Both the position numbers and the translations under genes were made by a program. Below, in pieces: positions 1-64,000 of a stretch of DNA of 64,000 nucleotides. The stretch's first letter is position 1, and every line of letters begins with the position of its first letter. The stretch covers positions 124,001 through 188,000 of the forward strand of contig JAPZUC010000002.1 of assembly GCA_027533455.1 (NCBI GenBank), read 5' to 3'. The DNA is from Porphyrobacter sp. Its GTDB lineage: Bacteria; Pseudomonadota; Alphaproteobacteria; Sphingomonadales; Sphingomonadaceae. The notes below the pieces were generated by a model. It ran no database searches. It was not told where the DNA came from and saw nothing but the letters and a program-made list of their open reading frames with translations.

Positions 1-191
1 CCGCCTGCGGCCAGGATTTCCTCGACCACCTTGAGGGCTGCGTCCGAATGGCCCGTGCCATCCCGTGAGCCGCCGAGGTCGTTGACGACGACCTTCGCGC
101 CGCGGCGCGCGAGTTCGAGCGCATAGGCCTTGCCGAGCCCGCCGCCCGCACCGGTGACGATGGCGACCTTGTCCTTGAAGCTGATGGTCAT
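1..191 (-). CDS. SDR family NAD(P)-dependent oxidoreductase, N-terminal part (runs off the window)
   Basis: Reverse-strand translation [47 protein letters not shown]..., a Rossmann TGxxxGxG motif. Confidence 0.85.
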
Positions 192-316
192 GGTGTTCTC
201 CTGTCCTTGGATGTGCGGCGCGGTTTACGCCTGCGTAAAGCAATCTGCGGCGCGCTGCGTGGCACTTTCACGCGTGGCTTGCAACATCCGAACTGACAGG
301 GTGCGATGCCGTAGGG

Positions 317-1012
317 TCAGGCGGCAGGGGACAGCGCGGCGAGGGCGGGAATCAGCTCTCCAAACGAATCGATCACCCCGTCCGCGCCCAACTCGTGCGG
401 GTGCCTGTCGCAATAGCCATAGGCCGCCGCGATCACCGGAACACCGGCTGCCTTTGCGGCGCGCACATCATAGGTGGAATCGCCGATGAAGACGAAGCGC
501 CCGCCTCCCAAGGCCTCGCGCGCGGCCAGAACCGGGGCAGGGTGGGGCTTGGCGAGGAACTGCCCATCGTCGCCCTTGCCCATCGAATCCCCGCCGATCA
601 CGGTCTCGAACGTGTTGACCAGATCGAGCTGGGTGAGGACATTGCGGGCAAAGGCTTCGAACTTGTTGGTCACCACCGCCATGCGGATGCCGCGTGCTGC
701 CAGCTCGGCGAGGGCCTCGCGCACGCCGGGATAGGGTGCTGTGTGGACCGCGTTGTGTTCCTCGTAATAGCCGAGCATCGCCTTGTAGAGCCGCTTGAAT
801 TCGTCCTCGGGCAGGCCGCCCTGGGCTTCGACCGCGCGGGCCAGCATGATCTTGGCCCCGCCGCCGATCAGGTCTTTGGAGCTTTCCACCGACACAGCGT
901 TGAAACCGCCCAGCACCAGCGCATGATTCACCGCCGCACCGAGATCGCGGAAGGTGTCCAGCAGCGTGCCGTCGAGGTCGAAGCCGATCGCGTCGAAAGG
1001 GATGTCTGTCAT
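317..1012 (-). CDS. gph: HAD family hydrolase, phosphoglycolate phosphatase-like
   Basis: MTDIPFDAIGFDLDGTLLDTFRDLG...; HAD motif DxDGTLLDT, VVTNK, GDSTYDVRAAKAAG. Start trimmed from the longer ORF 317..1162. Confidence 0.85.
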   Translation of the reverse strand: MTDIPFDAIGFDLDGTLLDTFRDLGAAVNHALVLGGFNAVSVESSKDLIGGGAKIMLARAVEAQGGLPEDEFKRLYKAMLGYYEEHNAVHTAPYPGVREALAELAARGIRMAVVTNKFEAFARNVLTQLDLVNTFETVIGGDSMGKGDDGQFLAKPHPAPVLAAREALGGGRFVFIGDSTYDVRAAKAAGVPVIAAAYGYCDRHPHELGADGVIDSFGELIPALAALSPAA

Positions 1013-1088
1013 TGCGCGCGCGGTGCCGGATGCGATTTCAAACCGCAAGCATTTGCTGGCAGGCGCTCCATTGCTTACAGGGGCTTCC

Positions 1089-2459
1089 ATGACCACGACG
1101 ACACATCCTTTTGCCGCCATCATCCTCGCCGCCGGCAAGGGTACCCGCATGAAGAGCGACACTCATAAGGTGCTGCACAAAATCGCGGGCCACGCCATGC
1201 TCGAACATCTGATGGCGAGTGTGGCTGAACTCGGTCCTGAGCGGACGGCGGTGGTCGTGGGCGTGGGGCGCGATCAAATCGAAAAGGCGGTGGGCGACCG
1301 GGCGGTGACGTGCCTTCAGGAGCCGCAGCTCGGCACGGGCCATGCGGTGCAGCAGGCGGAAGGCGCTCTCGAAGGATTCGCGGGCGATGTTCTGGTGCTT
1401 TATGGCGATGTGCCCTTCGTCAAGGCGGACACGATGCGCGCCATGCTCGAACGGCTGCACAGCGCGGATGCTCCTGCCGTGGTGGTGCTGGGCTTCGAGC
1501 CGGAAGACCCGCTCGCCTATGGCCGCGTGATCGCGGATGATGCGGGCAGCATCCTCAAGATGGTCGAATTCAAGGACGCGGACGAGGGCGAGCGCGCCTG
1601 CCGGCTGTGCAATTCCGGCCTGCTGGCCGCGCGCGCCTCGGATATATTCGCGCTGCTGGCGCGAGTCGGGAATGACAATGCACAGGGTGAGTATTACCTC
1701 CCTGACATCGTCAACATCGCGATTGCCGATGGTCGCTCTTGCGCGGTGATCGTGGCTGACAGCGCGGATGAGGTGGCGGGGATCAACAGCCGCGCCGAAC
1801 TCGCCGCAGCAGAAGGCCGCTGGCAGGCCGCACGGCGCGTTCAGGCCATGGACGAGGGCGCGACCCTGATCGCGCCCGAAACGGTGTTTTTCGCTTACGA
1901 CACGGTGTTGGGCCGCGATGTGACCATCGAACCCAATGTGTTCTTCGGCCCGGGCGTGCGGGTTGCCGACAATGTGCTGATCCGCGCCAATTCTCACATC
2001 GAAGGCGCGTCGCTCGCGACGGGCGTCAAGGTCGGGCCGTTTGCTCGCCTGCGCCCCGGCACGGTGCTGGAAGAAGGCAGCTTCATCGGCAACTTTGTCG
2101 AGGTGAAGAACGCGGTGATGCACGCCGGCGCCAAGGCCAGCCACCTCACCTATCTGGGCGATGCCACCATCGGCGCGGGCGCGAATATCGGCGCTGGCAC
2201 GATCACCTGCAATTACGATGGCTACTTCAAATACAAGACTGTGATCGGGCCGGGTGCCTTCATCGGCTCGAACTCGTCGCTGATTGCGCCCGTCACCATC
2301 GGCGCCGATGCGATTGTCGCCGCAGGATCAGCCGTCAGCCGCGATGTTGCCCCGGGCGAACTCCGCATGGTGCGCGCCGAACAGCTGGTGAAGGACGGCT
2401 GGGCCGACCGCTTCCATGACGCGATGAAAAAGAAGAAAGCCTCGGAGAAGAAGGGTTGA
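1089..2459 (+). CDS. glmU: Bifunctional UDP-N-acetylglucosamine pyrophosphorylase/glucosamine-1-phosphate N-acetyltransferase
   Basis: MTTTTHPFAAIILAAGKGTRMKSDTHKVLHKIAGHAML...; N-terminal nucleotidyltransferase and C-terminal left-handed beta-helix hexapeptides. Confidence 0.97.
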   Translation: MTTTTHPFAAIILAAGKGTRMKSDTHKVLHKIAGHAMLEHLMASVAELGPERTAVVVGVGRDQIEKAVGDRAVTCLQEPQLGTGHAVQQAEGALEGFAGDVLVLYGDVPFVKADTMRAMLERLHSADAPAVVVLGFEPEDPLAYGRVIADDAGSILKMVEFKDADEGERACRLCNSGLLAARASDIFALLARVGNDNAQGEYYLPDIVNIAIADGRSCAVIVADSADEVAGINSRAELAAAEGRWQAARRVQAMDEGATLIAPETVFFAYDTVLGRDVTIEPNVFFGPGVRVADNVLIRANSHIEGASLATGVKVGPFARLRPGTVLEEGSFIGNFVEVKNAVMHAGAKASHLTYLGDATIGAGANIGAGTITCNYDGYFKYKTVIGPGAFIGSNSSLIAPVTIGADAIVAAGSAVSRDVAPGELRMVRAEQLVKDGWADRFHDAMKKKKASEKKG

Positions 2460-2701
2460 GGGTGCTGCGGGGGCTGGTTGAGGTTGCTGCGCTGTTTCTA
2501 GCGCTATTCCTGATCATGCCCTACATCCCTTCACATGACGGGTATGTGCACCAGTTCGGCGCCAAACAGGGGGCTGCCATCCTGCTGTTCGGTGCGAGCC
2601 GGGCGTTGCGATGGCGGGAACGCTGGTGGATCGCACTTCCCGAGCTCGCGGCCTTTGGTGTCTGCGCTTGGGCACTGACCGAGAGTTACAACATGCTATG
2701 A
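2456..2701 (+). CDS. Small hypothetical membrane protein
   Basis: 81 aa with hydrophobic segments; 4-nt overlap with glmU and with the next gene. Confidence 0.6.
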   Translation: MRVLRGLVEVAALFLALFLIMPYIPSHDGYVHQFGAKQGAAILLFGASRALRWRERWWIALPELAAFGVCAWALTESYNML

Positions 2702-2973
2702 GCGACAATCTCGAAACCCTCGCCTGCTGGCTTTGCGAGCGTCCCTTGGGCGAGATCGTCCAATGGCATCACCCCGTGCCCAAGGCGAAGAAGGGCAAGG
2801 TGAAGGTGCCGATCCACCCGATCTGCCACAAGACGATCCACGCCAACTTCACCAACAACGAGCTGGCACGGATTGGCGACAATGTCGCGGTGACCCGCGA
2901 CAAACCCGCGATCGCGAAGTTCGTCCAGTGGATCGCGAACAAGCCCGCCGATTTTGACGCACCGACCCGGTAA
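2698..2973 (+). CDS. HNH-type small protein
   Basis: MSDNLETLACWLCERPLGEIVQWHHPVPKAKKGKVKVPIHPICHKTIHANFTNNELA; CxxC, HH and CHKTIH pattern of HNH proteins. Confidence 0.7.
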   Translation: MSDNLETLACWLCERPLGEIVQWHHPVPKAKKGKVKVPIHPICHKTIHANFTNNELARIGDNVAVTRDKPAIAKFVQWIANKPADFDAPTR

Positions 2974-3033
2974 CTGACGGCGCCCGGCGGGCGGGGGAAC
3001 TTTCGCTTCGCTCGCCCGCTATTCCTGTGTGAC

Positions 3034-3645
3034 ATGAGGAGAAACGTCATGAACGCCGGACGCTGGATCGCCGCTGGGATCGGTCTTGCCACTGTGGGAG
3101 CCGCCGCTGTTTATGCCCAGTACCGCCAGACCGAGCAGCCCGAATTCGCGCTGTTCCGCGCCGATGCGGATTTCGAACTGCGCGATTACCCCGCGCTAGT
3201 GGTCGCAGAGGTCAGCAATACCGGCAGCCGCGAAAGCGCAAGCGGGGCGAGCTTCCGCCGCCTTGCCGCCTATATCTTCGCATCCGACCGCCCGGCTGGG
3301 GGCGAGAAGATCGCCATGACCGCGCCGGTGCTTCAGGACGAGACCCGCCCGGGCGAGTGGCGAATGCGGTTCGTGATGCCGTCGAAATACACTCTGGCGA
3401 CCCTGCCGCCTGCGCCTTCGGACATCAGGCTCACCCAGATGCCCGCGCGGCGGATGGCGGCGATCCGCTTTTCGGGCAACGGTTCGGGGCGCGATCTGGC
3501 GCTGATGGAAGCGCGCCTGCGTGACTGGATCATCACGCAGGGCCTGATGCCCGCAGGCGAGGCCGAGTTCGCCTTCTACGATGCGCCGATGGTCCCGGGC
3601 CCCCTGCGCCGCAACGAGGTGCTTATCCCGGTTGCGGCCCAGTGA
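3034..3645 (+). CDS. SOUL-family heme-binding protein
   Basis: Signal anchor plus FELRDYPALVVAEV...FRRLAAYIFASDRPAGGEKIAMTAPVL, typical of SOUL proteins. Confidence 0.85.
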   Translation: MRRNVMNAGRWIAAGIGLATVGAAAVYAQYRQTEQPEFALFRADADFELRDYPALVVAEVSNTGSRESASGASFRRLAAYIFASDRPAGGEKIAMTAPVLQDETRPGEWRMRFVMPSKYTLATLPPAPSDIRLTQMPARRMAAIRFSGNGSGRDLALMEARLRDWIITQGLMPAGEAEFAFYDAPMVPGPLRRNEVLIPVAAQ

Positions 3646-3658
3646 AGGGGCGCATCTT

Positions 3659-3913
3659 CTAGGCGTCCTGCATCCGCGCGCCATCGCCGCCGGTGTCAGC
3701 GGCGCTGGCGAGATAGTCGGCTTCCCATTGTTCGAACTCGCTGCGGCTCAGCAGGTAGCGTTCGCGCGCTTCGTGAAAGCTGATCGCGCGGTCGCGCACG
3801 GCCCGCACCACTTCGTCCTTGCGGGCTTTCGACCAGTGGACACGGTGGGTTCTGGGCAGATCGTAATAGCTCTTGATCGCATCCGCGATCGAAACGTTAC
3901 GGTCATAGGCCAT
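3659..3913 (-). CDS. DUF1153 / SciP-like small helix-turn-helix protein
   Basis: RVHWSKARKDEVVRAVRDRAISFHEARERYLLSRSEFEQWEADY resembles the SciP/DUF1153 core. Confidence 0.65.
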   Translation of the reverse strand: MAYDRNVSIADAIKSYYDLPRTHRVHWSKARKDEVVRAVRDRAISFHEARERYLLSRSEFEQWEADYLASAADTGGDGARMQDA

Positions 3914-4104
3914 CGGTGATGTTCCTCGTCGCTTGTGCTCATCGCCCCCGATGACCTGAATGTTGACGGGGAGCCTTAACGAGTGGCTGCCGGATATGGT
4001 TAAGCGGGCGTTGATGAACCGCCCCGTGCCTTGCGCGCGACGAACCGAGCGCGAAGTGTCGGCCGGTTTTACAAGTAGTTGGATTATCTTGCTAAACTAA
4101 TGCA

Positions 4105-4140
4105 AAAAGGGGCGAATCCCGCGAAGGATTCGCCCCTTTT
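4105..4140. terminator. Strong bidirectional rho-independent terminator
   Basis: Perfect 15-bp stem AAAAGGGGCGAATCC / GGATTCGCCCCTTTT with loop CGCGAA, A/T tracts on both strands; downstream of the prolyl oligopeptidase-like gene. Confidence 0.9.
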
Positions 4141-4160
4141 CTCCCGTCGCCGGAGCGTGT

Positions 4161-6305
4161 TTACTTCGCCGGCCGCTCGTCCATCAGGCGCTTCATCAGA
4201 TAGATGAATTGCAGGGCTTGAAGCTTGGCGCGCTGGTCGTTGTCGACCCCGCCCGAATGGCCGCCGGTGGTGTCCTCGAAGTAGTAATAGGGCTGGCCCA
4301 GCGCCTTCAGTTTGGCCGCACCCTTGCGCGCGTGAGCCGGGTGGGTCCGGTCGTCAGCCGTCGAGGCCCACAGGAAGGGTTCGGGATATTCCACGCCCGC
4401 CACGATCTTCTGATAGGGCGAATAGCCCTCGATCCAGGCGCGCTGTTCGGGGATGCGCGGGTCGCCATATTCGCCGATCCACGAAGCCCCGCGCCCGATC
4501 AGGTGATAGCGCAGCATATCGAACAGCGGGATCTGGACGATAGCCGCGCCGAACAGGTCGGGCCGCTGGGTGAAGGCGGTGCCGACCAGCAGACCGCCCT
4601 GCGAGCCGCCCTGGATGCCAAGATGCTCCGGCTTGGTGAATCCGCGCTTCACGAGGTCCTCGCCCACGGCGATAAAATCGTCCCAGGTGCGCTGCTTGTT
4701 CTCGCGGATCGCGGTCTGGTGCCACATCGGCCCGAATTCCCCGCCGCCGCGCATATTGGCGAGCACATAGGCGCCGCCCTTCTCGACCCAAAGCTTGCCG
4801 GTCGATCCGAGATAGGCGGGCAGGCGCGGCACCTGGAACCCGCCATAGCCGGTCAGCAGCGTCGCGGTAGAGCCATCGGCCTTCATGCCCTTGGGTTTGA
4901 CGATGAAGTAGGGGATCTTGGTCCCGTCCTTGCTCGTGGCTTCGTATTGTTCGACCGTGGCGCCGGCCGGGTCGAAATAGGCCGGGCTGGTCTTCAGCAC
5001 CGCCGGCGGCGTGGTGCCATCGGTGTAGTAGAGCGTGGTCGGCTCGAGGAAGCCGCTCACCGTGTACATGATCTGGTCGGTCTCGTCCGACGAGGCGGCG
5101 ATGCCGATGGTCGCGTTGTCGGGCAAGGCGACCTGCGTGCTCGTCCACTTGCCGCCCGCAAAATTGAACTTCAGCACCTTGCCCACGACGTTGTCGAGCA
5201 GCGCGACATAAAGCCCGCCGCCGGTGACGGTGCTGCCCTGCTTGGTCTGGCGATAGGCCGGGGCCCACACGAGCGACTTCTTTGCGCCGTTGGGATTGGC
5301 CTTCCATTCTTCTAGATTAACCGCAACCAGACTGTCGGCGGGGAAGGTCTGGTCGCCAACCGTCCAGTCGACATCGGGCGAGAACAGCATGTGCCCGTCG
5401 GCGATGCCGACCGGGTTTGCCTTGGTCGGCAACTCGAGCTGGAGCCACTGGCCGTCCTTCCAGACGTACCACAGCCGCTCGTGGAAACTGATCCCGCGAT
5501 AGGCGATCCGCGCGTGGACCACGGCGTCATTGTCGCGCAGCAGCGCCGCGCCGGACGAGACGTCCTTGGCATCGCCGCGGAAGATTTCCGGGGCATCGGC
5601 GATGGCCGTGCCGCGCTTCCATTCGCGAGTGGTGAAGGGATATTCGCTTTCCGTGATCGTGCCTTCGCCGAAGTTGCGGCCGACCAGCAGGGTGTTCTCG
5701 TCCACCCATTCGACGCCGCCTTGGCTCTTGCTGTCCAGCACAAAGCCGCCTTCGACGAACTGCTTCGTCTGGGTGTCGAACTCGCGCATGATGGTGGCAT
5801 CCTCGCCGCCATCGGAGAGCGCGATCATGCAGCGGTTCAATGCGGGCGGCAGGCAGGTCGAGCCCTGATAGACCCACTCCTTGCCCTCAGCCTTGGCCAG
5901 CGCGTCGATGTCGAGGATCACCTCCCACACCGGCTTGTCGGTGCGGTAGCTTTCCAGCGTGGTGCGGCGCAGCAGCCCTTTGGGGTTCGCCTTGTCCTGC
6001 CAGAAATTATACAGCCCGTCGGGGCGGAAGCTGACGAAGGGGATGCGGTCGTTGCTGTCAAAGATCGCCAGCGCCTCGGCCTTCAGCTGCGCATAGCGTG
6101 GATCAGCTTCGAAGGCGGCCAGCGTGCGGGCGTTCTCCTTGGCCACCCAGTCGAGCGCTTCGGGGCTGCGGGCTTCCTCAAGGAAGATGTAGGGGTCCTG
6201 CTCGGGACCGGGGATGCCGTCTGCGGGCTGTTCCTGCGCCGCAGTGCCAGTTGTGGATGCGACTGTCATTGCGAGTGCCAATGCGAAAGTGGAGACAAGT
6301 TTCAA
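4161..6305 (-). CDS. Prolyl oligopeptidase family serine peptidase (S9)
   Basis: GIQGGSQGGLLVGTA nucleophile motif, GGHSGGVDN, ADDRTHPAHARKGAA. Likely TTG start at 6305 (LKLVSTFALALAMTVASTTGTAAQ signal peptide) with GGAGAGGA just upstream; the ORF track extends to 6455. Confidence 0.85.
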   Translation of the reverse strand: MKLVSTFALALAMTVASTTGTAAQEQPADGIPGPEQDPYIFLEEARSPEALDWVAKENARTLAAFEADPRYAQLKAEALAIFDSNDRIPFVSFRPDGLYNFWQDKANPKGLLRRTTLESYRTDKPVWEVILDIDALAKAEGKEWVYQGSTCLPPALNRCMIALSDGGEDATIMREFDTQTKQFVEGGFVLDSKSQGGVEWVDENTLLVGRNFGEGTITESEYPFTTREWKRGTAIADAPEIFRGDAKDVSSGAALLRDNDAVVHARIAYRGISFHERLWYVWKDGQWLQLELPTKANPVGIADGHMLFSPDVDWTVGDQTFPADSLVAVNLEEWKANPNGAKKSLVWAPAYRQTKQGSTVTGGGLYVALLDNVVGKVLKFNFAGGKWTSTQVALPDNATIGIAASSDETDQIMYTVSGFLEPTTLYYTDGTTPPAVLKTSPAYFDPAGATVEQYEATSKDGTKIPYFIVKPKGMKADGSTATLLTGYGGFQVPRLPAYLGSTGKLWVEKGGAYVLANMRGGGEFGPMWHQTAIRENKQRTWDDFIAVGEDLVKRGFTKPEHLGIQGGSQGGLLVGTAFTQRPDLFGAAIVQIPLFDMLRYHLIGRGASWIGEYGDPRIPEQRAWIEGYSPYQKIVAGVEYPEPFLWASTADDRTHPAHARKGAAKLKALGQPYYYFEDTTGGHSGGVDNDQRAKLQALQFIYLMKRLMDERPAK

Positions 6306-6382
6306 GCGTCCTCTCCTCGGGGAATAAGCTGCTGCGTGTTGTGCCGAGGGTGAGGCGGAAAGGGAAGGGGATACAAAGAAAA

Positions 6383-6407
6383 AGGGCGGACCTGCGCGGC
6401 CCGCCCT
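6383..6407 (-). terminator. Terminator of the F1 ATPase operon
   Basis: AGGGCGG...CCGCCCT hairpin followed on the minus strand by a T-rich run (TTTTTCTTT). Confidence 0.75.
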
Positions 6408-6432
6408 CTTGTGTCTGTCTGGTGAGGAAGCC

Positions 6433-6690
6433 TCAGCCTTCGACGTGTTCCGCAAGGACGGTGAGGCCCTTCTCGTTCACTTCGGCAAAGCCGCCGCGCA
6501 CCTGAATGATCTCCGGCGCGGCATTGGCGCTGGCAAAGACCTGCACCGCACCGTCGCGGATGGTGCTCATGAAGGGCGCATGGCCCTCGAGCACGCCAAA
6601 CTCGCCCTCGGTGCCGGGGACGACCACCATGTGGACTTCCTCGGACCGGACGAGCTTGGCGGGGGTGACGAGTTCGAAGTGGAGGGGCAT
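6433..6690 (-). CDS. atpC: F1F0 ATP synthase subunit epsilon
   Basis: [47 protein letters not shown]; operon context. Confidence 0.96.
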
Positions 6691-6696
6691 GATGCC

Positions 6697-8175
<1,479 letters not shown>

Positions 8176-9045
8176 TTAGAGCGCTTCAGCGCCCGCGATG
8201 ATTTCGATAAGTTCGGTGGTGATCGCCGCCTGACGCTGGCGGTTGTAGATGATCGTGAGCTTCTGGATCAGCTCGCCCGCGTTGCGCGTGGCGTTGTCCA
8301 TCGCGGTCATCGAGGCACCCTGTTCGGAGGCCTCACGTTCAAGCAGCGCGCCGAACAGCTGGGTGCGCACATAACGTGGCAGCAGTTCTTCGAGGATTTC
8401 CTCCTCGCCCGGCTCGTAATCGACCACCGATTCCGCTTCGACCGCATTGGCCGGGGCAGGGACGGGGATCAGCTGGTTGATGGTCGGATCCTGCGCCAGC
8501 GCCGACTTGAAGGTCGGGTAGACGAGGTGCGCGATATCGAATTTGCCGGCGTCGAACAGCGCGATGAGTTCGTTAGCGATGGCTTCCGCCTCGTCGAAAC
8601 CCGGGGTCTTGGCCACGGTGGTATCGAAACCGCCGCCGATCAGTGTCGGGAACTCGCGCTTCAACGGCGCGCGGCCCTTCTTGCCGACGAGGTAGAATTC
8701 GACCGTCTTGCCTGCCGCGATCAGCTCCTTTGCCTTCAGCTTGGCAGCCTTGACGAGGTTGGAGTTCAAGCCGCCGCACAGGCCCTTGTCGGTGTTGACC
8801 ACCACGAGCAGGTGGCGCTGGTCGCTACCGGTGCCGCCGAGCAGCTTGGGGGCGGCAGAGCCCGAAACCTTGCCAGCCAGCGAAGCCATCACTGCACTGA
8901 GGCGCGTGGCATAGGGCCGGCCGGCCTCGGCCGCAGCCTGGGCACGGCGCAGCTTGGCCGCCGCGACCATCTGCTTGGCCTTGGTGATCTTCTGGGTCGA
9001 TTTGACCGAGTTGATCCGACCTTTGAGTTCCTTCAGTGAGGGCAC
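8176..9045 (-). CDS. atpG: F1F0 ATP synthase subunit gamma
   Basis: [36 protein letters not shown]. Confidence 0.98.
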
Positions 9046-9057
9046 TTCAGGGCGTCC

Positions 9058-10590
<1,533 letters not shown>

Positions 10591-10598
10591 TCAGTCCT

Positions 10599-11153
10599 TT
10601 AAGCCTGCATGGCCTTGGCGAGCGAGTTGAGACGGGTGCGGATCGAGGCATCAATGCGCTGCGATCCGATGGTGACGACGAGGCCGCCGAGAAGGTCGGG
10701 ATCGACCGAGGCGGTGAGCATGACAGTGCGCCCTTCGCGCGCTGTCAGCTTGGTCTTCAATGCGGCGAGCTGGTCGTCGCCGAGGGGGTGGGCGCTGGTG
10801 ACAGTCGCGGTCACTTCGCCGCGCTGGGCCGCCGCGATCGCCTTGAAGGCGCTGATGATCGCAGGCAGCTTGCCCAAGCGGCGGTTGGCCGCGAGCACAC
10901 CGATGAAATTGCCGGTCAGCGGGCTGAGCTTCAGCTTCTTCGCCACAGCCGCCATCGCCTTGCCCTGCACGTCGCGGGCAAGTTCGGGATTGGTGGTCAG
11001 CGCTGCGAGATCCCCCGATTCGGCCAGGGCAGCGCCCAGCGTTTCGAGATCCTTCTCGACCGCGGTCACCTTGCCATTCTCGGCAGCCAGATCGAACAGG
11101 GCCGAGGCATAGCGCCCAGCCAGGCTAGCCTTGATACCGGCGGAAATATCCAC
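10599..11153 (-). CDS. atpH: F1F0 ATP synthase subunit delta
   Basis: (GTG)[39 protein letters not shown]; start trimmed from ORF 10599..11273. Confidence 0.93.
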
Positions 11154-11321
11154 GCGCGTCTCGTCCTCTCGGAAAACTCGTAAGGGGTCTTGCTTGAACC
11201 TTGGCGTTAGGACGAGCGCAAGGGCTGCCCACAAGGTTGACGCGCGCCTAGCAATTGATTCCCGATGGTGCAAGCCGCGAGCGGCGGGAATTGTGCAAGT
11301 GCGAAGCGGAAGGGGCTCGCC

Positions 11322-11852
11322 TCAGCCCGCGCAGCCGCGTGACCCAGGCGGAGCACTGACCTTTTCGCCAGCCCTTACGCGTTGCAGCACAGATTCAACT
11401 GCCGCATTCGCTCTTTTATTCGCGCGCGCCTGACCGGTCTTGTCCAGATCAGAGAAATCGCCCTCGGCTGTGAGCGCCGCACTGTGCGCTACCTCTACCG
11501 CCCGTGCTTCTTCCTTCGTGCAAATGTCCTCGCCGTAACCGGTCACGATGCATTCGTCGCCCGAGTAGGTGGAGATGCAGTCCACTGAGGGCGCCCACAA
11601 GCACATTGTGTCCGTCGTGGTGACGTCCCTGTCTGCGATGGCGGCCCTGTAAGCCTGCCAGCAAGCCGTGCGAGCCGCCGCGCCCTTTTCGCGCGTGCAA
11701 CGACAAGCGGACGTGGCGAGGGTTTGCAAATGGGCGACCTCAGTCCGCGCTTCCTCCGACGCTCTGAAGTCGAGATACCGCAGCGCCATCCGTCCGCCGA
11801 GCAGCAGCGCCAGCACCAGCGCGATCAGCATCAGCCAGCGTTTGCGGTTCAC
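11322..11852 (-). CDS. Hypothetical membrane-anchored Cys-rich protein
   Basis: N-terminal TM (RKRWLMLIALVLALLLGG), then multiple Cys; likely GTG start overlapping the upstream gene's stop. Confidence 0.6.
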   Translation of the reverse strand: MNRKRWLMLIALVLALLLGGRMALRYLDFRASEEARTEVAHLQTLATSACRCTREKGAAARTACWQAYRAAIADRDVTTTDTMCLWAPSVDCISTYSGDECIVTGYGEDICTKEEARAVEVAHSAALTAEGDFSDLDKTGQARANKRANAAVESVLQRVRAGEKVSAPPGSRGCAG

Positions 11853-12835
11853 TTGCCTTCCGCAGCCGCCGGCGCGGCCTCGGCGCACTGCGCCCCTTCT
11901 TCGGTGCATTGCTCGTCATAGGCGGCCATGACCGAGCGATTCAGGCGATTGGACCATTCATTGCGCCGCAGCGAGTAGATGCCCATGAGGTAGGCGCGGT
12001 CGAAATCGGTCATTTCTTCGGGCGAGGCTTTGGGCCCGTCACGGAACAGGGTCAGCAGCGTGGAAGCGCCCAGCGTGTCGAAGTCGATGTTGCGGCGCGG
12101 CGTGCCGAACAGATAGAGGGAGGCGAGATCGGCCAGCTGGATCGCCTCGACGCCCACCAGCTGCTTCATGTCGAACACCACCACCGACACTTCCTTGGCG
12201 CGAAACGTGTTGGATCGCAGGCGTGAGGCGAAGGGGGTCTGGATGACCGGAAGGCCCTCGCCGAACCCGCCGCCGGAGACCGGGATCGAACTGCCATCGA
12301 GGATCGTCGGGCCATCGTTGTTGCGCACCGCGATCTGGTTCCACGCCACCACCGGCCGGCCCGCCCTGAGATCGGCGCGGATGGAGTTGACGGTCTGGTC
12401 GCGGATATCGCGCGGGCCCAGTAGGCCAAAGCGCTTGTTCATCACCTTCTCGAACATCTCGGGCGGCTGTTCGAGGATCAGGACGATGGCATTGGGCGAG
12501 CACTTCGGCTTGGGCTTGGCCAGCTCGACAAAATCGGCCACCGCGCTGATTCGCGCCTCGATCAGGCGGGCGACCTTGGCATCGACCCCGACCACCTTGG
12601 GGCAGACCGGATCGTGGAAGCGCGGCACGACCTCGGAGAAGGCGAGCGGCGCTGCGATCTGCCGGACGCTCTCGCGCACCTGCTCGCGTTCAAGCCGCCG
12701 TTCGGCGCGCACTTCGATCTCGTTGGAGGGCTCGGCCCGTGGAGCGGCGGCGGGGGCCTCCTGCGCGGCAACCGCACTTGGCGAGGATGCCGCGACCAGT
12801 GCTGCCAGGACGCTCCGGATCCAACCGTTCTGCAT
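11849..12835 (-). CDS. Hypothetical secreted protein
   Basis: 328 aa with signal peptide MQNGWIRSVLAALVAASSPSAVAAQE; co-directional with the neighbouring genes. Confidence 0.7.
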   Translation of the reverse strand: MQNGWIRSVLAALVAASSPSAVAAQEAPAAAPRAEPSNEIEVRAERRLEREQVRESVRQIAAPLAFSEVVPRFHDPVCPKVVGVDAKVARLIEARISAVADFVELAKPKPKCSPNAIVLILEQPPEMFEKVMNKRFGLLGPRDIRDQTVNSIRADLRAGRPVVAWNQIAVRNNDGPTILDGSSIPVSGGGFGEGLPVIQTPFASRLRSNTFRAKEVSVVVFDMKQLVGVEAIQLADLASLYLFGTPRRNIDFDTLGASTLLTLFRDGPKASPEEMTDFDRAYLMGIYSLRRNEWSNRLNRSVMAAYDEQCTEEGAQCAEAAPAAAEGK

Positions 12836-12930
12836 TATTCACCTGATTTTGTTCGCCCCATTGCGTGCTTGGCAGGTGTTGCCACGCGCATGAACGGGCG
12901 ATGAATTCTGGGCCGGGCAAGGGGGCCCTT

Positions 12931-14490
12931 CTAGGGCTTGGGCGCGCAGCTATAGACCAGCCTTTCATTGGGGCGTTCGGGCAGCTGCGAAATCAGCGCC
13001 GATTGCTGTTCGCCCAGCGTGCGGGCGGCCTCGCTCACTCCGCAGGCGGGGGGCGAATAGGCGGCACGAGCCTCGCGCGCTGCGGAGAGAGCTTGCTGGC
13101 CGAGCAGATAGCGGTCGGAGCGCAAGGTGCGGGTGTCGGGATCATAGGTGTTGACCGCCACCGCGGCATCCTCCTGCGCGGCGAAGACCCGGCTCCATTC
13201 GCCGCCTTGCCCCAGCCCGTATTGCGTGCGCCCGTTGACGCAGCCATCGGCCGACCAGTCGAAGGCGACGTCGTCCGTTTTGGCCGAGGTCACGCGGCTG
13301 CGTTCCGGCACGAGGGTGCAGATCAGCGCGCCTTCGGCAGCGGCATCCCTGCTGGCGGGGGCGGGGGCGGGGGCGGGGGCGTCCTTGCCTTCGGCCTTGG
13401 CGATGGCGGCGGCGACCCGGTCTTCGATCTCGGACAAGCCGGGGCGGGTGACCCACAGCAGTGCCGCGGCGGCCAGCGAGACGGCCGAAAGCGCGGCCGC
13501 GATGCGGATGTGGGTGCGCCTCGCCTCGCTTCCGCGCCACACGGCTGCAGCATAGCCGCAGCCGATGCTCGCGATCAGCGCGATCAGCGCCAGTGCCATG
13601 CGGTTCTCGCGCGCCTCGATCACCTCCATCTGTGCGGTGAGCTGGGCTGTCTCGCGCACTTCGCGCAAGGCATCCGAACGCTGCTCCAGCGCCGCGCGGG
13701 CCTGGCTCTGCTCGGCCTCCATCCGCTGGCGCTCCTCGGCGTTCAACTCGTCGATCGAGCGGCAGGGCAGGGCGTTGGTGACCGGCTCCACCCCGTTCTT
13801 GCGCAGGAACGGGAAGAGTTCGCGCAGGGATACCGCGAAGTAGAACTCCGCATCCCCGCTGGCCGAATCCGAGCTGAAGGAGTTGACCCCGATCACCCGG
13901 CCGCACGGATCGAGCAGCGGCCCGCCGGAATTGCCGCGCGCGATGGGGGCGGTGTGAAGAATGGTGTCGAACTGCCGGCTGGGCCGCGCGCCAGACAGGT
14001 AACCGCGCGATTTGACCGGCGACTGGGCGCGGAAGATATCGCCCATATCGAGCCCCTGCGCCAGATCGACATTCATCGGATAGCCGACCGCCGATACCTC
14101 GCCCAGATCGCTGATGGCTCCGCCCGCGATTGCCAGCGGCGGCAGGCGCAGGCTGCCCTTGGCGATCTCGAGCAGGGCCAGATCATTGCGCGGGCTGACC
14201 GCGATCACCCGCGCAAAGGCGCCGCCTTCGCCTTCGGGCGGCACGATGCCGATCCGCAGCGTATCGTCCTGCACCGCCTCGGCGACGACGTGTGCATTGG
14301 TGACGATCCGCGTCGGCGTGACTGCAAAGCCGGTGCCGTGGCTGACGGGGGTGGGCTGGCCGTTCTCGGTGCCGATGATCACCACCCTCACCACTCCCCG
14401 GGATGCCGCATCGACATCGCCCGGATCGGCCGAGGCAGGAAGAGCCAGAAAGGTCAGGAGCAGGGCAAGCGCGCCGAGAAGCCGGATCAT
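12931..14490 (-). CDS. Trypsin-like serine protease with C-terminal transmembrane and accessory regions
   Basis: Signal peptide; GTGFAVTPTRIVTNAHVV (His), RNDLALLEI (Asp), ARGNSGGPLLD (Ser); later TM MALALIALIASIGCGYAAAVW; Ala-Pro linker. Confidence 0.8.
   Translation of the reverse strand: MIRLLGALALLLTFLALPASADPGDVDAASRGVVRVVIIGTENGQPTPVSHGTGFAVTPTRIVTNAHVVAEAVQDDTLRIGIVPPEGEGGAFARVIAVSPRNDLALLEIAKGSLRLPPLAIAGGAISDLGEVSAVGYPMNVDLAQGLDMGDIFRAQSPVKSRGYLSGARPSRQFDTILHTAPIARGNSGGPLLDPCGRVIGVNSFSSDSASGDAEFYFAVSLRELFPFLRKNGVEPVTNALPCRSIDELNAEERQRMEAEQSQARAALEQRSDALREVRETAQLTAQMEVIEARENRMALALIALIASIGCGYAAAVWRGSEARRTHIRIAAALSAVSLAAAALLWVTRPGLSEIEDRVAAAIAKAEGKDAPAPAPAPASRDAAAEGALICTLVPERSRVTSAKTDDVAFDWSADGCVNGRTQYGLGQGGEWSRVFAAQEDAAVAVNTYDPDTRTLRSDRYLLGQQALSAAREARAAYSPPACGVSEAARTLGEQQSALISQLPERPNERLVYSCAPKP
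13356..13382. repeat. Short GGGGGC hexamer tandem tract in the protease gene
   Basis: ggcgggggcgggggcgggggcgggggcg, encoding APAPAPAPA on the minus strand. Confidence 0.8.
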
Positions 14491-14546
14491 GGCGCGGCTT
14501 ATAGCCGCTTTTTCAAATCGCGCGACATTGAACGCAAACTTGCCGG

Positions 14547-15617
14547 GTGCAGCAGGGGCAGGGCTGTGGCAGAGTGTTTCACGTGAAACATTACAAGAAC
14601 ATCACTAATGACGAGCGCTGGCAGATTGCGCTGGCCAAGGACCGCCGTTTCGACGGAGCCTTTGTCACGGGTGTCCATTCAACCGGCATCTATTGCCGGC
14701 CGAGTTGCCCGGCGCGGGCGCCTTTGCGCAAGAACGTGCGCTTCTATGCGACCGCGAAAGAGGCTGCCAAAGCGGGGCTAAGGCCGTGCAAGCGCTGCTC
14801 TCCGCATACCCAAAGCGCCGAAGAGGCCTGCGTGCTGGCCGCGATTGCCGCGATCCGCGCAAACGGCGCGATGACGCTGGAGGCGCTGGCCGATCTGACC
14901 GGCTATGCCCCCACCCATTTCCAGCGCCTGTTCAAACGCACCGTCGGCCTGTCCCCCGCCGCCTTTGCCAAGGCGCTGCGGCAAGAGCGGGTCAGGGAGG
15001 GGTTGAGCAGGGGTCTGAGGGTGACTGAAGCCCTGTCAAACGCGGGCTACGGGGGGTCTGAACAGTTCTATGCAGAAACGAAAGGCAGGCTGGGCATGAA
15101 GCCGAGTGACTGGAGCAAGGGCGGCGCGGGCAAGCAGGTGCATTGGGCGGTGCTGGAAACCTCGCTGGGGCCGATGCTGGTTGCCGCTACGACCAAGGGC
15201 GTGTGCTGCCTCTCATTCGGGGAAGGAGAGGCGGAATTGCGCGCCCGCTTCCCCAAGGCCGAACTGGTGGCGGCAGGCGAGGACTTCCGCGCGCTGTTTG
15301 CAGCTGTGGTCGAGGCGGTCGAGCAACCGGGGCCGGGCAGCGCCGCGATCCCGCTCGACGTAAAAGGCACCGCCTTCCAGCAGCGCGTCTGGGAAGAACT
15401 GCGCCGCATCCCGCATGGCGAGACGCGGTCGTATGGCGAGTTGGCCGCCGCGCTCGGCAACCCCAAGGCGAGCCGCGCGGTCGGCGGCGCTAACGGCGCG
15501 AACCATGTCGCGGTGCTGATCCCCTGCCACCGCGTGATTGCCAGCGACGGGTCGTTGGGGGGCTATGCCTATGGGTTGGCGATCAAGGCTGAGTTGTTGA
15601 AGCGGGAGGGGGCTTGA
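14547..15617 (+). CDS. ada: Bifunctional Ada: methylphosphotriester-binding/AraC HTH/O6-methylguanine-DNA methyltransferase
   Basis: RRFDGAFVTGVHSTGIYCRPSCPARAP...CKRC zinc domain, AraC-like HTH, C-terminal ANGANHVAVLIPCHRVIASDGSLGGYAYG. Start is a GTG at 14547 or possibly at 14583. Confidence 0.9.
   Translation: MQQGQGCGRVFHVKHYKNITNDERWQIALAKDRRFDGAFVTGVHSTGIYCRPSCPARAPLRKNVRFYATAKEAAKAGLRPCKRCSPHTQSAEEACVLAAIAAIRANGAMTLEALADLTGYAPTHFQRLFKRTVGLSPAAFAKALRQERVREGLSRGLRVTEALSNAGYGGSEQFYAETKGRLGMKPSDWSKGGAGKQVHWAVLETSLGPMLVAATTKGVCCLSFGEGEAELRARFPKAELVAAGEDFRALFAAVVEAVEQPGPGSAAIPLDVKGTAFQQRVWEELRRIPHGETRSYGELAAALGNPKASRAVGGANGANHVAVLIPCHRVIASDGSLGGYAYGLAIKAELLKREGA
14575..14590. promoter_or_regulatory. 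parS-type ParB-binding palindrome
   Basis: Exact 16-bp palindrome TGTTTCACGTGAAACA, matching the conserved bacterial parS consensus. Confidence 0.85.
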
Positions 15618-15657
15618 GGGCTGGCGTGCAGCTTCCCCTTTGTTTACAGGGCCTCGC

Positions 15658-16245
15658 ATGATGGATGCACCGCCCGAACCGCCTGCATTCCTCCAGGGCG
15701 AGCAGGTCATCCGGCAATCGCTGGCGCAGTGCGGGCTCGATCCCGCCGAGCTCACCTACCAGTACGATGAAGACAGCGACCGCTTCTATATCTCCGTCGG
15801 CCCGGCATCGGGGGTCACGACTGATCACTTCCCATGCATTTACGAGGCGGCGGGCTTTGAGCTGTTGTTGTTCGATGGTTCCGATCTGGGCTGGCAATAT
15901 GATGCCTATGTTCGCGAATTGCTCCGCCCGCAGTTGATGGCCGAGACCGAGGGGCGGCTGAAGGCACGTGGACTGTGGGAGGGTTTCCCGGCGCGCGACG
16001 CTTTTGCCTCTTTCGGTGACTATCTGAAGGCGATCGAACTCCATGTCGGCCTAGAGCCCGGAACGTGGCCGAAGGCGAATGGCGATAGCGGGATTACCTT
16101 TAACCCGCCATTCGAGGCACAGACGATCGGCACCTTCGTTGCCTTCGAACAGCAATTGGGCGACCTGATGTTGGCGCTCTGGTACGCGACCGCGCGTGAC
16201 CGCACGACATTCAGCATCATTGGCAACGATAAGATCCGCGAATGA
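15658..16245 (+). CDS. Hypothetical protein
   Basis: ORF MMDAPPEPPAFLQGEQVIRQSLAQCGLDPAELTYQYDEDSDRFYISVGPAS...; no motif recognised. Confidence 0.6.
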   Translation: MMDAPPEPPAFLQGEQVIRQSLAQCGLDPAELTYQYDEDSDRFYISVGPASGVTTDHFPCIYEAAGFELLLFDGSDLGWQYDAYVRELLRPQLMAETEGRLKARGLWEGFPARDAFASFGDYLKAIELHVGLEPGTWPKANGDSGITFNPPFEAQTIGTFVAFEQQLGDLMLALWYATARDRTTFSIIGNDKIRE

Positions 16246-16345
16246 AGCAGCGGGGCCCCGGCTCAAAGGCCGGGGAGACGAAGGTCAATTCATTGGCCCC
16301 TAGCCTTTTCTCGTCGCCCCGGGCTTGACCCGGTGTCCCGCTTTC
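16246..16345. repeat. REP-like palindromic repeat pair in inverted arrangement
   Basis: AAGCAGCGGGGCCCCGGCTCAAAGGCCGGGGAGACGAA ... TCGTCGCCCCGGGCTTGACCCGGTGTCCCGCTTTC; the second unit is a near reverse complement of the first. Confidence 0.75.
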
Positions 16346-16660
16346 TTATCAATCACTTGATGGATCACGAGGCATTGGGCGGCTGGGTCTACATCATGGC
16401 GGATCGTTACCGCGGTATCATGTACGTCGGCGTCACCTCGGACATCGCGGCGCGGGTGAGCCAGCATCGCGGCGGGACGGGATCGGACTTCTGCGCGCGG
16501 TATGGGCTGACACGGCTGGTCTGGGCCGAGCGCTGCGGCTCCATCAACGCCGCCTCGCACACGAAAGCGCGTGAAACGATGGCGGCGCGAGTGGAAATTT
16601 GCGCTGGTCGAAAAGGCCAATCCGGATTGGGATGACCTCTTCGAGCGGCTGCTGGTCTGA
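16333..16660 (+). pseudogene. GIY-YIG nuclease domain protein, frameshifted near the 3' end
   Basis: GGWVYIMADRYRGIMYVGVTSDIAARVSQH is intact GIY-YIG; the expected tail KRWRREWKFALVEKANPDWDDLFERLLV* is present in another frame (stop TGA 16658-16660). Confidence 0.75.
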
Positions 16661-16697
16661 AGAAGCGGGGCCCCGGATCAAGTCCGGGGTGACGGAG
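16661..16697. repeat. REP-like palindromic repeat
   Basis: AGAAGCGGGGCCCCGGATCAAGTCCGGGGTGACGGAG, same family as 16246-16345 and 33081-33168. Confidence 0.75.
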
Positions 16698-17333
16698 TCA
16701 ATCCAGCTTCGGCGGCATCCCCGGTTCGCACTTCGCCATCGCTGCCTGATACGCAGGCCGCTCGCCGATGCGCTTCAGGTAGGCTTGCAGGTTCGGCATG
16801 CCCTCGATGTTCATCCCGCTCATGGCGCGGCTGGTGGTGAGTTGGAAGCCCATCATGATGTCCGCCGTGGTGAGCTGCGATCCCCCGAAATAGTCCGCCT
16901 CGCCGAGCCGCTTTTCGACGATCGCCCACCCTTTCGCCACGCGGTCGGCCACGAACGGCGGGAGCTCGGTTGCGCCCATGAACTGCGCCACCAGCGCCAT
17001 CATGCCGTTGGTCATGAAGGTCGCGTTGGCCCAGTGGTAGTAGAACAGGTGGTCGGCGAAATCGGGGTGATCCACGCCCGGCACTAGCGCCGTGTCGGGC
17101 GCATACTTGGCGATGATGTAATCCATGATCGCGCCGCTTTCGCCCAGCACGAGGTCGCCGTCGGTGATGACCGGCGCGATGCCCATCGGGTGCAGCGCCT
17201 TGTACTCGTCGGGGGCGAGGCGGTTATCTGTGCGGCGATTGTAGAGCTTGAGGTCGTAATCCAGCCCCAGCTCGTCGGCGAGCCAGACGATGCGTTCGGA
17301 TTGCGACAGGCGCAGGTGGTGGATGGTCAGCAT
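16698..17333 (-). CDS. Glutathione S-transferase family protein
   Basis: MLTIHHLRLSQSERIVWLADELGLDYDLKLYNR...ALHPMGIAPVITDGDLVLGESGAIMDYI. Confidence 0.9.
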   Translation of the reverse strand: MLTIHHLRLSQSERIVWLADELGLDYDLKLYNRRTDNRLAPDEYKALHPMGIAPVITDGDLVLGESGAIMDYIIAKYAPDTALVPGVDHPDFADHLFYYHWANATFMTNGMMALVAQFMGATELPPFVADRVAKGWAIVEKRLGEADYFGGSQLTTADIMMGFQLTTSRAMSGMNIEGMPNLQAYLKRIGERPAYQAAMAKCEPGMPPKLD

Positions 17334-17344
17334 GGTGGGCTCCC

Positions 17345-18904
17345 TCAGACGTTTCTGGCCCAACCTTTGCGGGCCGGCTCGAGGCTGTCGAGGAATTTTT
17401 CCGCGCTTTCCAAATATTCGCGCTGCTTGGCCTCGGCCATCCGGTCCCACGTGCCATAGATGCGCCCGATGCGGTGGTTGCTTTCGAGCTTTGCGCGGTT
17501 CCTGACCATGAAGTCCCAGTAGAGCGGGTTGAACGGGCAGGCGTCCGGCCCAGTCTTCTGCGCGGGTTTGTAGCGGCATTTCCCGCAATAATCGGACATC
17601 TTGTTGATGTAATTGCCGGAGGCCGCATAGGGCTTGGTCGCGAGCCTGCCGCCATCGGCATAGAGCACCATGCCCGCGACGTTCGGCAGCTCGACCCATT
17701 CGAAGGCATCGGCATAGACCGCCAGATACCAGTCGGCGACCTCTTGCGGGTCGATCCCGGCGATGAGGCAGAAATTGCCGAGCACCATCAGCCGCTGGAT
17801 ATGGTGCGCGTGGGCATCTTCCCGCGTGGTGCGGATGCAGTCTGACAGGCAGCGCATGTCGGTCTTGCCCGTCCAGAAGAACTCGGGAAGCGTGCGGTGG
17901 GCGGCGAGTTCGTTGGCTTCGGCGAGGCCAGGCATGGTGTACCAGTAGAACCCGCGCACATATTCGCGCCAGCCGATGATCTGGCGGATGAAGCCCTCTA
18001 CGGAATTCAACGGAGCCCCGCCTGATTTATAGGCATCCTCGGCGGCGCGGCACAGCTCCTGCGGATCGAGCAGGCCGATATTGAGGCTGGTCGAGAGCAT
18101 TGAGTGATAGAGGTCGTCCTCCCCGTGCACCATCGCGTCTTGATAGGGGCCGAAAAGGCTGAGGCGGCGGGCGAAGAAGACCTCGGCGGCTTCGAGTGCC
18201 TCGGCGCGGGTCACGGGCCAGCCGAAGGGCTCCAGATCACCGAAGTGATCGGGGAAGCGTTGGCCGACCAGCGCGATCACCTCCTGCGTGATGGCGTCGG
18301 GCACGAATTTGGGGGTGGGGGGCGCCTTCAGGCCTTGCTTGGGCGGCTCGCGGTTTTCGGCATCGAGATTCCAGACGCCGCTGACAGGCTTGTCGCCGTC
18401 CATGAGGAGGCCCGTTTTCCGCCGCATCTCTCGGTAGAAATACTCCATCGTGAGATGCTTGCGCCCGTCCGCAAAGGCGCGGAAATCGGCGTGGGTGGCG
18501 ATGAAGCGCGTGTCGGGGAGGATCGAGACAGGGCAAGGGAAGCGGCCCTCCCATTCGCACATGGCTTCGTGCACCCGCCATTCGCCGCTTTCGGTGACGT
18601 GGATTTCGGAGGGGGCGTGGCGTTCGACCGCGCGGGCGACTTCGCCGGTGAAGCTGCCGGTGTTCTCGGGATCATCAAGCCGGACGTAATCGACCGGCCA
18701 GCCTTCCGCGCGCAACTCTTCGGCGAAGTGGCGCATGGCCGAGAAGATCAGCACGATCTTCTGCTTGTGGTGCTTCACGTAGGTCGCCTCGTCCCACACC
18801 TCCATCATCAGGATGCGCGTCTCGGCAGGGCTGAGGCCTTCGAGGCTGGAGAGATTGGGCGACAGCTGGTCGCCGAGGATCGGCACGAGAATGGGGCGGG
18901 TCAT
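17345..18904 (-). CDS. Cryptochrome/photolyase family protein, FeS (6-4) photolyase type
   Basis: MTRPILVPILGDQLSPNLSSLEGL...HHIQRLMVLGNFCLIAGIDPQEVADWYLAVYADAFEWVELPNVAGM...YCGKCRYKPAQKTGPDACPFNPLYWDF (Cys ligands). Confidence 0.88.
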   Translation of the reverse strand: MTRPILVPILGDQLSPNLSSLEGLSPAETRILMMEVWDEATYVKHHKQKIVLIFSAMRHFAEELRAEGWPVDYVRLDDPENTGSFTGEVARAVERHAPSEIHVTESGEWRVHEAMCEWEGRFPCPVSILPDTRFIATHADFRAFADGRKHLTMEYFYREMRRKTGLLMDGDKPVSGVWNLDAENREPPKQGLKAPPTPKFVPDAITQEVIALVGQRFPDHFGDLEPFGWPVTRAEALEAAEVFFARRLSLFGPYQDAMVHGEDDLYHSMLSTSLNIGLLDPQELCRAAEDAYKSGGAPLNSVEGFIRQIIGWREYVRGFYWYTMPGLAEANELAAHRTLPEFFWTGKTDMRCLSDCIRTTREDAHAHHIQRLMVLGNFCLIAGIDPQEVADWYLAVYADAFEWVELPNVAGMVLYADGGRLATKPYAASGNYINKMSDYCGKCRYKPAQKTGPDACPFNPLYWDFMVRNRAKLESNHRIGRIYGTWDRMAEAKQREYLESAEKFLDSLEPARKGWARNV

Positions 18905-18940
18905 GCCAAGGGATACGCCCCGCGCCCACATTTGGTTTCG

Positions 18941-21109
18941 TCACACGAAGCTGTAGGGGTCCACATCCACGCCCACGCGTACGCCGGGGGCGAAGTTCAC
19001 GCCGCCGATCCAGTCGCGCAGCATCGCCTGCAGGTTCGCGCTTCGCCGGGCGTTGACGAGGAAGCGGTAACGATAGCGCCCGCGCAGCAGTGCCAGCGGG
19101 GCAGGGGCGGGGCCGAGGATCTGCACATCGGCAAGGCGGGGGCGGACATCGCCCAGCCGCACCGCTGCCTCACGCGCTTCCTTCTCGTCTTCGCTGGAGA
19201 TGATGATCGCCGCCCAGCGCCCGAACGGGGGCGCGCCGGCATCGCGCCTCCCTTGCGTTTCGGCTTCATAAAAGGCGTCACGGTCGCCATTCGCCAGCGC
19301 GGCGATGACGAGGGCATCGGGGTGGCGGGTCTGGATCAGCACTTCGCCCGGCTTGGCCCCGCGCCCGGCACGCCCCGCGACCTGCGCGATCTGACTGAAG
19401 GTGCGCTCGCCCGCGCGCAAATCCCCGCCTTCGAGGCCGAGATCGGCATCGACCACGCCCACCAGCGTCAATTCCGGGAAGTGGAAGCCCTTGGTCACCA
19501 ATTGCGTGCCGATGATGATGTCGATCGACTTGGCTTCGGCCATCGCGATGAATTCGCCTGCGCGTTCGGGGGTGCTCAAGGTGTCGGAGGTGGCAACCGC
19601 AACGCGCGCGCCCGGGAACAGGTCGGCGACTTCCGCCGCGATCCGCTCCACCCCCGGCCCGCAGGCCACGAGGCAATCGCTCTCGCCGCATTCCGGGCAG
19701 GCCTCGGGCACCCGCGTCTCGAACCCGCAATGGTGGCAGGCGAGGCGGGCGGAAAGCCGGTGCTCCACCAGCCACGCGCTGCACGAGGGGCATTTGAAAC
19801 GGTGCCCGCAATTGCGGCACAGCGTTAGCGGGGCATAGCCGCGGCGGTTCAAAAACAGCAGCGACTGCTCGCCCTTGTCCAGCCGGTCGCGCAAGGCATC
19901 CACCAGCGGTCCGGCGAGCCAGCGCTGGCTGCCCGGCTTTTCCTCGGTGAGGTTGACGAGCTTGACCGCAGGCAGGCTCGCCCCGCCGAAACGGGCGGGC
20001 AGATCGAGCTTGGTGTAGATGCCCTGTGCCGCCATGTGCAGGCTTTCGAGCGCAGGCGTGGCGCTGGCGAGGATCACGGGCACAGCCTCGAACCTGGCGC
20101 GCATCACCGAGACATCGCGCGCGTTGTAACGCACCCCGTCATCCTGCTTGAAGCTGATCTCGTGCGCTTCATCGACGACGATCAACCCGAGATTGGCATA
20201 GGGCAGGAACAGCGCCGAACGCGCGCCGACTACCACTTGCGCAGAACCATCGGCAATCGCCCGCCACGCGCGGCGGCGCTCGGTGGATTTGAGCGAGGAA
20301 TGCCATAGCACCGGGGCTGCGCCGAACCTTGCGGCAAAGCGGGCGAGGAAGTTCTCGGTCAGCGCGATTTCGGGCAGCAGCACCAGCACCTGCCGCCCCA
20401 GCCGCAGGCTTTCCGCTACGGGTTCGAAATAGGTCTCGGTCTTGCCGGACCCGGTCACCCCATCGAGCAGGAAGGGCGCAAAGGCGCGGGCGCGCACGGC
20501 CTCCACCAGCGTGCCGGCGACTGCGGCTTGCGCGTCCGACAGGTCTGGCTGGTGGAAATCGGGATCGGCGGGCGGATATGGGCGATCGATGTTGACTGTT
20601 ACCGGCCCGAGCAAGCCCGCGCCCGCCATTCCGCGCAGCACGCCTTCCGAAACGCCAGCGATTGCCGCGAGTTCGCGCATCGTGCCTTGCTGGCCGACGA
20701 GCTTTTCCATCGCGGTCTTGCGCTGCGCTGTCAGCCGGCTCGCGCCTTCCGTCCCTGTCAGCCTGTATTCGGTCATGGTGGCAGGCCCGCCCAGCGCCCC
20801 GCCGCTCGCGAGCGCCATGCGCGCCACGCTGGCGAGCGGCGCGCAGTAATAATCGGCAGTCCATTCGATCAGCCGCCGCAGCGGCCCGGGCAGCGGCGGC
20901 ACGGGCAGTACTTCGAGAATCGGACGCAGGCGTTCAAAGGCGATTTCCTCGCCCGGCAAGCGGCCTTCGTCCCACACGATCCCCGTCACCTTGCGCGGGC
21001 CGAGCGGCGCGATCACCACGCTACCCGCAGGCGCGGCAACGCCATCGGGCAGCCGGTAATCCAGCGGGCCGAGCGCGGCGTTCAGGACAAGCAGGCGAAT
21101 GCGGTTCAT
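18941..21109 (-). CDS. priA: Primosomal protein N' (replication restart helicase)
   Basis: MNRIRLLVLNAALGPLDYRLPDG; GVTGSGKTETYF, VDEAHE, zinc-binding CxxC repeats (CRNCGHRFKCPSCSAWL..CHHCG..CPECG). Confidence 0.95.
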   Translation of the reverse strand: MNRIRLLVLNAALGPLDYRLPDGVAAPAGSVVIAPLGPRKVTGIVWDEGRLPGEEIAFERLRPILEVLPVPPLPGPLRRLIEWTADYYCAPLASVARMALASGGALGGPATMTEYRLTGTEGASRLTAQRKTAMEKLVGQQGTMRELAAIAGVSEGVLRGMAGAGLLGPVTVNIDRPYPPADPDFHQPDLSDAQAAVAGTLVEAVRARAFAPFLLDGVTGSGKTETYFEPVAESLRLGRQVLVLLPEIALTENFLARFAARFGAAPVLWHSSLKSTERRRAWRAIADGSAQVVVGARSALFLPYANLGLIVVDEAHEISFKQDDGVRYNARDVSVMRARFEAVPVILASATPALESLHMAAQGIYTKLDLPARFGGASLPAVKLVNLTEEKPGSQRWLAGPLVDALRDRLDKGEQSLLFLNRRGYAPLTLCRNCGHRFKCPSCSAWLVEHRLSARLACHHCGFETRVPEACPECGESDCLVACGPGVERIAAEVADLFPGARVAVATSDTLSTPERAGEFIAMAEAKSIDIIIGTQLVTKGFHFPELTLVGVVDADLGLEGGDLRAGERTFSQIAQVAGRAGRGAKPGEVLIQTRHPDALVIAALANGDRDAFYEAETQGRRDAGAPPFGRWAAIIISSEDEKEAREAAVRLGDVRPRLADVQILGPAPAPLALLRGRYRYRFLVNARRSANLQAMLRDWIGGVNFAPGVRVGVDVDPYSFV

Positions 21110-21164
21110 CTTGCCGCCATATGGGGTGCGGCAAAGGACGAGGGCAAGCTTGGAGACTGGATCA

Positions 21165-21869
21165 ATGACCGCAATTGTCACCGCCCCCGCAATGCCGACC
21201 CGCCGCAGCCTGCTCGCAGGCGCCGCGGGCGGAGCAGCGCTGTTGCTGCTGCCTGGCTGCACCACCATGGGCGGCGGGTTCAGCATGGTCGAGGCGGTGC
21301 GGCGGCTGTTGCTGCTCGCCTCGGAGAACGCCTTTGCGCGCCTGACCGCGCCGGGCGGCTTCTGGGACGAACAGGTCGCGCGTATCGGGCTGGGCAATGT
21401 GCTGGGCTCTCGCGGTGATGTGCTCTCGCGCATCCTTACCTCGGCACTGGTCAAGGACCGGCTGGAGGAGCGGTTCGCCACCTTCGCCATCGACGCCAGC
21501 TTCCGCGCGGCGCCGGTGGTGACCGATGCGATCCGGGTGATCGGGTTCGAGAATGCGATTGCGCTGGTACGCGGTGGCCCGGATGCGGCCAGCGGCTATT
21601 TGCGGCAGGAAGTCGGCACCACGCTGCTCGATGCGGTCGTGCCCGAACTCGGCGATGCGATCCGGCTGAGCCGCGATCCGCTGATCGGCGAGGCGCTGGG
21701 CGCGCTGACCGGTGTAAATGTGGCCGGCGTCGCCGACCGTCTGGGCCGCGAGGTCGATAACGCCATCTGGGGTGAGATCGCGCGCGAGGAAGCCGCGATC
21801 CGCGCCGATCCGCAAAGCACCCGCGATCCGCTGCTGATCGGCGTTTTCGGGGTGGGTTCGCGAATCTAG
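21165..21869 (+). CDS. DUF4197 family lipoprotein-like protein
   Basis: Twin-Arg/lipobox-like TRRSLLAGAAGGAALLLLPGCTTMG; GGFWDEQ..ALVKDRLEERFATFAIDASFRAAP. Confidence 0.65.
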   Translation: MTAIVTAPAMPTRRSLLAGAAGGAALLLLPGCTTMGGGFSMVEAVRRLLLLASENAFARLTAPGGFWDEQVARIGLGNVLGSRGDVLSRILTSALVKDRLEERFATFAIDASFRAAPVVTDAIRVIGFENAIALVRGGPDAASGYLRQEVGTTLLDAVVPELGDAIRLSRDPLIGEALGALTGVNVAGVADRLGREVDNAIWGEIAREEAAIRADPQSTRDPLLIGVFGVGSRI

Positions 21870-22522
21870 AAGCGGTAGGTCAGAACCGTCTGCGGCACGT
21901 GGGTGTAGCGGGCAGGCTGATCACCGCGCGGAAACATCAGCAGCCAGTAATTCGCGCCGACCTCCAGCTTGTCATTAATCTTGTAGGCCACACCGGCCTG
22001 CGCGCGCCATTGTTCGGTCGAGGCGCCTTGCCCCGTATTGCGGCCCTGTAGCAGGCCGAGCCATTCGCCCCCCACGCTTGCGCGCCAGCCGTCTCCGAGG
22101 GGCTGGTTGTAGGTGAGCCGTTGGCGCAGACGCAGCTCCACCCGGTCGGCGTCATCGAAAAAGCGCTGCTCAAACCGGGTGCGCGCCTCGAATCGACCTT
22201 GCACGAATATGATCTGCTGGTGCGGGCGGAGTTCTGTCAGCCCGCCGGCGTCGAACACTGCCGCGCCGCCGCCGGTCCGCACGCCCTTGGCGACGGTCTG
22301 TTCGACCGTGATCCGAAGCGTTTGCTGCTCCCCGCCTCGCGCCTCTTCACGCCAGCGCTGAGTCGCGTCAATCGTCAGCCGCGTGTCATCATCGAGATCG
22401 CCGGTGAGATTGACGAACTGCCACAATTGCACGTCTTCATCGGCAGCCTTCGCTTTCGATGGTTGCCAAGCGGCAAGCATGGCGGCAAGCAGCGTCGCAA
22501 ATCGCATCGGCATCCGTGTCAT
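21866..22522 (-). CDS. DUF2490-like outer-membrane/periplasmic protein
   Basis: Signal peptide; beta-rich pattern [25 protein letters not shown]...[23 protein letters not shown]...TVLTYRF C-terminus. Confidence 0.65.
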
Positions 22523-22581
22523 GCTCGCCCCCTAGGCCCGCTCAGATGCGCCGCCTATCGCAAAAACGCTGGAGTGATCCC

Positions 22582-23235
22582 ATGAAATTCTTCGTCGACA
22601 CCGCCGAGATCGAAGCGATCCGCGACCTTGCCGCCACTGGCCTGCTTGACGGGGTGACCACCAATCCCTCGCTGATCGCCAAGTCGGGGCGCGATTTCAA
22701 GGAAGTTACGGCCGAGATCTGCGGGATCGTTGATGGCCCGGTCAGCGCCGAAGTGGTCGCTCTCGACCACGCGACGATGATGAAAGAGGCCGAAGTCCTT
22801 CGCAAGATCGCCGACAATGTCTGCATCAAGGTGCCGCTGACGGTGGACGGGCTCAAGACCTGCAAGGCGCTGTCGTCCGAAGGCACGATGGTCAATGTCA
22901 CGCTGTGCTTCTCGGCCAATCAGGCGCTTCTGGCGGCCAAGGCGGGCGCGAGCTTCATCTCGCCCTTCGTCGGCCGCCATGACGACAACGGCTTTGACGG
23001 GATGGACCTGATCGAGGACATCCGCCTGATCTACGACAACTACAACTTCGCCACCGAAATTCTGGTCGCATCCGTGCGCCATACCACCCATGTGCTGCAG
23101 GCCGCCAAGATCGGCGCCGACGTCATGACCGCGCCGCCGAAGGTGATCCACGACCTGTTCAAGCATGTGCTGACCGACAAGGGAATCGAAGGCTTCATGG
23201 CCGACTGGGCCAAGACCGGGCAGTCGATCCTCTAA
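22582..23235 (+). CDS. Fructose-6-phosphate aldolase / transaldolase-like protein
   Basis: [39 protein letters not shown]...[16 protein letters not shown]. Confidence 0.93.
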
Positions 23236-23238
23236 GCA

Positions 23239-25080
23239 ATGGCCGACCAGTCTCCGCTCGATCTGTTCAAGCAGGCGCTCACCGGCGCATCGCGGGCGAT
23301 TGCGCGCGATCCGGAAGTCGAGGTCGCATGGAGCGCGGATGTTCCGGGGGCTGCGGGCAACCGCTTCCGCGTGCCCTTGCCGGGGCGCGATCTGCCCGCG
23401 GATCAGGTGACCGAGGCGCGCGGTTTTGCCGATAGCTTCGCGCTCAAGCTGCGCCACCACGATGCCGCGCTTCACGCCAAGTCCGCCCCGCCCGAACCCA
23501 TCGCGCGGGCCTGTTACGACGCGATCGAGCAGGTGCGTTACGAGGCGCTGGGCGCAAACCGCTTTGGCGGGATCAAGGCCAATCTCGACGCGGCGACCGA
23601 AATGCGCACTGCGGGCGACAAGATCGTGCGCGCGCAGAACTCCTCGGAGGTGCCGCTCCAGACCGCGCTCGCCTTGCTGGTGCGCGAGGCGCTGACGGGC
23701 GAGGCGGTGCCGGCCAAGGCGCAGGGCGGCATCGAGCTGGTGCGCGATTTCCTCGAAGAGAAGGTCGGCGGCGATTTTGCCACGCTGGCCGAGATGATCG
23801 GCGATCAGGAGGCGTTCCAGAAGCTCGCGCTCGATATGTTGCGCGAGCTCGATCTCACCCGCCCCACCGAAAATCCCGACCAGAGCGACACCGACGACGC
23901 CGACGATGACGACGCCCCCAGCGACGACGATCAGGGCGATGACGACAACCAGGGTGAAGGCGATCCGCAGTCCGCGGAAATGGCCGGCGACATGGCTGAA
24001 GGCGAGGGCGAGGGGGAGGAATCCTCCGACAGCCAGACCGACAGTGACATGTCCGAAGGTGAACCGGGCGAGGATGGCGACGGCTCTGACGCTCCCGTGC
24101 GCCCCAACCGCCCGCAGGCCGAGGTTCCGGCGAGTGTCGACTACAAGGCCTTCACCACCCGCTTCGATGAAGAAGTCGCCGCGCCCGACCTGTGCGACGC
24201 CGAGGAACTCGACCGCCTGCGCGCCTATCTCGATAGCCAGCTGACCGGATTGCAGGGAGTGGTGACGCGCCTTGCCAACCGCTTGCAGCGCCGTCTGATG
24301 GCGCAGCAGAACCGCAGCTGGGACTTCGACATGGAGGAAGGCGTGCTGGATGCCGCGCGTCTCGCCCGCGTGATCATCTCGCCCGGCACGGCCTTGAGCT
24401 ACAAGGTTGAACGCGACGTCGAGTTCAAGGACACGATCGTCACCCTGCTGATCGACAATTCCGGCTCCATGCGCGGGCGGCCGATCTCCATCGCCGCGAT
24501 CAGCGCCGACATTCTGGCGAGGACGCTCGAGCGCTGCGGCGTGAAGACCGAGATCCTCGGCTTCACCACCCGAGCGTGGAAGGGCGGGCAGAGCCGCGAG
24601 GCCTGGCTCGCCGATGGCAAGCCGCAGAATCCGGGCCGTCTCAACGACCTGCGCCACATCATCTACAAACAGGCCGACGAGCCGTGGCGCCGCGCGCGCC
24701 GCAATCTCGGGCTGATGATGCGTGAGGGCCTGCTGAAGGAAAACATCGACGGCGAGGCGCTGATCTGGGCGCACAGCCGGTTGCTCTATCGCCCGGAAGA
24801 ACGCCGCATTCTGATGGTGATCTCCGACGGCGCACCGGTTGACGATTCGACGTTGAGCGTGAACTCGGCGGGCTATCTCGAAGCGCACCTTCGCAGCGTG
24901 ATCGAGTGGATCGAGAAGGTCTCGCCCGTCCAGCTGGTCGCCATCGGCATCGGCCATGACGTGACGCGATATTACAGGCGCGCGGTGACGATTATGGACG
25001 TGGAGCAGCTGGGCGGCACGATCATGGAACAACTCGCGGAGCTGTTCGAGGACGAGAAGGGCGTGAAGGGACGGCGCTAG
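23239..25080 (+). CDS. cobT: Cobaltochelatase subunit CobT
   Basis: Central acidic region [17 protein letters not shown] and C-terminal VWA domain [15 protein letters not shown]. Confidence 0.92.
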
Positions 25081-25081
25081 A

Positions 25082-25213
25082 ATGAGCGATAGCAGCCTGA
25101 GGTTCCTGCTGGGCACTACGCTCTCGATTTCAGCTACACCGCCTTGCGCACTTCTGGGCGGAGTCGGCTTGATGCTGGGACATCTCTGTATCGGCGCAGG
25201 CTTTAACCGGTAA
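25082..25213 (+). CDS. Candidate 43-aa small ORF directly downstream of cobT
   Basis: MSDSSLRFLLGTTLSISATPPCALLGGVGLMLGHLCIGAGFNR*; AAGGGA about 9-15 nt upstream; below the ORF-track length cutoff. Confidence 0.3.
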   Translation: MSDSSLRFLLGTTLSISATPPCALLGGVGLMLGHLCIGAGFNR

Positions 25214-25275
25214 ATCCCTCGCAATCCCCGCTGACGAAGCCTGCGGCTTGTCCGATGTTGCCCGGCGGGGGTCGT

Positions 25276-25950
25276 ATGGGGGGTAGCATATTGTTCTCGC
25301 TGGTTTTGGCCGCGCTCTTGCAGCAGGCCTCCGCCGCCGTTCCGGCTGATCCCGCGCAAGTGCCCGAACCCGCCGCCGCGCAGGACGGCGCCACGTCGGT
25401 GACCACTGCGCCTGCGGCCGAGGCTCCGGCTCCCGCCCCCGCCGGGCTGCTGCTGCCCAAGACCACGCCGCTCATCATCGCGATCGAAAAGGAGCTGGGC
25501 TCCAAGATCAGCCAGACGGGCGAGACGTTCCCGATTCGCCTCGTGCAGGCGGTCTCGGTTGACGGGGTCGAGGTCTTGCCCGCCGGGATTACCGGGCAGG
25601 GCGAGGTCGTCCACGCCAAGAAGGCGGGGCTCGCGGGCGCTGCGGGCGAGTTGGTCCTCGCTGCGCGCTACCTTGATTTCAATGGTCGCCGGATCGAGCT
25701 GCGCAGCTTCCGCTTCATGGAGGCGGGCGAAAGCTCGCTCGGCAAGGGGCAGGACAATACCGGCGTGTCCAACATCACTACCGCAGTCGCTGGACCCATC
25801 GGGTTCTTCATCGGCGGCGGTAACACCAATGTCTTGCCGGGCACGGTCGCCAATGCGAAGACCCGCAATGACGAGCTATTCGAGCGTCCCGCGCCAGCCG
25901 AGGCGGCGCCCGTCGAACCACAGATTGAACCGAGGGAGGAAAATCCATGA
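25276..25950 (+). CDS. Hypothetical secreted protein
   Basis: Signal peptide MGGSILFSLVLAALLQQASAAVPA; Pro/Ala linker; overlaps the next ORF by 4 nt. Confidence 0.65.
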   Translation: MGGSILFSLVLAALLQQASAAVPADPAQVPEPAAAQDGATSVTTAPAAEAPAPAPAGLLLPKTTPLIIAIEKELGSKISQTGETFPIRLVQAVSVDGVEVLPAGITGQGEVVHAKKAGLAGAAGELVLAARYLDFNGRRIELRSFRFMEAGESSLGKGQDNTGVSNITTAVAGPIGFFIGGGNTNVLPGTVANAKTRNDELFERPAPAEAAPVEPQIEPREENP

Positions 25951-26444
25951 AGAAGCTGCTTACTGCTGCCATGCTCGCCGCGGCCCTGCCGCTGGCACTG
26001 ACCACGGCCGCGCCTGCTGCGATGGCCGAGGAAAAGGCCGAGGCCGAGCTCAAGATTCCGCCGCCGCCGCCGGGCAAAGGCCAGATCCTGTTCTACCGTA
26101 CCGGCGGCCTTAGTGGCGCTGCATTGGGATGCGCGGTGTTCGACGTGGGGGCGGAAGACAAGCTGTCCTCGCTCGGCGCGGGCAAGTATTTCATCCTCGT
26201 CTCCGATCCCGGCCCGCGCAGCTTCACGGTGAAGTCGCTCGAAACCAAGGACGCGCTGACCCTCGAAATCGAGGAAGGCGAGACCCAGTTCGTGCGCTGC
26301 AAGATCAAGACCGGCTTCATGTCGGGCCGTGCCGACATCGGCCCGAGCACCGAGACCGAGTTCCGCACCAAGCACAAGAACCCCAAGATGGTCGATGCCG
26401 ACGATATGTCCGAGGCGGTGCGCAAGACCAACTATCCGGGCTGA
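25947..26444 (+). CDS. Secreted DUF2846-like hypothetical protein
   Basis: Signal peptide MKKLLTAAMLAAALPLALTTAAPAAMAEE; PPPPGKGQILFYRTGGLSGAALGCAVFD. Confidence 0.6.
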   Translation: MKKLLTAAMLAAALPLALTTAAPAAMAEEKAEAELKIPPPPPGKGQILFYRTGGLSGAALGCAVFDVGAEDKLSSLGAGKYFILVSDPGPRSFTVKSLETKDALTLEIEEGETQFVRCKIKTGFMSGRADIGPSTETEFRTKHKNPKMVDADDMSEAVRKTNYPG

Positions 26445-26481
26445 CCGGTCGCTCCTTCGGGGGCGATGACTAAAGAATAAC

Positions 26482-26518
26482 TCGGGGCCGCTGGCGATTT
26501 TGTCGCTTGCGGCCCCGA
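26482..26518. terminator. Hairpin, possible terminator
   Basis: TCGGGGCCGC / GCGGCCCCGA 10-bp perfect stem with partial inner stem; no clear U-tract. Confidence 0.45.
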
Positions 26519-26569
26519 TGCTTTGAGCGGCAAGACGCGCGCCACACTTCCTTTTGCAGAGATCCACCC

Positions 26570-27232
26570 ATGAACGTCACCGAAGCCGTCACCACCCGCC
26601 GCTCGATCCGCGCTTTCCTCGACACACCGGTCGATCTCGCCACAATCACCCGCGTGATGGACAAGGCCCGATGGGCCGCATCGGGATGCAATTACCAGCC
26701 GTGGGAGGCGAGCATCGTTACCGGCCAGCCGCTCAAGGACCTGCAGGCCAAGATCATCGCCAATGGCCCCGGTGCTGCCGAATATGATTGGGCCGCCCCC
26801 GGGCAGGAGGAGGCTTACAAGGCGCGTCTCGACGGAGTGTCTGCCGGCATGTTCGGCGCGATGGGGATCGCGCGCGATGACGGCGCGGGGCGCATGGCCG
26901 CGATGGCGAAGAACACGACCAGCTTCGATGCGCCCGCGGTGCTGTTCGTCTACTTCCCGCGCCTGATGAAGGAACCGCAGTGGTCGGATGTCGGCATGTG
27001 GCTGCAAACCGTTGCGCTGCTGGTGCGCGAGGAAGGGCTCGACAGCTGCTTCCAGGAATTCATGGCGCTCTACGCCAACACAATCCGCGAATTCCTCGGC
27101 CTCGATCACGAACGCTACATGTTCTTCTGCGGCATGGCGATCGGCACCCGCGATCCGGACGCGCCGGTGAACAACTTCGAACGCCAGCGCGTGCCGCTGG
27201 GCGAGCAGGTGAAGTTCATCGGGTTCGAGTGA
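26570..27232 (+). CDS. Nitroreductase family protein
   Basis: MNVTEAVTTRRSIRAFLDTPVDLATITRVMDKARWAASGCNYQPWEASIVTG. Confidence 0.9.
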   Translation: MNVTEAVTTRRSIRAFLDTPVDLATITRVMDKARWAASGCNYQPWEASIVTGQPLKDLQAKIIANGPGAAEYDWAAPGQEEAYKARLDGVSAGMFGAMGIARDDGAGRMAAMAKNTTSFDAPAVLFVYFPRLMKEPQWSDVGMWLQTVALLVREEGLDSCFQEFMALYANTIREFLGLDHERYMFFCGMAIGTRDPDAPVNNFERQRVPLGEQVKFIGFE

Positions 27233-27276
27233 GGCGGCTTGCGCTCGGGTGATGGATTGGGGCAAAGGCCCCGTCC

Positions 27277-28752
27277 ATGACTGACGCGCCGCTTAAGCTG
27301 TTCAACTCGCTCACCCGTTCGATTGAGGTGTTCGAGCCCGTCCACCCTGGCGAGGCGCGCGTCTACACCTGCGGGCCGACGGTCTACAACTACCCGCATA
27401 TCGGCAACATGCGCGCCTATGTGTTTGCCGATGTGCTGGGGCGCACGCTGAGTTGGAAGGGCTTGAAGCTCACCCACGTCATCAACATCACCGATGTCGG
27501 CCACCTGACCGACGATGCCGACGCGGGCGAGGACAAGATGGAGAAGATGGCGGCCGAGAAGGCGCAGTCGATCTGGGACATCGCCGAGCACTACAAGCAG
27601 GCCTATTGGGCCGATGTGAAGGCGCTCAATATCCGCCAGCCGGCGCAGTGGACGGTTGCGACCGACTACGTCCCGCAGATGATCGAATTCGCAAAGGGCA
27701 TCGCGGACAAGCACTGCTACGAGCTGGAGAGCGGGCTCTATTTCGACGTTTCCACGGTCGCCGATTACGGGCGCTTGGCGCGAGCGCAGACCGACGAAGG
27801 CGAGGGCCGGATCGAAGCGGTTGAGGGCAAGCGCAACGCGGCCGATTTCGCGATCTGGCGCAAGACCCCGCCCGGCGAGACGCGGCAGATGGAATGGGAT
27901 TCGCCGTGGGGCAAAGGCGCTCCGGGCTGGCATCTCGAATGCTCGGTCATGTCGGGCGAGGTGCTGGGCTTCCCGTTCGACATTCACACCGGCGGGATTG
28001 ATCACCGCGAGATTCATCACCCCAACGAGATCGCGCAGAATCAGGCGCATTGCTGCACGAATGGGCTCGACGATCCGAGGAATTCGGGCGCGCGCATCTG
28101 GATGCACAACAACTTCCTCGTCGAACGATCGGGGAAGATGTCGAAGTCCTCGGGCGAGTTCCTGCGGCTGCAACTGCTGATCGACCGGGGGTATCACCCG
28201 CTGGCATACCGGCTGATGTGCCTGCAGGCGCATTATCGCAGCGAGCTCGAGTTCAGCTGGGAAGGGCTGGGGGCGGCGCTGACGCGGCTGAAGCGGATGG
28301 TGATGGCCTACGCCAAGTGGCACGGCCAACTCAGTCTCCCGCCCCGCGAGGTGCCGGGCGACAGCTGGGAGCGCGAGCGCATCACCCGCGATCTCATCAC
28401 CCGCTTCGATGCCGCGATTGCCAGCGATCTCAACACCGCCGAGGCGCTGACGATCATCGAGGAGCTGCTGGCGCTCAAGCGCGTCGCGCCGGAATGCATC
28501 GTGACGGCGGCGGTCAGGATGGACGCCGTACTGGGGCTCGGCCTTGGTAAGCTTGAGCGCGCCGATCTGCGCATCCGGCCCAAGGCCACCGCCATCAGCG
28601 AAGCCGAGATCGAAGCCGCGCTCGCCCGCCGCAAGGAGGCACGCGCCGCCAAGGACTTCGCGGCCTCGGACGCGATCCGCGACGAACTCGCCGCTCAAGG
28701 CGTCGAGGTGATGGACGGCGATCCGCTCGGCTGGGAGTGGAAGCTGGGATGA
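27277..28752 (+). CDS. cysS: Cysteinyl-tRNA synthetase
   Basis: VYTCGPTVYNYPHIGNMRAYVFADVLGR; KMSKSSGEF. Confidence 0.98.
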   Translation: MTDAPLKLFNSLTRSIEVFEPVHPGEARVYTCGPTVYNYPHIGNMRAYVFADVLGRTLSWKGLKLTHVINITDVGHLTDDADAGEDKMEKMAAEKAQSIWDIAEHYKQAYWADVKALNIRQPAQWTVATDYVPQMIEFAKGIADKHCYELESGLYFDVSTVADYGRLARAQTDEGEGRIEAVEGKRNAADFAIWRKTPPGETRQMEWDSPWGKGAPGWHLECSVMSGEVLGFPFDIHTGGIDHREIHHPNEIAQNQAHCCTNGLDDPRNSGARIWMHNNFLVERSGKMSKSSGEFLRLQLLIDRGYHPLAYRLMCLQAHYRSELEFSWEGLGAALTRLKRMVMAYAKWHGQLSLPPREVPGDSWERERITRDLITRFDAAIASDLNTAEALTIIEELLALKRVAPECIVTAAVRMDAVLGLGLGKLERADLRIRPKATAISEAEIEAALARRKEARAAKDFAASDAIRDELAAQGVEVMDGDPLGWEWKLG

Positions 28753-28761
28753 CCCCCACTT

Positions 28762-28869
28762 TTCGTCATTGCGAGCTGCAGGCGAAGCAATCCATGAACT
28801 GACCCGTCGCCTTGGCGCACCGGTGATCCATGGATTGCCGCTTCGCCTCCGGCTCCTCGCAATGACGAA
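28762..28869. repeat. MITE-like inverted repeat with TTCGTCATTGCGAG termini
   Basis: 14-bp perfect terminal inverted repeats and nested AGGCGAAGCAATCCATG / CATGGATTGCCGCTTCGCCT arms (3-nt indel). Confidence 0.8.
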
Positions 28870-28884
28870 TAGAGGTCTCCAACA

Positions 28885-29823
28885 ATGACCATTCTCGCCA
28901 TCTCCGGCCTCATCCGCCCGATGCTCGAAAGCCGTCTGCCGCAGGGCCTCGACGTGCGCTGGTTCATGTCTGCCGAGGAAGCCGTCGACGCGGTCGCCGA
29001 GGCCGAAATCGGCTGGTTCGACATGAACGACAAGGAGGCGATGGCCGCAACGCTGGTCGCGGCGAAGAAGCTGAAGTGGCTCAATTCGATCTACGCGGGG
29101 CTCGATTTTCTTCCGATGGACGTGCTGATCGAGCGCGGTATCACCGTTACCAACGGGGCCGGGATCAACGCCATCACCATCGCCGAATATGTCGTGATGG
29201 GGATGCTCAACATCGCCAAGGGTTACCGCGATGTGGTGCGCGCGCAGGACCGGCACGAATGGCTGTTCGACAGCCCCGGCAAGCGCGAGCTGGCGGGATC
29301 GAAGGCGCTACTGCTCGGCTATGGCGCGATTGGCAAGCTGATCGAGCCACGCCTCAAGGCCTTCGACGTCGATGTCACCGTGGTGCGCCGCTCGCCCGGC
29401 GAGAACACCCTCGGCCCGGATGAATGGCGTGCGCGGTTGGGCGAGTTCGACTGGGTGATCCTTGCCGTGCCCGCCACCCCCGAAACCGACGGGATGATCG
29501 GCGCGGAGGAACTTGCCGCGATGAAATCCGATGCCGTCATCGTCAACATCGCGCGCGGCGCGGTGATCGACCAGCCGGCGCTGGTGGAGGCGCTGGAAAA
29601 GAAGGCCATTGGCGGCGCTTTCCTCGACGTTACCACGCCCGAGCCGCTGCCTGCCGACCATCCGCTGTGGAGCCTGCCGAACGCGCATATCTCGATGCAC
29701 CTGTCGGGCCGCGCGCAGGACAAGATGTTCATCCGCAGCGGGGAGCGCTTCCTCGCCAATCTCGGCCGATATCTCAGGGGAAAGCCGGTCGCACCGGTCT
29801 TTGACCCCCGTCTCGGGTATTGA
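28885..29823 (+). CDS. D-2-hydroxyacid dehydrogenase family protein
   Basis: LLLGYGAIGKLIEPRLKAF Rossmann motif; VNIARGAVIDQPALVEAL. Confidence 0.88.
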   Translation: MTILAISGLIRPMLESRLPQGLDVRWFMSAEEAVDAVAEAEIGWFDMNDKEAMAATLVAAKKLKWLNSIYAGLDFLPMDVLIERGITVTNGAGINAITIAEYVVMGMLNIAKGYRDVVRAQDRHEWLFDSPGKRELAGSKALLLGYGAIGKLIEPRLKAFDVDVTVVRRSPGENTLGPDEWRARLGEFDWVILAVPATPETDGMIGAEELAAMKSDAVIVNIARGAVIDQPALVEALEKKAIGGAFLDVTTPEPLPADHPLWSLPNAHISMHLSGRAQDKMFIRSGERFLANLGRYLRGKPVAPVFDPRLGY

Positions 29824-29929
29824 TCGCAAGCTGCGCGCCGTTTGACGCTTTTCGGCAATACATTTGCCACAATGCAGGTCCATCCTGCGCGCGCAGGGCC
29901 GCCGCCTTGCACGCTAGGGGGGTGTGATC

Positions 29930-31585
29930 ATGAGCGACACGAAGAAGGCGTCCGATCTGTTTATCGAGTGTCTCGAGGCAGAAGGCGTCGAATACATCTT
30001 CGGCGTGCCCGGTGAAGAGAACCTCGACTTCCTCGAAAGCCTGTCGAAGTCTGACAAGATCCAGCTGATCCTCACCCGCCACGAGCAGGGCGCAGGCTTC
30101 ATGGCCGCGACCTATGGCCGGCACACCGGCAAGACGGGCGTTTTTCTTGCCACCTTGGGCCCGGGCGCGACCAACATGGTCACCGCTGTCGCCTATTCGC
30201 AGCTTGGCGGGATGCCGACGCTGGCGATCACCGGGCAGAAGCCGATCAAGAAATCGAAGCAGGGCCGGTTCCAGATCCTCGATGTGGTGGCGATGATGAG
30301 CCCGATCACGAAATATGCCCACCAGCTCGCCAGCGCCGACAACATCCCCAGCCGCGTGCGCGAGGCGATCCGGCTGGCCGAGGAGGAAAAGCCGGGCGCC
30401 GTCCACCTCGAATTCCCCGAGGATATCGCCGAGGAACACACCACCAGCCGTCCGATCTCCGCCAGCCTCGCCCGGCGCCCAATCGCCGAGGAAAAGGCGG
30501 TGCGTCAGGCCGTGCTGGCGATCGAGGGCGCAAAGGCGCCGATCCTCGTCATCGGTGCGGGTGCGAACCGCAAGATGACCGGGCGGATGCTGCGCCAGCT
30601 GATCGACAAGACCGGCATCCCCTTCCTTACGACCCAGATGGGCAAGGGCGTGGTCGACGAGCGGCACCCGCTATTCCTCGGCTGCGCGGCGCTTTCTGCC
30701 GGAGACTTTGTGCACCGCGCCATTCATGACGCGGACTGCATCGTCAACATCGGCCACGACGTGATCGAAAAGCCGCCCTTCTTCATGCAGGCGGGCGGGC
30801 CAACGGTGATCCACGTCTCGACCCGCACCGCCGAGGTCGATCCGGTCTACTTCCCGCATATCGAGGTGATCGGCGACATCGCCAACGCGATCTACCAGAT
30901 CAAGGAGGACATTGTCCCGCAAGGGCGGTGGGACGTCCGCCGGATGCTCGAATACCGCGCTGCCGAGGTTGCGCACACGGATGGCCTTGCTGCGGACACC
31001 CGCTTCCCGATCTTCCCTCCGCATCTGGTGGCACAGGTAAGGGATGCGATGCCTGAGGACGGGATTATCTGCCTCGACAACGGCGTCTACAAGATCTGGT
31101 TCGCGCGCGGCTATGCGGCCTACCTCCCCAATACGGTACTGCTCGATAACGCGCTGGCGACAATGGGCGCGGGCCTGCCGAGCGCGATGATGAGCGCGAT
31201 GCTCTATCCCGACCGCAAGGTGATGGCGATCTGCGGCGACGGCGGGTTCATGATGAACAGCCAGGAGATGGAGACCGCGGTGCGCCTCGGCCTCAATCTC
31301 ACCGTTCTGATCCTGCGCGACGATGCTTACGGAATGATCCGCTGGAAGCAGGCCAACATGGGCTTTGCCGATTTCGGTCTGACCTATGGCAATCCGGATT
31401 TTGTGAAGTACGCCGAGAGCTACGGCGCGACCGGGCACCGGGTGACCTCAGCCGAGCACCTTACCGATCTGCTCGGGCATTGCCTCGCCACGCCGGGGTT
31501 GCACCTGATCGACTGTCCGGTGGACTACACCGAGAACGACCAGATCCTGAACCACGATATCAAGCGGCTGAGCAAGGAGCTCTAG
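29930..31585 (+). CDS. Acetolactate synthase large-subunit-like TPP enzyme
   Basis: EGVEYIFGVPGEENLDFLESL, RHEQGAGFMAATYGR, ICGDGGFMMNSQEMETAVRLGLNLTVLILRDD. Confidence 0.9.
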   Translation: MSDTKKASDLFIECLEAEGVEYIFGVPGEENLDFLESLSKSDKIQLILTRHEQGAGFMAATYGRHTGKTGVFLATLGPGATNMVTAVAYSQLGGMPTLAITGQKPIKKSKQGRFQILDVVAMMSPITKYAHQLASADNIPSRVREAIRLAEEEKPGAVHLEFPEDIAEEHTTSRPISASLARRPIAEEKAVRQAVLAIEGAKAPILVIGAGANRKMTGRMLRQLIDKTGIPFLTTQMGKGVVDERHPLFLGCAALSAGDFVHRAIHDADCIVNIGHDVIEKPPFFMQAGGPTVIHVSTRTAEVDPVYFPHIEVIGDIANAIYQIKEDIVPQGRWDVRRMLEYRAAEVAHTDGLAADTRFPIFPPHLVAQVRDAMPEDGIICLDNGVYKIWFARGYAAYLPNTVLLDNALATMGAGLPSAMMSAMLYPDRKVMAICGDGGFMMNSQEMETAVRLGLNLTVLILRDDAYGMIRWKQANMGFADFGLTYGNPDFVKYAESYGATGHRVTSAEHLTDLLGHCLATPGLHLIDCPVDYTENDQILNHDIKRLSKEL

Positions 31586-31639
31586 AGCATCCTCGTCGCC
31601 CCAGCCCGGCGGCGGGCATGACCAGCTTGGAGACGTCGC

Positions 31640-33076
31640 GTGCAGCTTAAAGATATCTACCCGCTCTACCTCAACAACAAGGCGGTGCAGCCGAACACCG
31701 ATCTCGAGGTGACGGACAAATACACTGGCGAGGTTGCCTTCCGCACCGCGCTGGCGACGCCCGATGTGATCGAGGAAGCTATCGCCGGGGCGGTGCGGGC
31801 GGCGGAGCCGATGGCGCGGCTCGCGTCCTTCGAAAAGCAGGATGTGCTGATGCATTGCGTCCGGCGGTTCAAGGAACGCTCTGAGGAACTCGCCTATGCC
31901 CTGTGTGTCGAGGCGGGCAAGCCGATCAAGGACTCAGAGGGCGAGGTCAGTCGCCTCATCGACACCTTCCGCATCGCCGCCGAAGAAGTCGTCCGCAATT
32001 ACGGTGAAGTCCAGCCGCTCGATATCTCGGCACGGGCCAAGGGTTATATGGGGATGTGGAAGCGCGTGCCGATCGGGCCGTGCAGCTTCATCTCGCCGTT
32101 CAATTTCCCCCTGAACCTTGCCGCGCACAAGATCGCGCCCGCCATCGCGATGGGCTGTCCCTTCGTGATGAAGCCCGCGAGCAAGACGCCGCTCGGTGCG
32201 ATCATCATGGGCGAAGTCTTGGCCGAGTGCGATATCCTGCCCGAGGGTGCCTTCTCGATCCTCCCCGCTAGCCGCGACGGCGCCGATATGTTCACGCAAG
32301 ACGAGCGGCTGAAGCTGCTCTCCTTCACCGGATCGCCCGGAGTGGGTTGGGACCTCAAGGCCAAGGCGGGCAAGAAGAAGGTCGTGCTCGAACTCGGCGG
32401 CAATGCGGCGGTGATCATCGACAAGGACGCCGATCTGGCTGACGCGCTGGAGCGGGTGATCTTCGGCGCGTTCTACCAGTCGGGCCAGTCCTGCATCGGG
32501 GTGCAGCGCATCCTGATCCACGACGAGGTTTACGAACGCTTCAAGGCTATGCTGGTGGCTCGCGCGGGCAAGCTTGTCGCTGGCGATCCCAAGGAACGTG
32601 ACACCTTCATCGGCCCGATGATTTCGGACGGCGAGGCCAAGCGCCTCAAGGGCTGGATCGACGAGGCCGTCGAGGCGGGCGCGACCCTGCTGTGCGGTGG
32701 CGGCCTTTCGCGCGGCAATATGCTGGAGGCGACGCTGCTTGAAGGCGTTCCTGATGATGCCAAGGTCAAGAACGAGGAAGCTTTCGGCCCGCTCGCGATC
32801 CTGCAACGCTTCACGCATTTCGACGCGGCACTGGAGGAGGTGAACAACTCCAAATTCGGCCTGCAGGCGGGCATCTTCACCCGCGACCTGTTCCAGATGT
32901 TTGCCGCATGGGACCGGCTGGAAGTCGGCGGCGTCGTCATCAACGACGTGCCGAGCTACCGCGTGGACAACATGCCCTACGGCGGGGTGAAGGATTCAGG
33001 CCTGGGCCGCGAGGGCATTCGTTTCGCCATGGAGGACATGAGCGAGATCCGGAATTTGATCATTCGCGGAACCTGA
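31640..33076 (+). CDS. Aldehyde dehydrogenase family protein
   Basis: GTG start; VVLELGGNAAVIIDKDADL, GQSCIGVQRILIH catalytic Cys. Confidence 0.92.
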   Translation: MQLKDIYPLYLNNKAVQPNTDLEVTDKYTGEVAFRTALATPDVIEEAIAGAVRAAEPMARLASFEKQDVLMHCVRRFKERSEELAYALCVEAGKPIKDSEGEVSRLIDTFRIAAEEVVRNYGEVQPLDISARAKGYMGMWKRVPIGPCSFISPFNFPLNLAAHKIAPAIAMGCPFVMKPASKTPLGAIIMGEVLAECDILPEGAFSILPASRDGADMFTQDERLKLLSFTGSPGVGWDLKAKAGKKKVVLELGGNAAVIIDKDADLADALERVIFGAFYQSGQSCIGVQRILIHDEVYERFKAMLVARAGKLVAGDPKERDTFIGPMISDGEAKRLKGWIDEAVEAGATLLCGGGLSRGNMLEATLLEGVPDDAKVKNEEAFGPLAILQRFTHFDAALEEVNNSKFGLQAGIFTRDLFQMFAAWDRLEVGGVVINDVPSYRVDNMPYGGVKDSGLGREGIRFAMEDMSEIRNLIIRGT

Positions 33077-33080
33077 AAAT

Positions 33081-33168
33081 CTCGTCTCCCCGGCCCCCGA
33101 GCCGGGGCCCCGCTACCTTGATTTGAAAGGAAAGAAGCGGGGCCCCGGGTCAAGCCCGGGAAGACGGC
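33081..33168. repeat. REP-like palindromic repeat pair
   Basis: CTCGTCTCCCCGGCCCCCGAGCCGGGGCCCCGCT ... AAGCGGGGCCCCGGGTCAAGCCCGGGAAGACGG; same family as 16246-16345 and 16661-16697. Confidence 0.75.
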
Positions 33169-33174
33169 AGATAC

Positions 33175-33597
33175 TCAACCTTCTTCCAGCAAAAGCAACA
33201 CCGCGGTCACCTCCAGCCGCTCCATCGCGCCGAAGCGATGGTCGGCCTTGGTGATCGTTGCATCGGCGACGAGCTGGCCGGGGAGGGTGAACTCGTGATC
33301 GGGCAGCTTCTCGATCAGTTCCTCGCCTGCTGCCACAGCTTCGGGCCCGCAGAATTCCAGCACCACTTCGTGCCGCGTGCCCGTGAAGGTAATCGAGGCC
33401 CAGGCCTTTTCCTCATGGGAAAGCACTGTGCCAGCCCCGCCGGTTATCAGCTGCAGCGCGCTGCGCACCCGGTCGGTCAGCGTGCGGCGCGGGCGCTGGA
33501 AGCGGGTTACACCTAGCAGAGGCGCGGACTTGATCTCGATCTGGTCGAAGCCGGCATTGAGATGGGCGAGGGGATCGCGAAGGGTTTCCGTCAGCAT
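33175..33597 (-). CDS. Hypothetical protein
   Basis: MLTETLRDPLAHLNAGFDQIEIKSAPLLGVTRFQRPRRTLTDRVRSALQLITGG... Confidence 0.65.
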   Translation of the reverse strand: MLTETLRDPLAHLNAGFDQIEIKSAPLLGVTRFQRPRRTLTDRVRSALQLITGGAGTVLSHEEKAWASITFTGTRHEVVLEFCGPEAVAAGEELIEKLPDHEFTLPGQLVADATITKADHRFGAMERLEVTAVLLLLEEG

Positions 33598-33815
33598 CAG
33601 GCCATCTCCCCCGTCGTGGCCAAACCCGTCTCGGCGGCGCTGCCATCGGCATAGCCCTGCATCCAGGCCCGGGTGCGCAGCTCGGTCTCGCGGCGCGGAG
33701 TGCGGCCCATGCGAAGGTCGAGCACAAAGCGCGGGTCGTGGGCGGCAAGCCGCCCGAACTTGGTGGCGGGCATGGCGTGTACCCTGAGGAAACATTCGAT
33801 GGACCGAAGCAGCAT
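33597..33815 (-). CDS. Small hypothetical protein upstream of and divergent from the S24 regulator gene
   Basis: MLLRSIECFLRVHAMPATKFGRLAAHDPRFVLDLRMGRTPRRETELRTRAWMQGYA; start may instead be 33857. Confidence 0.55.
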   Translation of the reverse strand: MLLRSIECFLRVHAMPATKFGRLAAHDPRFVLDLRMGRTPRRETELRTRAWMQGYADGSAAETGLATTGEMA

Positions 33816-33896
33816 GGTTTTGCGTCCCTGTTGGTTGCTGATTGGGGCGATTCGCACCGGACGACTCGCCCGATGTTCCTGATTTGTTTCACTACA

Positions 33897-33922
33897 TTTC
33901 CTACTTGTCTAGGAAAATTCCT
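33897..33922. promoter_or_regulatory. Candidate operator with overlapping inverted repeats
   Basis: TTTCCTA-N6-TAGGAAA (33897-33916) overlapping AGGAAAATTCCT (33911-33922), in the divergent intergenic region. Confidence 0.5.
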
Positions 33923-33939
33923 TCGCGTAGGATGTTTCT

Positions 33940-34620
33940 ATGTCGGAAAGCCCCTTCTTGCTCCGTGAAACCCCCGATGGACCGCGTGCACGGCTGCTTG
34001 CGCTGGCGCAGGCGAGGGGGGTGAGCCTCGCCGCATTATCCGAGTTGCTCGGGCGTAATCCGTCCTATCTCCAGCAATTCATTCGCAAAGGCTCTCCACG
34101 TAAGCTGGAGGAGCAGGACCGGGCGACGCTCGCCCGCTTCCTCGGGGTGGGCGAGGCGGAACTGCGCGAGTCGCAGGAAAATTCCTATGTGAAACCCCCT
34201 AGGCGGCGTGACGAGGCCGATTGGGTGGAGGTGCCTCGGCTCGATCTGGGCGCAGCGGCGGGGGCAGGGCGGGTGCCCTTCGGCGAGGCGGCGTTCGACA
34301 CATTTCGCTTCTCACGCCGCTGGCTCGAGGAACAGGGCCTCGCCCGCGCACAGCTCTCCGCGATCCGGGTCGAGGGGGATTCGATGGAGCCGCTCTTGAA
34401 CGACGGCGACGAAATCCTTGTCGACCGCGCGCCGCGCCCGTTCCGCGACGGCATCCACGTGGTACGCCTCGGCGACACGCTGATGGTGAAACGCGTCGCC
34501 AGCGCCGGGGCGGGGCGGGTGGCGCTATTGTCGCAGAACTTCGTCTACCCCCCGGTCGAGGTGGCGGCGGAGGAGGTCGAGATTATCGGCCGGGTTGTGT
34601 GGAAGGGGGGGCGGGTTTAA
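33940..34620 (+). CDS. S24 family (LexA/CI-like) transcriptional regulator
   Basis: N-terminal HTH (SLAALSELLGRNPSYLQQFIRKGSPRKL); C-terminal IRVEGDSMEPLLNDGDEILVDR...VVRLGDTLMVKRV Ser-Lys peptidase-like domain. Confidence 0.88.
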   Translation: MSESPFLLRETPDGPRARLLALAQARGVSLAALSELLGRNPSYLQQFIRKGSPRKLEEQDRATLARFLGVGEAELRESQENSYVKPPRRRDEADWVEVPRLDLGAAAGAGRVPFGEAAFDTFRFSRRWLEEQGLARAQLSAIRVEGDSMEPLLNDGDEILVDRAPRPFRDGIHVVRLGDTLMVKRVASAGAGRVALLSQNFVYPPVEVAAEEVEIIGRVVWKGGRV

Positions 34621-34630
34621 GTCCCGTCCC

Positions 34631-35302
34631 ATGACCGACACCCCCAAACCCCTCCCCCCCATGCGCGCCGCGATCATCCCGGTGACGCCGCTTCAGCAGA
34701 ACTGCTCGCTGATCTGGTGCACCAAGACCATGAAGGGCGCGCTGGTCGATCCCGGCGGGGATCTCGACAAGCTGAAGGAAGGCGTCGCCAAGGCTGGCGT
34801 CACGCTGGAGAAGATCCTCGTTACCCACGGGCATCTTGACCATTGCGGGCAGGCGGGAATGCTGGCGGATGAACTGGGCCTCGACATCGAAGGCCCGCAT
34901 GAGGACGACCTTTTCTGGATCGACCAATTGGACGATGACGGCCCGCGTTGGGGGATGGTCGCAAAAAGCTTCACGCCGACCCGCTGGCTCAAGCACGGCG
35001 ACACGGTGACGGTGGGCGAGTTGACGCTCGACGTGATCCACTGCCCCGGCCACACCCCGGGCCATGTGGTGTTCTTCCACGAACCCAGCCGCTTCGCGAT
35101 TGTCGGCGACGTATTGTTCCAGGGCTCGATCGGCCGCACCGATTTCCCGCGCGGCAATCATCAGGACCTGATCGATTCGATCACCCAGCGCCTCTGGCCC
35201 TTGGGCGAGGACGTGATGTTCATCCCCGGCCACGGCCCCACCAGCACCTTCGGCCGCGAGCGCAAGACCAACGCCTTCGTCAGCGATTACGCGCTGAGCT
35301 GA
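34631..35302 (+). CDS. MBL-fold metallo-hydrolase
   Basis: ILVTHGHLDHCGQAGML HxHxDH motif, CPGHTPGH, IPGHGP. Confidence 0.92.
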   Translation: MTDTPKPLPPMRAAIIPVTPLQQNCSLIWCTKTMKGALVDPGGDLDKLKEGVAKAGVTLEKILVTHGHLDHCGQAGMLADELGLDIEGPHEDDLFWIDQLDDDGPRWGMVAKSFTPTRWLKHGDTVTVGELTLDVIHCPGHTPGHVVFFHEPSRFAIVGDVLFQGSIGRTDFPRGNHQDLIDSITQRLWPLGEDVMFIPGHGPTSTFGRERKTNAFVSDYALS

Positions 35303-35310
35303 AGCCGCGG

Positions 35311-35853
35311 ATGGAAGGCCGGGTCATCGCTGTCGCGCGGGATGGCGCGCACCGTTTCTCGAAGGAGGTGGTGGAGGCGATTACCATCATCATCGGCCTG
35401 GGGGTCAAGGGCGATGCCCATGCGGGGACCACGGTCAAGCACCGCTCGCGGGTGAAGGCCGATCCCACGCAGCCCAACCTCAGGCAAGTTCACCTGATCC
35501 ACGCCGAATTGTTCGACGAAGTGGCGGCGAAGGGTTTCACCGTCTCCCCCGCCGATCTTGGCGAGAACATCACCACGCAAGGGATCGATCTGCTTGCCCT
35601 TCCGCGCGGTACGGTGCTGGCGGTCGGCGAGAGCGTGCGGTTGGAAGTGACAGGCCTGCGCAATCCCTGCGCCCAGATTGAGGCCTTTCAGCCCGGCCTG
35701 CTGAGTGCCGTGCTGGACAAGGCGGCTGATGGCACGCTGATCCGCAAGTCCGGGATCATGACCATCGTGCTGGCGGGCGGGATTGTACAGGCTGGCGACG
35801 CGATCAGAGTGGAACTGCCAGCGCCGCCGTTTCTGCCGCTTGAGAGGGTCTAA
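35311..35853 (+). CDS. MOSC domain-containing protein
   Basis: LGVKGDAHAGTTVKHRSR...NLRQVHLIHAELFDEVAAKGFTVSPADLGENITTQGIDLLALPRGTVLAVGESVRLEVTGLRNPC. Confidence 0.88.
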   Translation: MEGRVIAVARDGAHRFSKEVVEAITIIIGLGVKGDAHAGTTVKHRSRVKADPTQPNLRQVHLIHAELFDEVAAKGFTVSPADLGENITTQGIDLLALPRGTVLAVGESVRLEVTGLRNPCAQIEAFQPGLLSAVLDKAADGTLIRKSGIMTIVLAGGIVQAGDAIRVELPAPPFLPLERV

Positions 35854-36245
35854 ATCACCCCCATCACGATCAGGATCGCCACCACCGCCAGGCCCAGCTG
35901 CACCAGCATCGTTGTGACGGTCCCGATCATCCGGCCGATCTGCTTGCCCGCGCCATCCATTCCGAAGGCATGGGCTATGCGGGCAAGGAAATAGGCCGCT
36001 GCGACATAGGCGAGCCACCAGCTGCCCTTGCCCGCAAGCTCGATCGCGGCGATCAGGATCAGCACGAAGGCGGTGTTCTCGACATAGTTCAATTGCGCGC
36101 GCATCCGGCGTTGCAGCGCCTCGCTTCCGCCATCGCCCACGCTGATCTGGAGCGCGGTGCGCAGCGCGCCGATGCGGATCCCCAGCCAGATGTTGAGCAC
36201 GGCAGCAGCTGCCGCAGCGGCAAGCGTTACAGGAAGCACGGTCAT
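35850..36245 (-). CDS. MAPEG family protein
   Basis: LRTALQISVGDGGSEALQRRMRAQLNYVENTAFVLILIAAIEL. Confidence 0.85.
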   Translation of the reverse strand: MTVLPVTLAAAAAAAVLNIWLGIRIGALRTALQISVGDGGSEALQRRMRAQLNYVENTAFVLILIAAIELAGKGSWWLAYVAAAYFLARIAHAFGMDGAGKQIGRMIGTVTTMLVQLGLAVVAILIVMGVI

Positions 36246-36477
36246 GATTGAGATCCCCTCTTGATTGGCTTGCGGTGCTAGGCTGCGTCCACGCGGGTTG
36301 CAACGCGCGAATTTTCAGCTATAGCGCGCGCCTTCCCGCCGCTTCTGGCCAAGGAAAGCGCGCAAGTCTCGTGCTTGTGTGCGCACCTTCCTTGCCGTAA
36401 GGGCGGCCTTCGAGAATCGCAGGCGCTGCCAGATGTATGGGTGGTGCACGTCAGTTATTTGAGGAAATGGTGCCACC

Positions 36478-36654
36478 ATGGCTGTCCCCAAGAGAAAAGT
36501 TTCGCCTTCCCGTCGTGGCATGCGTCGTTCGCACGATGCGCTGAAGGTCGAAGCCTTCGGTGAATGCAGCAACTGCGGCGAACTCAAGCGTCCGCACAAC
36601 ATCTGCGGCCATTGCGGCCACTATAACGGGCGTCAGGTCGTCGCCGTCGGCTAA
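36478..36654 (+). CDS. rpmF: 50S ribosomal protein L32
   Basis: [58 protein letters not shown] (58 aa, below the ORF-track cutoff); immediately upstream of plsX. Confidence 0.95.
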
Positions 36655-36692
36655 GTGCCGTTGGCTTTCACCATAGACCGGAGATTAGCACG

Positions 36693-37784
36693 ATGAGCCT
36701 CCCGCGTATCGCGATCGATGCGATGGGCGGCGACGAAGGCGTGCGCGTCATGGTCGAAGGCGCCGCGCTGGCTCGCCGTCAGCACGAAAAATTCAAGTTC
36801 CTCTTGGTGGGTGACAGTGCGCGCATCGAAGCCGCGCTCGATCATCACCCGAATTTGCGCGCGGCCTCCGAAATCCTCCATTGCGATGATGTGGTGGGCG
36901 GCGACGAGCTGCCCAGCAAGGCGATCCGCCGCGCCAAGACCACATCGATGGGCCTCGCCGTCAACGCGGTAAAAACCGGCGATGCGGGCGCTGCCGTGAG
37001 CGCAGGCAATACCGGCGCGCTGATGGCGATGAGCAAGCTCGCGCTGCGCACCATGCCCGGGATCGACCGCCCGGCGCTCGCCGCGATCATGCCGACCCTT
37101 CAGGCGCATGACGTGGTGATGCTCGATCTGGGCGCCAACACCGAAGCGGATGCCCGCAACCTTGTGCAATATGCAGTGATGGGCGCGGCCTATTCGCGGA
37201 TCGTCAACGGCTTCGACAAGCCGGTCGTCCGCCTTCTCAACATCGGCACCGAAGAGATCAAGGGAACCGAAGAGCTGCGCGATGCTGCCGCGATGCTGAC
37301 CGCCGCTTCGGCCAGCGGGGCGCTGGCGCTGCAATTCGACGGCTTCGTCGAAAGCGACAAGATCAACCGCGGGGAGACCCATGTGGTCGTCACCGACGGG
37401 TTCTCCGGCAACATCGCGCTCAAGGCGATCGAAGGCTCGGCGCGCTTCGTGACCGATCTGCTTCGGCAGGCCTTTACCTCGTCACTGCGTTCCAAGATCG
37501 GTTTTCTGGTCTCGCGCCCGGCGACCGAGCTGCTCAAGCACCATCTCGATCCCAACAACCACAATGGCGCGGTCTTCCTCGGCCTCAACGGCGTGGTGGT
37601 GAAGAGCCACGGCAGCGCCAATGCCAAGGGCGTGGCCCATGCGGTTGCGGTGACCGCGCGCCTGCTCGAAAACGAGCTGACCCAGCGGATTGCGCACGAC
37701 CTGTCGCAGCTGGGCGAAGGCACGCTGGGCCAGAAAGCTCGCGGCGCGGCGGTTGCTCCCAAGAATGATGAGGCTACGGCGTGA
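36693..37784 (+). CDS. plsX: Phosphate acyltransferase PlsX
   Basis: [24 protein letters not shown]...[14 protein letters not shown]. Confidence 0.97.
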
Positions 37785-38752
37785 CCGGTTCAAGGGTGCT
37801 CGGCACCGGTTCGGCCTTGCCGCGCCGTATCGTGACCAACGCCGAACTTGCCGAACGTGTCGACACCTCGGACGAATGGATCGTCGCGCGCACCGGCATC
37901 CGCCAGCGCCATATTGCAGGCGAGGGGGAGACCACCGCGACCCTTGCCACAGATGCTGCACGCGCCGCGCTGGCTGACGCCGGGATCGAAGCGGACAGCA
38001 TCGGGCTAATCATCCTCGCCACCGCCACGCCCGACAACACCTTCCCCGCCACGGCCACCAAGGTGCAGGCTGCATTGGGATGCCAGGGCGGTGTCGCCTT
38101 TGATGTCGCGGCGGTGTGCTCCGGCTTCCTCTACGCGCTCGCCACAGCCGATTCGCTGTTGCGCACGGGCATGGCGAAACGCGCGCTGGTGATCGGGGCT
38201 GAGACCTTCAGCCGTATCCTCGACTGGGAAGACCGCACCACCTGCGTGCTGTTCGGCGACGGGGCGGGGGCAGTGGTGCTCGAAGCGCCCTCGGGTGATA
38301 CGTCGGCCGATAGCCCCGGAATCATCGGCACCCGGCTTCACGCCGATGGCGACCAGCACGATCTGCTCTTTGTCGACGGCGGTCCTTCGACCACGCAGAC
38401 AGTCGGCCATGTGCGGATGCGCGGGCAGGAAGTGTTCCGCCACGCGGTCGTAAACCTGTCCAGCGTCCTCAAGGAAGTGCTTGAGGATAATGGTATTCAC
38501 GCCGATCAGCTCGATTGGGTCGTGCCGCATCAGGCCAATGCCCGCATCCTCGATGCGACCGCGCGCAAGCTCGGGATCTCGCCCGACAAGGTGGTTGTGA
38601 CGGTTGATCGTCACGCAAACACCTCGGCTGCTTCGGTGCCGCTTGCGCTTGATGTCGCGCGCAAGGACGGGCGCATCAAGGCAGGCGATCTGGTGATGCT
38701 GGAAGCGATGGGCGGCGGCTTTACCTGGGGTGCCAGTCTGATCCGGATGTAA
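37781..38752 (+). CDS. fabH: 3-oxoacyl-ACP synthase III
   Basis: [58 protein letters not shown]. Confidence 0.97.
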
Positions 38753-38778
38753 GCCGGGCGGGGGGCACGTTTGTCTCC

Positions 38779-38800
38779 TTTCCTAACATAAGTGAGGAAA
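38779..38800. promoter_or_regulatory. Inverted repeat upstream of ihfA
   Basis: TTTCCT-N10-AGGAAA, similar arms to the S24-associated motif at 33897-33916 (N8 between the same arms). Confidence 0.35.
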
Positions 38801-38891
38801 ATCCCGCATTCCGCGCAGCATCGCTTTGCAAATGCGCCGGAAAATCGTAAGCAGACGGCCTTCACGGGTCGCGCCGCGAAGGAGAATTCGC

Positions 38892-39191
38892 ATGATGCGT
38901 TCGGTTGGCACTTTGACCCGCGCCGATCTGGCGGAAACCATCAATCGTAAGATGGGCTTCAGCCGGGCGGAATCGCTCGATCTGGTAGAGGCTATTCTAG
39001 GCAAGATGAGCGATGCGCTTGCCAAGGGTGAGAACGTCAAGATTTCGGGCTTCGGCAGCTTCGTGCTGCGCGACAAGAACGAGCGGGTCGGCCGCAATCC
39101 CAAGACCGGGATCGAAGTGCCGATCACTCCGCGCCGGGTGATGACGTTCCGCGCGAGCCAACTGCTCAAGGAACGCATCACCAAGGGATGA
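38892..39191 (+). CDS. ihfA: Integration host factor subunit alpha
   Basis: [30 protein letters not shown]...[37 protein letters not shown]. Confidence 0.94.
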
Positions 39192-39223
39192 CACAGCCCA
39201 AGTGGCGAGCAAGGTGAGGCCAG

Positions 39224-39655
39224 ATGACCGGTTTCGATGACGGAAAAGACGAGGGCGCGCTGCGCACCATCGGCGAAGTCAGCGAGGCGCTGGGCATCCG
39301 GCCTCACGTGCTGCGTTACTGGGAAGCGCAGTTTCCGCTGCTGAAGCCGCTGAAACGCAGCGGCGGGCGACGCTATTACCGCGTAGCCGATGTCGAACTG
39401 GTCCAGACGATCGACCGTCTGGTGAACCGCGAAGGCTATACCCTCAAGGGTGCCGAGGCTGTGCTGCGCGCTGCCGCCAAATCTACTCTGGACCGTCGCA
39501 AGGACGACCGGCGAGCAGGCGAGCGCCGTGTCGAAGCCGGGGGCACCGAAACGCCGGGCGTGCGGCTGATGGTATCTGAAGGGCCGGACATGGCCGAGAT
39601 CATCGCGGGCCTCAAATCCGTGCGCGCCAAGCTTGCAGCGGCACTCGGCGCTTAA
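39224..39655 (+). CDS. MerR family transcriptional regulator
   Basis: LRTIGEVSEALGIRPHVLRYWEAQFPLLKPLKRSGGRRYYRVADVELV; canonical position after ihfA. Confidence 0.92.
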   Translation: MTGFDDGKDEGALRTIGEVSEALGIRPHVLRYWEAQFPLLKPLKRSGGRRYYRVADVELVQTIDRLVNREGYTLKGAEAVLRAAAKSTLDRRKDDRRAGERRVEAGGTETPGVRLMVSEGPDMAEIIAGLKSVRAKLAAALGA

Positions 39656-39657
39656 GC

Positions 39658-42600
39658 CTACTCCGCCGCCAGCAGCGCGGCTTCTCCAAGATCGACGCTG
39701 ACGAGGCGCGAGACGCCTTTTTCCGCCATCGTCACCCCGAACAAGCGGTGCATCCGGCTCATCGTCACCGCGTTGTGGGTGACGATAAGGTAGCGGGTGG
39801 TGGTGGTGGCGACCATCGATTCGAGCAGATCGCAGAAGCGTTCGACATTGGCATCGTCCAGCGGCGCGTCGACTTCGTCCAGCACGCAGATCGGGGCCGG
39901 GTTTGTGAGGAACAGCGCAAAGATCAGCGCGGTTGCCGTCAGCGCCTGCTCGCCGCCCGACAGCAGCGACAGCGATTGCAGCCGCTTTCCGGGCGGCTGG
40001 GCGTAGATTTCGAGGCCCGCTTCCAGCGGATCGTCCGAATCAACCAGTGCGAGGTGTGCCTGACCCCCTTCGAACAGGCGGGTGAAAAGTACGCGGAAAT
40101 GCCCGTCCACTGCCTCGAACGCCGCGCGCAGGCGCTCGCGCCCTTCGCGGTTGAGGTTGCCGATCGATCCGCGCAGGCGCGCGATCGCCTCGACCAACTC
40201 GGCCTGTTCCTGCGCGCTGGTGCCGTGCTCGCCCTCGATCCGGGCAAGTTCGTCTGCCGCGACGAGGTTGACGGGACCGATGCGTTCGCGCGCGGCGGTG
40301 AGCTTTTCGAGCTCGACGGATTCGTCAGCGGCGGGCGCAAGGTCGGCCTCGTCGAAGCCGAAGCGTTCGCCCAGCAGCGGCGGCGGGCACTGGAAGCGCT
40401 CGCCCGAGATGCGGGCCAATTCGGCGCGGCGCAGCTCCTCGTTCTCGGCCCGCGCGGCAAGGCTGGCGCGACTTTCGCGGGCTTGGGCGAGGACTTCGAC
40501 GACGGCGGCGAGCGCGGTGTCGGCGGCGCGCTGGCGGGTATCAGCCTCGCGCATGACAGCTTCGGCTTGGGCGAGTTCGGCAGCGAGGCGCGTGCGGGTC
40601 GCTTCGCCTGACTCGATCTCCGCCACAAGGGTGGCGGGCTTGGCGGCATGGACGGCGTGCTCCTCGGCGATTTCCGCAAGGCGCCGTGTGGTCTCGGCCA
40701 TGCGCCGCTCGGCATCGGACGATCGCGCCTGCCATCCGGCGTGGTCGGCCTGCTGGCCTGCCAGCCGTTCGCGCGCCACGGCGAGCGCCTGATCCTGCGC
40801 GGCGAGCTCGGCGAGAGCGGACTGCACGGCGGCGCGGGCGGCGGCGTTCTTCGCCTGCGCGGCTTCCAATGCAGCGCGTCCGGCGTCCTTTTCAGGGAGG
40901 CGGGCGCAGGCATCGCGTGCCGTCTCTACCTCGTTTCGCGCAGCGGCGATCTGGGTGTCGATGTCCGAGGCGCTGGCGGCCAGTTCGGCAAGGCGTGCGG
41001 CGAGGCGTTCCTTCGCTGCCTCGGCCTGATCGAGCCGCCGCAGCGCCTGCCGCTCGGCCTCGATCGCGCCGGCGATGTTCCGCTCTTGGGCCACAAGGCC
41101 GGTCTGCAAGGTAGCAAGTTCCTCGCGCACCACCTTGTCCTCGGCCTCCGCGCGGGCGGCGGCTCCGCGCAATGGAGGGAGGGCGGCTTCGAGTTCGGCG
41201 AAGCGGTTGGCGGCTTCGAGCTGCGCGGCCTCGGCAGCGCCTTCGCCGCGCGCGACGAAACCGTCCCAGCGCCTGAGGTGCCCGGCGCGGGTCACCAGCC
41301 ATTCGCCCGGCGCGAGCGCGCGGCCATCATCCGTCTCCACGCTGTGTACCAGCGCGAGGCGCGCGGCCAGTTCATCGGGGCATTGCGAGAGACGGGCGAG
41401 CAGGCTGTCGGCAACGGGCTTTGGCGCAGCGGCCCCTGTCCAGAACCGCCCGTCCTGCGGAGAAGCAGGCGCGCCCAAAGGCGATTTCCCGTCACGCCCC
41501 AGCACCGCCGCGAGCGCGCGTTCGTAGCCGGGGGTGACGGTCACCCGGTCGAGCGGGGTCGCCATTCCCTGCCGCCCGGCTTCGCGCTTGGCACGCGCCT
41601 CGCGGTCACGGGCGAGGGCGGTGTGCTCGCGTTCGACCCCGGCAAGTTCGGCGCGCGCGGCGGCGAGCGCGGTGGCGGCCTCGTCACGGGCGGTCTGCAA
41701 TTCGCCCTTGCGGGTCTGATCCTCGGCGAGCTTCGCGCGCAGGCGCGTGACTTCCTGCGCAGCGTCCTCGGCAGCCTCGCGCGCGGCGATGACGTCTGCT
41801 TCCGGATCGCCGCTGCTGGCGAGTTCGTTGCGGGTCCGCTCGATGCGCGCGGCTTCGGCCTCGATCCGGGCGAGGCGGGCTTCGGCCTGTTCGACGGCGG
41901 CTTCGGCGACGCGCCATTCTGCCTCGACCCCGGCCTGATCGGCTGTGGCCTTGGCCAGCGCGAGTTCGGCGGCGCGGCTGGCGCGCTCCTTGTCTTCGGC
42001 CGCTTCGGCGATGCGCGGCCGCGCGGCTTCGGCGGCGGCGAGCGCGGCGCGGCTGGCGCCTAGTTCGTCGGTCAGCCGTGCCAGCGCCTCGACTGCGGCA
42101 TTGGTCAACCGGTCGGCATCGGAGCGGTCTTCCTCAAGCCGTTTGCGCTGCCGATCGAGATCGGCGAGCCGGGTTTCGGCGGCCTCGAGCTTTTCGGCCA
42201 AGGCTGCCATCCGGTGCCCGTGGGCGCTGGCATCGTCGCGGCGGTCGGCGAGTTCGTCACGCGCATCGGCTAAGGCCTGTGCGGCTTCGGCCTGTTCGGC
42301 CTGCGCGACTTCGACCTTGGTCTGCGCTTCGGTAACCTGCGCGCTGGCCGCTTCGGCCGCGGAGCGCGCGGCCTTTGCGGCTGCTGCGGCTTCGCGCCAG
42401 CGGGCAAAGAGCAGGCGGGCTTCTGCGGCCTGGATCTTGTTGGTGAGTTCGGTGTAGCGCTCGGCCTGCTTGGCCTGCCGCTTCAGCGAGGCGATCTGCG
42501 CGTCGAGCCCCGCCATCAGGTCTTCGAGCCGCGCAAGGTTGGCCTCGGCGGCGCGCAGCTTGCTCTCGGCATCCTTGCGGCGAACGTGCAGGCCCGCGAT

Positions 42601-43080
42601 GCCCGCAGCCTCTTCAAGCATCGCGCGGCGTTCGGCTGGCCTGGCGGCGATCACCTGCGCGATCTTGCCCTGGCTGACAAGCGCGGGGCTGTGCGCGCCG
42701 GTGGCGGCATCGGCGAAGGTCAGCGCCACATCCTTCGCCCGAACATCCCGCCCGTTGACGCGATAGGCGCTGCCGGCCCCGCGCTCGATACGGCGGGTGA
42801 CGATCAGCTCGTCACCGCGATCATCCTCGGCGTGAAGGACCACTTCGGCAAAGTCGCGTTGCGGGCGGGTGGACGTGCCCGCGAAGATCACGTCCTCCAT
42901 CCCGCCTGAGCGCATCGACTTGGCCGAGGTTTCCCCCATGACCCAGCGGATCGCTTCGAGCAGGTTGGATTTGCCGCAGCCGTTCGGGCCGACGACGCCG
43001 GTCAGCCCCGGCTCGATGCGCAGTTCCGCCGGCTCGACGAAGCTCTTGAACCCGCTGAGCTTGAGCCGGTGGATCTGCAT
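39658..43080 (-). CDS. smc: Chromosome segregation protein SMC
   Basis: MQIHRLKLSGFKSFVEPAELRIEPGLTGVVGPNGCGKSNLLEAIRWVMGE; LSGGEQALTATALIFALF; coiled-coil arms. Confidence 0.97.
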   Translation of the reverse strand: MQIHRLKLSGFKSFVEPAELRIEPGLTGVVGPNGCGKSNLLEAIRWVMGETSAKSMRSGGMEDVIFAGTSTRPQRDFAEVVLHAEDDRGDELIVTRRIERGAGSAYRVNGRDVRAKDVALTFADAATGAHSPALVSQGKIAQVIAARPAERRAMLEEAAGIAGLHVRRKDAESKLRAAEANLARLEDLMAGLDAQIASLKRQAKQAERYTELTNKIQAAEARLLFARWREAAAAAKAARSAAEAASAQVTEAQTKVEVAQAEQAEAAQALADARDELADRRDDASAHGHRMAALAEKLEAAETRLADLDRQRKRLEEDRSDADRLTNAAVEALARLTDELGASRAALAAAEAARPRIAEAAEDKERASRAAELALAKATADQAGVEAEWRVAEAAVEQAEARLARIEAEAARIERTRNELASSGDPEADVIAAREAAEDAAQEVTRLRAKLAEDQTRKGELQTARDEAATALAAARAELAGVEREHTALARDREARAKREAGRQGMATPLDRVTVTPGYERALAAVLGRDGKSPLGAPASPQDGRFWTGAAAPKPVADSLLARLSQCPDELAARLALVHSVETDDGRALAPGEWLVTRAGHLRRWDGFVARGEGAAEAAQLEAANRFAELEAALPPLRGAAARAEAEDKVVREELATLQTGLVAQERNIAGAIEAERQALRRLDQAEAAKERLAARLAELAASASDIDTQIAAARNEVETARDACARLPEKDAGRAALEAAQAKNAAARAAVQSALAELAAQDQALAVARERLAGQQADHAGWQARSSDAERRMAETTRRLAEIAEEHAVHAAKPATLVAEIESGEATRTRLAAELAQAEAVMREADTRQRAADTALAAVVEVLAQARESRASLAARAENEELRRAELARISGERFQCPPPLLGERFGFDEADLAPAADESVELEKLTAARERIGPVNLVAADELARIEGEHGTSAQEQAELVEAIARLRGSIGNLNREGRERLRAAFEAVDGHFRVLFTRLFEGGQAHLALVDSDDPLEAGLEIYAQPPGKRLQSLSLLSGGEQALTATALIFALFLTNPAPICVLDEVDAPLDDANVERFCDLLESMVATTTTRYLIVTHNAVTMSRMHRLFGVTMAEKGVSRLVSVDLGEAALLAAE

Positions 43081-43111
43081 CAGGTTGTCGCCGCGCCCCC
43101 GCGAACTCGCC

Positions 43112-43861
43112 TCAGCGCGCGCCGGCGCGCTGGAGCTGGGGCTCGATCACGTCCCAGGTTGCACCTTCCACCCGCTTGCCGTTGAGGAAGAAGGTGGGCG
43201 TGCCGGTGACGTTGTCCTTGGTGTTGTTCGCCTCGACCGTCTTGACCAGTGCCTCGATCTTGGCGGCATCGGTGAGACAGGCGCGTGCCTGATCGGCGGA
43301 AAGGCCGCGTGCAGCGAAGAATTCGATCAGGCCGGTTACTTCGGCAATCGCGGCAAAACGCTGGTTGATCGGCAATGCGCCGGCTGCTTCCACCGCCTGC
43401 GGATTGCTCTGCAGGCCCTGGAACACGGCCGGCAGGTTCTGCCACACCTGATCCGACAGTGGCTGCATCTGCTCCTTGGCGCCGCACTGGGTCAGCCCGG
43501 CGAGCACCACGTCGTAGGGATTGAGGAAGGTTTCGCGCTGCTCGAAGCTAACGACCCCGCTGGCGACATACTTGTCCTTGAGCGGCTGCTTGCCCGTTTG
43601 CGAGAATTCCGCGCAGTGCGAGCAAGTGTGCGAGGCATATTCGACCAGCTTCAAGGGCGCGTCGGGGTTGCCGATCATGTAGCCGCCTTCGGGGGTGACG
43701 GTGACGGTGTCGGCCCACTTGGTCCCGGCCGGGGCCGCGATCGCGGGCAGCGGCTCGCCCGCAGCGACAGCGCCATCGGGGCTTGCTTCATCGCCGCAGG
43801 CGGCAAGCATCAGCGGGGCAAGCGCGAGCAGCGGGAGCGAGAACAGGCGGGTCACGGTCAT
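43112..43861 (-). CDS. DsbA-family thiol:disulfide protein (CSHC active site)
   Basis: Lipoprotein-like signal (LMLAACGDE); YASHTCSHCAEFS. Confidence 0.88.
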   Translation of the reverse strand: MTVTRLFSLPLLALAPLMLAACGDEASPDGAVAAGEPLPAIAAPAGTKWADTVTVTPEGGYMIGNPDAPLKLVEYASHTCSHCAEFSQTGKQPLKDKYVASGVVSFEQRETFLNPYDVVLAGLTQCGAKEQMQPLSDQVWQNLPAVFQGLQSNPQAVEAAGALPINQRFAAIAEVTGLIEFFAARGLSADQARACLTDAAKIEALVKTVEANNTKDNVTGTPTFFLNGKRVEGATWDVIEPQLQRAGAR

Positions 43862-43977
43862 CGGGTATTCCTTGGGGCTAGGCGGGGCAGGATAATCCCT
43901 CGGCGCAGTGGTCAGCAAGTTTCGCTGCGGCGGGGGCTGTGAACAATGGGAATAACTCTGGGTGAAATACTCAGGCC

Positions 43978-44745
43978 TTAGCGGGCCCCGGCGGTGTTTT
44001 CATCGGCGGGCGCGGCGGCGAATTTGGCCGAGAGCACGGGGTAGAGCGCCTCCCAGCTATGCACCTCGGGCAAAAGCTTGCCATCGAGCGCGAAGCTGGG
44101 CGTGCCGTTGACGCCGAATTCGGCGCCGTCGGCATCATTGTTGGCGAGCAGCTTCTTGGCGGCGGCATCATTGGAGACGCAGCCGTCCAGTTCAGCCTGC
44201 GATTGCCCGCGCGCAGCGAGCATCGCGGTGAGGCCGAGCGCGCTGGCAGCGTTCATCCGTCCGGCCTTGTCGCCGCGCTGCCAGATTTCCTGCTGGCTTA
44301 CGGGCGCATTGCGCGCCTTGCCGAGCCAGATCGCCTGGCTGAGCATCAGGGCTTGGTGGCGGCCCTTGAAACCGGCCGGATCGCCGCATTGCGCCAGCAA
44401 GGTCACGGCAAGATCGACCCCATTGCGGATGCGCGGGCGCACCTCCAGCGTGATCTTGCCCGGCTGGAGCAGCACGATTTCCAACGGAGGCTCTCCGCGC
44501 GCAGTGAAATCGGCGCAGTGCGGGCAGGTGTAGCTGATAAATTCGATCAGCTTCGTCTCGGCCTCCGGATTGCCGATAAGATGGCCGCGCTCGGTGCGGG
44601 CGATGGTGGCACCCCAGTTGCCGGGGTTTGGCTTGGGGGAGAAACTGCTCCCGGGGCGCGAAAGGTCCTGCGACTGCGCAGTCGCGGTGCCGGTGGCGAG
44701 CGTCAGCGCGGCGGCGACAGCGGAAAGGAGGATAGGCTTGATCAT
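43978..44745 (-). CDS. DsbA-family thiol:disulfide protein (CPHC active site)
   Basis: Signal peptide MIKPILLSAVAAALTLATGTATAQ; FISYTCPHCADFT; GVNGTPSFALDGK. Confidence 0.88.
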   Translation of the reverse strand: MIKPILLSAVAAALTLATGTATAQSQDLSRPGSSFSPKPNPGNWGATIARTERGHLIGNPEAETKLIEFISYTCPHCADFTARGEPPLEIVLLQPGKITLEVRPRIRNGVDLAVTLLAQCGDPAGFKGRHQALMLSQAIWLGKARNAPVSQQEIWQRGDKAGRMNAASALGLTAMLAARGQSQAELDGCVSNDAAAKKLLANNDADGAEFGVNGTPSFALDGKLLPEVHSWEALYPVLSAKFAAAPADENTAGAR

Positions 44746-45296
44746 GACGGGTCTTGGTCCTGAGGGGTCGCAGGTTCGCTGTTCGAAAGGCTGCGCGCGA
44801 GCGATTCGAGCACGGTGCGCAGTTCCGGATCGCCGATATCGCGCAAGGAGTCGCCCAATTCCAGCGGGATCGGTTTCAGAGAGGGCGGCGGCTTGGCAGG
44901 CTTGCCGTCCGCGGGCGGGGTGACCGCACCCTGCCGCAGCTTGACCCGGGCAACAGCGCGATACCCGAAGAAGCGGTTCACCCGCTCGATGATCTCCGGC
45001 ACAACCTGCTCGATCAGCGGCGCGTGCGCCGGGAGGACGACCAGCTGGAGGATCCCTTCCGTCTTCTCGCCGGGGGGAAAGCGGATCGCTTCGGGGCTGC
45101 ACACGCGGGCGTGGCGGGGGCCGACAATCTCGGGCCAGCGGGTGACGACCGAGGATTGCACAAAGCCGAAGCGGCGGAAGGCGGTGCGGCCGATTTCGGG
45201 CATGAGATCGCCGATCGCACGCGCACCTTGTCCGCGCGGGCGTGTGTAGGGCTTCGGGGTCTTGGACTTACCGCTTTTCATGGCTCTGTCCGCCAT
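44742..45296 (-). CDS. DUF721 domain-containing protein
   Basis: RRFGFVQSSVVTRWPEIVGPRHARVCSPEAIRFPPG...LQLVVLPAHAPLIEQVVPEIIERVNRFFGYRAVARVKLRQG; divergent from mutY. Confidence 0.85.
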   Translation of the reverse strand: MADRAMKSGKSKTPKPYTRPRGQGARAIGDLMPEIGRTAFRRFGFVQSSVVTRWPEIVGPRHARVCSPEAIRFPPGEKTEGILQLVVLPAHAPLIEQVVPEIIERVNRFFGYRAVARVKLRQGAVTPPADGKPAKPPPSLKPIPLELGDSLRDIGDPELRTVLESLARSLSNSEPATPQDQDPS

Positions 45297-45310
45297 GCCA
45301 TAGGCGGGGC

Positions 45311-46366
45311 GTGACTGCCAGCATCTCCGCTCAATTGCTCGCGTGGTATGACCGCAATGCGCGCGATCTGCCGTGGCGCCTGCCTCCGGGCAGTGTGCTG
45401 CCCGATGATCCTGCCTGGCCTTACCGTGTGTGGCTGTCGGAGGTTATGCTCCAGCAGACGACGGTGGCCGCGGTGAAGCCGTACTTCGCCAAGTTCGTGA
45501 CTACCTGGCCGACGGTCGAGGCGCTGGCCGCTGCGAGCGATGATGACGTGATGGCGGCCTGGGCGGGCCTTGGCTATTATTCGCGCGCCCGCAACCTGCT
45601 CAAATGCGCGCGCGCCGTGGCGGAGCGGGGCGGGTTTCCCGCCACCGAGGCAGAATTGCGCGCGCTGCCGGGGTTGGGTGATTACACTGCCGCTGCCGTC
45701 GCCGCGATTGCCTTCGGGAGCCGCGCGGTCGTGGTCGATGCCAATGTCGAGCGGGTGGTGGCACGATTGTTCGCCATCGAAGAACCGCTCCCCAAAGCGC
45801 GCAAGGCGATCCGCGCCGCCGCTGGCACGATCACGCCGCAGGAACGGGCTGGCGATTTCGCGCAAGCAATGATGGACCTCGGCAGCCACGTCTGCACCAG
45901 CAGAGCGCCGCGCTGCCTGCTCTGCCCGCTGGCCGAAACCTGCGCGGGCCGCAAGCAGGGCGAGCCGGAGCGCTTGCCGGTCAAGCCGCCCAAGAAAGCC
46001 GTGCCCGAACGGCGCGGGACGGCCTTCTGGATCACGCGACCCAATTCTTCGGGCGAGGGCACCGAGGTGTGGCTCGTCACCCGCCCGGGCGAGGGAATGC
46101 TCGGCGGGATGCGCGCGCTGCCCGATGATGGCTGGACCGCGCGGGCCGATGGCTCGGGCGCGCCGCCGCTGGCGGGGGAATGGCGCGTACTGGGTGCGGT
46201 GCGGCACGGGTTCACCCATGCCAGTCTGACGCTGGAGGTGCTGGCTCTGGAGACCGCGGACACGCCGCGAGGCGAGGGCCAGTGGTGGCCGGTCGGTACA
46301 ATCGGAGATGCGGGGATGGCGACGCTGTTCGCCAAGGCCGCGCAGCTGGCGCTGGCAGCAGCCTAG
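45311..46366 (+). CDS. mutY: A/G-specific adenine glycosylase
   Basis: GTG start; WYDRNARDLPWR, EVMLQQTTVAAVKPYF, GLGDYTAAAVAAIAFG, 4Fe-4S Cys motif. Confidence 0.95.
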   Translation: MTASISAQLLAWYDRNARDLPWRLPPGSVLPDDPAWPYRVWLSEVMLQQTTVAAVKPYFAKFVTTWPTVEALAAASDDDVMAAWAGLGYYSRARNLLKCARAVAERGGFPATEAELRALPGLGDYTAAAVAAIAFGSRAVVVDANVERVVARLFAIEEPLPKARKAIRAAAGTITPQERAGDFAQAMMDLGSHVCTSRAPRCLLCPLAETCAGRKQGEPERLPVKPPKKAVPERRGTAFWITRPNSSGEGTEVWLVTRPGEGMLGGMRALPDDGWTARADGSGAPPLAGEWRVLGAVRHGFTHASLTLEVLALETADTPRGEGQWWPVGTIGDAGMATLFAKAAQLALAAA

Positions 46367-46584
46367 AAGACTCCGCCGCCCAGCGTCAGCCGCACGCTTG
46401 CGATCAGCAACACCACAAGGCAAAAGTTGCGCCCGCCATCCTTGGAGGACAGCGCGCCGATGACGATCCCGGTCACGATCAGCGGCAGCGCGAGCCAATT
46501 GGCCCAGCCCAACAGCGGGATCTGCGCGGGGATGACAATGACGAGGCTGACAAGGCCGACGAGATAGGCAAGCGCGTTGAGCAT
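46363..46584 (-). CDS. Small hypothetical membrane protein
   Basis: MLNALAYLVGLVSLVIVIPAQIPLLGWANWLALPLIVTGIVIGAL...; two or more TMs. Confidence 0.65.
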   Translation of the reverse strand: MLNALAYLVGLVSLVIVIPAQIPLLGWANWLALPLIVTGIVIGALSSKDGGRNFCLVVLLIASVRLTLGGGVF

Positions 46585-46697
46585 GTGTCTTATATGAGCA
46601 AGACACCGCGCACTTGCAAGTCCGTCTAACGCAATTGACCAGCGCCGCTGCCTGCCGCAGACATGCTGCCCGAACCCCGCTTGGAGATTCTGCCCCG

Positions 46698-48020
46698 ATG
46701 CCGCTTCATGATCTTGCCCACGCTCAGGTGTCCCGCCGCTCGCTGCTGCGTTACAGTGCGCTCTTCGCTGGCGGAGCGGCGCTTTCGGGCTTGCCTTTCG
46801 GCCGCGCGGCCTTCGCGCATGATGTGAGCGAGAACTGGGCCAATGTCGCGGCGATGGCGGACAAGTATGTCTCGCAGCGCAAGCTGGCCAACCTGCTCCT
46901 GACCTTCGGCTGGGACCAGCAGCCCCACGCCCACAGCGTCGGCGGGGGCACGCTGGCGCTGGGCAAGCCGACGCCGGTGGACGAAAACTCGCTCTACCGC
47001 ATCTATTCGATGTCCAAGCCGATTACCGGCATGGCGACGATGATTCTGATCGACGAGGGCAAGCTGGGTCTCGATCAGCCGGTGCATGAAATCCTGCCCG
47101 CGTTCCGCGACATGCAGGTGCTGGTAAATCCGGAAGGTTCGCTCGACGATACTGTGCCGGCGGACAAGCCGATCACCATCCGCATGTTGCTGACCCATAC
47201 TGCGGGGCTGGGCTACCAGATTATGAATAAGGGACCGCTCGCCAAGGCCTATAACGAGGCGGGCCTGGTCGGCGGACGGGTGAGCCGCTTGCCGATCCCG
47301 GGCTTCCCGCCGGTCACCCCCGCGCCAGACCTTGCCGCCTGGGCAGACCGGCTGGCGGAACTGCCACTGGTCCATCAGCCGGCGACCAAGTGGGCCTATT
47401 CCTGCTCGATCGACCTGCTCGGCCGCGTGATCGAAGTGGCAAGCGGGATAGAATTCGAGGCCTTCCTCAAGAAGCGCATCTTCGAGCCCTGCGGCATGAC
47501 CAGCACCTGGATGCAGGTCCCGGCGAGCGAGGCGCACCGCCTGACCGACAATTACGGCATCCTCGGCGGCAATGCCTTCCCGATCGATCCGGGCCCCAAT
47601 TCGGTGTTCCTCGACCCGGCGGAAATCCCCGCAGGCGGCGGCGGGCTGGTGTCGAGCCCGAAGGATTATGACCGCTTCCTCAGGATGCTGCTCGGCTATG
47701 GCCGGATCGACGGCAAGTTCGTGATGAGCGAGGAGGCAGTGCGGGTCGGCACGTCGAACCTGCTGCCTGCAAGCGTCGATACCAGCGGCAGCTGGATCGA
47801 AGGCGAGGGCCACGGCGCAGGCGGCCGCTCCAAGGGCGCGTCATTCGGCTGGGGCGGGGCAGCCGGCACGCTCGGCGCGGTCGATTTCGACCTCGGATTG
47901 CGCGCCTGTCTGTGGACGCAATACATGCCGGCAGAAGCCTATCCCATCCGCGATGAATTCATGGCCGCGATGGACAAGGACCTTGCCGTGATGCGCGCCA
48001 AGAAAAAGGCTGCCGCCTGA
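46698..48020 (+). CDS. Serine hydrolase, class C beta-lactamase-like
   Basis: Tat-like SRRSLLRYSALFAGGAAL; YRIYSMSKPITGMATM (SxxK), WAYSCSIDLLG. Confidence 0.88.
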   Translation: MPLHDLAHAQVSRRSLLRYSALFAGGAALSGLPFGRAAFAHDVSENWANVAAMADKYVSQRKLANLLLTFGWDQQPHAHSVGGGTLALGKPTPVDENSLYRIYSMSKPITGMATMILIDEGKLGLDQPVHEILPAFRDMQVLVNPEGSLDDTVPADKPITIRMLLTHTAGLGYQIMNKGPLAKAYNEAGLVGGRVSRLPIPGFPPVTPAPDLAAWADRLAELPLVHQPATKWAYSCSIDLLGRVIEVASGIEFEAFLKKRIFEPCGMTSTWMQVPASEAHRLTDNYGILGGNAFPIDPGPNSVFLDPAEIPAGGGGLVSSPKDYDRFLRMLLGYGRIDGKFVMSEEAVRVGTSNLLPASVDTSGSWIEGEGHGAGGRSKGASFGWGGAAGTLGAVDFDLGLRACLWTQYMPAEAYPIRDEFMAAMDKDLAVMRAKKKAAA

Positions 48021-48916
48021 TGCACGCACCTGCGCCTGCCGCGGAGCTGATGGCCTTCGCCGGATCGCCGCTCGACCGGGCCGACAACATCCGCGTGGAT
48101 GATGCGGCGCTGGCCGGCCTGATGAACTGGCGCGCCAAGGTGCTGCTGCTCGACGGGCTGCTGCCGGGGGTGGACGATCAGGGCGGCCTCGTGTGGGGCA
48201 GCCTTGCCGACGTGGCCGAGGATGCCGAACTGGTGTTCCTCGGGATGATGGACGGCAAGGCGCATTTCGCGCCTGTGCCGGGCGAGGGCGCGGAAGGCCC
48301 CGCCTATGCCATGCCGCGCGCGTGGCAGCTGATGACGCAGCTCTCGCCGCCTGATCTGGCGATCTATGGCGGGGCGCGCAGCCTTGTCGACTGGCACGCG
48401 CGCCACCGGTTCTGCGCACGCTGCGGTGCGCCGACCAAGCCGGTCAAGGGCGGCTGGCAGCGGCATTGTGACGGCTGCGGCGCGGACCACTTCCCGCGTA
48501 CCGATCCGGTGACGATCATGCTGGTCGAGCATGAGGACAAGTTGCTCCTCGGCCGCCAACCGCGCTTCCCGCCCAAGATGTACTCCGCACTCGCGGGCTT
48601 CGTCGAACCGGGCGAGACGATCGAGGAAGCGGTTGCGCGCGAAATCCACGAGGAAGCGGGCGTGCGGGTGCGCGATGTGAAATACATCGCCAGCCAACCA
48701 TGGCCTTTCCCGAGCCAGCTGATGATCGGCTGCACCTCGGTTGCGGACGATCCCACCCTCACTATCGACACCACCGAGTTGGAAGATGCGCGCTGGTTCA
48801 CCCGCGCCGAGCTGGAAGAAGCCCGCGCGGCGGGCGAGGCGGGGACCGACCTGCTCTATTTCCCGCGGCCCTTCGCCATCGCGCATCACCTTATGTGCTG
48901 GTGGCTCGACCGGTGA
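48020..48916 (+). CDS. nudC: NAD(+) diphosphatase (Nudix, NudC type)
   Basis: CARCGAPTKPVKGGWQRHCDGCGADHFPRTDPVTIML; GFVEPGETIEEAVAREIHEEAGV Nudix box. Confidence 0.93.
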   Translation: MHAPAPAAELMAFAGSPLDRADNIRVDDAALAGLMNWRAKVLLLDGLLPGVDDQGGLVWGSLADVAEDAELVFLGMMDGKAHFAPVPGEGAEGPAYAMPRAWQLMTQLSPPDLAIYGGARSLVDWHARHRFCARCGAPTKPVKGGWQRHCDGCGADHFPRTDPVTIMLVEHEDKLLLGRQPRFPPKMYSALAGFVEPGETIEEAVAREIHEEAGVRVRDVKYIASQPWPFPSQLMIGCTSVADDPTLTIDTTELEDARWFTRAELEEARAAGEAGTDLLYFPRPFAIAHHLMCWWLDR

Positions 48917-49605
48917 GCGCGCCGCAAACCCTTACCATCGACATCTATTCCGATGTCATGTGCCCGTGGTGCCTTATCGGCTACGGCCAGCTGACCAAGG
49001 CGCTGAAGGAGCTGGAGGGCGAGATCGCGGCGGAAATCCGCTGGCGGCCGTTCGAACTGAACCCGCAGATGCCGCCCGAAGGCGAGGAGCAGGAAGCGCA
49101 TCTCCAGCGCAAATATGGCCGCCCTGTCGAGGAAGGCGCGCGCATTCGCGGCCAGATGAAGGCGATTGCCGAGGGCGCGGGGGTGTCGCTGTCCTATGAG
49201 GGCGAGGGCGAGGCTCCTCCGGCGATGATGTGGAACACCCGCGATTGCCACAAGCTGCTCGCCTTCGCGCTGGAGCAGGCTGGCCCCGAGGCGCAGACCG
49301 CGCTGAAACTCGCGCTGTTCCGCGCCCATTTCAACGAGCGCCGCAATCTGGGCGACCGGACAGTGCTGCTCGATATCGCGGCCGGCACCGGCCTCCATCG
49401 CGAGGCGGCGCGGGCCGCACTGGACGATCCCGACCTCGAAGCCCGCGTGCTGGCCGAGGAAGCGCAGGCGTGGGACATGAACATCTCGGGCGTGCCTGCG
49501 ATGATCGTGGAGAACAAGTTCCTGATCCCCGGCGCGCAGGCCCCCGAGGTCTATGTGAACGCCCTGCGCCGCGTGGCGGAAAAGGCGCGGGCTGCTGCGG
49601 GGTAA
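48913..49605 (+). CDS. DsbA family oxidoreductase (FrnE-like)
   Basis: GTG start; IDIYSDVMCPWCLIGYGQLTKAL; GVPAMIVENKFLIPGAQ. Confidence 0.9.
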   Translation: MSAPQTLTIDIYSDVMCPWCLIGYGQLTKALKELEGEIAAEIRWRPFELNPQMPPEGEEQEAHLQRKYGRPVEEGARIRGQMKAIAEGAGVSLSYEGEGEAPPAMMWNTRDCHKLLAFALEQAGPEAQTALKLALFRAHFNERRNLGDRTVLLDIAAGTGLHREAARAALDDPDLEARVLAEEAQAWDMNISGVPAMIVENKFLIPGAQAPEVYVNALRRVAEKARAAAG

Positions 49606-49765
49606 TCCCTCGCCCGTAACAGGCGCGACCAGTCGCCCCGTAACTGCGCCGCGCGGCACCGCGTCAGCCACCCATGTCAGGGCCACCGCCCGCCCCCATC
49701 TGCGAGGAAGAGCCACGCGATCCGGACCCATAATCCGGACGCCTCATTCCAGCAGGAGAACACCC

Positions 49766-50287
49766 ATGTCCAAGGTATCCGCGATATTCGACAGTCACGC
49801 CGAGGCTGAGCGCGCGGTCAGCGACCTGCGCTCGCTCGGGATCGGCGATAATGATCTGTCCGTCATCGCCCACCACAGGGGCACCACCACCGCCACCACC
49901 GGCGATGGCGAAGTGACCGACGAGGATCACCGAAACGTGCTTCGCGGCGTGCTTGGCGGCGGGGCGCTGGGCGCAGGGCTCGGCGTTGCCGCGCTGGCGA
50001 TTCCCGGTGTCGGGCCGCTCGCCGCTGCCGGTGCCATCGCAGCGGCTGCCGTGCCCGAAGCGATCGGCGTTGGCGCAGTGCTCGGTGCGATCGGCGGGAC
50101 GCTCAACGAAACGCTTACCAAGCACGGCGTCAGCGACGAGGACGCGACCTATTACGACGACCGCATCAAGAATGGCGGGGTCGTGGTGACGGTCGAGGAT
50201 ATCGGCGTCGACGAGGAAAAACTGCGCGAAGTGCTATACCGCAACGGGGGACACAACGCGGGCAACGCACGCGCCGTCGGCTTCTGA
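49766..50287 (+). CDS. General stress protein-like (YflT/17M type) hypothetical protein
   Basis: MSKVSAIFDSHAEAERAVSDLRSLGIGDNDLSVIAHH... with Gly/Ala-rich central segment. Confidence 0.7.
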   Translation: MSKVSAIFDSHAEAERAVSDLRSLGIGDNDLSVIAHHRGTTTATTGDGEVTDEDHRNVLRGVLGGGALGAGLGVAALAIPGVGPLAAAGAIAAAAVPEAIGVGAVLGAIGGTLNETLTKHGVSDEDATYYDDRIKNGGVVVTVEDIGVDEEKLREVLYRNGGHNAGNARAVGF

Positions 50288-50370
50288 GGCATCATACGTT
50301 GACATGGCGCCGGGCGGAACGACACGCGTTCTGCCCGGCGTAGTTGTGCCCAATCCAGGAGACCTGACGA

Positions 50371-50931
50371 ATGGCGGCCTATCCCAAGGCTCAATACAAC
50401 ATCGTCCGCCAGAACAAGACGGCAGCCCGGGGCGGCTTCATCATTCTGGGGGCTCTGCTGGTGGCTGTGGGGCTGGTCTCGATGGCTTTCCCGCTGCTGG
50501 CTGCGCTGTCGGCCAACATCGTAGCGGGGGTGACGCTGATGGCGGGCGGGATCGCCACGCTGGTGCACGCCGTGCGCGCGCGGCGCTGGCGGGGCTTTGC
50601 GCTCCAGCTGGCGCTCGGCCTGCTTTATCTAAGCGGCGGACTGATCTTCCTTCTCAACCCCTTTGCCGGATTGATCGCGCTGACGGTGATGCTGGGCGCG
50701 TTCTTTGTTGCGGACGGCACCGCGCGGGTGATGCTTGCGCAAAAGATCCGGCCCGACCGGGCGTGGGGCCTGTTCCTTGCCTCGGGGCTACTGTCGCTGT
50801 TGCTGGGCGTGATGGTGCTGATCGGCCTGCCGGGCGGCTGGTCGGCCGCCTTGCTGGGGATCGTCGTGGGACTCAACATGATCCTCGCCGGCGTCAGCTT
50901 CCTGTGCTGCACCGGAGGGCGGCACGGCTAA
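50371..50931 (+). CDS. HdeD-family (DUF308) membrane protein
   Basis: Six predicted TMs; GGFIILGALLVAVGLVSMAFPLLAALSANIVAGVTLMAGG. Confidence 0.82.
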   Translation: MAAYPKAQYNIVRQNKTAARGGFIILGALLVAVGLVSMAFPLLAALSANIVAGVTLMAGGIATLVHAVRARRWRGFALQLALGLLYLSGGLIFLLNPFAGLIALTVMLGAFFVADGTARVMLAQKIRPDRAWGLFLASGLLSLLLGVMVLIGLPGGWSAALLGIVVGLNMILAGVSFLCCTGGRHG

Positions 50932-51320
50932 ACCAACCCCAACCGTTCCAGCTTCATCGCCAGCTTGCCGGGAAGCGCGTCGCCGATATCCTCGCCCTCG
51001 GCCACGTCCTTGGGGGCCTTGTCCTCGGTGAGATAGCGCCAGCCCTGATGCGCGCGCTTGGGGATCTGGTGGACGCGGACCAGCTTGGGTTCCAGCACGA
51101 TGTCCCAGCGCCCGTCCTCGGTCTTCTCGAAGCCGAGAATCAGAGAGCGCGCGACGATGGCGTGGTTGATGATCCAGTAGAGCGATCCGCCGACGCATTC
51201 CTCGTGCCGCGTAGGCCGGTTGCGGGTCGTGAGACAGATGCCTCCGCGCCCCTCATACCAGCTTTCGAGATGCGCATAGCTTTTCGCCCCGAAGGCGATC
51301 TTGGTCAGGTGAAGCGGCAT
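50928..51320 (-). CDS. DUF1489 family protein
   Basis: MPLHLTKIAFGAKSYAHLESWYEGRGGICLTTRNRPTRHEECVGGSLYWIINHAIVARS. Confidence 0.7.
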   Translation of the reverse strand: MPLHLTKIAFGAKSYAHLESWYEGRGGICLTTRNRPTRHEECVGGSLYWIINHAIVARSLILGFEKTEDGRWDIVLEPKLVRVHQIPKRAHQGWRYLTEDKAPKDVAEGEDIGDALPGKLAMKLERLGLV

Positions 51321-51351
51321 CAGGTGGCTTTCCGGCACACCTTCGCCCGAG

Positions 51352-52728
51352 TCAACCGAAGAGGTATTCGTCGAGCGTCAGATGGAGCTGCCGGATGCGC
51401 GCTTCCTGATAATTACCCAACGTCTGCGCCCCCTTGCGCGAGGCCTTGGCCCCGTCGCGCTGGAGTTTGAGGTTCTCGGTATCCTGATCGAGGATTTCCG
51501 CCAGCGCGAAGCCGGGGACGGTGGTGTAGCTGTCCTCCACCCCGAGGCGGATCGGCGTGGCGGGCGCCGGGCGCTCGCCGCTCGCGGGGAGGGGCTGGAG
51601 AAGGAGGATCTCGTGCAGGCACTCGTCCGGCCCCAGCGGGCGGAAGCGGTAGCACAGGCGGATATTGATCCCGGGGAAGAAGAAGGCGTTGGGGAAGAGG
51701 AAATACTCGATCGAATCCATCATTTCGGTGGTGGAGACGTTCGATAGATCGGTGCCAAAGGCCGCGCCCAGTTCTTCGCGCAGCAGCTTCGCATGCTGGG
51801 CGCGAGCGCTGGCACCTTCGGGCAGCTGCGCCGGATCGCGGCCCAGCTTGCCGAACAGCGTGGCCTCGCTCACCTCGTGCCGCAGATGGGGCGAGGGCAC
51901 GCCGATCGCATGAATGAAGCGCGACACGTGGCGCCCGAAGATGTCGTATTGTGCGTTCGCGTCAGCGGCGGTGTAGACCGCCTGCGCGTGGGTTTCGAGC
52001 ACGTGCCACGCCTCGAGGAAGGCCTCCATCGCCATCTTCCAGTTGGCGGGCAGCACCTTTTCGGTGTGGAGCGCGACATAGCGATCATCCATCGGCCAGA
52101 GCTTGAAGTGCTCCGGCATGACCTCGAGCTGCTCGGTCAGCGGCGGGGGGTTTTCGCCCATGTGGATGAAGACGAATCCGCCCCAGGTGTCGCAGGCGAC
52201 CTCGTCGAGCCCGAAATTCTCCTCCGACACATGGGGGAAGTCCCAGCGGCAGGGCACTTCGCGCAAGGTGCCGTCGAGGTTCCAGCTCATGCCGTGGAAG
52301 GGGCAGCGGATATTGGCGCGGCGCACCCCGCGCGAGCCTTCGCTGGCGAACTTCATCCCCCGGTGCGGGCAGGAATTGACGAAGGCGCGGATCTTGTGGT
52401 CGGCCCCGCGCACCACCAGCACCGAATGATAGCCCACGTCATAGACATAGCGGTCACCCGGATCGGGGATGTGTTCCTCGCGGCAGGCCCATTGCCACAC
52501 GTTGGGCCACAGGCGCTCCATCTCCAGATCGTGGAACGCCGGGTCGGTGTAGCGCGCGAAGGGCAGGTCGGCATCGCCGAGGAAGGTATAGGCCTGCTCG
52601 CGCATCGCGGCGGGGGGATTGTCCCCGTCGGCATCGAGGATGTCCTGCATCGACGGGCCGGGGCAGCGCGCCTCGCCCGGGGCGAGCGACGGATCGGCAG
52701 GGGCGGTGAGATCGGGCTTGCTGCTCAT
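51352..52728 (-). CDS. Aromatic ring-hydroxylating dioxygenase alpha subunit (Rieske)
   Basis: CPHRGMKFASEGSRGVRRANIRCPFHGMSWNLDG Rieske CxH/CxxH; catalytic iron domain. Confidence 0.92.
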   Translation of the reverse strand: MSSKPDLTAPADPSLAPGEARCPGPSMQDILDADGDNPPAAMREQAYTFLGDADLPFARYTDPAFHDLEMERLWPNVWQWACREEHIPDPGDRYVYDVGYHSVLVVRGADHKIRAFVNSCPHRGMKFASEGSRGVRRANIRCPFHGMSWNLDGTLREVPCRWDFPHVSEENFGLDEVACDTWGGFVFIHMGENPPPLTEQLEVMPEHFKLWPMDDRYVALHTEKVLPANWKMAMEAFLEAWHVLETHAQAVYTAADANAQYDIFGRHVSRFIHAIGVPSPHLRHEVSEATLFGKLGRDPAQLPEGASARAQHAKLLREELGAAFGTDLSNVSTTEMMDSIEYFLFPNAFFFPGINIRLCYRFRPLGPDECLHEILLLQPLPASGERPAPATPIRLGVEDSYTTVPGFALAEILDQDTENLKLQRDGAKASRKGAQTLGNYQEARIRQLHLTLDEYLFG

Positions 52729-53228
52729 GGACGCATTACCTCACGATCATACAGCGGGTCGGCGGGCTTTCGCGCACCGATGATGAAGGGCGCGGCGTCC
52801 AGCATCGCGTCGGACGCCGGATCATCGCGCAGCCAGTCGACCAGTTCGGCGCGATAGGCGATCTTCCAGATGCCCCCGCGCCGTTCGTAGCGATCGACAT
52901 AGCGGCCCGCGATCACGAGGTCGCGCTTGGCCCCGGCCTCGTCGGTGGTGCGGTGATAGGCCTGGTAATAGACCTCGCCGAACGCCTCGTCGGGCGTAGT
53001 GAAGTCGATCAGATGCTGGCCGAGCATGTGCTGGTTTCGATCATGGTCCTTGAGCGCCGCCATGCAGAAATCGGCGAAATCGGCCGGACTGCCGCTGAAG
53101 ATGCCGTATTCACAAGCCGCCTCGGGCCAGAACTGGCTGACCAGCAGATCGCCGTCCAGCCGGTCGAGCCCGCGCATATAGAGCGCAGCAAGATCGATAA
53201 TCGCGAAACGATCCTCCGCGCTGCCCAT
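52725..53228 (-). CDS. SnoaL/NTF2-like family protein
   Basis: EDRFAIIDLAALYMRGLDRLDGDLLVSQFWPEAACEYG...RYVDRYERRGGIWKIAYR; overlaps the Rieske gene by 4 nt. Confidence 0.82.
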   Translation of the reverse strand: MGSAEDRFAIIDLAALYMRGLDRLDGDLLVSQFWPEAACEYGIFSGSPADFADFCMAALKDHDRNQHMLGQHLIDFTTPDEAFGEVYYQAYHRTTDEAGAKRDLVIAGRYVDRYERRGGIWKIAYRAELVDWLRDDPASDAMLDAAPFIIGARKPADPLYDREVMRP

Positions 53229-53986
53229 CAGGCGATACTCAATCCGCCATCGACGATAAACGGCGCGCCGGTGGCGAACTTGCTTTCATCGCTGGCGAGA
53301 TAGACCACCAGATGCGCGATATCATCGACCTCGCCCATGCGGCCGATGGGCTGCGCGACGGAGAACGCCGCGCGGGTTGCATCGGGATCGGGGGTGCCGG
53401 CGATGACGCTTTCGACGTTGGGCGTGAGGATCGTGCCGGGCTGCACCGAGTTCACCCGCACCCCGTTCTTCTCGCGCGCGCAATAGAGTGCGATGGACTT
53501 GGTCAGCGTCACCACCGCCGCCTTGGCGCTGTTATAGGCGGCGAGATCAGGCGAGACCTTGTTGCCTGCCGCCGACGAGAAGTTGACGATCGAGCCGCCG
53601 CCACTCTTTGCCATCAGCGGGATCGCCGCCTTGCAGCCCATGAAGATCGAATCGACATCGACCGTGTAGCAGCGCTTGAAGTCTTCCACGGAGATGTCTG
53701 CAATCGAGCCGAACACGGTGATCGCGGCGTTGTTCACCAGCACGTCGAGCCGGCCATGCGAGGCTTCGACCTCGGCAACGACTTCCTGCCAGCGCGCCCA
53801 GTCGGTCACGTCCTGCCGGATATAGCCGCAGTCCAGTTCGGCCGCGGTGGCGCGGCCTGCGGCTTCGTCGATATCGGTAATGATGACCGTAGCGCCCTCG
53901 GCCAGCAGGGCTTTCGCCGCCGCCTTGCCCAGACCCATCGCGCCGCCTGTCAGCAGCACCACCTTGCCCGCTACCCGTCCTGCCAT
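53228..53986 (-). CDS. SDR family oxidoreductase
   Basis: KVVLLTGGAMGLGKAAAKALLAEGA; NNAAITVFGS; YNSAKAAV; overlaps the SnoaL gene. Confidence 0.93.
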   Translation of the reverse strand: MAGRVAGKVVLLTGGAMGLGKAAAKALLAEGATVIITDIDEAAGRATAAELDCGYIRQDVTDWARWQEVVAEVEASHGRLDVLVNNAAITVFGSIADISVEDFKRCYTVDVDSIFMGCKAAIPLMAKSGGGSIVNFSSAAGNKVSPDLAAYNSAKAAVVTLTKSIALYCAREKNGVRVNSVQPGTILTPNVESVIAGTPDPDATRAAFSVAQPIGRMGEVDDIAHLVVYLASDESKFATGAPFIVDGGLSIA

Positions 53987-54017
53987 CACGCTCTCCCCTT
54001 GATCCAGGGAGAGAGGG

Positions 54018-55466
54018 TTAGAACGTGGCCAGACCCATCGCCACTGCCAAACCTAAGAAGGCAAAGAAGCCCATCGAATCGGTAATCATGGTCACGAACA
54101 CGCTGGAGGCGACCGCCGGATCCTGATCCAGCCGCTCGAAGATCACCGGCACCAGCACCCCTGCAAGGCCCGCAATCGCGATGTTGATGATCATCGCGAG
54201 CGCAATCACCACCCCCATCATGGGCGAGAACAACACGCCCGCCGCCGCTCCGATCAGCAGCGCAATCGTCCCGCCATTGAGCAGGGCGACGCGGAATTCC
54301 CGCAACAGAATGCGCTTGGTGTTGGACCGCGTCAGCTGATTGGTCGCGATCGCGCGCACCGCCACGGCCATGGTCTGCGTGCCGGCATTGCCGCCGATGC
54401 TGGCGACAATCGGCATGAGGATCGCGAGCGCCACAAGCTGCTCGATCGCCGCCCCGAAAAAGGCGATGATCGAGGAGGCGACCACCGCGGTGCCCAGATT
54501 GGCGATCAGCCAGCGCACCCGACTGGAATAGGCTTCGCGCAAAGGTTCGTTGATGTCACCGTCGCCCGCGCCCGACATCAGCAGCGCATCCTCGGCTGCT
54601 TCTTCGGAGATGATGTGGACGACATCGTCGACCGTCATCTGCCCGACCAAGCGCCCGCTATCATCCACCACCGCGGCTGAAATCAGCGCGTATTTCTGGA
54701 ACATCAGCGCGGCTTCTTCCTGATCCATCGTCACCGGAATCAGGGTCTGGTCGCGCTTCATCACGTCGGTCAGGCGGACATTGCGCGGCGTGGTGAGGAT
54801 CCACGAAAGCGCGCAGGTGCCGACCGGGTGGTGCCGCTCGTCGATCACGAAGACTTCGAAGAAATCGTGCTCCAGATCGCCGTCCTCGCGCAGGAAATCG
54901 ATCAGGTCGCCAACGGTGAGGTGTTCCGGCACCGCCACGAAGTGCCGGCTCATCAGGCGGCCTGCGGTCTCTTCGGGATAGGCGAGCGCGCTCGACACCG
55001 CCTCGCGGGTTTCCGGCTCCAGCTCGGCCATGACGGCGCGCTGGTCGTCTTCGTCCAGATCCTCGATCAGCTGCACCGCATCGTCGGTGTCGAGCTGTTC
55101 GGCGATGGTGGCGACGGCCTGCGCGGACAAAGTGTCCATCAGGTCTTCGCGGACGTAATCGTTCAGTTCGGCGACCACATCGCCGGTCATCAGATCGCTG
55201 ATGGTAGATGCCAGCTGCGCGCGTTCGCGTGGTTCGAGCAGTTCGATCAGGTCGGCGATGTCGGCAGCGTGGAGCGGCTCGACCAGATCATAAACCGCGC
55301 CCTTGTCGCCGGCTTCCAGCGCAATATGGACCTTGCTGACGAAGGAGGGCTTGAGGCGGTTTTCCTCGTCGTGGCGTTCGTCGTCCACCCGGTCATCCGG
55401 GCGCACCTCAGCCTCACCGGAATCGGCGATCATCAGATCGTCTTCAGGGATGAGGTCGTTGGCCAT
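54018..55466 (-). CDS. mgtE: Magnesium transporter MgtE
   Basis: CBS pair and C-terminal TM domain; LAILMPIVASIGGNAGTQTMAVAVRAI. Confidence 0.95.
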   Translation of the reverse strand: MANDLIPEDDLMIADSGEAEVRPDDRVDDERHDEENRLKPSFVSKVHIALEAGDKGAVYDLVEPLHAADIADLIELLEPRERAQLASTISDLMTGDVVAELNDYVREDLMDTLSAQAVATIAEQLDTDDAVQLIEDLDEDDQRAVMAELEPETREAVSSALAYPEETAGRLMSRHFVAVPEHLTVGDLIDFLREDGDLEHDFFEVFVIDERHHPVGTCALSWILTTPRNVRLTDVMKRDQTLIPVTMDQEEAALMFQKYALISAAVVDDSGRLVGQMTVDDVVHIISEEAAEDALLMSGAGDGDINEPLREAYSSRVRWLIANLGTAVVASSIIAFFGAAIEQLVALAILMPIVASIGGNAGTQTMAVAVRAIATNQLTRSNTKRILLREFRVALLNGGTIALLIGAAAGVLFSPMMGVVIALAMIINIAIAGLAGVLVPVIFERLDQDPAVASSVFVTMITDSMGFFAFLGLAVAMGLATF

Positions 55467-55568
55467 GTCGGCGGTTTAGGCAGGGAGGCCGCAAAAGCAA
55501 GGCTGGAGGGTGACAGGCGGGGAATGGCTGCTAAAAGCCCGTGCAAATTCACGCAGGAGATATTCCCA

Positions 55569-56030
55569 ATGGCCGAAACCCTCACCTTCACCCTCGACAA
55601 TGGCGATGGCGCCCAGAACAACGTCGTCATCAAGCTGCGCGCCGACCTTGCCCCCGGCCACGTCGCGCGCATCACCGAATTGGCGCAGGAAGGCTTTTAT
55701 GACGGCGTGATCTTCCACCGCGTCATCAACGGCTTCATGGCGCAGGGCGGCGATCCGACCGGCACCGGCATGGGCGGCAGCGACAAGCCCGACCTCGCGG
55801 CTGAATTCAACGCCGAACCCCACGTCGAAGGCGTGTGCTCGATGGCCCGTGCGCAGAACCCGAACAGCGCCAACTCGCAGTTCTTCATCTGCCTCGACGA
55901 TGCGCGCTTCCTCGACAAGCAGTACACCGTGTGGGGCCAGGTGATCAGCGGCATGGAACACGTCCACGCCATCCCGAAGGGCGAACCGCCGCGCGCGCCC
56001 GGCAAGATCGTCAAGGCGACGGTGGCCTAA
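55569..56030 (+). CDS. Cyclophilin-type peptidylprolyl isomerase
   Basis: MAETLTFTLDNGDGAQNNVVIKLRADLAPGHVARITELAQEGFYDGVIFHRVINGFMAQGGDPTGTG. Confidence 0.95.
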   Translation: MAETLTFTLDNGDGAQNNVVIKLRADLAPGHVARITELAQEGFYDGVIFHRVINGFMAQGGDPTGTGMGGSDKPDLAAEFNAEPHVEGVCSMARAQNPNSANSQFFICLDDARFLDKQYTVWGQVISGMEHVHAIPKGEPPRAPGKIVKATVA

Positions 56031-56045
56031 ATCGGCCTAACCAAC

Positions 56046-57032
56046 ATGGGGGCAGCGTTTCGGGTCGGGGCGGCGATGCTGTGCGCATTGCTTGCTCCGG
56101 CTTGCGCCACCTTGCCCGATATCTCGCAAGCCCGCTCGCCCTGCCAGCTTGAGCCAGGGGGATGGTGCGGCTTCGTGCGCGAGGCTGCGGTCGAGGCGTT
56201 TCCCTATGCTCTAGCCTCGACCAACGCCTATCGCGGCGATGACGATGTCTTCGAAAAGACTGGCCGCCTGCTCCAGCGGATCGAGCATCTGCCGATCGCG
56301 CCGGAGGACGAGGGCAAGGGTTTCAGCTACGAGCTGTTCAATCAATATGCCCTCGGGTTTGGGCGCTATGCCACGCGCAAGCCAACGGCGCGGGTGCTCG
56401 CCTTCCGTGGCACAGACTTCAAAGGCCTGAGCGACATTTTCTACGGCACGCTGCGCGGCGACCAGATCGCGCTCGCGCTGCGCTATTTCGATGCTGAACG
56501 AGTGCGGCTGGGCGATGATCTGCCGTGGGTGGTGACCGGCCATTCGCTCGGCGGCGCGCTGGCGACCGAGGTGTCGGACGCGCATCCCGAAGTGCGCGCC
56601 TTCTTGTTCAACACCTCGCCCTTCTACCGCGACGAGGTGCACGCCAATGCGCTGCGGCGGACCGTGTTCAACGAGCGGGGGGAATTCCTGCGGCAGTTCG
56701 CGCGCAATCACGAGCCACCTGCGGCCAACGTATTCACGATCAATTGCGAGCCGCGCAAGAGCAGCCTCACCAAGCACAAGGTGCGCCCGCTGGCTGACTG
56801 CATCACGTGGATAGCCGCCTATGGCAGCGACGAGGCGCTGGCGGTGGTCAAGGCCAACGGGATCGCCAAGCCCTATGTCGAATGCGGGCCGGACGACAAG
56901 GTGCATCCAGGACCGGGCAAAAGACCGGCCGAACCTTGCGTTCACAACAGCCTGCGCAAGGACAAGGCGAAGGACGAGGGCAAGGATAGGGGCAAGGGTG
57001 AGGGAGAGCCCGGCGCATCTGCCGGACGGTGA
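56046..57032 (+). CDS. Lipase (class 3)-like protein with charged C-terminal tail
   Basis: Signal/lipobox AMLCALLAPACATLPD; VVTGHSLGGALATEV (GxSxG); tail KDKAKDEGKDRGKGEGE. Confidence 0.75.
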   Translation: MGAAFRVGAAMLCALLAPACATLPDISQARSPCQLEPGGWCGFVREAAVEAFPYALASTNAYRGDDDVFEKTGRLLQRIEHLPIAPEDEGKGFSYELFNQYALGFGRYATRKPTARVLAFRGTDFKGLSDIFYGTLRGDQIALALRYFDAERVRLGDDLPWVVTGHSLGGALATEVSDAHPEVRAFLFNTSPFYRDEVHANALRRTVFNERGEFLRQFARNHEPPAANVFTINCEPRKSSLTKHKVRPLADCITWIAAYGSDEALAVVKANGIAKPYVECGPDDKVHPGPGKRPAEPCVHNSLRKDKAKDEGKDRGKGEGEPGASAGR

Positions 57033-57134
57033 GAGGTCCGTTCGGCTTGTGAGCCGCAGGCAGCGTGGCTTTTGTGGCTCGCAACCCGCGTTCTGACCCC
57101 CCTTAGACCCTGCCCAGACCCCCGCTTACAGCCC

Positions 57135-57150
57135 GGTTTCACGTGGAACC
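57135..57150. promoter_or_regulatory. Degenerate parS-like palindrome upstream of miaB
   Basis: GGTTTCACGTGGAACC keeps the GTTTCACGTGGAAC core but deviates at both outermost bases. Confidence 0.45.
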
Positions 57151-57228
57151 GAAGGTCTGCAAAGCAGAAACATTGCCGTCCCGCGGGCGTTGAACGCCGC
57201 CCCGCTTGGCGCTAAAGGCGACCCGCCC

Positions 57229-58572
57229 ATGAAACCGCAAACCCCTCCCAAGACCTACAGGGTCAAAAGCTACGGCTGCCAGATGAACGTCTATGACGGC
57301 GAGCGCATGGCCGAGCTGCTGGGAGCACGCGGAATCGCCCCTGCGCCAGAGGGCGAAGAGGCTGATCTGGTCATCTTGAATACCTGCCATATCCGTGAAA
57401 AGGCTCAGGAAAAGGTCTATTCCGATGTCGGCCGGCTGGTGTTCGAAGGCAAGCAGGCAGGCAAGCAGCCGCTGATCGCAGTGGCGGGCTGTGTCGCCCA
57501 AGCCGAGGGCGAGGAGATCATGAAGCGCGCCCCTGCGGTGAGCATCGTGGTCGGCCCACAGGCCTATCACCGCTTGCCGGAAATGCTTGATAAAGCAGCA
57601 CAAGGTAAGCGCGCGACCGATACGGAGATGCCCGCGATCGCCAAGTTCGATTCCCTACCGGCACGGTCCAAGCGCGGGCCGAGCGCGTTCCTGACGGTGC
57701 AGGAAGGGTGCGACAAGTTCTGCACCTATTGCGTGGTGCCCTATACCCGCGGCGCGGAAATCTCCCGGCCTTTCAAGCATCTGGTCGATGAAACGCATAA
57801 GCTGGTCGAGACCGGTGCGAAGGAGATCACGCTGCTCGGCCAGAACGTTAACGCCTGGGCGGGCGAGGACGACAAGGGCCGCCGCGTGGGGCTGGGTGGG
57901 TTGATCTGCGTGCTCGCCAAGATCAATGGTCTTGAGCGCATCCGCTACACCACCAGCCACCCCAACGACATGGACGATGACCTCATCGCCGCCCACGGCG
58001 AAGTGGCCAAGCTGATGCCCTATCTGCACCTCCCTGTGCAGGCCGGAAACGACCGCATCCTCAAGGCCATGAACCGCCATCACACGGCGAACAGCTATCT
58101 GAAACTGATAGAGAAATTCCGCTCCGTGCGGCCCGATATTGCTTTGTCGGGGGACTTCATCGTCGGCTTTCCCGGCGAGACCGAGGCGGAGTTTCAGGAC
58201 ACGCTGAACATCGTCGACGAGGTGCGCTATGCGGCCTGCTTCAGCTTCAAGTATTCTCCTCGCCCCGGCACTCCTGCGGCTACGCTGGAAGGCCAGATCG
58301 CGCCCGAGATCATGGCCGATCGTCTCCGACGCCTTCAACAGCGCCTTGCTGACCACCAATATGCCTTCAACAAGGCGAGCGTCGGCAAGACCTGCAAGGT
58401 GCTGGTGGATCGCACCGGGCGTGACCCGGGTCAGTGGCTCGGCAAATCGCCGTGGCTCCAGAGTGTGTGGTTCGAAGCGCCTGCCGCCATCGGCGACCTC
58501 GTCGAGGTGGAATTGGCCGAAGCGGGTCCCAACTCGCTGAAGGGTCTGGTGCGACAAACCGTTTCGGTCTGA
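57229..58572 (+). CDS. miaB: tRNA-2-methylthio-N6-dimethylallyladenosine synthase
   Basis: [26 protein letters not shown]; radical [22 protein letters not shown] domain. Confidence 0.97.
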
Positions 58573-58659
58573 CGACTTTCCACCGCTGCGTACCTCGGGT
58601 GCGCTTGCTATCCCCACGCCCCCGCTTACCTTTGCGACTCAAGGGCAAGGGATCGTCCT

Positions 58660-59727
58660 TTGGCCTTTATGCAAAGGACCTTGATGGGCCGACGACCCTC
58701 CCGTGCCGGACACCCGGCGCTCTCGCCCGATCCGCGTGGCATTCCGGCACAGCGGCGCGCACGTATCGATTTGACCTTCGAGAACCAGGCCCTGCTGGGC
58801 CCGTTGTTCGGGCAGTTCGATGCCAATCTGGTGCAGGTCGAAAACCGGCTCGGGGTCTTTATCCACGCGCGCGGCCATCAGGTGGTAATCGAGGGGCCGG
58901 AGGACGACGTCGCCCGGGCGAGAGAGACGCTCAAGACCATGTACGACCGGCTCGCTCGGGGCGAGGCGCTCGATGCCGGGGCGATCGAGAGCCTGATCGC
59001 GATGTCTTCGGAACCCACGCTGGAAGGCATCATCTCGGGAGATGAAGGCGCTCCGCCGATCATGATCCGCACGCGCAAGAAGACGATCGTGCCCCGCTCG
59101 GCGACGCAGATCAAATATATGCGCAGCCTCGCCAAGGACGACATCATCTTCGCGCTCGGTCCGGCGGGGACGGGGAAGACCTATATCGCCGTTGCCCAGG
59201 CGGTGAGCCAGCTGATCACCGGTAGTGTGCAGCGCCTGATCCTCTCGCGCCCGGCGGTGGAAGCGGGAGAGAAGCTCGGCTTCCTGCCCGGCGACATGAA
59301 GGAGAAGGTCGATCCCTATCTTCGCCCGCTCTACGACGCGTTGAACGACTGCATGCCGCCCGAACAGGTCGAGCGGCGACTGGCCAACGGCGAAATCGAA
59401 ATCGCGCCGATCGCCTTTATGCGGGGACGCACGCTGGCGGACAGCTTCATCATCCTCGACGAGGCGCAGAACACCACGCGCGAGCAGATGAAGATGTTTC
59501 TGACACGGTTTGGCCAAAACAGCCGGATGGTAATCTGCGGCGACCCGCGGCAGGTCGACATTCCGGGCGGCCCGCGCATGAGCGGCCTCAACGACGCGGT
59601 CGAGCGATTGGAGGGCGTCGAAGGCTTCGGCACGATCCGCTTCACCGCCGCCGACGTGGTGCGCCACCCGATCGTGGGCCGGATCGTCGAAGCCTACGAG
59701 GGCAAGGACGAGGGCGAAGGGGCGTAG
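58660..59727 (+). CDS. PhoH family ATPase
   Basis: FALGPAGTGKTYIAVAQAVSQL; FIILDEAQNTTREQMKMFLTRFG; start may instead be 58684. Confidence 0.94.
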   Translation: MAFMQRTLMGRRPSRAGHPALSPDPRGIPAQRRARIDLTFENQALLGPLFGQFDANLVQVENRLGVFIHARGHQVVIEGPEDDVARARETLKTMYDRLARGEALDAGAIESLIAMSSEPTLEGIISGDEGAPPIMIRTRKKTIVPRSATQIKYMRSLAKDDIIFALGPAGTGKTYIAVAQAVSQLITGSVQRLILSRPAVEAGEKLGFLPGDMKEKVDPYLRPLYDALNDCMPPEQVERRLANGEIEIAPIAFMRGRTLADSFIILDEAQNTTREQMKMFLTRFGQNSRMVICGDPRQVDIPGGPRMSGLNDAVERLEGVEGFGTIRFTAADVVRHPIVGRIVEAYEGKDEGEGA

Positions 59728-59739
59728 CGCGGAACGGCC

Positions 59740-60123
59740 ATGCTGACCGCTGCCTGGTTTGCGCTGCTGGCCGCCGCGGCGTGGCTGGTTTGGGTGGGCT
59801 GGATCATGGCCTTTCGCCCGCTCCGCGCGCTCGACCTGCTGAGCCGCACCGCAACCACCAGCCGGATCAATGCCATCGAACAGGTGCCCCGTCTGATCGC
59901 GGGCGCCGCGATGATGGTCCGTGCCGAAGTCTCTCGCTTTCCAGATTTTTTCGCGGTTGCGGGGCTGTTTGTCGTCGCAAGTTCCATTGTGCTGCTTTTG
60001 ATACCGCTTCATTGGCACAACGGATATGCCGTGTTCTGGGCGAAGCGCGTCCCTCCTGTAGCGGTGCGGATGATCGCGCCGTTTTCGGTGATGGCAGGGG
60101 TTGCGCTGGTGTGGGCAGCTTGA
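59740..60123 (+). CDS. Hypothetical membrane protein
   Basis: 127 aa with about three hydrophobic segments; co-directional. Confidence 0.6.
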   Translation: MLTAAWFALLAAAAWLVWVGWIMAFRPLRALDLLSRTATTSRINAIEQVPRLIAGAAMMVRAEVSRFPDFFAVAGLFVVASSIVLLLIPLHWHNGYAVFWAKRVPPVAVRMIAPFSVMAGVALVWAA

Positions 60124-60172
60124 GCCGAGAGTTGCGTTGACACGACTCATTTCGGCATTTAGCTAAATAACG

Positions 60173-60475
60173 ATGTCCGAGGTTTTCGACGCCCTTTCCC
60201 ACCCCATCCGGCGCGAGGTGCTGGAACTGCTGAAGCGCGGCGGGATGACGGCTGGCGAACTCGCCGACCGCTTTCCGGTCTCCAAGCCGACCATGTCCGG
60301 GCACTTTGCGAAGCTGAAGGCTGCCGGACTGATCCGGGGCGAGAACCGCGCAGGTTCGATCGTCTACACGCTCAACCTTTCCACGCTGGAAGAGGCGCTG
60401 CTGGGCTTCATGGGCAGGGTGGGGCTGCTTGCGAAGACACCCGAGGGGCAGCCGGAAGAGGGGGATGTCGCATGA
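60173..60475 (+). CDS. ArsR-family regulator, SdpR-like autorepressor
   Basis: MSEVFDALSHPIRREVLELLKRGGMTAGELADRFPVSKPTMSGHFAKLKAAGLIRGENRAGSIVYTLNLS; overlaps the sdpI-like gene by 4 nt. Confidence 0.85.
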   Translation: MSEVFDALSHPIRREVLELLKRGGMTAGELADRFPVSKPTMSGHFAKLKAAGLIRGENRAGSIVYTLNLSTLEEALLGFMGRVGLLAKTPEGQPEEGDVA

Positions 60476-61125
60476 AAGTGCGCGGATTGCTGATCGCGAA
60501 CATATTGATCGCAGGCGCGATGGCGCTCTTCGGTGTGTGGGTCGCTGCTGACCTCGGGGCCGATGCGCAGTTGCCGATCCACTGGAATGTCGCTGGCGAG
60601 CCCGACGGGTTTGCGCGGGCGCACACGGCATTGCTCTGGCCTGCCGGTGTTTCTCTTCTGTCGGGCCTGCTTATGGCTGCGATCCCGCGGATGGAGCCGC
60701 TGCAGGACCGACTTGAAGCCTCGGCCCCGCTGCTGCGCTCAGCGTGGATCGGAACAATGCTGCTGATGGTCTATGTCCAGATCATGATCGCCGCGCCGGC
60801 ACTGGGCTGGAATCTCGGTCCGAACCTGTTGCTGGTCGGGGTTGGGGCCTTGCTGGTGATGTTGGGAAATAATCTGCCCAAATCGCGCCCTGGGTTCTTT
60901 GTCGGCATCCGCACGCCCTGGACGCTGAGTGATACCGACAACTGGATCGCCACCCACCGGCTTGGCGGCAAGGTGATGATGAGTGGCGGGGCAGTGATGA
61001 TCCTTGCGGCTCTGGCGCCCGTCTCTGCGGAACTGCGTACGGGGATCATGCTGGGGCTGATCCTTGCCGTTGCGGCGATCCCGATCGCCTACAGCTGGTG
61101 GCTGTGGCGCAGAACTGCCGGATAA
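60472..61125 (+). CDS. SdpI family membrane protein (DUF1648-like N-terminus)
   Basis: LPIHWNVAGEPDGFARAHTAL; NLPKSRPGFFVGIRTPWTLSDTDNWIATHRLGGKV signature of SdpI. Confidence 0.87.
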   Translation: MKVRGLLIANILIAGAMALFGVWVAADLGADAQLPIHWNVAGEPDGFARAHTALLWPAGVSLLSGLLMAAIPRMEPLQDRLEASAPLLRSAWIGTMLLMVYVQIMIAAPALGWNLGPNLLLVGVGALLVMLGNNLPKSRPGFFVGIRTPWTLSDTDNWIATHRLGGKVMMSGGAVMILAALAPVSAELRTGIMLGLILAVAAIPIAYSWWLWRRTAG

Positions 61126-61137
61126 GGTGAGGGACCG

Positions 61138-62103
61138 ATGATGAAAAGAACCGCCACGATGCTGGCTTGCGCCATTGCCCTTGCGACGCCGGGCCATGCG
61201 GAGCCGCTCGCCGAAGGGATCGCAATCGAGGCACCGGGCCCGCAAGGCCCGCTGGCGGGCACGATGCTACGCGCGGGGCAGGGGCTGGGGCCTGTGGCGC
61301 TCATTATCCCGGGATCCGGCCCGACCGACAGGGACGGGAACAACCCCTACGGCGTGAAGGCCGCGAGCTACCGCCAGCTTGCCGAAGCGCTTGCCCGGCA
61401 GGGTGTCTCGACCGTGCGGATCGACAAGCGGGGGATGTTCGCCAGTGCCAAGGCGGTTGCCGATGCCAATGCCGTCACCGTCGGCGACTATGTGGCCGAC
61501 ACAGCCGCGTGGGTACAGGTGATCCGGCAACAGACTGGCGCCCCTTGCGTCTGGCTGATCGGTCATAGCGAAGGCGGACTGGTGGCGCTGGCGGCGGCGC
61601 AGGAGGTCGAGGGCCTGTGCGGCCTCGTGCTGGTCGCGGCGCCCGGTCGTCCGCTAGGGGATGTGATCAAGGCGCAGTTGCGCGCCAACCCGGCCAATGC
61701 GTCGCTGCTCGAGGCCGCCGATGCTGCCATCGACAGTCTGGTTGCCGGCCGGAAGGTCGATGCGGCAACCCTGCCGCTGCCCTTGCGCGGGCTGTTCAAT
61801 CCGGCGGTGCAGGGCTTTCTGATCGACGTCTTCGCGCGCGATCCGGCAAAGCTCGCGGCCGATACAAAGCTGCCATTACTGATCGTGCAGGGCGGCAAGG
61901 ACCTTCAGGTTCCGCTGGCGGATGCCGAGCGGCTCCAGGCGGCCAATCCTGCGGCGTCCCTTTCGGTGCTCCCGAATGCCAATCACGTGCTGAAGGACGT
62001 TTCGGGTGAGAGCCCGGCGGAAAATCAGGCGGCCTATCTCAACCCCGACCTGCCGCTGTCGCCGGGGCTTGCCGAAGCGATCGCCGCATTCATCCGCCGC
62101 TGA
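61138..62103 (+). CDS. Secreted alpha/beta hydrolase
   Basis: Signal peptide MMKRTATMLACAIALATPGHA; VALIIPGSGPTDRDGNNP; WLIGHSEGGLVAL. Confidence 0.87.
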   Translation: MMKRTATMLACAIALATPGHAEPLAEGIAIEAPGPQGPLAGTMLRAGQGLGPVALIIPGSGPTDRDGNNPYGVKAASYRQLAEALARQGVSTVRIDKRGMFASAKAVADANAVTVGDYVADTAAWVQVIRQQTGAPCVWLIGHSEGGLVALAAAQEVEGLCGLVLVAAPGRPLGDVIKAQLRANPANASLLEAADAAIDSLVAGRKVDAATLPLPLRGLFNPAVQGFLIDVFARDPAKLAADTKLPLLIVQGGKDLQVPLADAERLQAANPAASLSVLPNANHVLKDVSGESPAENQAAYLNPDLPLSPGLAEAIAAFIRR

Positions 62104-62149
62104 CGCGCGCCGTTTCTTCACGCGGCGATCCGCGCTAAGGGCGGGCGCG

Positions 62150-62629
62150 ATGCAACTCGATATCGACATTGAAGGCTGGCCTGAGGGTGAGTGGGACGCG
62201 CTGGCTGCACGCGCGGCACAGGCTGCCGGCGAAGGTGAGCCGCTGCTCGCAAACCCGCGCCTTGTCGCCAGTGTATTGTTCACGTCAGACTACGAGGTAC
62301 ACACCCTCAACCGCAAATGGCGCGAGCGTGACAAGCCTACCAATGTCCTCTCGTTCCCGATGCTGGAGCGTGAGGAACTCGAAAGCCTCGCCGCGGATGG
62401 CCCTCCCGAAATGCTCGGCGACATCGCGCTCGCATACGAGACCTGCGCGCGCGAGGCAGGGGAGAAGGGGGTCACCCTTGAAGCCCATGCGACCCATCTG
62501 ATCGTCCACGGGCTGCTCCATCTTGCCGGTCATGACCACGTCGATTCCGACGAACAGGCCGAGGCGATGGAGGGGTTGGAGACCCGCATACTTGCCAAAC
62601 TGGGCATCGCTGACCCATATGGCGAGTGA
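62150..62629 (+). CDS. ybeY: rRNA maturation RNase YbeY
   Basis: TNVLSFPMLE; HLIVHGLLHLAGHDH zinc motif HGxLHLxGyDH. Confidence 0.95.
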   Translation: MQLDIDIEGWPEGEWDALAARAAQAAGEGEPLLANPRLVASVLFTSDYEVHTLNRKWRERDKPTNVLSFPMLEREELESLAADGPPEMLGDIALAYETCAREAGEKGVTLEAHATHLIVHGLLHLAGHDHVDSDEQAEAMEGLETRILAKLGIADPYGE

Positions 62630-62655
62630 AACCATCAGGAGCAGTTTTAAAGGCC

Positions 62656-63585
62656 ATGGCCGATTCCCATTCGCCCGCCTCTCAATCAGGAGACGCGGAC
62701 AGTAGCAGCGGGCTTTGGCCTGCGCTTCGCAAGATGCTCGGGTTCGAGGGCGCGCGCTCGCTGCGCGAACAGCTCGAGGAAGCAATTGACGAGCACGAGG
62801 ACGAGAACGGCTCGGCTGGCAATGAGGACAGCGGCGGAGCGGGCGGCGACCTCTCGCGGGTGGAGCGCCAGATGCTGCGCAACCTGCTGCACTTTTCCGA
62901 ACACGATGCCGACGATGTTGCCGTGCCGCGCGGCGAGATCATCGCAGTCGAAGCCTCGATTAGCTGGGAAGCTATGGTCGCGGCATTCTCGGAACACGGC
63001 CATTCGCGCATGCCGGTTTATCGCGACACGCTCGATTCCGTGATCGGGATGATCCACATCAAGGACGTGTTCCCGTTCCTCGCCAACGGCACCCCGCCAC
63101 CCGCCGACTGGACGACGCTGATGCGCCAGCCGCTCTATGTGCCGCAGGCGCGCGGCGCGCTCGACGTGCTGGCCGACATGCGCACCCAGCGCGTGCACCT
63201 TGCCATCGTGCTCGATGAATTTTCGGGCACGGATGGTCTCATAACCATCGAGGATCTGGTCGAGGAAATCGTCGGCGAGATCGAGGACGAGCACGACGAA
63301 ACCCCGCAGGAGCTGATCACCCCGATTGGCGAAGGCATGTGGGATTGCGATGCCCGGGCCGAGCTTGACGACATCGCCGAGAAAATCGACCCGCGCCTTG
63401 CCGAGGTGGCGGAGTCGGTCGACACGCTGGGAGGCCTCGCTTTTGTCCTGGCCGAGGCCGTTCCGGCCGTCGGCACGGTGCTGGAACATCCGAGCGGGTG
63501 GCGCATTGAAGTGATAGCCGGCGACGAAACGCATGTCACCCGCCTGCGGCTGCATCCCCCCGTGGCCGATGAAGACGTGCAGTAG
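62656..63585 (+). CDS. Hemolysin/CorC family CBS-domain transporter-associated protein
   Basis: MLRNLLHFSEHDADDVAVPRGEIIAVEAS; GMIHIKDVFPFL; DEFSGTDGLITIEDLVEEIVGEIEDEHDE. Confidence 0.92.
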   Translation: MADSHSPASQSGDADSSSGLWPALRKMLGFEGARSLREQLEEAIDEHEDENGSAGNEDSGGAGGDLSRVERQMLRNLLHFSEHDADDVAVPRGEIIAVEASISWEAMVAAFSEHGHSRMPVYRDTLDSVIGMIHIKDVFPFLANGTPPPADWTTLMRQPLYVPQARGALDVLADMRTQRVHLAIVLDEFSGTDGLITIEDLVEEIVGEIEDEHDETPQELITPIGEGMWDCDARAELDDIAEKIDPRLAEVAESVDTLGGLAFVLAEAVPAVGTVLEHPSGWRIEVIAGDETHVTRLRLHPPVADEDVQ

Positions 63586-63673
63586 GCGCAACTTTTCGGC
63601 TCTCTCCACATTTTTTCTTCGATTTTTTGCATCCAAGCGCGCGCTCGGGCGTATCTTCTGGCACTGAGGAGAT

Positions 63674-64000
63674 ATGAGAATGCCTTCACGTCGTCTGCCG
63701 CCCTTGCGCGCTCTGGAAGCTTTCATGCGCACCGTGCGTCTGGGTTCCGCCCGCGCGGCGGCTGAGGAGATCGGTCTAAGCCCTTCGGCCCTGTCGCGGC
63801 GGATCAGCAACCTAGAAGAATTCGTCGGCAAGAAGCTGTTCACCCGCGCGCGCCAGTCGATGCAGCTGACCGACGAGGGCCAGGCCTTCTACGAGGCGGT
63901 GAACCCGCATATGGAAGCGCTGGCCCGCGCGGTAGAAAGCCAGTCGGACAATATCGCGCTGCTTCGCCTGCGATTGGGCGTGTTGCCGATGTTCGGCAGC
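63674..64000 (+). CDS. LysR family transcriptional regulator, N-terminal part (runs off the window)
   Basis: RRLPPLRALEAFMRTVRLGSARAAAEEIGLSPSALSRRISNLEEFVGKKLFTRARQSMQLTDEGQAF. Confidence 0.9.
   Translation, partial: MRMPSRRLPPLRALEAFMRTVRLGSARAAAEEIGLSPSALSRRISNLEEFVGKKLFTRARQSMQLTDEGQAFYEAVNPHMEALARAVESQSDNIALLRLRLGVLPMFGS

Follow-up and report, generated by a model that had tools for sequence, protein, structure and literature searches.

A small cassette of inverted CGTC hairpins and a standalone GIY-YIG nuclease gene, frameshifted in one Porphyrobacter genome and recurrent across phyla

Introduction

Can a small nuclease gene lying between inverted REPs be part of a unit that moves? The question is raised by one locus in the window, which is the whole 64,000-nucleotide stretch of Porphyrobacter sp. 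DNA that was analysed. There, the first-pass annotation had described a GIY-YIG gene among REP-like palindromes, which are of the CGTC type. CGTC REPs are one of the two great REP superfamilies and, unlike the GTAG REPs with their RAYTs, have no known enzyme; they "apparently lack a dedicated transposase" (Di Nocera et al., 2013, PMC3733652). A 2006 superfamily survey groups standalone prokaryotic GIY-YIG proteins with Slx1 (PMC1564403). In the literature searched we found no paper linking GIY-YIG proteins with REPs, although preprints and most subscription papers were outside its scope and an unseen report is possible. The main text of a 2025 REP survey names neither RAYT, transposase nor nuclease.

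Results

The window locus holds a frameshifted nuclease gene between inverted REPs

The features of the locus, and of one further site in the window, are these:

16312 to 16694, plus strand: whole cassette, CGTC...GACG, 383 bp, its left boundary placed by analogy with paralogous copies, in which identity starts at CGTC
16312 to 16347, plus strand (F): left terminal REP, CGTCGCCCCGGGCTTGACCCGGTGTCCCGCTTTCTT, with the CGTC tag outward and the tail CCCGCTTTCTT, aligned to the same REP in the relative L082
16360 to 16660, plus strand: single-domain Slx1-like GIY-YIG nuclease gene (PF01541), frameshifted, compared with L082
16661 to 16694, minus strand (R): right terminal REP, ending in GACG, an inverted copy of the left REP that begins right after the stop codon at 16658-16660
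about 16249 to 16280, minus strand (R): extra REP, ..GCGGGGCCCCGGCTCAAAGGCCGGGGAGACG, adjoining the stop codon of the upstream gene
33083 to 33166: gene-less REP dimer of the cassette type, F...R, 84 bp (CGTCTCCCCGG...AAGACG), with tails as in the cassette
15640 to 16245, plus strand: left neighbour, a 201-aa protein of no family, an anchor for the orthologous locus
16698 to 17333, minus strand: right neighbour, a glutathione S-transferase-like (GST) gene, an anchor, 91-96% identical in relatives

The first-pass description of a GIY-YIG reading frame with an inverted REP pair on its left and a REP on its right held with small corrections, the REP spans given there as 16246-16345 and 16661-16697 being refined to about 16249-16280, 16312-16347 and 16661-16694. 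The natural unit had to be redrawn: only the REPs at 16312 and 16661 bound the cassette. The leftmost REP (16249-16280) is separate from this unit and older, because it is also found in relatives that lack the cassette (G040, G041 and G084). The likeness to a REPtron with a nuclease replacing the Y1 transposase proved an apt analogy.

The gene, with a start ATG at 16360, matched the PF01541 GIY-YIG domain with 30.6 bits, and was additionally found to be broken. Its N-terminal three quarters lie in one frame, which stops at 16635, and the conserved C-terminus, KRWRREWKFALVEKANPDWDDLFERLLV followed by the stop codon, lies in another that runs to 16660; comparison with the intact relative L082 placed a net indel near 16547-16575. 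The window copy could be a pseudogene, or the assembly could be in error there; either is possible. The stem of its left REP is also imperfect. The only GIY-YIG genes in the window genome are uvrC and the cassette gene, and no Y1/RAYT gene (PF01797) was found in that genome.

REP matches with no more than two mismatches numbered 4 in the window against 0.66 expected, a count reached in 1 of 100 shuffles. Pattern searches, from which the genome-wide counts are taken, detected about ten exact hairpins of the window type in the whole 2.88-Mb genome, two of them at the cassette locus. Further dimers of the cassette hairpin type lie elsewhere in this genome besides the one at 33083-33166, which we regard as a non-autonomous form of the cassette type.

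Inverted REPs bracket GIY-YIG genes within the genus

Sixty sampled Erythrobacter genomes of the same genus carried between 0 and 11 PF01541 genes besides UvrC. From these, 62 single-domain loci were picked by domain score and contig room, without inspection of their flanks; the sample consists of best-scoring matches and is not a random draw. The bracket score was the best ungapped inverted match between the 150 nt upstream and the 150 nt downstream of the gene, with a cut-off of 15 or more. This cut-off was reached at 47 of the 62 loci, but in none of 2056 size-matched windows taken from these loci and by none of 654 other genes scored with their own flanks. The window and gene controls rule out both chance and intergenic composition as explanations. 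Across the 101 strong loci of this sample and the cross-phylum sample described below, a stem of at least 6 bp was present in 81 arms, compared with 31 of 710 random 28-mers, and a GTC-type tag opened 73 arms. We consider it very probable that GIY-YIG genes and REPs are associated and that together they form a cassette.

A narrower REP motif search restricted to CCCGG stems gave few matches and was replaced by the inverted-repeat score, which is independent of sequence. Because stems differ from one nuclease subfamily to the next, the CCCGG-only motif would have left the pattern unseen.

The REP also reaches into some of the genes, in that the final codons of the nuclease genes L040, L054, L063 and L108 come from it (ending ..DPGSSPG or ..RLSPG before the stop). 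A YhbQ/UPF0213-like subfamily (L034, L038, L048 and L060) was bracketed by a different repeat, of the CCTTCGACAAGCTCAGGACGAAC type, suggesting that a second hairpin superfamily may have GIY-YIG proteins of its own.

Bracketing recurs in other phyla

Searching named genomes with a profile yielded 80 further loci, from alpha-, beta-, gamma- and deltaproteobacteria, Nitrospira, Nitrospinae, Chloroflexi, CPR and Bacteroidetes MAGs, among others. Bracketing was seen at 54 of these 80 loci, compared with 0 of 1743 windows and 3 of 351 genes. Since the search is biased toward proteins resembling the REP-bracketed query, this proportion is no estimate for all standalone GIY-YIG proteins. One of the three control genes, in L162, was flanked on both sides by copies of a CCGCGTTCGCGGGAATGAC repeat, and L162 is itself a GIY-YIG carrier; the other two were due to a CCGACCGACCGGAATGAC repeat (L151) and to AT-rich sequence (L162). 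High scores were also obtained on plasmids of Azospirillum lipoferum (33) and Novosphingobium aromaticivorans (31), the former reported as CGTC-positive (PMC3733652) and the latter named elsewhere in the literature with CGTC-2 repeats. The Aeromonas caviae locus scored 22, and the GIY-YIG loci of Photobacterium and Planktothrix fell below the bracket cut-off.

Neisseria dRS3 repeats have been classed as CGTC-1 (PMC3733652), which led to the prediction that a Neisseria GIY-YIG gene would lie among dRS3 copies. Accordingly, N. gonorrhoeae NZ_CP119140.1 contains a GIY-YIG gene, 70% identical to the query consensus, amid CGTCATTCCCGCG..CGGGAAT repeats, although the copies nearest to it stand in an inverted arrangement.

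Two details of the records are of separate interest. NZ_CP119140.1, NZ_CP119142.1 and NZ_AP026896.1 are chromosome-sized N. gonorrhoeae or Aeromonas records filed as plasmids in PLSDB, whose incomplete gene table has no entry at the GIY-YIG match in any of them. On a Planktothrix agardhii plasmid (L279), a GIY-YIG gene lies between an MmeI-type restriction gene and the DISARM gene drmA, amid TGTCATTCTGAGTGAAACGAAGAATCT repeats.

Hairpin type follows the nuclease subfamily

Each nuclease subfamily has its own hairpin, whose sequence tracks the subfamily and not the host genome. The E. colymbi nuclease, for example, has TGTCATCCCCGCGAAAGCGGGGAC, another subfamily has CGTCATCCCAGCGAAAGCTGGGATC, and a protein of the M(A)NR(Y/F)RGGMYVGVTSD type is paired with CGTCGCCCCGTGCTTGACACGGGGCTTGGCT in both Erythrobacter (L088, L092) and Novosphingobium. 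Among 33 genus loci, REP distance and protein distance were correlated (Mantel r=0.61, reached in 0 of 2000 permutations). When the comparison was restricted to genomes with several dissimilar nucleases, the REP was closer to that of the nearest foreign protein than to other REPs of its own genome in 12 of 16 cases, with one tie. The CCCAGCG hairpin was present in 13 of 14 genomes with the cognate nuclease, defined by at least 65% identity, and in 16 of 47 without it, with mean copy numbers of 6.8 and 0.7, respectively. This excess remained after REPs at the gene itself were dropped (p=0.0015, without phylogenetic correction).

Cassette sites are empty or otherwise filled in relatives

At the locus between the two anchor genes, the GIY-YIG cassette was found in the window genome only, among the relatives compared: the gap is only ~25 bp in G083, holds one REP in G059, and contains the older REP and gene-less dimers in G040, G084 and G041. 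In E. colymbi and two other genomes, a full cassette lies upstream of a gene resembling aldehyde dehydrogenase; this site is empty in G042, with flanks 92-98% identical, and in many more, and is occupied by differing gene-less dimers in further genomes. The sucCD region has the cassette in four genomes, is empty in G070 and G012, and has other dimers elsewhere. The gene-less dimers at these three loci belong to several families.

Cassettes were also found in multiple copies. G054 has about seven or more copies of 371 bp, and G026 has two at distant sites whose genes are identical except for a one-base indel (dS=0). Identity between two copies in G033 starts exactly at CGTC on the left, and on the right the common sequence extends 10-58 nt beyond GACG in the three copy pairs examined. 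The ends of 90 delimited elements, 336-539 bp long, read YCGTC...GACGR with CGTC or TGTC tags, and no target duplication of 5 bp or more was found in them. At other loci, the whole F...R unit stands between unrelated genes with no flanking homology.

Full cassettes and gene-less dimers of 80-84 bp have the same tails. In G053, a dimer of 182 bp holds an internally deleted GIY-YIG nuclease gene, so dimers can arise as deletion derivatives. In the same context, one G054 site carries only one hairpin, fully palindromic (CGTCATCCCAGCGAAAGCTGGGATGACG), as would be expected if a deletion had run through the 8-bp arm.

The copies in G054 differ in that the shared sequence runs beyond CGTC into a second repeat, "repeat B", with every copy at the same position of it, and the 16-bp core of the left half of repeat B has ten exact or near-exact copies adjoining such elements. 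This argues for copying through flanking homology at least in some cases, and the extension past CGTC fits gene conversion better than clean transposition.

Repeat B (..TCAGCTATCGACCCCGGAACGGAC.. / ..CCACCCA..) is a second Erythrobacter intergenic repeat at a fixed position around many cassettes (L070, L071 and L184-L191 in G054; L072 in G031; L053/L055 in G033). Its role may be that of target, carrier or recombination partner.

The unit is therefore bounded by hairpins, present in multiple copies and patchy in distribution, and its sites are empty or otherwise filled in relatives; gene-less dimers are dispersed in cassette genomes, and at least one of them is an internally deleted cassette. 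That the unit is mobile is, in our judgement, very likely. The first-pass annotation had held that its idea would fail if REPs showed no association with GIY-YIG genes in other genomes, or if the cassette were fixed at this locus in all relatives. Both checks were run, and neither refuted it: in other genomes the association of REPs with single-domain GIY-YIG genes is overwhelming, and fixation of the cassette is contradicted by relatives, in which its gap is empty or holds other REP dimers. Its proposal of a mobile REP/nuclease cassette is supported by these patchy, polymorphic orthologous sites. The further suggestion, that the GIY-YIG protein moves the repeats, fared only in part, with association and mobility shown, and cleavage and movement by the protein inferred.

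The nuclease is conserved and Slx1-like

The nuclease is ~95 aa long, and neither the residues of its GIY-YIG motif nor an R-E-K segment varies between phyla. A median dN/dS of 0.19 was obtained for 58 pairs, and a value of 0.13 between the paralogues L053 and L055, which shows that the nuclease is under purifying selection. A structure model (pLDDT 94.5) was closest to the UPF0213 proteins 1zg2 and 1ywl and to Slx1. Slx1 is a branched-DNA endonuclease. By domain match, conserved residues and fold, intact relatives of the window gene are prokaryotic Slx1-like standalone GIY-YIG proteins, for which structure-specific DNA cleavage is inferred.

The 2006 survey also described an HsdR gene with a GIY-YIG domain "very recently inserted" in it and, in Erythrobacter, a fusion of GIY-YIG and TrmH (PMC1564403). 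L052 is apparently such a TrmH fusion, and its linker, ..LRSGRTDDEPALTSVRPEPVEGQ.., resembles translated repeat DNA by inference, so the HsdR insertion and the TrmH fusion may be cassettes in or next to genes. In-frame GIY-YIG fusions to JAB-like, pseudouridine-synthase-like and TrmH-like proteins were seen at L033, L036, L051 and L052, with linkers that likewise resemble translated repeat DNA (RQAQGERV, VRPEPVEGQ). These four fusions probably represent read-through of cassettes inserted upstream.

Discussion

We interpret the window locus as one decayed copy of a mobile element that is widespread and very small, made of inverted CGTC hairpins and one nuclease gene. It is likely that the nuclease is the mobilising enzyme, by whatever route, although cutting and joining are inferred; cleavage and transposition by the nuclease have not been observed, and are deduced from sequence only. 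In the route that we favour, by a narrow margin and as an inference, the nuclease would recognise the hairpin of its own REP, as an extruded cruciform or a single-stranded hairpin, in the way Slx1 recognises branched DNA; REP hairpins that form on the lagging-strand template, or that extrude as cruciforms, would fit such a preference. It would nick at or near the CGTC tags, and the freed or broken unit would be re-inserted or copied into another intergenic gap without target duplication, its ends joined by host repair enzymes. Gene-less dimers would be mobilised in trans, like MITEs or REPINs. Absence of target duplication is reminiscent of IS200/RAYT chemistry, but GIY-YIG enzymes cut DNA by hydrolysis, and no strand-transfer activity is known for them. 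Because hydrolysis leaves no covalent DNA intermediate, joining would have to be supplied by the host, or else the unit would spread by break-induced copying. The repeat-B flanks shared by the G054 copies, and the shared right flanks that run 10-58 nt beyond GACG, also tell against the favoured route. Re-insertion and copying routes cannot be separated from sequence alone.

The main rival is a homing-like process, in which the nuclease cuts gene-less or empty allelic or ectopic sites, these being REP dimers or repeat B, and repair copies the cassette locus into them. It is favoured by the common repeat-B position of the G054 copies and the ten core copies beside elements, by the weakly similar left flanks of two copies with identical genes, by the absence of target duplication in the 90 elements, and by GIY-YIG being a classical homing nuclease fold (PMC1564403). 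We nevertheless think it unlikely, since elsewhere the whole F...R unit stands between unrelated genes without flanking homology, gene-less dimers of several families occupy the same gaps, and the dispersal of the dimers themselves is left unexplained. Less likely still, the gene might be a passenger, or a maintenance nuclease of host type that resolves cruciforms formed by REPs or processes their hairpins in RNA, with the dimers spread by another enzyme. The Slx1-like fold, the persistence of some cassettes at one locus over several species, and the roles in DNA repair and RNA metabolism proposed in 2006 (PMC1564403) suit this view. Against it, gene copy number varies from 0 to 11 between relatives, subfamily-specific hairpins would not be expected for a passenger, and the cassette contains no other gene, with Y1 transposase absent in most genomes.

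The remaining two explanations are all but excluded. A RAYT or other IS transposase might move the REPs, the GIY-YIG link being a by-product of REPs gathering in intergenic regions; in other bacteria, mobilisation of GTAG-type REPs is attributed to RAYTs (PMC3733652). However, Y1 transposases are absent from 57 of 61 genomes, the authors of that study found no transposase gene flanked by CGTC REPs, and neighbouring genes were never bracketed (0 of 654). With Y1/RAYT genes in only 4 of the 61 genomes, RAYT was rejected as the mobiliser. That three REPs and a small gene stand together by chance is tenable only from the view of a single locus, and is contradicted by the shuffles, the window controls and the gene controls.

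The cassette's closest analogue is the RAYT REPtron with its REPINs, which it resembles in having a nuclease gene inside inverted REPs, gene-less dimers elsewhere, no target duplication and a repeat type specific to the nuclease subfamily. The organisation is parallel, whereas neither the enzyme nor the repeat tag is common to the two: the cassette enzyme is an unrelated Slx1-like GIY-YIG protein without an HUH or Y1-type catalytic Tyr, the tag is CGTC or TGTC in the 90 elements and not GTAG, and the cassette genes are multicopy. With enzyme and tag both different, the cassette is REPtron-like in how it works but falls outside the usual definition of one. Its REPs match the CGTC superfamily in their unpaired CGTC tag, 8-9 bp stem, 4-5 nt loop and frequent inverted dimers. 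That superfamily includes Neisseria dRS3 and Rickettsia RPE-4/RPE-6 (PMC3733652), and the published account differs from ours in that we find a nuclease gene inside CGTC REPs across phyla. As with insertion sequence/MITE pairs, there is an autonomous-looking unit with inverted ends, internally deleted derivatives and polymorphic insertion sites; unlike insertion sequences, the cassette has no DDE, HUH, serine or tyrosine transposase and no target duplication, its ends are hairpins, and it is only ~380 bp long. It shares a GIY-YIG catalytic domain in a selfish element with homing endonucleases (I-TevI type, free-standing or intronic), but lacks a DNA-binding C-terminal domain and an intron, and is bracketed by hairpins at many unrelated sites, although the copies in G054 share a repeat-B context. 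In family and fold, the protein agrees with Slx1-like/UPF0213 standalone GIY-YIG proteins (PMC1564403; 1zg2, 1ywl), which had been seen as mainly vertically inherited repair or RNA enzymes, with no REP link described.

The question of a CGTC REP enzyme was left open by the authors who named these repeats, and there is now a candidate, with a testable hairpin-to-subfamily code. Proteins that carry the annotation "GIY-YIG nuclease family protein", or that have been linked to repair, are recast as part of a mobile element, a view that may also explain odd protein fusions and REP-encoded peptide tails. A ~95-aa nuclease that is probably structure-specific, with an inferred natural hairpin specificity, would be of use to biochemistry. 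A bolder reading, which we can neither favour nor dismiss, is that standalone GIY-YIG proteins are dedicated mobilisers of the whole CGTC-REP superfamily. Structure-specific hydrolytic cutting and host repair would then take the place of a transposase, and the non-autonomous products would include the Neisseria dRS3 and Rickettsia RPE repeats. If true, these hairpin-ended units of ~340-540 bp would form a phylum-spanning class among the smallest autonomous mobile elements known.
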